Positions 1-33,540 of a stretch of DNA of 33,540 nt are shown piece after piece. The notes beneath the pieces were generated by a model. The model ran no database searches, was not told where the DNA came from, and worked only from the letters and a program-made list of their open reading frames with translations. Each line of letters begins with the position of its first letter. Position 1 is the first letter of the stretch. Both the position numbers and the translations under genes were made by a program. Origin of the DNA: Tychonema sp. LEGE 07203 (lineage in GTDB: Bacteria; Cyanobacteriota; Cyanobacteriia; Cyanobacteriales; Microcoleaceae); NCBI RefSeq assembly GCF_015207285.1, contig NZ_JADEXD010000062.1:1-33540 (forward strand), read 5' to 3'.

Positions 1-112
1 GGGTAATATCTAGCGCTACTTTATGAAATTGGTATAACGACTTGATAGCTAATGACTGGTTGATTTCTATGAAGTAGGAAACATTGGGAAAAAAACGAAA
101 AAATCTTCTTCC

Positions 113-203
113 TAATGACTAATGACTAATGACTAATGACCAATGACTAATGACCAATGACTAATGACTAATGACCAATGACTAATGACTAATGACTAAT
201 GAC
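113..203. repeat. Tandem heptamer array (T/C)AATGAC, 13 units
   Basis: Thirteen consecutive 7-bp units, TAATGAC with occasional CAATGAC (units at 141, 155 and 176). The last unit (197-203) contains the ATG that starts the phosphatase gene at 199. Every unit contains an ATG, and the array carries TAA and TGA stops, so it encodes no long peptide. Confidence 0.95.
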
Positions 204-660
204 TAAATTACTATTTGTCTGCCTCGGAAACATCTGCCGATCGCCCTCAGCAGAAAATATCATGAATCACTTAATCGAAAAAGCAGGTTTGGGCGATCGT
301 ATCACCTGCGATTCTGCTGGAACTGCCGGCTATCACATCGGTAGCGCCCCTGACAGCCGGATGGCAGTGGCTGCGAGGAAGCAAGGAATTGAATTGTTAG
401 GCGCAGCCCGCCAATTTCAAAGGAAAGATTTTGAAAATTTTGATTTGATTCTGGCGATGGATCGGGAAAATTATCAGAATATTCTTGCTCTCGACAAGGC
501 GGGAAAATATCAAGATAAAGTGCGGTTGATGTGCGATTTTTGCCAGAAATACGACCTTAAAGAAGTGCCCGATCCTTATTACGGCGGCCCGGAGGGATTC
601 GATCGGGTAATTGATTTGTTGATGGACGCTTCGCAGGGTTTGTTGGAGTATGTGAAGTAG
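199..660 (+). CDS. Low-molecular-weight protein tyrosine phosphatase
   Basis: Cytoplasmic phosphatase of the arsenate-reductase/LMW-PTP fold that hydrolyses phosphotyrosine by a cysteinyl-phosphate intermediate. At 153 aa it has the normal family length. The P-loop CX5R is at residues 8-14 (CLGNICR) followed by Ser-Pro, and the general-acid loop DPYY is at 124-127. In bacteria such enzymes often oppose tyrosine kinases of exopolysaccharide export, but no kinase gene is nearby, so the substrate is unknown. The start is chosen because the P-loop must lie near the N-terminus. Its ATG lies in the last unit of a heptamer array, and no purine-rich Shine-Dalgarno sequence is visible upstream. Confidence 0.95.
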   Translation: MTKLLFVCLGNICRSPSAENIMNHLIEKAGLGDRITCDSAGTAGYHIGSAPDSRMAVAARKQGIELLGAARQFQRKDFENFDLILAMDRENYQNILALDKAGKYQDKVRLMCDFCQKYDLKEVPDPYYGGPEGFDRVIDLLMDASQGLLEYVK

Positions 661-667
661 TCAGTTG

Positions 668-716
668 TTATTGGTTATTGGTTATTGGTTATTGGTTATT
701 GGTTATTGGTTATTGG
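668..716. repeat. Tandem heptamer array TTATTGG, 7 units
   Basis: Seven exact TTATTGG units begin 8 bp after the phosphatase stop codon. The unit sequence differs from the array upstream of the same gene, but the 7-bp length is the same. Confidence 0.95.
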
Positions 717-732
717 TTGAGCAAAATAATCC

Positions 733-812
733 ATGCCCGATGCCCGATGCTTTTAGGCCCGATGCCCGATGCTTTTAGGCCCTATGCCCAATGCTTTTAG
801 GCCCGATGCCCA
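733..812. repeat. Composite 22-bp repeat (ATGCCCR + ATGCTTTTAGGCCCN)
   Basis: Alternating 7-bp (ATGCCCG/ATGCCCA) and 15-bp (ATGCTTTTAGGCCC plus one variable base) blocks give a 22-bp period. It starts with two ATGCCCG heptamers and ends 1 bp before the stop codon of the minus-strand response regulator gene. It therefore fills the gap between two convergent genes. Confidence 0.9.
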
Positions 813-813
813 A

Positions 814-1527
814 TTACCAATTACTGACTAAATGGTGTTCCATCGCAAGGCGAACGAGTTCTGTTCGGTTGCTGCTTTCTGTTTTTCTGAACAAGCTGCT
901 GACGTGCTTTTCGATCGTGCGGGGGCTCAGGTGCAGCCGATCGCCGATTTGAATATTAGAAAGACCTTCTGTGAGCAAATCTAGCACTTGTTGCTCTCGC
1001 TGGGTTAAATTCGGAGTATTAAGGCTATGAGATGGGCGATCGCCAGTTTTTGACTGGTGAGTTAAAAAATCCGATTCTGGCTGCCTGTTGGCTCTGCTGC
1101 GTGCCTCTGTTGGCGTAGGTTCTGGTTCCGAATGAGCAGGTGCTTGAGCAATGAGAGCGTAGCGATCGAGCAAAGAGCGAATCACCGCCCCCAATACCTG
1201 TAGTTCAAAAGGTTTAGCCAGATAATTGTCGCACCCCATCTGATAGCCGCGAATCCGTTCCTGCGTGCTGGTGCGTTCCGTCAAAAAAATCACCGGTAGC
1301 AAGCGGAAAGCGGGACGAGTCCGAACTCGCCGCACGAATTCGTAGCCATCCATCTCGGGCATTGTAATGTCGGTAACAATCAAGTGAGGCCCAAACTCCT
1401 CTACCAAACCTAAAGCTTCTTTGCCGTTCTCAGCAGAGATTACAGAGTATCCGGTAATTTCCAGATAATCGGTAATCGACAGGCGAGTCGCGAAATCGTC
1501 ATCAGCAACCAGAATCGTTAAGGGCAT
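814..1527 (-). CDS. LuxR/NarL-type response regulator, Rre1/Ycf29-like
   Basis: Two-component response regulator, 237 aa. The receiver domain (about residues 3-120) has the acidic pocket D9-D10-D11, the likely phosphoacceptor D53 in VTDITMPEMDG, the switch Thr of FLTERTS and the conserved Lys of YLAKPFE. A linker rich in Pro, Ser, Glu and Arg follows (about 130-170). The C-terminal LuxR-type helix-turn-helix (about 172-232) has the LTQREQQVLDLL and SPRTIEKHVSSLFRK signatures. The N-terminal region resembles cyanobacterial Rre1 (chloroplast Ycf29), a stress-responsive regulator; this ortholog assignment is from memory of the family. No histidine kinase gene is adjacent. It lies 73 bp downstream of pgi on the same strand, separated by an AT-rich inverted repeat. 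Confidence 0.93.
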   Translation of the reverse strand: MPLTILVADDDFATRLSITDYLEITGYSVISAENGKEALGLVEEFGPHLIVTDITMPEMDGYEFVRRVRTRPAFRLLPVIFLTERTSTQERIRGYQMGCDNYLAKPFELQVLGAVIRSLLDRYALIAQAPAHSEPEPTPTEARSRANRQPESDFLTHQSKTGDRPSHSLNTPNLTQREQQVLDLLTEGLSNIQIGDRLHLSPRTIEKHVSSLFRKTESSNRTELVRLAMEHHLVSNW

Positions 1528-1551
1528 GGGCGGAAATTAAAACTTAAACAT

Positions 1552-1589
1552 AAAAAATTAAAAATGAAATTACTCACTTTTAATTTTTT
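1552..1589 (-). terminator. AT-only inverted repeat between pgi and the regulator gene
   Basis: AAAAAATTAAAA (1552-1563) pairs perfectly with TTTTAATTTTTT (1578-1589) around a 14-base loop. It lies just after the pgi stop codon on the minus strand. An all-AT stem is a weak terminator, so the role is uncertain. Confidence 0.35.
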
Positions 1590-1600
1590 AATTCTACTGG

Positions 1601-3193
1601 TTAACTTCCTTTATAGCTTGTAGTCAAAGTAGCAGGTTGCCCGAAATTACCCTCCAAAACTACACCGCGCCCGTTAGCTGCCAAATGTCTCAGAGTTTTG
1701 TAAATTGTCTCGATTTGCTCTGTCTTTCCGGCTTTTTTGGCGATTTCTGCTACAGATAAAGGTTTTTGTGCGTCTTTGAGAATTTGTAGCACCTGTTTTT
1801 GCAAGTCCAGCACAGCAGCGGCCGCTTTTTTGCCGGCTTCCACGCCCGGTTGGTGATAGGCGTTGACATTCACCAAGGAACCGTAAAAACCTACTGCTCT
1901 TTCGTAGAGGGCGATTAATGCTCCTACTGTTCGAGGATTGACTTGGGGAATTGTGACAGTAATTGAATCTCGGTGATTTTCGTGCAAAGCTTGTCGAGTT
2001 CCCTGCAACAAACCAGACAAATAATCTCCGGAAGTAACGCCGGTTTCTACTTCTGGGGAAATGCCTTGCCTGTCTTCCAACACTTCGATAAATGTGAGGA
2101 AGAAATTCGGCACGCCTTCGCGCAGTTGCTGGACGTAGGCGTGTTGGTCGGTGCTGCCTTTGTTACCGTAAACTGCGATTCCTTGATGAACTGTGTTGCC
2201 GTCTAAATCTTTTTCTTTGCCTATAGATTCCATGACTAATTGCTGCAAATAGCGGCTGAATAATAGCAGGGAATCTTTGTAGGGCAAAACTACCATATCT
2301 TTTTCGCCGCGTCCGTTGCAGGCAAAATACCAACTCATCGCTAAAAGGGCGGCGGGATTGTTTTTAATTTCGGGAATTCTGGTAGCTTCGTCCATGACTT
2401 TCGCGCCGTCGAGCATCGCCCGAATGTCGATGCCTTGCAACGCTGCGGGCAAAAGTCCTACTGTTGAGAGTTCTGAGGTGCGTCCTCCCACCCAGTCTGA
2501 CATGGGGAAGCTGGCAATCCAGCCTTCGGATTTGGCTAATTTGTCTAGTTTGCTATCTGTGCCGGTGATGGCAATTGCTTGTTTGGCGAAGTTTAGTTTT
2601 TCGGCGGCGAAGGCTTTTTGAACTTCGATTGTGCCGTTGCGGGGTTCGGGGGTGCCGCCGGATTTGGATATGGTAATTACTAGGGTGCTACTGAGTTTGT
2701 TTTTGATTTTGTTGAGGATGCGATCGATCCCTGCAGGATCTGTGTTGTCGATAAAATGAATTGCTAAGGGCGGAATGTCTGGGGATAGGGCTTCGGCGAC
2801 GAATTGGGGGCCGAGGGCGGAACCGCCAATGCCGATCGAGATTATGTCGGTAAATTGCGGAGCAAAGGGCGGTTTGATATCGCGGCTTTGAACTTTCTTG
2901 ACAAAATCTTCTATTTGTGCTACCTCTTCAATTATTTGTTGTTTTAATTCTGCAGTGGGAGCCAAATCGGGGTTTCGGAGCCAGTAGTGGCCTACCATGC
3001 GGTTTTCGTCTGGATTGGCGATCGCCCCTGCTTCCAAAGCTGCCATGTCCTTGAAAGCTTTGTCAAATTTGGGTTTGAGTGCTGTTACGAAAGCGTCGTC
3101 AAATCCCATGCGGCTGATATCGAGATAAAGTCCCAATCCAGAGTGATAGTAAAGCCAGTCTTGGTAGCGTTGCCAGAGTGATGCGGCGTCCAT
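1601..3193 (-). CDS. pgi: Glucose-6-phosphate isomerase
   Basis: Cytoplasmic enzyme that interconverts glucose-6-phosphate and fructose-6-phosphate, linking glycogen breakdown, the oxidative pentose phosphate route and glycolysis. Visible motifs are the substrate-binding [10 protein letters not shown] stretch, SKSGGTPE (the phosphate-binding Ser/Thr loop), [11 protein letters not shown], the Glu of LVMESIGKE and the His of TDQHAYVQQ. The reading frame is open to 3268, but the start is placed at the ATG at 3193, giving 530 aa. That matches cyanobacterial enzymes starting [11 protein letters not shown], and the extra 25 upstream residues look non-coding. The last 60 or so residues ([24 protein letters not shown]...) look like a winged-helix tail, a cyanobacterial extension beyond the sugar-isomerase core. 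Confidence 0.96.
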
Positions 3194-3397
3194 AGAATTC
3201 TCTAAAATTTTTATAATGTGCGATCGTCGTCGGGAATCAACCAATTGTAGTTCAAAATTTACGCCCACAACACCTTTCTCGCTTAACAGGCTTGGAGGGC
3301 CTGTTCTGTGAAAGAATGAATTTCTTGTGCGGCTGGTATTTGCTTTTTAGTTTTCAAAGTATAAATACTTAATGTTGTATGATATACAGATATTAGA

Positions 3398-4426
3398 ATG
3401 AAAGTGCGATCGACTATGCTTACTTTATCTCCAGAATTAAAAGAAAGATTAGCAACCCCGCTGAAAATCGGCGATTTGGAAGTAAAAAGCCGCGTCCTGC
3501 AATCACCTTTATCAGGCGTTACTGATTTAGTATTTCGCCGTTTGGTGCGCCGCTACGCCCCGGATTCGATGATGTACACCGAAATGGTGAACGCTACGGG
3601 TTTGCACTACGTGAAGCAATTGCCAAAAATTATGGAAATTGACCCAAACGAAGGCCCGATTAGCATTCAATTATTTGACTGCCGGCCGAATTTCTTGGCA
3701 GAAGCAGCGCAGAAAGCCGTAGCAGAAGGAGCGGATACTGTTGATATTAACATGGGCTGTCCGGTGAACAAAATTACTAAAAACGGCGGCGGTTCTTCGC
3801 TGCTGCGAGATCCGGAAACAGCCGAGGCAATTGTGCGGGCTGTTGTGGAAGCGGTAGATGTTCCAGTGACTGTTAAAACTCGCATCGGTTGGACTGACAA
3901 AGAAATTAATATTTTGGAATTTGCTCGGAGGATGGAAGATGCGGGAGCAAAAATGATTACCGTGCACGGCCGCACTCGATCGCAAGGTTACACCGGCCCG
4001 GCAAAATGGGAATGGATTCGCCGTGTTAAGGAAGTTTTATCGATTCCTGTAATTGGTAACGGGGATATTTTTTCAGTAGAAGCTGCGGTGCGCTGTCTTC
4101 AAGAAACCGGTGCTGACGGAGTGATGTGTTCGCGGGGGACTTTGGGCTATCCTTTTTTGGTGGGAGAAGTCGATCATTTCTTGAAAACTGGTGTGGAAAA
4201 GATACCTCCGACACCAATTGAACGACTCGAATGTGCTAAGGAACACCTGCGGGCTTTGTGGGAATATAAAGGTCAAAGCGGTGTGTCTCAAGCGCGCAAG
4301 CACTTAACCTGGTATGCTAAAGGTTTCCCAGGCGCTGGGGAATTGCGGGGGGTGTTGGCGGTGGTAGAAACGGTGGAGCAAGGTTGCGATTGGATCGATC
4401 GGGCGATCGAACAATTACCCGCATAA
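3398..4426 (+). CDS. dus: tRNA-dihydrouridine synthase (DusB/NifR3 family)
   Basis: FMN enzyme that reduces uridine to dihydrouridine in the D-loop of tRNA using NADPH. Of the 342 aa, the first 250 or so form the TIM-barrel FMN domain. Motifs are the N-terminal SPLSGVTDLVFR, the catalytic Cys at residue 121 in NMGCPVNK, the FMN-phosphate-contacting VIGNGDI and CSRGTLGYP, and HGRTRSQ. The C-terminal helical tRNA-binding domain follows, with KHLTWYAKGFPG as its signature. An alternative start is the in-frame ATG at 3416 (MLTLSPELK); neither start has a clear Shine-Dalgarno sequence. The neighbours are unrelated in pathway, so it is probably a single-gene transcription unit. Confidence 0.95.
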   Translation: MKVRSTMLTLSPELKERLATPLKIGDLEVKSRVLQSPLSGVTDLVFRRLVRRYAPDSMMYTEMVNATGLHYVKQLPKIMEIDPNEGPISIQLFDCRPNFLAEAAQKAVAEGADTVDINMGCPVNKITKNGGGSSLLRDPETAEAIVRAVVEAVDVPVTVKTRIGWTDKEINILEFARRMEDAGAKMITVHGRTRSQGYTGPAKWEWIRRVKEVLSIPVIGNGDIFSVEAAVRCLQETGADGVMCSRGTLGYPFLVGEVDHFLKTGVEKIPPTPIERLECAKEHLRALWEYKGQSGVSQARKHLTWYAKGFPGAGELRGVLAVVETVEQGCDWIDRAIEQLPA

Positions 4427-4443
4427 ACCAGATCCACAGTCAA

Positions 4444-4471
4444 TTTTAGATTTTAGATTTTAGATTTTAGA
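4444..4471. repeat. Tandem heptamer array TTTTAGA, 4 units
   Basis: Four exact TTTTAGA units lie 18 bp after the dus stop codon. This is one of six pure 7-bp arrays in the window. Confidence 0.9.
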
Positions 4472-4519
4472 TTTACTCCACAGATGGATCTGATATCTGG
4501 AACAAAAGTCTGAAATTTC

Positions 4520-4569
4520 GATCTATCCACGTACAAGCGTCGTGGATAGATCTCCGTTTTTGGGCGGAG
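4520..4569 (+). terminator. Double hairpin in the dus-argF intergenic region
   Basis: GATCTATCCACG (4520-4531) pairs perfectly with CGTGGATAGATC (4541-4552) over a 9-base loop. A second small stem, CTCCG/CGGAG (4552-4556 with 4565-4569), overlaps the first at one base and has a loop beginning TTTTTGGG. The 12-bp stem followed closely by a T-run fits a terminator for dus. Because it lies about 85-130 bp before argF, it could also be an attenuator in the argF leader. Confidence 0.5.
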
Positions 4570-4652
4570 TAAAACAGCGGTTGCAGAAACAAAACCCGAC
4601 GCAAGCGGGCTTAGATTTAAGACACAGCTAGAAATTTGTGTATGGGGAAAGT

Positions 4653-5573
4653 ATGGATTCATTAAAAGGGCGAGATTTATTAAGTCTGGCAGATTTAAGT
4701 ATTGACGAATTAAATTATGTGCTGGATCTAGCAGCCAGTTTAAAATCGGGAATGGTCAAGCTGAAACGCACTAAAGTTCTCGGCTTGTTATTTTCTAAAG
4801 CTTCAACCCGAACGCGGGTGAGTTTCACGGTAGCCATGTACAAACTGGGAGGACAAGTTGTTGACCTCAATCCGAACGTTACGCAAGTCAGTCGCGGCGA
4901 ACCTTTAGTCGATACAGCCAGAGTTTTAGACCGATATTTAGACATTTTGGCGATTCGGACTTTCGAGCAAAAGGATTTAGTAACCTTTGCCAATTATGCC
5001 AAAATCCCTGTAATCAATGCCCTGACAGATGACGAACACCCCTGTCAAGTTTTGGCGGATTTAATGACAGTTAAAGAGTGTTTTGGCAGGCTGGAAGGAG
5101 TGAGATTAACTTATTTGGGCGACGGAAACAACATGGCAAATTCGCTGATGTTGGGCTGTGCTATGGCGGGAATGAATGTCAGAATTGCTTGTCCTGAAGA
5201 TTTTCGTCCGAATCCTGAAATTGTGGCAAAGGCTAAGGCAATTGCTAATGGAAAAACAGAAGTTACAGTGACTTCTGATGCGGAAGCGGCGGTTAAGAAT
5301 GCTCAAGTAATTTATACTGATGTTTGGGCGAGTATGGGACAGGAAGAAGAAGCTAAGATCAGGATTCCTTTGTTCGAGCCTTATCAGGTAAATGAGCGAT
5401 TGCTGGAGTTTGCCGATCGCAATGCAATTGTACTGCACTGTTTGCCCGCACACCGGGATGAAGAGATTACGGATGCGGTGATTGAGGGAAATCAATCGCG
5501 CGTTTGGGAGCAAGCAGAAAATCGGATGCACGCTCAGCAAGCTTTGCTGGCGGGGATTTTAGAAAGCGACTAA
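4653..5573 (+). CDS. argF: Ornithine carbamoyltransferase
   Basis: Cytoplasmic enzyme that joins carbamoyl phosphate and ornithine to citrulline in arginine biosynthesis. The carbamoyl-phosphate-binding STRTR is at residues 51-55, the HPCQ motif at 129-132, and the ornithine-binding HCLP at 262-265 followed by AHR. The frame is open from a GTG at 4638, but the ATG at 4653 is preferred: GGGGAAAG lies just upstream as a Shine-Dalgarno sequence and the resulting 306 aa is the usual length. No other arg gene is adjacent, in line with the scattered arginine genes of cyanobacteria. The leader contains the hairpins at 4520-4569. Confidence 0.97.
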   Translation: MDSLKGRDLLSLADLSIDELNYVLDLAASLKSGMVKLKRTKVLGLLFSKASTRTRVSFTVAMYKLGGQVVDLNPNVTQVSRGEPLVDTARVLDRYLDILAIRTFEQKDLVTFANYAKIPVINALTDDEHPCQVLADLMTVKECFGRLEGVRLTYLGDGNNMANSLMLGCAMAGMNVRIACPEDFRPNPEIVAKAKAIANGKTEVTVTSDAEAAVKNAQVIYTDVWASMGQEEEAKIRIPLFEPYQVNERLLEFADRNAIVLHCLPAHRDEEITDAVIEGNQSRVWEQAENRMHAQQALLAGILESD

Positions 5574-5639
5574 ATTTGTAGTAAGGACTTCATTCCTGAA
5601 ATATGTCCCCAGTAAATATGTAGCCAGTTAGGCAGTCCG

Positions 5640-5659
5640 CCAGGGGTTTAAACCCCTGG
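5640..5659. repeat. Perfect 20-bp palindrome downstream of argF
   Basis: CCAGGGGTTTAAACCCCTGG is self-complementary over its full length. It lies 67 bp after argF, without a T-run. It looks like a dispersed intergenic palindrome rather than a classical terminator. Confidence 0.7.
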
Positions 5660-5698
5660 TTCAAAACTACAGATTAAATACTTGTCTCCCTCTTCCCT

Positions 5699-5734
5699 CT
5701 CTGCGCCCTCTGCGCCCTCTGCGGTAAAAAAAAA
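5699..5734. repeat. 36-bp direct repeat, copy 1 (CTCTGCGCC units + A-tract)
   Basis: Two CTCTGCGCC nonamers, then CTCTGCGGT and nine A residues. An identical 36-bp copy in the same orientation lies at 6462-6497, on the other side of the Uma2 gene. Confidence 0.9.
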
Positions 5735-5746
5735 TCAGTAAGCTTT

Positions 5747-6331
5747 TTAACTGAGTATAATTGGCGGCAGAATTTGCTGAATTGCGATATTAAAAGCAGG
5801 AAATTGCAGCGGTGAAATACTCGCGCTTTCCCCCAGAACTATTTCGCTTTGATACCCGTCTTCAGTCGGTTCTCGAAAAACATGAAGTTGTCGCTCATTT
5901 ACATTTAATATCCAATAATCCGCAATTCCCGATCGCGCGTAGATTTTGGCCTTAATTTCGCGATCGTAAGCCAAACTGCTGTCTGCAACTTCGATAATTA
6001 AATATACTTCTGAAGGAGTCGGATGGTGAGTGGCGTAGTCCAAGGGATCGATGACTACTACAGCGATATCAGGTTCTGGTTGGGAACTGTCATCGAGGGC
6101 GATCGGATCTTGAGTATAGACAGCAGCCAGGTTTTCGAGAAGTTCGCGCAGCAGCGTCGAGGTGCGTCTAGTGGCAGAAGTGTGGGCAGTTCCTTTTGCA
6201 CTCATTTTGAGAATATTTCCTGAAATTAATTCAACTCGTTCCTCTGGGTGAAAAAACCCGATTTTTCCGAGTTTTTGATATTCTTTAACCGTCCATTTGC
6301 GGAGCGTGAAAGGGGCTTCTGTGATTAACAT
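5747..6331 (-). CDS. Uma2 family (DUF820) nuclease-like protein
   Basis: Member of the Uma2 family, predicted PD-(D/E)XK-fold nucleases greatly expanded in cyanobacteria; their physiological role is unknown. Numbering from the ATG at 6331 (194 aa), the usual signatures are present: FHPEERVELISGNI (28-40), PEPDIAVVV (86-93, with the metal-binding Asp at 88), LIIEVADSS (111-119, Glu at 114), then the basic helix REIKAKIYARSGIADYW (124-140). The frame extends to a GTG at 6382. The ATG at 6331 is preferred because GGTGAAG precedes it and the length fits the family. The gene sits between two copies of a 36-bp direct repeat. Confidence 0.9.
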   Translation of the reverse strand: MLITEAPFTLRKWTVKEYQKLGKIGFFHPEERVELISGNILKMSAKGTAHTSATRRTSTLLRELLENLAAVYTQDPIALDDSSQPEPDIAVVVIDPLDYATHHPTPSEVYLIIEVADSSLAYDREIKAKIYARSGIADYWILNVNERQLHVFREPTEDGYQSEIVLGESASISPLQFPAFNIAIQQILPPIILS

Positions 6332-6461
6332 AGCTTCACCGACAATAGCGCACTTCAATCCAGGATAATTTAATTGTACCACTTCTGAGTAAATCCTACT
6401 TTACTCACCGACCTACGAATTGCCCCGTAACTGATTAAATTCTTGCCTCTCTCCAATCTCC

Positions 6462-6497
6462 CTCTGCGCCCTCTGCGCCCTCTGCGGTAAAAAAAAA
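6462..6497. repeat. 36-bp direct repeat, copy 2
   Basis: Identical in sequence and orientation to 5699-5734. Its A-tract (6489-6498), read on the minus strand, is the T-run of the strong terminator hairpin at 6502-6532. Confidence 0.9.
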
Positions 6498-6501
6498 ATA
6501 A

Positions 6502-6532
6502 ACTCGTTACCAGGCAGAGCCTGGTAACGAGT
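6502..6532 (-). terminator. Strong rho-independent terminator of the GHL10-like gene
   Basis: ACTCGTTACCAGGC and GCCTGGTAACGAGT form a perfect 14-bp stem with a 3-base loop. On the minus strand the stem is followed by TTATTTTTTTTTT. It lies 21 bp past the stop codon of the gene at 6554-8188. Confidence 0.88.
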
Positions 6533-6553
6533 AGACGAGTTAAAGTTGAAAGT

Positions 6554-8188
6554 TTACAAGCTGGCGAAATTAACTTTTGTAACTTCACCGGCGACAACAT
6601 CAACTGTTTGTTGAACCTGACTTCCCTCAACTTTCAACTGATAAGAACCGGGCGAAAGCTCGATCGCCCCAAACCATCCTTTACCATCCGCCTGCAGTTG
6701 CCGCACCTTGCCCATATCATCGATCGCCTGCAAAGTCAAACTCGCACCGTCGCAAGTTCGTGCAGCGAAGCTATCCCGCAGGGAATCGCACTTTTGCAAC
6801 ACTCCGGCGATCGCCCCAGCAGTAGGCCGCGACTTCCAAGGCATATCAGGAACCGCTGTCGGCACTGCCCACACCGGCTGAGTTTCAACAGTTCTGCCCG
6901 TAGCGCCATCAACGTACTGACTCGGCTGCGAGAGGGCAGTGTAAAATAGATCGTTGCTTTGCGGCAGGTATTTCCAAGGCTGGCGGGGCAAATCTCTGCT
7001 GTTGCCGCCCGATCGCAATTCGACGTTGGTGTACAGGTTGCTGCTAGCGTAGGAATACAGAACAGTACCCGCAACGTGATTCCCAAGTGCTGAGGGAGCT
7101 TCGGCGCGGCGGACTTGCGAGAGAGTGTCTTCGATGTAATTGAGATAATTGCCGGGGCCGATCGCAATTTGGCGGTTGTACTGGTGGTTTTTGGCGTACT
7201 CGATCCAATTGTCGTAAGCGAGTTTTTGCGATCGCTTGTATTCGCGCTGGTAAGTCATCGGCATCGCCATGTCGAGAATACCTTCTTCCAGCCAAGCGCG
7301 CCAATCTTGCAAGACTTCTTTGTAAGGTTGCGTTTGCATCCAGTCGCGATCGCTTTTCGGGCCGTCTCCCCAGGCGATGGTGGCGGCGGTAATTTTCACG
7401 CGCGGTTTAATCGCCAGGGCTTCTACGTATAGCTTCCGCACTAAATTTGTCACCTGTTCGCGCCGCCACTGCATCCAGGCGGGATCTGTGGGTGCGGGTT
7501 TGCCCGATCGACCGTTTTGCTGGTTGAAACGGGCGATCGAAGTAGGATTGTAGCCCCAATTCGGGCCGCCGTAGCGGATGTAATCTAGCTGTACGCCGTC
7601 CACATCGTAGCGCTTCAGCAAGTCTAAATAGACGGAAACTGTATAATCTACAGCGTCTGGATGGCCGGGATCGAGGAAACCGGGCGATTCTCCCCTGGAA
7701 GTCAGCATCGCCCAATTATCTCTGCCTGGGGCATTGGGCCCGTGTTGTTGCCAAACATGACCGGCGGGAAGTTTGCTGCCCGAAACTACCGGCAGCGTCA
7801 CCATCCAAGCGTGGACTTCAATGCCTGCGGCGTGGGCTTTGTCAATCAAATCTTGGAGGGGATCGAAACCGGGGGGAACGTTGGGATCGGTGGTGCGGGG
7901 TTCGATCGAACTCGTATAAAAAGCATCGCCCCGGCGGCGGACTTGGGCGACGATCGCGTTAGCATTCGCCCGCTGTGCGTCTGCAATCAACTTTGTGACT
8001 TCTTGAGGCGTTTTGAAACCGGGGTTGAATGCGTCCACCCAGAAAGCGCGAAATTCGGCGGTTTGCGGGGGAAGTGTGGCGTTAGCCCGGTTTGGGAGGT
8101 TTGAGAACCAGCCGGGAATCAGCAGAAAACTAATTGTTAAGCCGATCGCGAACAGGCTTGACAAAAAGAATGTTTTGTGTTTACGCAT
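6554..8188 (-). CDS. Exported glycoside hydrolase-like protein (GHL10/DUF187, YngK type)
   Basis: Predicted exported TIM-barrel hydrolase, 544 aa from the ATG at 8188. That start puts a signal peptide or N-terminal anchor directly at the N-terminus (MRKHKTFFLSS, hydrophobic to about residue 27); an in-frame ATG 28 codons upstream would bury it. The GHL10 domain starts at about residue 40 with TAEFRAFWVDAFNPG. Further family motifs are the basic VAQVRRRGDAFY, IEVHAWMV, the strand VDGVQLDYIRYGG with an acidic residue in the predicted active site, and MAMPMTYQREY. The last 75 or so residues form a beta-rich domain resembling a carboxypeptidase-regulatory-like fold. The substrate is unknown, possibly an envelope or sheath polysaccharide. 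A strong terminator follows. Confidence 0.9.
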   Translation of the reverse strand: MRKHKTFFLSSLFAIGLTISFLLIPGWFSNLPNRANATLPPQTAEFRAFWVDAFNPGFKTPQEVTKLIADAQRANANAIVAQVRRRGDAFYTSSIEPRTTDPNVPPGFDPLQDLIDKAHAAGIEVHAWMVTLPVVSGSKLPAGHVWQQHGPNAPGRDNWAMLTSRGESPGFLDPGHPDAVDYTVSVYLDLLKRYDVDGVQLDYIRYGGPNWGYNPTSIARFNQQNGRSGKPAPTDPAWMQWRREQVTNLVRKLYVEALAIKPRVKITAATIAWGDGPKSDRDWMQTQPYKEVLQDWRAWLEEGILDMAMPMTYQREYKRSQKLAYDNWIEYAKNHQYNRQIAIGPGNYLNYIEDTLSQVRRAEAPSALGNHVAGTVLYSYASSNLYTNVELRSGGNSRDLPRQPWKYLPQSNDLFYTALSQPSQYVDGATGRTVETQPVWAVPTAVPDMPWKSRPTAGAIAGVLQKCDSLRDSFAARTCDGASLTLQAIDDMGKVRQLQADGKGWFGAIELSPGSYQLKVEGSQVQQTVDVVAGEVTKVNFASL

Positions 8189-8314
8189 GAACAATGTGTG
8201 AGAGAGCGTTGAACTGTCTTTTACGGACTTTTGGTCTGAGAGTCCGGTTGACATTTTCGCACATCGGTGCAAGTTTAGAAGAAAATAAGCTCAAGTGGCG
8301 ATCGAAAACATCAC

Positions 8315-8596
8315 CTAATTTTCTGGATACTTTCTTGATGTGTGAAGGACTCGGAGAATTTCTACGCTTTCTTCTTTTACTCGATAGACGATCGGATAAG
8401 ATGTATTGGAAATGACAAGTTCTCTAGTAGATTCTACGCGACCAATTCTGCCCGTAAAAGGAAACTCTGCGAGTTGACCTGCAGCACTCTGAATCCTTAA
8501 AATTAATTGCCTTGCTGCCTCTGGATTGTCTTTAACAATATATGCGTGAGCCTGTTCTAGATTTCGCAAAGCTTGTCGCAGCCACTTAATTTTCAT
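8315..8596 (-). CDS. ParE/RelE-superfamily toxin
   Basis: Small basic protein of 93 aa with the ParE/RelE fold pattern: an N-terminal strand (MKIKWL), two helices (ALRNLEQAHAYI and NPEAARQLILRIQSAAGQLAEFP), then the C-terminal sheet with GRIGRVESTRELVISNTSYPIVYRV and VEILRVLHTSRKYPEN. ParE members poison gyrase and RelE members cut mRNA; this sequence (RELVI...Y.IVYRV) looks more ParE/StbE-like, but the target cannot be read from it. It overlaps the upstream antitoxin gene by 11 bp, typical of an autoregulated toxin-antitoxin operon. Confidence 0.88.
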   Translation of the reverse strand: MKIKWLRQALRNLEQAHAYIVKDNPEAARQLILRIQSAAGQLAEFPFTGRIGRVESTRELVISNTSYPIVYRVKEESVEILRVLHTSRKYPEN

Positions 8597-8828
8597 TAGT
8601 CAATTTGGCAAAAACTGCTTGAACTTCATCATCGGTGGCAAAGTCTCCAGCTTCGGCCTCCGCAACACCTTTGTTAATCTCATCAAGCAGCCATTGATAA
8701 ATCTCCAGATAAGAAGCGATCGCTTCATTCAAAACATAACTGAGATCCCGATCCATAACAGTAGCGATCGTCCTCAGCGCCTCTTTTTTATCGCTATCAA
8801 TTGGAAACGTCACATTTTCTTGGTTCAT
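8586..8828 (-). CDS. Antitoxin of the ParE/RelE-type module, CopG/ParD-like
   Basis: Acidic 80-aa protein encoded directly upstream of the toxin gene. The N-terminal part (NVTFPIDSDKKEALRTIATVMDRDLSYVLNEAIASYL) fits a ribbon-helix-helix DNA-binding domain: a short strand, then two helices. The acidic C-terminal tail (AEAEAGDFATDDEVQAVFAKL) fits the toxin-neutralising segment. The start ATG at 8828 is the only good one. The protein should repress its own promoter, which must lie in the 8829-8958 interval shared with the divergent methyltransferase gene. Confidence 0.87.
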   Translation of the reverse strand: MNQENVTFPIDSDKKEALRTIATVMDRDLSYVLNEAIASYLEIYQWLLDEINKGVAEAEAGDFATDDEVQAVFAKLTNEN

Positions 8829-8958
8829 GGCTGCCTCTTGCTGTTATGGGAAGAGATTAGAATGCTACTATGATAGCGTATATATCCCAATTTTGGAGCA
8901 AAACAATCTGAACTGGCGATCCTCTTCGTTGGCTTCGCTAACGCACTTTTCTCAACAA

Positions 8959-10569
8959 ATGATAGCACCACAATTTCCAACCCTAGCCATTCCGGGCGAC
9001 AGCAACACAACAGCCAGCAATTTACTCGATAGAATAGACCTCCTGCGACTAGAAGCAACCCAAAAATTGCAGCAAAACCAGAGAGGAGAAAAAGGACAAT
9101 TCTTGACACCTTGCTCCGCAGCAAGTTTGATGGCGGGAATGTTTGAATTCAAGTGTCCCGATATATCATTATTAGATGCAGGTGCAGGTATTGGTTCCCT
9201 GATAGCAGCCGTTGTTTGCGAGCTTTGCCAGCGCCCAAACAAACCGCAAAGCCTGCACGTCACAGCTTATGAAATTGATATTATTTTGATTGACTACCTC
9301 AAACAAACCTTAGAATTGTGCAGAATTGAATGTCAGAACTTTGGCATAATCTTTACCAGTAAAATTTGCAGCGTAGACTTCATTCAAGAATCTGCTGAAA
9401 TGTTGAATCCCAATCTATTTATCAACTCAAGAAAACTGGAATTTACCCATGCAATCATCAATCCTCCCTATGCTAAAATTAACGCTAAATCTCAAGCCAG
9501 AACTTTCCTGCGTTCTATAGGAGTAGAAACCGGCAATCTCTACACTGGTTTTATGATTGCCGCCGCTAGCTTGCTCAAACCAAACGGTGAATTAGTATCG
9601 ATTACTCCCCGCAGTTTTTGCAACGGTTTATACTTTCGAGATTTTCGTAAAGTCTTCCTACAAATGATGGCTTTACGCCAAATACATATCTTTGAATCGC
9701 GACAGGAAGTATTTCGCGATGATGCGGTGCTACAAGAAACAATTATTATTCGCGCTACTAAACAAATAGAAAAGTCAGATACTGTAACGATTACCTCAAG
9801 CACCAGCGCAGATGACGATCTAATTTTGTGTCATAATATACGATATACTGATGTAGTTAATCCCAAAGATTCCGAGCAATTTATTCGGATATTGCCCGAT
9901 GCCCTCAGCCAGCAATTAGTTGAGCAAATGGCTCAATTTACTTGCACGCTAAAAGAATTAGGTTTGACAGTTTCCACCGGAAAAGTTGTAGATTTTCGCG
10001 TCGGTTCTGACTTGCGGCTAGAACTAGAAAAAGATGCAGTTCCACTGATTTATCCAGCACATTTATCGGCTGGGTTTGTTGAATATCCCACCGCCACCAA
10101 AAAGCACCAAGCTTTAGCAATCACCGAAAAAACTGCTGCACTCCTCGTACCCAACGAAAATTATGTTTTGACTAAGCGCTTTTCGTCAAAGGAAGAACAA
10201 AAGCGAATTGTTGCAGTTGTTTGGGATTCCCACAAAATTAATAATTCTAGCGTTGGTTTTGAAAATCATTTAAATTACTTTCACCAACAAGGACGCGGAT
10301 TAGACCTCACTCTGGCGCGGGGATTGACTGTTTATCTAAATTCGAGTTTGGTAGATGGGTTTTTCCGGCTGTTCAACGGACACACTCAAGTTAATGCTAC
10401 TGATTTACGCAATTTGCAGTATCCTAATTTAGAGCAATTACTTTTATGGGGCGCTCAAATAGGAGAAATATTTCCTACACAGGGGGAGATTGATGAACTT
10501 GTTGACAGACAACTGCAGAAAGCGACAAATTCTGGATTTATACCATTTTGCAAAATAAGTGCTACATAG
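8959..10569 (+). CDS. N6-adenine DNA methyltransferase, apparently solitary (Eco57I/PstI/XhoI-like group)
   Basis: Class I SAM-dependent DNA methyltransferase, 536 aa. After a helical N-terminus it has GQFLTP, motif I DAGAGIGS for SAM binding, and the catalytic motif IV NPPY of N6-adenine enzymes. The C-terminal half (from about residue 300) likely carries target recognition and contains NGHTQVNATDLRNLQYP, which I associate with the PstI/BsuBI and PaeR7I/XhoI methylase groups. The frame is open back to an ATG at 8827, overlapping the antitoxin start. The ATG at 8959 is preferred because residues before it look non-coding and contain a GTTGGCTTCGCTAACGC repeat. No restriction endonuclease gene lies on either side, so it may be a regulatory or protective orphan methylase. 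Confidence 0.88.
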   Translation: MIAPQFPTLAIPGDSNTTASNLLDRIDLLRLEATQKLQQNQRGEKGQFLTPCSAASLMAGMFEFKCPDISLLDAGAGIGSLIAAVVCELCQRPNKPQSLHVTAYEIDIILIDYLKQTLELCRIECQNFGIIFTSKICSVDFIQESAEMLNPNLFINSRKLEFTHAIINPPYAKINAKSQARTFLRSIGVETGNLYTGFMIAAASLLKPNGELVSITPRSFCNGLYFRDFRKVFLQMMALRQIHIFESRQEVFRDDAVLQETIIIRATKQIEKSDTVTITSSTSADDDLILCHNIRYTDVVNPKDSEQFIRILPDALSQQLVEQMAQFTCTLKELGLTVSTGKVVDFRVGSDLRLELEKDAVPLIYPAHLSAGFVEYPTATKKHQALAITEKTAALLVPNENYVLTKRFSSKEEQKRIVAVVWDSHKINNSSVGFENHLNYFHQQGRGLDLTLARGLTVYLNSSLVDGFFRLFNGHTQVNATDLRNLQYPNLEQLLLWGAQIGEIFPTQGEIDELVDRQLQKATNSGFIPFCKISAT

Positions 10570-10581
10570 AACCCCCCCCAA

Positions 10582-10602
10582 CCCCCCCTTGTTAAGGGGG
10601 GG
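10582..10602 (+). terminator. C-tract/G-tract hairpin after the methyltransferase gene
   Basis: CCCCCCCTT (10582-10590) pairs with AAGGGGGGG (10594-10602) over loop GTT, 12 bp after the stop codon. It resembles the C-run/G-run repeats common between cyanobacterial genes. There is no T-run, so termination is plausible but not certain. Confidence 0.5.
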
Positions 10603-10790
10603 GCTAGAAATTGATCTATAGCAAGTATTTATTAAATTGGTATTATTTAAAGTCTGGCGATCGCCCTTGATGTTAAACTTTTTGCCAGCTCATTTTATGG
10701 AAAATATACGGTAATTAAGACTCAAGACTGTAAACTGTTTTAGGCGTCAACTGCAATATAGCTAATTCAAGACTTGGGCGCGGGTGGTGA

Positions 10791-10854
10791 GAAACCGGGT
10801 TTTTTGCAAAAATCTTTCGCACTCGTCCACAGATTCGGTAAAAAACCCGGTTTC
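10791..10854. repeat. Inverted-repeat element A (GAAACCGGGTTTTTT ends)
   Basis: A perfect 15-bp inverted repeat: GAAACCGGGTTTTTT at 10791-10805 and AAAAAACCCGGTTTC at 10840-10854, with a 34-base centre. It is one of five similar elements in the window. Confidence 0.9.
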
Positions 10855-10935
10855 TTTGGCTTTAGCGCATCCGAAAGATAGAGTGTGCGCGTAAGTCCTA
10901 TAATTGCAATTCTCAATTCATTTCTACGTGAATAT

Positions 10936-12732
10936 ATGCAACTAATCGACTGGTTAATTGTCCTGCTTTACCTAGTTTTCTCCCTATCGGTGGGCTTGTA
11001 TCTCTCCCGCAAAGGGTCGAAGAGTATGGTAGATTTTTTTGTATCTGGTCGATCGCTTCCTTGGTGGCTGGCAGGTAGCAGCATGGCGGCTACCACTTTT
11101 TCCATCGACACTCCCCTCTATATCGCCGGAATCGTCGGCAACCGAGGTATTGCCGGCAATTGGGAGTGGTGGAGTTTCGGCATTTCTCACATTATTATGG
11201 TCTACATTTTTGCCAAAATGTGGCGGCGTTCGGAAGTGATTACCGATGCGGAACTGACTGAGGTGCGGTACGGCGGCAAAACGGCGGCTGTTTTGCGGGC
11301 ATCGAAAGCATTTTTGTTTGCTGTTCCTATCAACTGCATCGGTATCGGTTACGCGATGCTGGCCGCAGTTAAAGTTGTAGATGCTTTGCAAATTTGGCAG
11401 GGTTTTGGGATTGAACCGGGACAAAATCTTAAGTTTTTGAGCGTTCTCGGTATCAGTTTTTTTGTCTTGATTTACGCTGGTTTTGCTGGTTTGTGGGGCG
11501 TGGTTGCTACGGATTTCTTTCAGTTAGTTTTGGCGATTTTGGGTGCTGTTTTAGTAGCATTTTTTGCTCTGGGCAGCGATCGCGTTCCCGGAATTCACGC
11601 CCTAATTCCTGCCGTACAGCAAGCTACAAAACAAGATGTCCTGTCATTTTTTCCGTTCAGTTTTGGGGCTGGCGGCTTTCAGTGGAGTGAAGCTGCGGGT
11701 ATCACTTCGAGTACGTTTTTAGCTTATATTGGTATTCAGTGGTGGTCGTGGCGGCGCAGCGACGGCGGCGGCGAATTCATTCAGCGTTTGATCGCGGCAA
11801 AAGATGAAGCGGAGGCGGAAAAGTCGGCTTGGCTGTTTAATGTTTTGAATTACGTGGTGCGGACTTGGCCTTGGATTTTGGTAGCTTTGGTGGCGATCGC
11901 AGTTTATCCAGATTTACAAGACAAAGAATTGGGCTATCCGAAATTGATGCTAGATTTTTTGCCGCCTGCAGTTTTGGGGTTAGTTGTAGCCTCGCTGCTG
12001 GCAGCTTTTATGAGTACGGTTTCTACTTCAATTAATTGGGGCGCTTCTTTCGTAACTAATGATTTGTATCTCCGCTTTTTCAAGCCAAATGCTACTCAGG
12101 CAGAACTCGTGTGGGCGGGAAGAATTTCTTCGCTGTTCGTTACTGCTTTAGGTGCGGTAGCAGCTTATTTTGCTCAGGATGTGGCGACGGTTTTTCGGTT
12201 GGTAATTGCGATCGGTACCGGTTCGGGATTGGTGTTAATTTTGCGCTGGTTTTGGTGGCGAATTAATGCAGCGGCGGAACTGACAGCCATTCTCGGCGGT
12301 TTTGTGGTGGGTTTGACTACTAGCGTTGTGCCGGCTTTGCAAATTCAAGACTTTGGTTTGCGTTTGACGTTTATTACGGTGACAGTCGGGATTATGTGGA
12401 TCGCGGCGATGCTGCTGACTCCTGCGGAATCTGACGATACTCTTGATGAATTTTACCGCCGGGTGCGGCCGGCCGGGCCCGGTTGGAAAAGACAGCGCGA
12501 TCGCACTGGTTTAGAACCGGTTCAAGATTTAGCAACTGACCTCAAACGGGTATTAGCGGCGATTGTGTTAATGTTTGGATCGATGTTTGCCATCGGCGGA
12601 TTTTTGCTGCTGCAACCGCTAACGGGATGGGTATCTTTAACCGCTGCTGTTGTTGGCTGGATGTGTTTGCGACAGCTAAATAAAAGCAAGGTTTTACCGA
12701 TGCCAAGGCCCGGACTAGATGATGTAGATTAG
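10936..12732 (+). CDS. Sodium:solute symporter family protein
   Basis: Multi-pass inner-membrane transporter of the SSS family (LeuT fold), which couples uptake of a small solute to sodium influx. It has 598 aa from the ATG at 10936; a GTG at 10885 would add 17 residues in front of the first helix and is less likely. The first helix is WLIVLLYLVFSLSVGLYLS. The stretch FFVSGRSLPWWLAGSSMAATTFSIDTP matches the conserved SSS segment after TM1 and into TM2, where sodium ligands lie. About 13-14 hydrophobic segments follow, including LLAAFMSTVSTSINWGASF, the family signature region. The long C-terminal part ends in two more predicted helices. The substrate cannot be inferred; no metabolic gene is next to it. 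Confidence 0.92.
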   Translation: MQLIDWLIVLLYLVFSLSVGLYLSRKGSKSMVDFFVSGRSLPWWLAGSSMAATTFSIDTPLYIAGIVGNRGIAGNWEWWSFGISHIIMVYIFAKMWRRSEVITDAELTEVRYGGKTAAVLRASKAFLFAVPINCIGIGYAMLAAVKVVDALQIWQGFGIEPGQNLKFLSVLGISFFVLIYAGFAGLWGVVATDFFQLVLAILGAVLVAFFALGSDRVPGIHALIPAVQQATKQDVLSFFPFSFGAGGFQWSEAAGITSSTFLAYIGIQWWSWRRSDGGGEFIQRLIAAKDEAEAEKSAWLFNVLNYVVRTWPWILVALVAIAVYPDLQDKELGYPKLMLDFLPPAVLGLVVASLLAAFMSTVSTSINWGASFVTNDLYLRFFKPNATQAELVWAGRISSLFVTALGAVAAYFAQDVATVFRLVIAIGTGSGLVLILRWFWWRINAAAELTAILGGFVVGLTTSVVPALQIQDFGLRLTFITVTVGIMWIAAMLLTPAESDDTLDEFYRRVRPAGPGWKRQRDRTGLEPVQDLATDLKRVLAAIVLMFGSMFAIGGFLLLQPLTGWVSLTAAVVGWMCLRQLNKSKVLPMPRPGLDDVD

Positions 12733-12756
12733 GGAATTACCAACCGCAATCAGCAA

Positions 12757-12793
12757 GGTTTGTAGTGCGGAATGTGAGTCCGCACTACAAACC
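12757..12793. terminator. Bidirectional hairpin between convergent symporter and lipase genes
   Basis: GGTTTGTAGTGCGGA (12757-12771) pairs perfectly with TCCGCACTACAAACC (12779-12793) over a 7-base loop. It lies between two gene ends that face each other, so it may terminate both. The TTTGTAGTGCGGA arm resembles dispersed cyanobacterial repeats. Confidence 0.6.
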
Positions 12794-12842
12794 AAATCAA
12801 TCGGTGCTGGCGGCGCACCCTGGATAATTAGCCAGCAGCCAA

Positions 12843-14201
12843 TTAAATTGAAATAAAATCGCTAGCTGTTAGCGGACTCCTGGAAATGCCGGGAATACTG
12901 GCAAGAACTTCGCCGCTGCTGGCAATTTCGATCGTTGTTGAAACATCGCCTTGACTAACTCTCAATTGGTTAAAGGTCAAACCTTTGGTCAAACCTATTA
13001 AATCTTCGCCGTTTTGAAAGTCTATAAGTAAGTCTGTACCCGCGCCTGCTCCTAACACCAATACGTCGCGCCCGCTGCCACTAATTAAGAGATCCGAACC
13101 CAATCCACCAACGAGTGTATCGTCCCCTTCTCCCCCGTTCAAATTATCATCTCCTTTGCCTCCAAACAACTGGTCGTTGCCGGTGCCACCGCTGATAATA
13201 TCATTGTTGCGACTGCCGGCGAGAGTGTCGTTTCCCCCGTTGCCAATGATAATATCGTCGCCGGCAAAACCGAAGGCTGTATTGTTAGCATCGTCGCCTA
13301 ATAAATAATTAGGTTGAGAGGGAGCGAGAGCATTTTGGATGGCAGTAATGTTTCCAAAAAACGATGCTCCCGGAGCGTTTCTCGATTGCTCGAAGGTGCT
13401 GCGCGATTGCAGTGCGGCTTCCAATTGTGGGAGCGAAAAATTCAATCCGGCTAACAGCTCTAAATAATCTGAATCTGTAAAAGTAAAGGCTGGACTGCTC
13501 AATTGGTCTACAGAGATTTCTGTCTGAGTAAAGCTGGGAGGAGGAGTTGTTAATAAGTTTGGTTGCCTGTGCTTGTCTAATACTAATAGCGGGTTAATAA
13601 TCGGGTTGGTAAATGTTTGTAAAAAAACTTTTCCGGGCAGAAAAGCTTCTCCTCCCAAACTCACAAAGTCGCCGCTAACAATGTAGTGAGTTACGTTGTT
13701 GTTTGCGCCGACTTTCTGGGTAAAAGTATTGACTGTGCTGCGATCGACTCCGGGGGAATTGAATGTTACCACATCTCCGATCGCAGATGTGAATTCGGCT
13801 GCTGCTAGCTGGGTTAGGGCACCGCCCAAGCTGTGTCCGAGAACGTCTGGCGGCAAGCGGTTGGGGTTTTTTGCTGGATCTTGACCGATCTGTGTCAGCC
13901 AATTTCCTAGGGCTTGTTTGTTGGCTTCAAATTGGTTGAATCCGATGCCTCGCGGGTCTGTGTTGGCAACTTCGTCGATCGCTCCGTCAAAGCCCCGAAA
14001 TACTAGAACTGGCGGTTTGTCTGGGGTGGTGGAGATTAAGCCGATCGCGTGAAATCCCGTTCCTGGATCGTCGAAGGTGCGATCGATTTGGTAGCCCGCG
14101 GCGCTCAAACCAGTTTGAACTACAGTTTGAAACTGGGGGTTGTCATCTATGTAAGCAACTTGCTTGGCTATATTTTCGTAAACGGCGGGGGAGGATGGCA
14201 T
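12843..14201 (-). CDS. RTX-repeat lipase-like hydrolase, paralog 1
   Basis: Predicted secreted alpha/beta hydrolase, 452 aa. The lipase-3-like domain (about 1-220) has the nucleophile elbow GHSLGG with Ser124; likely partners are Asp178 (SGDFVSL) and His210 (LDKHRQP), inferred from order and conservation with the neighbouring paralog. The oxyanion region is VLVFRGFDG. Residues about 305-385 carry calcium-binding RTX nonapeptides (GGxGxDxLx pattern, for example GGKGDDNLNGGEGDDTL). There is no N-terminal signal peptide, so export by a type I system recognising the C-terminus is expected, but no such system is encoded in the window. AGGAA lies about 10 bp before the ATG. It is a tandem paralog of 14500-15870. 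Confidence 0.93.
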   Translation of the reverse strand: MPSSPAVYENIAKQVAYIDDNPQFQTVVQTGLSAAGYQIDRTFDDPGTGFHAIGLISTTPDKPPVLVFRGFDGAIDEVANTDPRGIGFNQFEANKQALGNWLTQIGQDPAKNPNRLPPDVLGHSLGGALTQLAAAEFTSAIGDVVTFNSPGVDRSTVNTFTQKVGANNNVTHYIVSGDFVSLGGEAFLPGKVFLQTFTNPIINPLLVLDKHRQPNLLTTPPPSFTQTEISVDQLSSPAFTFTDSDYLELLAGLNFSLPQLEAALQSRSTFEQSRNAPGASFFGNITAIQNALAPSQPNYLLGDDANNTAFGFAGDDIIIGNGGNDTLAGSRNNDIISGGTGNDQLFGGKGDDNLNGGEGDDTLVGGLGSDLLISGSGRDVLVLGAGAGTDLLIDFQNGEDLIGLTKGLTFNQLRVSQGDVSTTIEIASSGEVLASIPGISRSPLTASDFISI

Positions 14202-14499
14202 ATTTTTTTATTTCCTGTGATTGAATCGGGAATTAGTTTTTAACCTGGTTAATTCATTTTACTGTAAACTGGATTAATTAACAATATTAATTTATTCAAT
14301 TTTAAAGTTATAAAATTGTAAAATAACCACAAGAAAAGCAAATAAAACTTAGCAAAAAATATGACGTATTTTTTACTAAATTTTGTTTTTATTTTACGAT
14401 ATAGCGGTTCTCAAGCGTGGTGAGGTATGCCCCATGCCCCATGCCCCATGCCCCATCTTTTTAAGAAAGGCTATACCAAAATTACTAAGTTTCATTGCA
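14202..14499. other. AT-rich gap between the two RTX lipase genes
   Basis: The 298 bp are very AT-rich from 14230 to 14400, likely holding the promoter of paralog 1. They also contain the ATGCCCC heptamer array at 14427-14454. No gene is seen. Confidence 0.7.
14427..14454. repeat. Tandem heptamer array ATGCCCC, 4 units
   Basis: Four exact ATGCCCC units, about 45 bp beyond the 3' end of the second RTX lipase gene. Confidence 0.92.
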
Positions 14500-15870
14500 C
14501 TAAAGCTGCACAAAATCAGTCTGCGTAATGTCGCTGGCCGACACGCCTGTGAGAGTAGCAAGAATTTCGCCAGTAATCGGGATAGAAATTAAAGCTCCGT
14601 CACCACCTTGGCTGACTCTAATTAGAGGAAAAGTTAGCCCCCGCGACAGTGCAATTAAATCTTCACCCTTTTTAAAATCGACAATTACATCTGCTCCGCC
14701 GCCGGATTCCAATACAAAGCGATCGCGCCCCGCACCGCCAATTAAAATATCGCTGCCAAACTCGCCGGACATCAAATCGTTTCCGTCGCCACCTTCCAAA
14801 TAATCGTTATCTCTGCCGCCGTACAAGAAGTCGTCGCCAGCGCCTCCGGTGATGCTGTCATTACCTCGATTGCCTCTGAGAGTATCGTTACCGCCGTTGC
14901 CGATAATTGTATCCTCGCCCTTGCCGCCGGTAGCGCTATTGTTGCGAATGTCGCCCAATAAATAATTCGATTGCAGAGGAGCTAAACCGTACTGCATTTG
15001 TCTGATTAACTGCACAAAAGAAAACTCTGGTGCTGTTCTCAAACTCTCTGCACCCGATCTTTTTCTGATTGCTATTGACACATTTGGCAGGGGAAAATTT
15101 AGGGCGCCGATAAATTCGTTAAAATCTGAGTCGTTGTTGTTATAAGAAAAGTCGGGATTGTTTAAGTCTTCGACGGAAATTTGCCTCTGGAAAAAATCTG
15201 CGGGCGGAGCACTTAACAAATTTTGTGTTCGATGTTTTGCCAAAACAGTTAAGGGATTGATGCTGGGGTCGGTAAAACTTTGGATAAATACTTTTCCCGG
15301 TATAAATGCTTCGCCAAACAAGCTGACGAAATCTCCGCTGACAATGTAGTGACTGACTTTTTTGTTGCCTGCCCTGCTGAGATTTTTCCGAAAAGCGCTG
15401 AATGTACTGGCTGAGACTCCGGGAGAGTTGAAGGTAAATATATCGCCGGTTGCAGATGTGTATTCGGTTGCTACGATTTGAGCGATCGCTCCGCCCCAAC
15501 TGTGACCGACGATATCGGGCAATAATTTGTTGGGGTTTTTCGCAGGATCTTGAGTGATTTCTGCGAGCCAGCTTTTGATGCTATCTTTGTTTTTTTCAAA
15601 TTCTGGTAAGCCGATGTCGCGGGAGTCGGAAAACGTAGCGTCGCCGTCGATGAAATCTGTACCCCGAAATACGATAACTGGCGGTGTTTGGGAGTCGGAG
15701 GAACCGAAGCCGATCGCATAAAAGCCGGTTTCTGGGTCGTCGAATATGCGATCGATATAGTAGCCGTTAGTATCGAGGAAACGTGCCACTTCGTTTTGCG
15801 CGTTGGGCTTTTGATTCAAAAAAACAATTGATTTAGCCAGAGCTTCATAAACAGCAGGCGAGGCACTCAT
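14500..15870 (-). CDS. RTX-repeat lipase-like hydrolase, paralog 2
   Basis: Paralog of the preceding gene, 456 aa, with the same architecture and clear colinear identity (SPAVYE start, RIFDDPETGFYAIGF, KNPNKLLPDIVGHSWGG, FNSPGVS, HYIVSGDFVSL, FIPGKVF). Nucleophile Ser124 lies in GHSWGG, where paralog 1 has GHSLGG; Asp180 and His213 are the likely triad partners. RTX calcium-binding nonapeptides cover about residues 310-385 (GNGGNDTLRGNRGNDSI and following). Both proteins end with a related beta domain (GEDLIALSRGLTF...RVSQGGDG). No signal peptide is seen. It was probably made by tandem duplication, and substrate ranges may have diverged. Confidence 0.93.
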   Translation of the reverse strand: MSASPAVYEALAKSIVFLNQKPNAQNEVARFLDTNGYYIDRIFDDPETGFYAIGFGSSDSQTPPVIVFRGTDFIDGDATFSDSRDIGLPEFEKNKDSIKSWLAEITQDPAKNPNKLLPDIVGHSWGGAIAQIVATEYTSATGDIFTFNSPGVSASTFSAFRKNLSRAGNKKVSHYIVSGDFVSLFGEAFIPGKVFIQSFTDPSINPLTVLAKHRTQNLLSAPPADFFQRQISVEDLNNPDFSYNNNDSDFNEFIGALNFPLPNVSIAIRKRSGAESLRTAPEFSFVQLIRQMQYGLAPLQSNYLLGDIRNNSATGGKGEDTIIGNGGNDTLRGNRGNDSITGGAGDDFLYGGRDNDYLEGGDGNDLMSGEFGSDILIGGAGRDRFVLESGGGADVIVDFKKGEDLIALSRGLTFPLIRVSQGGDGALISIPITGEILATLTGVSASDITQTDFVQL

Positions 15871-16005
15871 AATCTTATATTTTGTGTTTGTTGGTACTGG
15901 CGATCGCTCTTTTTGAGAGCTAATTGTCCAATGGCAGCATTATAGCTGACAAGATTTGTATGGTACAATTGATAAAATCAACTCAAGAATTAAGTTTTTG
16001 CGGTT

Positions 16006-16215
16006 ATGGCTATCATTCGTCAATACATTGCTCCATTTATAGCGATATTAATATTTTTCCTAGCTCTGGTAGCAGTCAGCGCTCGGATCTTTTTGCCGGC
16101 TGACATGGCTGCTCCGGCACCGATTGAGGAAGCGATCCCCCAAAAGCAAGCGGCAGCAGTGAATCCAATTTTCTTGGGATTAAATTATTCCGCTCTCGCT
16201 GTCCGAATCCGCTGA
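16006..16215 (+). CDS. Small single-helix membrane protein
   Basis: A 69-aa protein I do not recognise. Residues about 6-30 (QYIAPFIAILIFFLALVAVSARIFL) form one strong transmembrane helix. The rest is short, Ala/Pro-rich, and ends basic (LAVRIR). Its TGA stop overlaps the ATG of the acetyltransferase gene (TGATG at 16213-16217), so the two are probably translationally coupled. That coupling and the clean ATG are the reasons to call it real despite its size. Confidence 0.7.
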   Translation: MAIIRQYIAPFIAILIFFLALVAVSARIFLPADMAAPAPIEEAIPQKQAAAVNPIFLGLNYSALAVRIR

Positions 16216-16751
16216 TGTCGGTCGAGCTGGTACCGGGCTACGGGCTGCGCGAGGGGTCGCGCCTCGATCGGGCAAAATTACTAAAGTTCCTGCACCGGAC
16301 TTACGGAGAACTTTACCCGGATGGGGAATTTGGACATTTGGCTCAAACTGTCGAGCAGTATTTTTCTAACCAGACGCCGGTTTGGTGGGTAGAGTGCCTG
16401 AAAAACATCCCCGAAAAGGCAGAAAGTTTGTCCGCGCCGCCCCAAAAGTATCTCAATCCCGGAGAGAGAGCGCCAAATCCCCAATCGGTTGTGGGATGTT
16501 TGTGGGTGGGAAATGCGATCGACCAAACTACCGGAGCGCGCCACGCCCACATTTTTTTGCTCTACATAGCACCGGAACACCGCCGTCTGGGGCTGGGTGC
16601 AGCTTTGGTTGTTCGTGCTGAAAATTGGGCGCGTTCGAGGGGCGACAGACAAATTGGTTTGCAAGTTTTTTTGAGCAATCAGCCGGCCATGAATCTCTAT
16701 CAAAAGTTAGGCTATCAAAGCCATTCTGTGTGGATGAACAAATCACTTTGA
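16215..16751 (+). CDS. GNAT family N-acetyltransferase
   Basis: Acetyl-CoA-dependent acyltransferase of the GNAT fold, 178 aa. The core lies in the C-terminal half: the strand with HAHIFLLYIAPEHRRLGLGAALV includes the acetyl-CoA pyrophosphate-binding R-x-x-G-x-G/A pattern. The final NQPAMNLYQKLGY motif is typical of GNATs such as RimI-like proteins. The N-terminal 90 residues are cyanobacterial-specific and likely contact the substrate, which is unknown. The ATG at 16215 overlaps the stop of the preceding membrane-protein gene. The HEAT-repeat gene follows 50 bp later, so a three-gene operon is possible. Confidence 0.9.
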   Translation: MSVELVPGYGLREGSRLDRAKLLKFLHRTYGELYPDGEFGHLAQTVEQYFSNQTPVWWVECLKNIPEKAESLSAPPQKYLNPGERAPNPQSVVGCLWVGNAIDQTTGARHAHIFLLYIAPEHRRLGLGAALVVRAENWARSRGDRQIGLQVFLSNQPAMNLYQKLGYQSHSVWMNKSL

Positions 16752-16801
16752 CGGCTGACTCAGTTGCACCCGTAGCATCCTCAGTGCGGTAAAGTTTTTT
16801 T

Positions 16802-17548
16802 ATGAACAATCACGACTACCCCAACGCCCTCGATACTGAGACGGAACTGGAAAGCCCTTTGGATCAATTTGACGAATCCGAACCCCCGCTGCCAGATCCA
16901 GAGGAAATGCTGCCTTTGCTGGAATCCCCGGAACCTCAGCACCGGATGATTGCGGCGCGGGCTTTTTGCGAATTGCAGGACGATCGCGCGATTTCGCATT
17001 TAATTAATTTGTTGAGAGACGGTTGCCCCTTGGTGCGGGTGAGTGCGGCCTATGCTTTGGGGCGAAATCCGAGTCCCGATGCTGTGGAACCGCTAATCGA
17101 GCAGCTCAACCGCGACTGGAACGGTTACGTTCGCAAAGGGGTAGTTTGGGCCTTGGGAAATTGCAGCGATCACCGCGCTTTGCCATCTTTAATTGATGCT
17201 TTGAGAACTGATATTTCGGCGGTGCGTTTGTGGGCGGCGAGTTCTTTGGGTCAAATGGCAAAAGTTGGTTACTACGTGGTGATTGCGGCGATTCCGCCGT
17301 TGATTCAATCGCTGCGGCGGGATGCTGTGTCTGCGGTGCGGAGCAACTCTGCTTGGGCGATCGGGCAACTGGCGCGGGAATTGCCGAATAATGTAGTGTA
17401 CGCTGGGGCGATCGACGCTTTAATTGAATCTTTAGAAGAAGATGAAGATATGGGCGTGCGAGAAGATGCAAAATCTTCCCTGTTGCGAGTCGGCGACCCG
17501 CGCGGTTTGCAGATAATTGAAGATTTACAAATGGAAGGAATGTTATGA
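16802..17548 (+). CDS. HEAT-repeat protein (PBS-lyase-like repeats)
   Basis: A 248-aa helical solenoid. After an acidic, Pro-rich N-terminus (about 1-38) come five or six HEAT repeats of about 31-38 residues: HRMIAARAFCELQDDRAISHLINLL, VRVSAAYALGRNPSPDAVEPLIEQL, VRKGVVWALGNCSDHRALPSLIDAL, VRLWAASSLGQMA...IPPLIQSL, VRSNSAWAIGQLA...IDALIESL, and VREDAKSSLLRVGDPRGLQII. In cyanobacteria such repeats occur in phycobilin lyases (CpcE/F type) and in unrelated scaffold proteins. No phycobiliprotein gene is nearby, so a lyase role is not supported and a protein-interaction role is more likely. Confidence 0.9.
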   Translation: MNNHDYPNALDTETELESPLDQFDESEPPLPDPEEMLPLLESPEPQHRMIAARAFCELQDDRAISHLINLLRDGCPLVRVSAAYALGRNPSPDAVEPLIEQLNRDWNGYVRKGVVWALGNCSDHRALPSLIDALRTDISAVRLWAASSLGQMAKVGYYVVIAAIPPLIQSLRRDAVSAVRSNSAWAIGQLARELPNNVVYAGAIDALIESLEEDEDMGVREDAKSSLLRVGDPRGLQIIEDLQMEGML

Positions 17549-17598
17549 TCGAATTGCCACAATTAAATACTGTCAGGGATTTTGTACTCCGAATAAAT

Positions 17599-17666
17599 AA
17601 ACCGGGTTTTGTGTGAAAATACACTGGTTGCAGCCAACAGATTAGTCGGTAAAAACCCCGGTTTCT
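17599..17666. repeat. Inverted-repeat element B (AAACCGGGTTTT ends)
   Basis: AAACCGGGTTTT at 17599-17610 faces AAAAACCCCGGTTTCT at 17651-17666. The right arm has one extra C, so pairing is imperfect. It lies between the HEAT-repeat and Rpn-like genes. Confidence 0.75.
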
Positions 17667-17720
17667 GGGTTATGCGTAAGTTTTAAGTGTTTTAAAATTA
17701 TCGTTTACCCGCGAGCGATT

Positions 17721-18620
17721 ATGACATTCATCAATCCTAAAACAGAGTTTGGCTTCAAAAAGATTTTTGCTTCGCCTCGGAGCAAAGAAGTTTTGATTAG
17801 CTTCCTCAATGCGATGCTCTACAACGCACAGCCGACAATTCAAGACTTAGAAATCATCGACCCCTACGCCGCACCAAGCATAACTGGTTTAAAAGACACT
17901 TACCTCGATGTCAAAGCCAAAATTACAGGCAACAAAACTGTCATTATCGAAATGCAGGTAATTAATGTAGAAGCTTTTACTAAGCGCGTCATATACAATG
18001 CAGCGAAAACCTACGCGACTCAGCTCAAACCGAGAGAAGGCTACTCAAAATTAAATCCCGTGATTGCTTTAACAATTACAGATTTTGTGCTGTTTGAAAA
18101 TACCGAAAAATTCCTCACCCATTTTGTTTTTAAAGAAGTCGAAGAAAACATCGAATATTACAGAGAAATAGAATTATTTTTTGTGGAACTGCCGAAATTT
18201 AATAAAGAACTGGAGCAAGTCGAAAACCTGATTCAAAGCTGGGTTTATTTTATCAAAAACGCTACTAAACTTGATGAACTTCCCGAAAAATTTGCATCAA
18301 TACCAGAAATTAATACAGCTTTTTCCATCGCCAGCAAAACTAATTTAAGCGTTGATGAATTAGCCGAATTAGAAAAGCGAGAAATGTTTTTTGAAGACCA
18401 GCGCGGTGCTATTACTAAAAGCCGCAAAGAAGGCATAATTGAAGGACAGATAGCATTAATTCTGCGTCAAATAGCGCGGCGCACTGGTGAGGTTTCGCCG
18501 GAAATTCAAACTCGCATCCAGCAGCTATCTCCCGAACAATTGGATGATTTAGGTGAAAATTTGTTGGATTTTAGCAGTCAAGAGGATTTGATTGCTTGGC
18601 TTGAATCAATTTCGGGATGA
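17721..18620 (+). CDS. Rpn/PD-(D/E)XK nuclease-family transposase-like protein
   Basis: Member of the Rpn/YhgA-like superfamily (often annotated PD-(D/E)XK nuclease family transposase), 299 aa. The N-terminus FINPKTEFGFKKIFASPRSKEVLISFLNAML is the family signature. The putative nuclease core is Asp63 (YLDVKAKI) and Glu77-x-Gln79 (IIEMQV), the E-x-Q variant typical of this family. The C-terminal part has EGIIEGQ and a DUF4351-like helical tail (ILRQIARRTGEVSPEIQTRIQQLSPEQL...). Rpn proteins promote RecA-independent recombination in E. coli, but the role in cyanobacteria is unknown. No terminal inverted repeats flank it, so it is not an obvious insertion sequence. Confidence 0.9.
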   Translation: MTFINPKTEFGFKKIFASPRSKEVLISFLNAMLYNAQPTIQDLEIIDPYAAPSITGLKDTYLDVKAKITGNKTVIIEMQVINVEAFTKRVIYNAAKTYATQLKPREGYSKLNPVIALTITDFVLFENTEKFLTHFVFKEVEENIEYYREIELFFVELPKFNKELEQVENLIQSWVYFIKNATKLDELPEKFASIPEINTAFSIASKTNLSVDELAELEKREMFFEDQRGAITKSRKEGIIEGQIALILRQIARRTGEVSPEIQTRIQQLSPEQLDDLGENLLDFSSQEDLIAWLESISG

Positions 18621-18681
18621 CTCTCTACACTCATGGAGTTCGATCGAGCTGACAGAAAAGCACCATTCTCAACAAGCTCTT

Positions 18682-18749
18682 AAAAACCGGGTTTCTGAAC
18701 TTCAGATATAGGTTGTGATGCTAAATTTGCGGTCAGAAACCCGGTTTTT
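18682..18749. repeat. Inverted-repeat element C (perfect 17-bp arms)
   Basis: AAAAACCGGGTTTCTGA at 18682-18698 is the exact reverse complement of TCAGAAACCCGGTTTTT at 18733-18749, with a 34-base centre. Confidence 0.92.
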
Positions 18750-18934
18750 GCCACAGGTGCTCTTCTATCAGATCGAGAGGAGTTGAATCTTCTTTTTGTC
18801 TTTGAGTCCATCAGAACTAAAGTGCTTACTACAAACCGATTTTTATTGTTTGTATAGTAGCGGTTGAAAGCGCGATCGTCCGATCTAATCTCACAATTCA
18901 GGTTCCCGATCGCCACTCCCCGCCTTTACCTGAG

Positions 18935-18999
18935 AGAAACCCGGTTTTTTACCAAATCTGCGGGTATAAACCTATATTTTCCCAAAAAACCCGGTTTCT
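18935..18999. repeat. Inverted-repeat element D
   Basis: AGAAACCCGGTTTTTT at 18935-18950 and AAAAAACCCGGTTTCT at 18984-18999 are inverted 16-bp arms with one mismatch, around a 33-base centre. The element lies 30 bp from the end of the flavoprotein gene. Confidence 0.85.
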
Positions 19000-19028
19000 G
19001 ACTGCATTCCAAATCCCCAATCCCAAAT

Positions 19029-20318
19029 CTACAATCCCAAATCGTCCGATTTGCCGATCGCGATTCCAGCCAACCACGCCGTAGTCCACGCACTTTGGAA
19101 GTTGAAACCGCCCGTCACGCCGTCGATATCCAAGATTTCGCCAGCAAAGAAAAGTCCCCGACAGCGGCGGCTTTCCATTGTCTTGAAATCGACTTCTTTT
19201 AAGTTAACACCGCCGCAGGTGACGAATTCTTCCTTAAATGCGCCTTTTCCAGAAATCTGATATTCGCCTTGAACGAGTTCTAGCAGGAGGCGATCGAGGA
19301 TTTTGTTGGATAAGTCCGCCCAGCGTTTTTGTTCGTCAATGCCGATCGAACTTGTCAAACGTTCCCAGAGGCGGCGCGGTATTGGAAACGGACAGCTAGA
19401 AACTATCAATCGGTGCGACAACTGCGACTTAACCGCTAGCAGTTGCTGCCGCAAAACCTCCCCGTTGTACTGGGGCAGCCAATTAATCAGCACAGATGTT
19501 TTGTAATGGCGATCGTGCAAAAATCTCGCACCCCAAGCCGAAAGTTTGAGTACAGCAGGCCCGCTTAAACCCCAGTGAGTAATTAGCAAAGGCCCGCTTT
19601 GTTCTAATTTAGCTCCCGGCAATTTCACCTTAGCATTAGGAACCGAAACCCCGGCTAAATCTTTGATTCTGCTGTCAGAAATATTAAAAGTAAATAGAGA
19701 AGGAACCGGCTGTTCTACAGTATTACCTAACTCTTTTGCCCACTTAAAACCCGACGGATTGCTGCCTGTAGCGAGCAGGATGCGATCGCACTGCAATTTC
19801 TCCCCGGATTTCAACTCAACTTCAAACCTAGTTTCATCCGTAGGGGCGGTATCTCCTTGTTCGCCCTCTGGGTTATTGCCAGTTAATTTCGTTACTGAAA
19901 CCACTGCATCGCCGGTGCGAATTTTTACCCCTGCATCCTCAGCAGCCCGCATCAAACAGTTAACAATTGTCCCCGAATCATCTGTAATCGGAAACATTCG
20001 CCCGTCTGCTTCGGTTTTCAACTTCACACCGTGACTGGCAAACCAATCAACAGTATCGCGGGGTTGAAATCGAGTAAAAGCACCGCGCAGAGCTTTCCCT
20101 CCTCTGGGGTAATTCTGCACTAAAACACCGGCGTCAAAACAAGCATGAGTGACATTGCAGCGCCCGCCGCCAGATATGCGAACTTTTGCCAGGAGTTGCC
20201 GGCCAGCTTCTAGTAAAGTGACGCGGGCCTGGGGGTAGGTTTTCGCGCAGGTAATTGCACTAAAAAAACCCGCTGCACCGCCGCCAATGACTGTAATTTT
20301 GAGGATGCGATCGGACAA
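19029..20318 (-). CDS. FAD-dependent oxidoreductase, HI0933/YhiN (BaiN-like) family
   Basis: Flavoprotein of the HI0933 family, 429 aa. The N-terminal Rossmann motif is GGGAAGFFSAI (about residues 12-22) followed by the acidic strand end LLEAGRQ. Family motifs include KVRISGGGRCNVTH, the FAD-contacting LLATGS, and the C-terminal CGGVNLKEVDFKTMESR with the FAGEILDIDG stretch that closes around FAD. The family includes the bacterial BaiN reductase, but the substrate is generally unknown. It starts with TTG at 20318, 12 bp after the rubredoxin stop codon; the next in-frame ATGs would remove the Rossmann motif. The pairing suggests a shared electron-transfer role. Confidence 0.92.
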   Translation of the reverse strand: MSDRILKITVIGGGAAGFFSAITCAKTYPQARVTLLEAGRQLLAKVRISGGGRCNVTHACFDAGVLVQNYPRGGKALRGAFTRFQPRDTVDWFASHGVKLKTEADGRMFPITDDSGTIVNCLMRAAEDAGVKIRTGDAVVSVTKLTGNNPEGEQGDTAPTDETRFEVELKSGEKLQCDRILLATGSNPSGFKWAKELGNTVEQPVPSLFTFNISDSRIKDLAGVSVPNAKVKLPGAKLEQSGPLLITHWGLSGPAVLKLSAWGARFLHDRHYKTSVLINWLPQYNGEVLRQQLLAVKSQLSHRLIVSSCPFPIPRRLWERLTSSIGIDEQKRWADLSNKILDRLLLELVQGEYQISGKGAFKEEFVTCGGVNLKEVDFKTMESRRCRGLFFAGEILDIDGVTGGFNFQSAWTTAWLAGIAIGKSDDLGL

Positions 20319-20330
20319 TTTTTTTCTCGC

Positions 20331-20492
20331 TTATTCTTCTGGTTCAAAATCGGATTTTGCCGCCCCGCAAGTGGGACAAACCCAATCGTCGGGGATATCT
20401 TCAAAGGCAGTACCGGCAGCTATGCCTCCGTCGGGGTCGCCTACTTCTGGATCGTAGACGTAAGCGCAAAGGGTACAAACGAATTTTTGCAT
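20331..20492 (-). CDS. Rubredoxin (53 aa)
   Basis: Small iron-sulfur-type redox protein with one iron held by four cysteines. The translation from the ATG at 20492 begins [20 protein letters not shown] and ends DFEPEE. Cys6-x-x-Cys9 and Cys39-x-x-Cys42 are the two ligand pairs, each in the standard rubredoxin context (C-x-x-C-x-Y-x-Y-D-P, and [16 protein letters not shown]). It has the length of soluble rubredoxins and lacks the C-terminal membrane anchor of the photosystem-associated cyanobacterial RubA. It lies 12 bp upstream of the flavoprotein gene on the same strand, so the two probably form an operon. Confidence 0.96.
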
Positions 20493-20691
20493 TTGCTTAA
20501 CTCATTTTTATATTGTCAGCCTATAGATTGTACTTGACAGCGCAACCTAATGCAATACTAATTTCTAAAAGTAATGAGATTTTGGGTGATTCCCAAATTA
20601 TTATTAAAAATTAAGTTGTTTGCAATTATAAATTCTAAAATTTAGTTAAGTTTTGCACAACTATAAAATTTAAAATTTAAAATCATTAAAA

Positions 20692-20715
20692 CCTCCAGAA
20701 CCGCAGTTCTAGAGG
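20692..20715 (-). terminator. Rho-independent terminator of the ChaB-domain gene
   Basis: CCTCCAGAAC and GTTCTAGAGG form a 10-bp stem with one mismatch and a 4-base loop. On the minus strand it is followed by TTTTAATGATTTT. It lies 38 bp past the stop codon of the gene ending at 20754. Confidence 0.8.
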
Positions 20716-20753
20716 CTTGATTCTATCTTTTATTAGTTCATAAATGTGGGCAA

Positions 20754-21521
20754 CTAGACTTTGGTTAAAGGCTTAGTCCAAACGCCGGTTTCATCTTCTT
20801 CGTACTGCTGGTGAATGGCTTCCCAGGCGGTGTGTTCTGCTTGTATCGAGTCGTTGCTTTCGTCAAATGCGGTGTTGTAGGATTCGATGAAGGTTTTTTG
20901 TGCTGCTTCCGACAGGTGCGATCGCACTTCTGGAGATAAGTCTGCCGGACTGTTGCAGCGACCTTTGACGGCGCGCGGCAGCGTCATCTCGCTAACTGAA
21001 ACTTCTTCGCCGCCTGCACTTTCTAGCAATAGTTGAAATTCGCCCGATTTATCTGCGGCGACTTCGACCATCACGAGAAATTCGCCTGCTTCGACGCGGG
21101 TTTGATAGATAGTTGCTTTCTCTTCGGGCATTCCCAAAGCGACTAAAGCCGAAACTAGACCAGCACCGGCCGAACCTGCGATCGCGCCGCTAGCTGCACC
21201 CAACAGTACAGCACCCAGCGGGCCTGCGGATACTACTGCACCGACAAAGGGAATAAACAGCACGCCCACGCCGGTTAGCAAACCCAAAAAAGAACCGAAT
21301 AAGGAACCAAAAATCGCCCCGCTTCGCAAGCCTCCTAAAATTACATCTTTTTTAGTCAGAAAGCCGGCAATTTTAGTTTTGGACTGAAAGTTTTTGCCCA
21401 TTACGGAAATGTGGTCGCGGGAGACTCCGCGATCGAGCAACCGCCGAATTACGCCGTCTAATTGTTCTTCTTCCTTAAATACGGCTGAAACTGTGCGTTC
21501 TGCTAGATATTCCTCTGTCAT
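20754..21521 (-). CDS. ChaB-domain protein with glycine-zipper membrane segment
   Basis: A 255-aa protein of three parts. Residues 1-60 ([34 protein letters not shown]) resemble the small alpha/beta domain of general-stress proteins (YflT/GS17M type). Residues about 61-130 are rich in Gly, Ala and Leu with G-x-x-x-G spacing, a glycine-zipper membrane-active segment. Residues about 181-250 are a ChaB domain ([20 protein letters not shown]...[17 protein letters not shown]). ChaB is named from the E. coli calcium/proton antiporter regulator, but the domain's function is unclear. GGAG lies 6 bp before the ATG at 21521. A terminator follows. Confidence 0.9.
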
Positions 21522-21741
21522 TGTTTCTCCTTGATGGTTTGTCGATTAGTTGTGCTGGTATTTAGTATAAGAGGACACTGTAGGGCGATCGCATCGATCT
21601 TGAGAGAGAGGTGAATGCGATCGGAGATAGTTTGAGGATCTATCAAAAGAGTTAAAGAATTTTATAATTGGCGATCGCTCATCTTTTATAAACAGTTATT
21701 TAGCTATAATACAAGCTCTCAAATATTCCTCAAATATTATT

Positions 21742-22041
21742 CTATTGTAACGGCTTAATTTTCGTCGTATATTCTGCTTCCAAACGCTCCCACTCAGCAT
21801 TTTCTGCTGCTATATCCGCGTCAATTTGGTTTTGATTAGCGTAATAGTAAGCCAATGCCGCATAAATTTGTGCTAAGGTCAAGTGCGGAAATTCTTCAGC
21901 TATTTTTTCAGGAGTCATTCCCGCTTTGTAGTCAATGGCTATGCTTTGTACGGACATTCTTGTACCTGCGATGCGGGGACGGCCGCCACAAGTTCCCGGC
22001 GTGCTGACAATTAGCGTTCCAATATCAACGGCAGTTGTCAT
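21742..22041 (-). CDS. DUF433 protein (antitoxin-like), no partner
   Basis: A 99-aa protein with the DUF433 core: GGRPRIAGTRMSVQSIAIDYKAGMTPEKIAEEFPHLTLAQIYAALAYYYAN (about residues 19-69), which includes a predicted helix-turn-helix. The C-terminus is acidic. DUF433 genes are usually followed by a DUF5615 PIN-like gene as a putative toxin. Here the 220 bp downstream (21522-21741) contain no such gene, so this copy is solitary. GAGGT lies 5 bp before the ATG, supporting the start. Confidence 0.9.
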   Translation of the reverse strand: MTTAVDIGTLIVSTPGTCGGRPRIAGTRMSVQSIAIDYKAGMTPEKIAEEFPHLTLAQIYAALAYYYANQNQIDADIAAENAEWERLEAEYTTKIKPLQ

Positions 22042-22121
22042 ATTGACCTCGATTGAGTTAACTTTATTCTATTGTAGCGCAGCTTCATTTCTACCCGATC
22101 GCACTTTCGCAATATTAACCA

Positions 22122-22811
22122 ATGCCACTAGCACCTTTTTTTCCTGTCGTTCACCCGATTCTCAAATCTACTTTTCCCGGATGTCTGTGGACGGGAGATA
22201 GCAACAGCCGAGAAATAGCCCTAACATTTGACGACGGGCCGCACCTGCAGCACACACCTCAACTGCTAAAGATTTTAGATAAATACGACATCAAAGCAAG
22301 TTTTTTCTGGCTGGGATTTTGCGTTGACAGACATCCAGAAATTGCCAAAGAAGTGTACGATAGCGGACACTGGATCGGTCTCCACGGCTACCAGCACGTA
22401 TCCTTTGCCAAACTCAAAACCCACGAACTAAAACACAGTTTAGAAGACACGCAAAAAGCAATTAGCAAAGCTTGCGATTTAGACCCACAATTAATCCGCG
22501 ACGTGCGGCCGCCGAACGGCATTTTTACGCCGCGAATATTAGAGTTATTGCAGCAGTGGGAATATCGCCCGGTAATGTGGAGTGTCGTCCCGGAAGATTG
22601 GGTGCGGCCGGGGGTGATGAAAGTTACTAGCCGCGTCGTGCAGCAAACAGAAAACGGTTCAATTATTGTGCTGCACGACGGCTATTCCGGCGGCGAAGAT
22701 GTTGCCGCTGCTGCTGATAAGATAATTCCCTTTCTTTTGTATAAAGGTTACAAATTCGTGACAGTCGATCGACTGTGGGAACAGGCAAACATTCAAATAA
22801 CCGGAAATTAA
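22122..22811 (+). CDS. Polysaccharide deacetylase (NodB domain, CE4)
   Basis: Metal-dependent de-N-acetylase of carbohydrate esterase family 4, 229 aa. The motifs are TFDDGP (residues 35-40, metal and catalytic Asp), H88-x-x-x-H92 in LHGYQHVSF, the RPPNG substrate loop, W in VPEDWVRPG, and IIVLHDG with the catalytic His. Family members deacetylate peptidoglycan, chitin-like oligomers or exopolysaccharide. No clear signal peptide is present; the first 20 residues (PLAPFFPVVHPILKSTFPG) are only mildly hydrophobic, so its location is uncertain. It ends 4 bp before the start of the exported DUF6263-like gene, indicating one operon. Confidence 0.94.
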   Translation: MPLAPFFPVVHPILKSTFPGCLWTGDSNSREIALTFDDGPHLQHTPQLLKILDKYDIKASFFWLGFCVDRHPEIAKEVYDSGHWIGLHGYQHVSFAKLKTHELKHSLEDTQKAISKACDLDPQLIRDVRPPNGIFTPRILELLQQWEYRPVMWSVVPEDWVRPGVMKVTSRVVQQTENGSIIVLHDGYSGGEDVAAAADKIIPFLLYKGYKFVTVDRLWEQANIQITGN

Positions 22812-22815
22812 GTCA

Positions 22816-23802
22816 ATGAAAAAAACACTGTTTATTACATCTCTTTGTTTGGCGAGTGCCGGATGGGCGATCGAGCTTTCTCCTGCGTCCCTCAGTGCTG
22901 AGATTCCACTTGTCGTTCAGCAGCCAGCCGGTGACGTATCCGAGCCTAGGAGCGACGCGAAACCCGTTCAACTCGAACTGCTAAATCCCGGAGTGGAACC
23001 CCGACAACAGTTGCGTTTAAAACCAATTTTAGGTGTCAAACAAACGACTACTATGGCTGTAAAAATGGAGATGCAAGTGTCTGCATCCGGCAGAAGTACG
23101 AAGGTGAATAAAGTTCCGACAATGGTCTTAACTATAGACACAAAAGCCACGAAAATTGATACCAATGGAGATATTCACTACGATTTTTTATACGCTAGCG
23201 CAGATATTGCTGCTGATACTCCAAATTTGCCAACTGCGGCCCTGGATAGTATGCGATCGGCCGTTAAAAAGTTAGTTGGATTGAAAGGTTCTTTCATCAT
23301 GGATAGTCGGGGCGCGAGTAAAGGAGGTAGCTTTACTTTGCCGGAAGAAGCGGACAACAACACCAAACAAATGGTTCAAAATATGTCTAAATCTTTACAA
23401 CAGCTTGCCTCGCCTCTGCCGGCAGAAGCAGTTGGAAAAGGCGCTCAATGGCGCATCTCTTTTCCATCTAATGTCAGTGGCATGAATCTGAATCAAACTG
23501 CTACCTATGAATTGATTGGCTTGCAAGATGGAGTTGCTACTCTCAAAACTAGCGTAGAACAACAAGCAAATCCCCAAAATTTGACTTTACCCCAATTATC
23601 TGCTGGCTCTACTATGGCCATAAAATCTTTTGCGTCTCAGGGTCAGGGAGAAGTTATAATGCGACTGGATCAATTAATGCCTGTTCGTTCTGTCGTCTCT
23701 ATCAATTCTAATTCTGAAATGATTATTAAAGTTGCAGGAAATCCCGAAGAAGTAACAATGAAAACAAAAATGTTGATGGAGATGACTTTGGATTCTAAAT
23801 AA
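22816..23802 (+). CDS. Exported protein, DUF6263-like
   Basis: A 328-aa protein with an N-terminal signal peptide (KKTLFITSLCLASAGWAIELSPASLSA, likely cut near residue 28). The mature part is beta-rich with no known catalytic motif. The pattern RLKPILGVKQTTTMAVKMEMQV...TKVNKVPTMVLTIDTKATKID and the later KGAQWRISFPSNVSGMNLNQTATYELIGL match what I know as DUF6263, exported proteins of unknown role. It is separated by 4 bp from the polysaccharide deacetylase gene, so an envelope function is inferred from context only. Confidence 0.8.
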   Translation: MKKTLFITSLCLASAGWAIELSPASLSAEIPLVVQQPAGDVSEPRSDAKPVQLELLNPGVEPRQQLRLKPILGVKQTTTMAVKMEMQVSASGRSTKVNKVPTMVLTIDTKATKIDTNGDIHYDFLYASADIAADTPNLPTAALDSMRSAVKKLVGLKGSFIMDSRGASKGGSFTLPEEADNNTKQMVQNMSKSLQQLASPLPAEAVGKGAQWRISFPSNVSGMNLNQTATYELIGLQDGVATLKTSVEQQANPQNLTLPQLSAGSTMAIKSFASQGQGEVIMRLDQLMPVRSVVSINSNSEMIIKVAGNPEEVTMKTKMLMEMTLDSK

Positions 23803-23837
23803 GCGCTCGATCGGGTTGGAATACCTGATATAGCAAC

Positions 23838-23915
23838 CGCCAAGGTTGTTAAAGCATTTATGGTTATTTAACCCTTCGACTACGCTCAGGGAGCAATGAC
23901 CAAAGGGCCTTGGCG
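23838..23915. repeat. Intergenic repeat block with inverted ends before the SLH gene
   Basis: CGCCAAGG (23838-23845) and CCTTGGCG (23908-23915) are inverted ends around a centre that contains CCCTTCGACTACGCTCAGGG, a sequence of the kind repeated between cyanobacterial genes. It lies in the likely promoter/leader region of the SLH-protein gene. Confidence 0.55.
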
Positions 23916-23981
23916 ACTGGTATACTATGTAAACCTTGCGTGAGTTTCGATCGCAAATTTGGTGACAAAGGAGGCTGTTCT

Positions 23982-25463
23982 ATGGTTCGATCGCACAAAC
24001 GTCAAGCTGCCATTGCTTTAGTCGCAGCTTTCGGCACAATCATCGGAAATTTAGTGTTTCCTGGCCTGAATGTAGCCCCGGCATTGGCCCAGGCCAAATT
24101 TCAGGATGTTAAAGATCATTGGGCCCAAGGTTGCATAGAAGAATTAGCAGACAAAAAAATCATCAGCGGCTACTACGAAGACGGCACTTTTCGCCCGAAC
24201 CGCCCCGTCAGCCGCGCTGAGTTTGCGGCAATGCTGCGGAGAGCTTTTCCCGATGCAAAAACCGTCCGCAATCCGATAAACTTTGCAGATATTCCCACGA
24301 ATTACTGGGGATATCAACCAATTAGAGAAGCTTATCAGACTGGTTTTCTATCCGGTTACAGCGGCAGTATTTTTAACCCGACTTTGAACATTCCCCGCTG
24401 GCAGGTTTTGGTAGCATTAAGCAGCGGCTTGAAATATACACCTGCGGGCTCAGCCCCTGAGATTTTGGATGCGACTTTTGAGGATGCGCGGGAAATTCCC
24501 GAACTGGCAAGAAGTGCGATCGCCGCCGCGGCAGAAAAACAACTTGTGGTCAATTATCCCGCCGTCAAACAGCTAGAACCTACGCGCAATGCAACCCGCG
24601 CCGAAGTAGCAACTTTCTTGTGTCAGGCGATCGCCAAACCCGGACAAACAGCCTTAGTTCCCTCGCAATACATCGCCCAAGTCCCAACGAATGTCGGCCC
24701 GCCGAGAACCACAGAAGCCTCGGAGTCTGGGAAAGTTCGGGCAGAAGTTTCTTTCGTGAAAGAAGGAGAAAATGCTAAAAATATCCGCATCAAAATTATC
24801 CGCAGCGGTCAAACTTTATTAGAAGAACCCGTGCTAATCCCGACTCGTTCTCTAGTAGACAATCCCGACCCAAAAACCAGCGAAGAAGTATCCCAAGGGC
24901 GTTTTTTATCAGTACGAATTCGCGATTTAGACGGCGACAAAGAACCGGAAGTGCTGGCAGATTTAGTATCAATCAAAACAGGAGTTCGCTGCTGCAATTA
25001 TTCGTTCATTTACCGCTACGACTCGGCAGCAAAGAAATACACTCATATCAAGCATTTTTGGGGCAATGTGAGCTACGAAATTGTCGATTTTGGCAAAAAC
25101 GATATCCCAGAATTCAAGAGTCTAGACGGGCGATTTGCGGAGGCTTTTACAAATTATGCGGATTCTCGCTTGCCACTGCAAATTTGGCAGTACCGCCAAG
25201 GAAAAATGGAAGATATTACCAAGCAGTATCCGGTGGAAGTATACACGAATTCTGCTGAACTGTGGTTGGAATCTAGGAAGCGATCGAGCGAAGATGCAGA
25301 GGTGAAAGGGGTGTTGGCAGCATTCATGGCGAGCAAGTATGTTGCGGGCCAGGAGGCGGAAGGTTGGCAATTGTTGGACAAAGTTTATCAACAGCGCGAT
25401 CGCACTCAATTCTTTGCAAAATTGCGCGAGTTTTTGGTAAGCACGGGATATGCTAGCAAGTAG
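23982..25463 (+). CDS. S-layer homology (SLH) domain exported protein
   Basis: Envelope protein of 493 aa. The ATG at 23982 is chosen over the longer frame (from 23910) because AGGAGG lies 7 bp before it and it begins directly with a signal peptide (MVRSHKRQAAIALVAAFGT..., likely cleavage after PALAQA near residue 37). Three SLH repeats follow: about 38-90 (KFQDVKDHWAQGCIEEL...GTFRPNRPVSRAEFAAML), 96-148 (FADIPTNYWGYQPIREAYQ...PRWQVLVAL) and a divergent third at about 160-215 ending TRAEVATFL. SLH repeats bind cell-wall polymers. The C-terminal half (about 240-493) includes RIRDLDGDKEPEVLADL, similar to an FG-GAP/calcium-binding loop. Its role is unknown. Confidence 0.92.
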   Translation: MVRSHKRQAAIALVAAFGTIIGNLVFPGLNVAPALAQAKFQDVKDHWAQGCIEELADKKIISGYYEDGTFRPNRPVSRAEFAAMLRRAFPDAKTVRNPINFADIPTNYWGYQPIREAYQTGFLSGYSGSIFNPTLNIPRWQVLVALSSGLKYTPAGSAPEILDATFEDAREIPELARSAIAAAAEKQLVVNYPAVKQLEPTRNATRAEVATFLCQAIAKPGQTALVPSQYIAQVPTNVGPPRTTEASESGKVRAEVSFVKEGENAKNIRIKIIRSGQTLLEEPVLIPTRSLVDNPDPKTSEEVSQGRFLSVRIRDLDGDKEPEVLADLVSIKTGVRCCNYSFIYRYDSAAKKYTHIKHFWGNVSYEIVDFGKNDIPEFKSLDGRFAEAFTNYADSRLPLQIWQYRQGKMEDITKQYPVEVYTNSAELWLESRKRSSEDAEVKGVLAAFMASKYVAGQEAEGWQLLDKVYQQRDRTQFFAKLREFLVSTGYASK

Positions 25464-25897
25464 ATGTGGAGGTTTTTAACCGCTGATTTCAGCGGATTAA
25501 CGCGGATAGTATCTGTAGGATCGGGTTTTACGAATAATATCTAATTCCCGCTAACAATCTCAATCAACCCGCCCCCGCACAACAGATAACCCGCGTCAAT
25601 TTTTACTTCGATACTAATCCCAAAAATGTACGCGATCGTTTACCGCTTTGTGGGGGCGAGTTTATTTGAATCTTGAGTTACAGCCACCTATTGTCGGTGA
25701 AACTCGCCCCTACAGCATTACAATATTCTGCTAATACCAAATCCGCTTTTTGGAGATTCTTTATCAACCAGTCGGCGCCGGCCGACTTTGTTTGTGTAGA
25801 TGCGGTTTCAACCGCCGGATCGTAAAGGGGATGACTGTTGCTCTTTGATGCGCTAAGCTAAAATAAGTATAAAATATCCCACATAAAATCCCTGAAA
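25464..25897. other. Gene-free interval with hairpins
   Basis: The 434 bp hold the small hairpin at 25480-25495 just after the SLH gene and a long-range inverted repeat: GGGGCGAGTTT at 25653-25663 and AAACTCGCCCC at 25700-25710. The promoter of the acetoacetate decarboxylase-like gene should lie after 25750. No credible ORF is seen. Confidence 0.65.
25480..25495 (+). terminator. Hairpin downstream of the SLH gene
   Basis: CCGCTGA and TCAGCGG form a perfect 7-bp stem with a TT loop, 16 bp after the stop codon. There is no T-run after it, so it may be a repeat rather than a terminator. Confidence 0.4.
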
Positions 25898-26572
25898 ATG
25901 GTATATCCACCTGCACCTTGGAATTTACAAGGTTATGCTGTTCAGACTTTACAATTAATAGATGTGGCACGGGTGCGTCCCTTGGTTCCATCTGAGTTAG
26001 AAATAGTCTCTGTATTGCCCGGAAAAACCCTAGGCGGAGTTTATATATCCTCCTACGGATTGGGTTCAGTGATGGAGTACAATGAGTTAATTGTCGTAAG
26101 CGCGATCGCCAACTATGCGGGAAAATGGGGCGCTTGGATTTCCCACATCTACGTAGACAACCCTAACTCGGTAGCCGGCGGGCGGGAAATTTGGGGACTT
26201 CCTAAAGAATTGGCTCACTTTAGTTGGGAAGGCAGCGATTCGGTAAAAGCAGCACCCCTAGGTTACCAAGTTACAGTTAGCCAAGCAAACCGTCAACTGT
26301 GCAGCCTCAATTACAGCCAGCAAAATTTAGCGCTACCTGTATCTTTTAGCGGAAATGTTTTCAGCGCTCACCGCAGCAACTTGCTATTATTTAAAGGAGA
26401 ATTTCAGTCTCGAATCGGTTTGATTAAAGGCGAACTACAAATACCAGAAGAAAGTCATTTTGCCAGTTTAAACTTAGGTCAGCCCTTGCTTACAGTTGCC
26501 TGTGAAGATATGCGTTTAATGGCAGGTGCGCCGGAAGTTGTGGGGAACAGAGCCGCTGAATTCAGTTATTAG
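25898..26572 (+). CDS. Acetoacetate decarboxylase-like (ADC fold) protein
   Basis: A 224-aa protein of the acetoacetate decarboxylase superfamily. The hallmark stretch AGGREIWGLPKELAHFSW is at about residues 93-110, preceded by the strand YNELIVVSAIANYAGKWGAW. In clostridial acetoacetate decarboxylase the catalytic Schiff-base lysine (Lys115) is followed by a second lysine (Lys116) in the PKK context. Here the motif is PKE: Lys103 aligns with the first and Glu104 replaces the second. The protein may therefore catalyse a different reaction of the family or bind a pigment-like or keto ligand; the function is not assignable. No ketone metabolism genes are adjacent. Confidence 0.85.
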   Translation: MVYPPAPWNLQGYAVQTLQLIDVARVRPLVPSELEIVSVLPGKTLGGVYISSYGLGSVMEYNELIVVSAIANYAGKWGAWISHIYVDNPNSVAGGREIWGLPKELAHFSWEGSDSVKAAPLGYQVTVSQANRQLCSLNYSQQNLALPVSFSGNVFSAHRSNLLLFKGEFQSRIGLIKGELQIPEESHFASLNLGQPLLTVACEDMRLMAGAPEVVGNRAAEFSY

Positions 26573-26630
26573 TTAAAATTGGTATTGACCGACAATTACT
26601 GCGTAAACCAGGAATTGCAGGTCAATATTA

Positions 26631-26695
26631 AAGAAACCGGGTTTTGCACCATTAAAAGCGTTGATGCAGTATGTTCGCAAAAAACCCGGTTTTTG
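26631..26695. repeat. Inverted-repeat element E (AAACCGGGTTTTGC ends)
   Basis: AAGAAACCGGGTTTTGC at 26631-26647 faces GCAAAAAACCCGGTTTTT at 26678-26695. The right arm has two extra A residues. It lies downstream of the acetoacetate decarboxylase-like gene. Confidence 0.78.
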
Positions 26696-26752
26696 ATTGC
26701 TCGTGCTGATTGTACTGAAATTAAATTAATTCCGGTTGCACTCCTAATGATG

Positions 26753-26820
26753 TTAACAGTTAACAGTTAACGGTTAACAGTCAACAGTCAACAGTTAACA
26801 GTCAACAGTCAACAGTCAAC
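26753..26820. repeat. Tandem heptamer array T(T/C)AACAG, 9-10 units
   Basis: Units TTAACAG or TCAACAG (one TTAACGG) repeat from 26753, the final one partial. The array lies between two convergent gene ends. Confidence 0.95.
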
Positions 26821-26857
26821 GCCTGAATTTACTATTCCGATGCTAACAGATTTGATA

Positions 26858-27337
26858 TTAAATGCCAGCCCCCGGAGCGGCTTTAGCACCCATTTCTAAA
26901 ACTGTACCGCGCAGGAAATCAATTTGCTTCTGAAAGTCCATGCCCTGAATCTTTCCTAATAAAGCTTTTCCTGCTTCGGGAATTTCATAGTCGGAAGGTA
27001 CGGGAATAATTGTTCCTTCGTCCATTCCTACTGCTAGAAAATACCAAAAAGCCAGCTTGGTTTCAGGACTCATTGAGCCGTACATCCGGCTGATTTCAGT
27101 ATTGGCTTTTGAGGCAATGTCGCGCATTACTTGCAGTTGTTCTTCGTGGGGCAGCGGCTTGACTTGCTCGAATAAACCCCGAGCGATTTCGGAACCTGCA
27201 GCACCGGGAGCCGCTGGCGTGATTGACTTGCCCATTTTGGTGTAAACAAACCACAGCAAACCTAATTGATCGTCTACGCTCAAGCTCTGAATTTCTGCTT
27301 TTCCTTGGTCGTAGGCGCTGCTAGTAGAAAATGTCAT
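26858..27337 (-). CDS. Helical carotenoid protein (OCP N-terminal domain only)
   Basis: A 159-aa all-helical protein homologous to the N-terminal carotenoid-binding domain of orange carotenoid protein, without the C-terminal NTF2-like domain. Such stand-alone proteins (HCPs) bind a ketocarotenoid and act as singlet-oxygen quenchers or, in some clades, as phycobilisome quenchers. Counting from the ATG at 27337, residues aligning with OCP carotenoid/phycobilisome contacts are kept: Trp29 and Tyr32 (LLWFVYTKMG, OCP Trp41 and Tyr44), Trp98 (LAFWYFL, OCP Trp110) and Arg143 (DFLRGTV, OCP Arg155). GGAG lies 9 bp before this start; the frame runs 16 codons further without support. No C-terminal-domain homolog gene is adjacent. 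Confidence 0.94.
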   Translation of the reverse strand: MTFSTSSAYDQGKAEIQSLSVDDQLGLLWFVYTKMGKSITPAAPGAAGSEIARGLFEQVKPLPHEEQLQVMRDIASKANTEISRMYGSMSPETKLAFWYFLAVGMDEGTIIPVPSDYEIPEAGKALLGKIQGMDFQKQIDFLRGTVLEMGAKAAPGAGI

Positions 27338-27699
27338 TTCTTCAGTCTCCAAAATAATATGTATTGCTCTGTTTGCCGATCGCAAAAACTTGTTTTGCTA
27401 CTTAATAAAAGTTAGCGAATCAATAGGGAGACTAGAATCTTGCGGAAGGTAGAGATGAACCCCGACAGTAATTGGTGGTGGCTCCGAAGGTGGTAGGAAG
27501 TTTACAACTAAAGGACGATGCGGTGTGTTTCAGGTCAAGTTCGATCGATCGCAATTCAGTTTTTCTTGATTTTTGAGTACCTAAGTGCGATCGAACCTTT
27601 TTTTGCCGTGGGAGCGGATACGATATTATTCCCAAGAAAATAGGCTGGCAAACCGCCAGCCTAGAATCAGGAGAAACTTAATTGAAACTTGTTGAAATT
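27338..27699. other. Intergenic region upstream of the carotenoid protein gene
   Basis: The 362 bp hold the terminator hairpin at 27641-27663 belonging to the 1041-aa protein gene, and the presumed promoter of the carotenoid protein gene. A 67-codon minus-strand frame (27432-27635) has no protein-like features. Confidence 0.65.
27641..27663 (-). terminator. Rho-independent terminator of the 1041-aa protein gene
   Basis: TAGGCTGGC and GCCAGCCTA form a perfect 9-bp stem with a 5-base loop. On the minus strand it is followed by TTTTCTT. It lies 36 bp past the stop codon and separates this gene from the carotenoid protein gene. Confidence 0.85.
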
Positions 27700-30600
27700 C
27701 TAGCTAAACAAACCCGAAATACCGCCGACTGCTATTGCTCCAGCCAGAGCCGAAACAACCACAGAAGTTAGAGCCGTACCGAACAGCCACCAAGCAGCAG
27801 TTGCGGCTGCTTCGCGAGCATCTTCTGCTTGCTGCTTGGTCTTTTTCTTGAGCTCTTTAATGCGTTTTTTGGCTTCATTTTGCAGGCGTTCCGAGCGCGA
27901 CAGCACGCTGTCCCTGGCTCCTTCAATTTGGTCGATAATTTTGTTAGCTTGGCCTTCTGAAATATCGGGGCGAGAGCTAATTACCGCGACTAAAGTACCG
28001 CGATCGAACTCGCCTAAACGCTCTTTAATCGCGTCAAATCCGGCCTGCGGGTCGTCAAACACTTTGCGGAAGTCTCGCTTAATGCTTTCGTAGTTGAGTT
28101 CAGGTCGATCGAGCGAATTGAGGTAATCCCGAATTTTCGCGAAAATACCGTCAATTGCCGACTGGAACTTGTCTTGCACCATTTGAACTTGTTCGACAAA
28201 CTCGTTGCGGACAGATTCGATACGATCGGCAATTTGGTTAGCTTCCGCTTCGGAGATGTCTTCCCGCTGCGACAGCAAGGCTACCAGCGTACCGCGATCG
28301 AAGTGCTTCACGCGATCGCCCAAACTTTGCATCCCCATTCCCGGCTCGTTAAACAGCAACTGCAAATCGCGTTTGATACCTTCGGGATTGAGTTCTTCCT
28401 TGTTGGTATTCCGCAAGTAATTTTCCAAACTTCCTTGGAAATCCGTTACTCTTTTTTGAGCGCGAGATGCCAAGCGGCGGGGCGATTTCACGATGCTGCG
28501 AATCGAATCTTGCACGCGATCGATCGTCCGATTGATTTGTTCTTCGCTCAAATCTTCCCGCTGCGAAAGCAACTTGACTAAGGTTTCGCGATCGACCTGA
28601 GACAGCCTTTCCCGCAGCGCCAAAGCACCTTCTTTCGGATTTTCTAACAATTTGGTCAAATCTCGATTGATGGCTTCTGGATCGAGTTCTTCCAAGTTGG
28701 TATTCCGCAGGTAATCGCCAATTTTTGCAGTAACTTCCTCGTACTGTTGCTTAGCTCTATCTGCGACTATTTGCGGCGCGTGGATAATGTTGTCGCGGAC
28801 GGATTCGATTTTGTCGATCGCCCGATCGATCTGTTCTTGGCTGAGGTCTTGGCGCTGCGACAGCAGTTGCACCAACGTATCGCGGTCGAATTGAGACAAG
28901 CGTTCTCTCAACGCTTTCAATCCCGCTTCCGGGTCGCTTAACAGCGTTTGAAACTCGCGCTCGATCGCTTCAGGATTGAGTTCTTCCTTGTTAGTATTGC
29001 GGAGATACTCTTCTACCTTTTGCCGCAATTCTTGTGCTCGCGATTGCGCTTGCTCTTGCAATTCTTGAGATTTGGCAATTACGCGATCGCGCGAACTTTC
29101 CAGCCGTCCGATTAACCGATCCGCTTCCTCTGGACTGAAATCTTCCCGCTGGCCTAGCAACTGCACCAAAGTATCGCGGTCAAATTGCGACAGGCGATCG
29201 CGCAAAGCCTCAAAACCAGCATCGCGATCGTCCAAAAGCGCTTGGAAATCCCGCTCGATACCTTCAGGATTCAATTCTTCCTTACCAGTCGATCGCAAAT
29301 AATTCTCAATTCGGCTGCGTAAATCTTGAGACTGTTCCTCACCAGCAGCATCTCGAACAATTCCCAAAACTTCTTGACGGACACCTTCAAGCTGTTCGGA
29401 AATTTCCGCCGCCTGTTCCTGACTAAACCCGTCGCGGCGGCCCAAAATCCCTACAAAATATTCAGGATTCAACTGTTCTAACTGGCGCAAAACCGCCCCC
29501 GGAGAAGCTTCGGGATCGTAAATAACATCCCTAAATTCCTGCTTGATAGTTTCTCGGTTGAGATGCCAAGGTTGAGTATTCAGCAAGTAATTTTCCACAT
29601 CAGCCTTAGCTGTATTGAAAGGCAGCGCAGGCAATTTATCCCCCACTCGATCCGTCAAAGACTTAGCTTTTTCCTTTCCTTTTGCAGTTAGTTGCTGCAA
29701 CTGACCAGAGATTTTTTCAACATCCAAATCCGACAAATCAGTTCGCGACAAAACAGTGCCCACCAGAGCTTCCACACCAAACTGCATCGCTCGGTTCATG
29801 CCCCCGCTGGACTCGGATTTATGTTCCCTACTTTCCAGGATTTGAGACAATTTGGCGTTGAGTTCGTCAGACTTCAGCAAATCGGGAGCCGCAAATTTGA
29901 GAAAATCAACCAACTCTAAATTCGGGTCTTTCTTTTCTTGCTGCTTGCCAAATGTTTGCTTCCAAACGCCTTCTAATTGGTCAGCAACTTGATTTATTTC
30001 CTCTTGAGAAAAATCACTGCGACTGCTAATTAAATCCACAAAAGTTTGGCGGTTAACATTCTTTAAAACATCGGTTCCCGCCAGAGATTTGATATCGGCA
30101 TCCCCCAGCAACTTTTCAAATTGACCGCGAATTTCCTTGACATCCAACTTCGGCAACTGCAAAGAACCCACATAATCTTGCAGTGTTTCGCGAATGCTCT
30201 CCGGGTCTACAGCCGAGCTCAATTCGCGGCGGACAGCAGCCACAGATGCTTCCACAGTATTGACCATTTGGTCGCCGGCCATCTTGCCGCCGATCGCTGA
30301 ACCGGCAGTACCCATAACGCCTTGAATGCCTGAAAAAGCAGTTTTTATCAAGGAACCGATCATCGAGCCGACGGCGCTAGAACCCAGCCATACCAGGGTT
30401 AAAAAGTACGCAGCCCAAATGACAACACCAATAATTGCCGCTCCATCTACCGAGGAAATTGAAGTTAACTTGACTGCCAGAAAACAAGCTACAAATAAAG
30501 CTATGTTAACTGTGACTAAAATCCAACCGCCGACTAGACCTTCAGTCTTCCGAATTTTAGTACCAAAACTTTCGGAATCGTCATCATCATCGGGTAAAGC

Positions 30601-30825
30601 GTCGTCCCAATTAGATATTTTGGCGGCAATCGAGAAATTGGTTAACAGGAATTGGAAGCCGAAAGCCATAATGACTCCGGCGATTAATGCCACGAAAAAC
30701 TGAGGACTTAGAAACATCAGCCCTGCGACATCGGGGTGCTGGAACGGGACATCTCTTTGCACCGGCATTTGGGCAATATTGAATTTGGGACTGTACAGCG
30801 ACATTAATAACTCGCTTTCAAACAT
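27700..30825 (-). CDS. Large membrane protein with eight ~98-residue helical repeats, function unknown
   Basis: A 1041-aa protein I cannot assign. Three predicted transmembrane helices lie near the N-terminus (about 41-62, 98-119, 130-150), split by an acidic loop (DDALPDDDDDSES). A Gly/Ala-rich stretch (about 150-185) follows. Residues about 215-985 are eight repeats of about 98 residues, centred on Y/F at 218, 308 (degenerate), 413, 509, 607, 705, 803 and 901. A typical unit reads YLRNTNKEELNPEAIERE, then a DPEAG turn, then ALRERLSQFDRDTLVQLLSQ, then an acidic turn and IDKIESVRD. A basic coiled segment (KKRIKELKKKTKQQ, about 986-1000) precedes a C-terminal transmembrane helix (about 1011-1035). 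AGGAGG lies 6 bp before the ATG. A long soluble rod anchored at both ends is inferred. Confidence 0.9.
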   Translation of the reverse strand: MFESELLMSLYSPKFNIAQMPVQRDVPFQHPDVAGLMFLSPQFFVALIAGVIMAFGFQFLLTNFSIAAKISNWDDALPDDDDDSESFGTKIRKTEGLVGGWILVTVNIALFVACFLAVKLTSISSVDGAAIIGVVIWAAYFLTLVWLGSSAVGSMIGSLIKTAFSGIQGVMGTAGSAIGGKMAGDQMVNTVEASVAAVRRELSSAVDPESIRETLQDYVGSLQLPKLDVKEIRGQFEKLLGDADIKSLAGTDVLKNVNRQTFVDLISSRSDFSQEEINQVADQLEGVWKQTFGKQQEKKDPNLELVDFLKFAAPDLLKSDELNAKLSQILESREHKSESSGGMNRAMQFGVEALVGTVLSRTDLSDLDVEKISGQLQQLTAKGKEKAKSLTDRVGDKLPALPFNTAKADVENYLLNTQPWHLNRETIKQEFRDVIYDPEASPGAVLRQLEQLNPEYFVGILGRRDGFSQEQAAEISEQLEGVRQEVLGIVRDAAGEEQSQDLRSRIENYLRSTGKEELNPEGIERDFQALLDDRDAGFEALRDRLSQFDRDTLVQLLGQREDFSPEEADRLIGRLESSRDRVIAKSQELQEQAQSRAQELRQKVEEYLRNTNKEELNPEAIEREFQTLLSDPEAGLKALRERLSQFDRDTLVQLLSQRQDLSQEQIDRAIDKIESVRDNIIHAPQIVADRAKQQYEEVTAKIGDYLRNTNLEELDPEAINRDLTKLLENPKEGALALRERLSQVDRETLVKLLSQREDLSEEQINRTIDRVQDSIRSIVKSPRRLASRAQKRVTDFQGSLENYLRNTNKEELNPEGIKRDLQLLFNEPGMGMQSLGDRVKHFDRGTLVALLSQREDISEAEANQIADRIESVRNEFVEQVQMVQDKFQSAIDGIFAKIRDYLNSLDRPELNYESIKRDFRKVFDDPQAGFDAIKERLGEFDRGTLVAVISSRPDISEGQANKIIDQIEGARDSVLSRSERLQNEAKKRIKELKKKTKQQAEDAREAAATAAWWLFGTALTSVVVSALAGAIAVGGISGLFS
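27871..30183 (-). repeat. Eight coding repeats of about 294 bp
   Basis: The DNA encoding residues about 215-985 of the large membrane protein. Equivalent Tyr codons of units 3-8 are at residues 413, 509, 607, 705, 803 and 901, so spacing is 96 then a constant 98 codons. Units 4-7 are most alike (EYLRNTNKEELNPE and SQFDRDTLVQLLSQRxD recur); units 1 and 2 are degenerate. Confidence 0.9.
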
Positions 30826-31234
30826 AAATTACCTCCTAAATTTTGATGCCGAATCAGGCATATTGAAATTAGCCCCTAACATTTAACTAGGGGAATGGAC
30901 ACTTTTTTGATGGTGGTTTTTTTCGTCAGGCTTTATCTTAAGGAAGCCCTAATTAGTAAAATGAAGGATGAATAGTAAATCAGTTCTTTAGTTATGTCAT
31001 CCTTACTGCTGATTATGGCTCTGGAAGCGGAAAAATAAATCCCTCTAAAGTCAGAAATGAGTTGATTTGGGAGGAGTAGCCGTAGAGTTCGCCAAAAAAT
31101 GCAGGTTTGAGGCGGGGGCGATGGCTAGTAATTATCACAGGGGCCGTCAAGACTTTTTATGTAATTAATAGGGCGTGGTTACTTAATAAAGTGCGATGTG
31201 GCGCACCCTACATATCGTAAAGTGCGCTGTCTTT
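30826..31234. other. Upstream region of the large membrane protein gene
   Basis: The 409 bp hold the Shine-Dalgarno sequence AGGAGG at 30832-30837 (minus strand), a 6-bp-stem hairpin CCCCTA/TAGGGG (30873-30893) in the likely leader, and T-rich patches. The segment near 31190-31225 contains GTGCG/CGCAC-type short inverted repeats. The longest ATG frame noticed on the plus strand (30994) is only 14 codons. No gene is seen. Confidence 0.6.
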
Positions 31235-32164
31235 TTAGGATTCCGTTTGATTTTTAGGCTGAAAACGAGCTAGTAATTGCGGGCGTTCGAGCTGCCTAAT
31301 CAGTCGCGCGCGATCGAGGCTTTCTAGTTTAATCAAAGGCTCGATTATTTGGGCTAATTCTTCATCAATTTCGCCAAATTTCACTTGTAGCATACTCTCA
31401 ACTATCAAGCGTTGACTGCGCTGGATACCTTCTTGGATACCTTCTTGGATACCTCGTTGAGTTGCATCTTCAAGCCGTTGCAAATAGAGGGGTGACAGTT
31501 CCATAATTAACTCCCGATCTTCTCGATCTATGTCTTGGCGGATTTCTAAAATTGTTCGCAAGTTGTACAACAATTCTAACGCGCTCAACCGAAAGAAATT
31601 ATCAGAGGGTAATTCTCTCAATTCGGCAATAGCTTGCTTTTGCACGTTTCCCTTCCCCAAAACCCTCAGCCACAGCGTTTCGGGAGTGCGGGGCAGTTGG
31701 TGAATGGCAATGATTGCTGCTTTCAGAGACGGACTCAGAAAATAAACTCCATTTACCCAATTTTCGGTTTCGGGAATCGCTCCAAATCCAGCTAACATAA
31801 CGTCGGAAATCGTCGGCGACAGTATCCAGAGTTGGGGCAAGTCTGCCTCTGCAATCCTGCTATTATCTCTGGCTGCGACTCGTTCATATTCGGCGTGGAC
31901 ATCAAATAGTTTGCCCAAACAACTGCGAATTTCTCCAGTTTGAACAGGACTGCGGAATGGTTCCAATACAGCGGGTTTTGCTGCAATTTTACCCAAAATG
32001 CCGAGGGCTGTTGCTTCGACTTCTGGTTCCGCTTTGGGGGCAAAAAAAACGTCAATCTGCCTCACTTCTCCAGCAATGTCGAGGCTGGTTTCGACTTTGC
32101 CCAGAGGGGTTAATAGTTCTTTGAGATACTGTTTGGCGAATTGGTCGTGAATAAATCTAGTGAT
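31235..32164 (-). pseudogene. Rpn/DUF4351-type protein gene lacking a normal start codon
   Basis: A cyanobacterial Rpn-like family protein, about 310 codons. The frame is open from 32176. The conserved N-terminus is present in frame as TRFIHDQFAKQYLKELL, but the codon where the family has its initiating ATG is ATC (32162-32164), and no ATG, GTG or TTG precedes it before the TAG stop. The first standard start is the GTG at 32065, giving 276 aa that begin MRQIDVFFAPK and miss 33 conserved residues. Downstream the frame is intact: EPFRSPVQTGEIRSCLGKL, LPQLWILSPTISDVMLAGFGA, a threefold EGIQ repeat, and the usual helical C-terminus. It is either a gene inactivated by start loss, one using a rare ATC/ATT start, or one using the GTG. 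Confidence 0.72.
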
Positions 32165-32202
32165 GAGAATTGTCAGCTATCAAGTGTTTAAAAACCTCGC
32201 TC

Positions 32203-32272
32203 TCAAATGTCAAATGTCAACTGTCAACTGTCAACTGTCAACTGTCAACTGTCAACTGTCAACTGTCAACTG
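32203..32272. repeat. Tandem heptamer array TCAAATG x2 then TCAACTG x8
   Basis: Ten consecutive 7-bp units, two TCAAATG and eight exact TCAACTG. The array lies 39 bp upstream of the mutated start of the Rpn/DUF4351 gene and next to a short minus-strand open frame. Confidence 0.95.
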
Positions 32273-32469
32273 TTTTCATCTTTTAAGGCAATCCACTGAG
32301 ATTGCAGAGTAGGAGAGTGACAATTATCAAATGCTGTCATACCTTTTTGATAATTTTTCCAAATTTTGTTCATAGATTTAATCAAATCTGGCTTAGTTCT
32401 GATAATATCAGAAGTTAATCTGAGATTACAATCATCCGGTCTTTTAAGGAAATCAGCTATGCGACTCTC
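32266..32469 (-). pseudogene. Possible gene remnant, 67-codon open frame ending in the heptamer array
   Basis: An open minus-strand frame of 67 sense codons bounded by stops at 32470-32472 and 32266-32268; the final stop is supplied by the last heptamer unit. It reads as protein-like sequence (for example [19 protein letters not shown] and YQKGMTAFDNCHSPTLQSQW). The first ATG inside it is in the Met of KSMNK, giving only 35 residues, and its 5' part overlaps the start of proS. I do not recognise the family. It may be a truncated remnant or chance. Confidence 0.3.
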
Positions 32470-33540
32470 TCAAATGCTTTTTGTCACCCTGCGGGAAGAC
32501 CCTGCAGAAGCAGAAATTCCCAGCCACAAACTATTACTCCGTGCGGGATACATCCGGCGCATCGGTAGCGGAATTTACGCTTATCTGCCTTTGATGTGGC
32601 GAGTTCTCAAAAAAGTCTCCCAAATTGTCCGGGAAGAAATGGATGCTACCGGCGCTCAAGAATGCCTTCTCCCGCAACTGCAACCTGCCGATTTGTGGCG
32701 GGAATCCGGTCGCTGGGATACCTACACTCAAGCTGAAGGTATCATGTTTTCTCTCACAGACCGCCGCGATACTGAGTTGGGATTGGGCCCGACTCACGAA
32801 GAGGTAATTACTACAATTGCTAAGGATATGGTTCGTTCCTATCGGCAGTTGCCTTTGCATCTCTATCAAATTCAAACTAAGTTTCGCGATGAAATTCGCC
32901 CGCGTTTTGGGTTGATGCGCGGTCGGGAATTTATTATGAAAGATGGCTATTCTTTTCACACTAGCGAAGAAAGTTTGAAAAAAACTTATCAGGATATGGA
33001 TCGAGCCTACAGCAATATGCTGCGCCGATCGGGCTTGGAATTCCGAGCAGTAGATGCCGATTCTGGTGCAATTGGTGGCTCTGGTTCTCAAGAGTTTATG
33101 GTGCTGGCAGAAGCGGGTGAGGATGAAGTTCTTTATACTGAAGACGGTCAGTATGCTGCTAATGTGGAGAAGGCTGTATCGATGCCGGCTGATGCGGAAC
33201 TGTCGCCCTTTGCAACTTTTGAAAAGCGGGAAACGCCGGGAACTGACACAATTGATAAACTTTGCAAGTTTTTGAAATGTTCTCCGACGCAAGTTGTCAA
33301 AAATGTGCTTTATGAGGCTGTTTATGACAGCGGTATTACAGTTTTGGTATTGGTAAGTATTCGCGGCGACCAAGATGTGAATCAGGTAAAGTTGCTGAAT
33401 GAGTTGACGAAGTTAGCACCAAATTATCAAGCTAAAACTGTTTTATTTTTGACGGTTCCTGATGCGGAAGCTCAGGGGAAATGGGCGGCTAAATCTTTGC
33501 CTCTGGGTTATATGGCTCCCGATGTTGCTGATGATTATAT
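32459..33540 (+). CDS. proS: Prolyl-tRNA synthetase, N-terminal part (runs off the window)
   Basis: Class II aminoacyl-tRNA synthetase that charges tRNA-Pro. The first 360 codons are present and the gene continues past the window end without a stop. Start ATG at 32459 ([20 protein letters not shown]), with AAGGA about 7 bp upstream. Class II motif 1 is around [33 protein letters not shown] (residues about 36-68), TGLGPTHEE-like [10 protein letters not shown] at about 107-116, and motif 2 [25 protein letters not shown] at about 141-165. The insertion editing domain (YbaK-like) begins around residue 225-250 ([22 protein letters not shown]), identifying the bacterial-type enzyme. Confidence 0.96.

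Follow-up and report, generated by a model that had tools for sequence, protein, structure and literature searches.

What does a cyanobacterium do with a protein of 1041 amino acids that carries hydrophobic segments at both ends and, in between, eight helical units of about 98 residues? Such a protein is encoded by the minus strand at 27700-30825 of a 33,540-nucleotide stretch of the Tychonema sp. LEGE 07203 genome (contig NZ_JADEXD010000062.1), the whole of which is called the window below. The 1041-residue frame of the original prediction is confirmed, with an ATG start, and a dN/dS of 0.09-0.16 in the five ortholog pairs computed, signifying purifying selection, marks it as a gene under selection. 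The source genome contains a second copy that is 53% identical. What can be seen directly is that the protein belongs to a family, has hydrophobic ends and eight units, is under purifying selection and has the gene neighborhood described below; the proposed function is built upon these.

Distribution and phylogeny

The repeat protein is, by comparison with its relatives, a member of a cyanobacterial family with paralogues and no isolated oddity. The family was defined by eight units, at least three N-terminal hydrophobic segments and one C-terminal hydrophobic segment, all of which the window protein has. A search of the phylum placed the family in 57 of 386 cyanobacterial genomes (its own included), and relatives are present in 23 of 29 near genomes; a second phylum search with the unit profile, a check suggested in the original prediction, added two genomes with weak matches (E values of 1.9e-4 and 3.9e-4) that were left uncounted. 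These searches scored at most two or at most 13 candidate stretches per genome, and so the 329 genomes without a match are provisional absences and the copy numbers (two in 31 and one in 19 of the 50 genomes tallied) are lower bounds. Most copies are 1010-1100 amino acids long. With 329 of 386 cyanobacteria lacking a match, the family would not serve a general need of thylakoids. The nearest named relatives are from Tychonema, Microcoleus and similar filamentous strains; a scan of genome contigs, which reaches close relatives only, found 19 loci, all cyanobacterial by title, and plasmid records contained no match to the protein. The unit profile alone revealed one more copy, in a frame of 1044 aa (G148:C1:227760-228926), and a very divergent relative (G235:C21:31744-34092; 26-35% identity) occupies a 922-aa frame.

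A tree was made of 44 proteins: 39 of 40 loci of the wide set (L172, with a broken frame, was left out), the window protein and four others. The window protein belongs to clade A, which comprises 32 rows with support of 99/99, and three genomes (G327, G091, G189) have one copy inside clade A and one outside. The tree is uncertain at its root and at some forks, and the 12 rows that do not belong to clade A are possibly not one clade.

HetR, a marker of filamentous cyanobacteria, is present in 50 of the 57 repeat-bearing genomes and lacking in seven, while 30 genomes have HetR without a repeat match and 299 have neither (raw counts, uncorrected for kinship). This association would suit a protein of septa or cell-cell contacts in filamentous cyanobacteria, as would the existence of SepT, a coiled-coil-rich membrane protein with a septal role (PMC10653889), which like the repeat protein is membrane-anchored and rich in helices. 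A septal role is nevertheless improbable: the 30 HetR-bearing genomes without a match speak against it, and among the families sought, the gene neighbors found (below) are of curvature and stress types. From SepT and similar coiled-coil-rich cyanobacterial proteins, the repeat protein differs in its units of fixed length and its anchors at both ends.

Repeat units

Comparison of the protein with itself gives peaks at offsets of 98, 196, 294 and 392 residues (local BLOSUM scores of 940, 649, 453 and 242), and the best listed offset away from multiples of 98 is 347, with a score of 68. Tyrosine anchors of units 3-8 at residues 413, 509, 607, 705, 803 and 901 reproduce the spacings of 96, 98, 98, 98 and 98 residues originally given for these units, but the regularity has to be corrected at the beginning of the rod, where units 1-3 are set 90 and 105 residues apart. 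When units 3-8 are made into a profile, it recovers two more units, the only ones independent of it: unit 1, with 58.7 bits, and unit 2, which is degenerate, with 15.1 bits (E value of 9e-7 in a search of one protein). The original count of eight units of about 98 residues stands in that the profile finds eight, with the qualification that unit 2 is weak. By the profile, the units are encoded on the minus strand as follows: unit 1 (residues 210-303) at 29917-30198; unit 2 (about residues 304-400), the degenerate one, at 29626-29916; unit 3 (405-501) at 29323-29613; unit 4 (501-597) at 29035-29325; unit 5 (599-695), which is also within a structural model of 1.6 units, at 28741-29031; unit 6 (697-793), the first part of which is within the same model, at 28447-28737; unit 7 (795-891) at 28153-28443; and unit 8 (893-989) at 27859-28149.

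Eight units are found in 34 of the 44 proteins (the window's included), seven units in seven proteins and nine in three, and all of these differences fall at unit 2. In a wider calling of units over 66 rows, which include duplicates of one locus, 53 rows have eight calls (one of them, L065, a double call), 12 have seven and one has ten; unit 2 is the one not called in the 12 seven-call rows, yet in each of them unit 3 begins 183-210 residues after the beginning of unit 1. Variation of repeat number, which had been proposed for checking, is thus slight, the number being nearly fixed at eight across the family. The relative with ten called units (L023 of genome G019) has one in-frame stop.

The units are also fixed in order. 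When the window protein was compared with 32 other eight-unit proteins, seven of its eight units had their best match in the corresponding unit in 30 or more of the 32 comparisons, whereas unit 4 did so in 13. These seven positions also match in the second copy of its own genome and in the protein of genome G192, and because these two are outside clade A, the eight-unit length and order predate the split of the paralogues. Conservation climbs along the rod: among 43 of the 44 proteins (the M. vaginatus row was omitted here and from the counts of charge below), the number of columns at least 90% conserved is 10, 4, 15 and 12 in units 1-4 and 30, 36, 34 and 43 in units 5-8, unit 8 being the most conserved. 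Position-specific units and conservation that is highest in units 5-8 are what would be expected of a docking platform, in which the units recruit a partner (stress proteins, the phycobilisome or helical carotenoid protein) to the membrane and their spacing is incidental. The gene neighborhood bears on this alternative further, as described below.

Comparison with known families

Pfam, NCBIfam and the PDB contain no convincing match to the unit, in keeping with the original claim that the repeat is of no characterized family, and to judge by these searches the protein belongs to no known family. In NCBIfam nothing comes close to any cut-off. PDB sequences, searched with the protein and with profiles of the unit and of the orthologs, were equally unconvincing, the lowest E value (3.2e-4) belonging to a designed protein that aligns over two short helical segments. 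The apolipoprotein A/E model (PF01442) scores 31.5 bits (E value of 1.8e-7), far below its cut-off of 90. One of 28 units matches a spectrin model, with an E value of 0.039. The CAAD domain (PF14159), stand-alone proteins of which are taken here to be CurT/CURT1, was not found in the window protein at E values up to 1. Matches to the PADLOC and PHROGs collections are weak and include no significant stretch; those that, with the designed PDB protein, have the lowest E values outside Pfam are two: the PADLOC model PDLC00706 ("2TM effector"; E value of 2.7e-5, 22 bits) aligns with the rod rather than the anchors, and phrog_8908, of unknown function, matches 19 residues with an E value of 4.3e-4. 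In the open-licence literature, as represented by titles and the beginnings of abstracts, no paper was recognized as describing the repeat.

The HU/IHF family, whose HU-like domain consists of a helical hairpin and beta arms, was also a candidate, since the summed score of its model (PF00216, Bac_DNA_binding) over the whole protein is 26.5 bits and exceeds the cut-off of 22.4, five of 28 units match it at E values up to 0.1 (the best being 0.0062), and phrog_379, a DNA binding protein, scores 16.4 bits. The corresponding function would be that of a nucleoid tether with HU-like hairpins that bind DNA. We consider this highly improbable: none of the PF00216 stretches is significant, the best one spans profile positions 2-50 of 90, and the repeat protein is acidic (132 K/R versus 172 D/E).

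Gene neighborhood

About 315 bp downstream of the repeat gene and on the same strand is a gene of the helical carotenoid protein (HCP) type with a single Carot_N domain (26858-27385, minus strand; E value of 1e-55). An HCP-type gene is downstream in 13 of the 19 related loci, two of the 13 being partial matches, and no downstream HCP gene is found at the other six (L030, L032, L034, L037, L043, L045), some of which are short or cut. Its presence favors recruitment of a partner by the repeat units, but the 40 loci from other genera and second copies all lack an HCP gene nearby, and the neighbors in general vary among genera, all of which makes a docking function unlikely. The HCP gene is possibly a functional context separate from the rod.

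In other genera, the neighbors of the family are of curvature and stress types. Of 81 repeat genes in 50 genomes, 16 have a CAAD domain encoded no more than 4.5 kb away, and the CAAD matches of five scanned neighbors have E values from 2e-29 to 2e-35. A 285-aa piece in G079 and six further genomes belonging to the window's genus are excluded from this count; in those six, no CAAD domain was seen by eye near the repeat gene. The tree includes fifteen of the 16 CAAD-linked repeat genes, every one of them within clade A, and the remaining one (G212) has a broken frame and is unplaced. Fifteen genomes, all of one family (f14), have a single arrangement, in which the CAAD gene is upstream of the repeat gene and divergent from it, with YflT-type and mostly BON-type genes between them. 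Genome G206, of another family, has the repeat gene, CAAD, YflT/DUF2382 and BON genes on one strand, with CAAD 0.3 kb downstream; its CAAD protein does not fall in the clade formed by the other fifteen, but its branch is so long that the linked CAAD genes could still be of one origin. YflT-type genes are near 18 and BON-type genes near 15 of the 40 loci examined, which are counts rather than rates because 11 of the loci were chosen for their CAAD linkage. In G155, YflT-type matches come after the repeat gene. At the 10 of these loci that are outside clade A, none of the five neighbor families sought was found. CAAD itself is independent of the repeat gene, being present in all 30 HetR-bearing genomes that lack a repeat match, 10 of which have, by eye, two stand-alone frames shorter than 300 aa.

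The original description of the locus as a candidate system therefore has a basis in the gene neighborhood of the 15 f14 genomes and of one genome with an altered order, but not in the window's own genus, where the neighbor is an HCP gene instead. According to a review, CURT1 consists of two membrane helices and two further helices (PMC9950537); CurT homologues of Anabaena have been named (PMC11500504), and expression data have been published for Npun_F3786, Npun_F3787 (BON) and Npun_F3789 of Nostoc punctiforme (PMC7660261).

Several other genes of the window and its relatives may be mentioned. A stress protein with YflT, ChaB and ActD-like similarity (20754-21521, minus strand) is grouped by BLAST with the YflT neighbors of the repeat gene elsewhere. 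The gene at 31235-32065 (minus strand) has weak similarity to Rpn-family/DUF4351 proteins and a relative in 13 of the 19 related loci, and that at 23910-25463 (plus strand) encodes an SLH-domain protein with a weak likeness to an iron-uptake porin. G000:C315:7490-7741 and five relatives of its genus have CAAD within an open frame of 759-859 aa, possibly a fusion; most listed CAAD domains are in frames that are either some 1000-1200 aa or some 150 aa long.

Membrane anchors and topology

Hydrophobic segments of the window protein are located at about residues 36-61, 102-120, 129-147 and 1010-1040. The N-terminal anchor (about residues 36-148; 30382-30720, minus strand) has three such segments in 41 of the 44 proteins and four in the other three, and in all 44 (1011-1098 residues) the rod has none and the C-terminal end has one (residues 1010-1040; 27706-27798, minus strand in the window). 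The three N-terminal membrane helices and one C-terminal helix of the original prediction are thus recovered as hydrophobic segments, and every protein compared has both anchors. Between the N-terminal anchor and the rod is a conserved Gly/Ser-rich stretch (residues 149-205; 30211-30381, minus strand) with 20 columns at least 90% conserved, and before the C-terminal anchor is a basic stretch (residues 985-1009; 27799-27873, minus strand) with nine K/R and four D/E, the means of the family being 6.4 K/R and 3.0 D/E.

Mean numbers of K/R in 43 proteins are 0.7 in the N-terminal tail, 3.1 in the first loop, 0.0 in the turn, 3.1 after the third segment, 6.4 before the fourth and 0.1 in the C-terminal tail. 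By the positive-inside rule, this distribution would place the rod in the cytoplasm and both termini on the opposite side, but it is suggestive only, since the regions compared are unequal in length (25, 38, 6, 57, 25 and 6 residues) and the first loop is net acidic (5.3 D/E). A cytoplasmic rod would fit a link between thylakoids or between a thylakoid and the plasma membrane. As far as sequence goes, the two anchors are compatible either with bridging two membranes or with looping back to one.

Predicted structure and length of the rod

A model of the whole protein, derived from 16 close orthologs, had a pLDDT of 40 and served only to suggest where helices might begin and end. An alignment of three units was out of register and was dropped; one of 1.6 units (residues 597-757) was in register and gave a helical model from 65 register-matched rows with a pLDDT of 71 and a pTM of 0.42. 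The helical nature of the repeats is upheld, and the structure prediction suggested at the outset succeeded for the part but not for the whole. With moderate confidence, a unit is predicted to be three short helices and then a long one, of about 45 residues, which is broken near the conserved P684 and continues into the unit that follows; the relative orientation of the units in the model is uncertain. A Foldseek comparison of the 1.6-unit model with the PDB returned 35 matches at E values up to 10 and none at or below 0.001. Spectrin-type rods and alpha-solenoids are likewise tandem helical units, and those of the repeat protein seem to be similarly joined by long helices; the differences are the predicted make-up of the unit, in which about 98 residues form three short helices and a long helix with a break, the lack of any significant above-cut-off stretch of a known family and the lack of a fold match in the PDB.

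The upper bound of rod length is eight helices of 45 residues at 0.15 nm per residue, or about 54 nm (about 6.7 nm per unit). For Synechocystis, transmission electron microscopy is quoted as giving a thylakoid repeat distance of 34-55 nm (PMC8090863), and thus the size of the rod fits a bridge without showing that there is one.

The same protein might be a scaffold parallel to a single membrane, with both anchors in that membrane and the rod lying along it to stiffen or corral the membrane under stress in the manner of spectrin. This is possible, if on the unlikely side. The two anchors would fit it equally, the stress-type and CAAD neighbors are just as compatible with it, the modeled long helices between units would suit it, and the similarity to the apolipoprotein model hints at amphipathic helices, although that score is far below its cut-off; against it, a nearly fixed length of eight units is explained more easily by a ruler than by a belt.

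Proposed function

The function tentatively preferred, to which we give a little less than an even chance, is that of a tether or spacer of thylakoid and/or plasma membranes that acts with CurT-type proteins under membrane stress. The eight-unit helical rod, nearly constant in length and in the order of its units, would be fixed in membrane at both ends, its N-terminal domain of three helices presumably in one membrane or sheet and its C-terminal helix in the opposing one, and would set the distance between thylakoid sheets and/or the plasma membrane or attach them to each other; CurT-type curvature proteins would act jointly with the rod when membranes are under stress, and the well conserved units 5-8 may bind a partner. 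In other words, we infer a cytoplasmic rod with a role in membrane architecture at times of stress, exerted by tethering. More specifically, and more doubtfully, the protein could be a cytoplasmic molecular ruler, in which the eight-unit rod across two opposing membranes determines the thylakoid-thylakoid or thylakoid-plasma membrane distance, with a CurT-type gene beside it in some lineages and use under membrane stress. Against a tether is the link to CAAD in only 16 of 81 copies, 15 of which represent one arrangement in one family.

AncM of Synechocystis was reportedly described by Ostermeier in 2022 as an anchor between the thylakoid and the plasma membrane. It is an integral membrane protein that is genetically linked to CurT. 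Compared by description, with no alignment of sequences, AncM resembles the repeat protein in being a membrane protein with a proposed role in attachment of thylakoids, and CurT/CURT1 resembles it as another cyanobacterial membrane protein, encoded beside some of its copies; the repeat protein differs from CurT/CURT1 in having no CAAD domain. AncM is treated in PMC13353191 and PMC10708155, the second of which speaks of a homologue in Synechococcus 7942, whereas most cyanobacteria searched have no match to the repeat family.

In our judgement, the factors that space and attach the thylakoid sheets of cyanobacteria are poorly understood, CurT and AncM being two that have been named. A double-anchored rod of conserved length, encoded beside CurT-type genes in some lineages, is a concrete candidate for a further one, and strains of the Nostoc/Anabaena type are genetically tractable organisms in which it may be studied.
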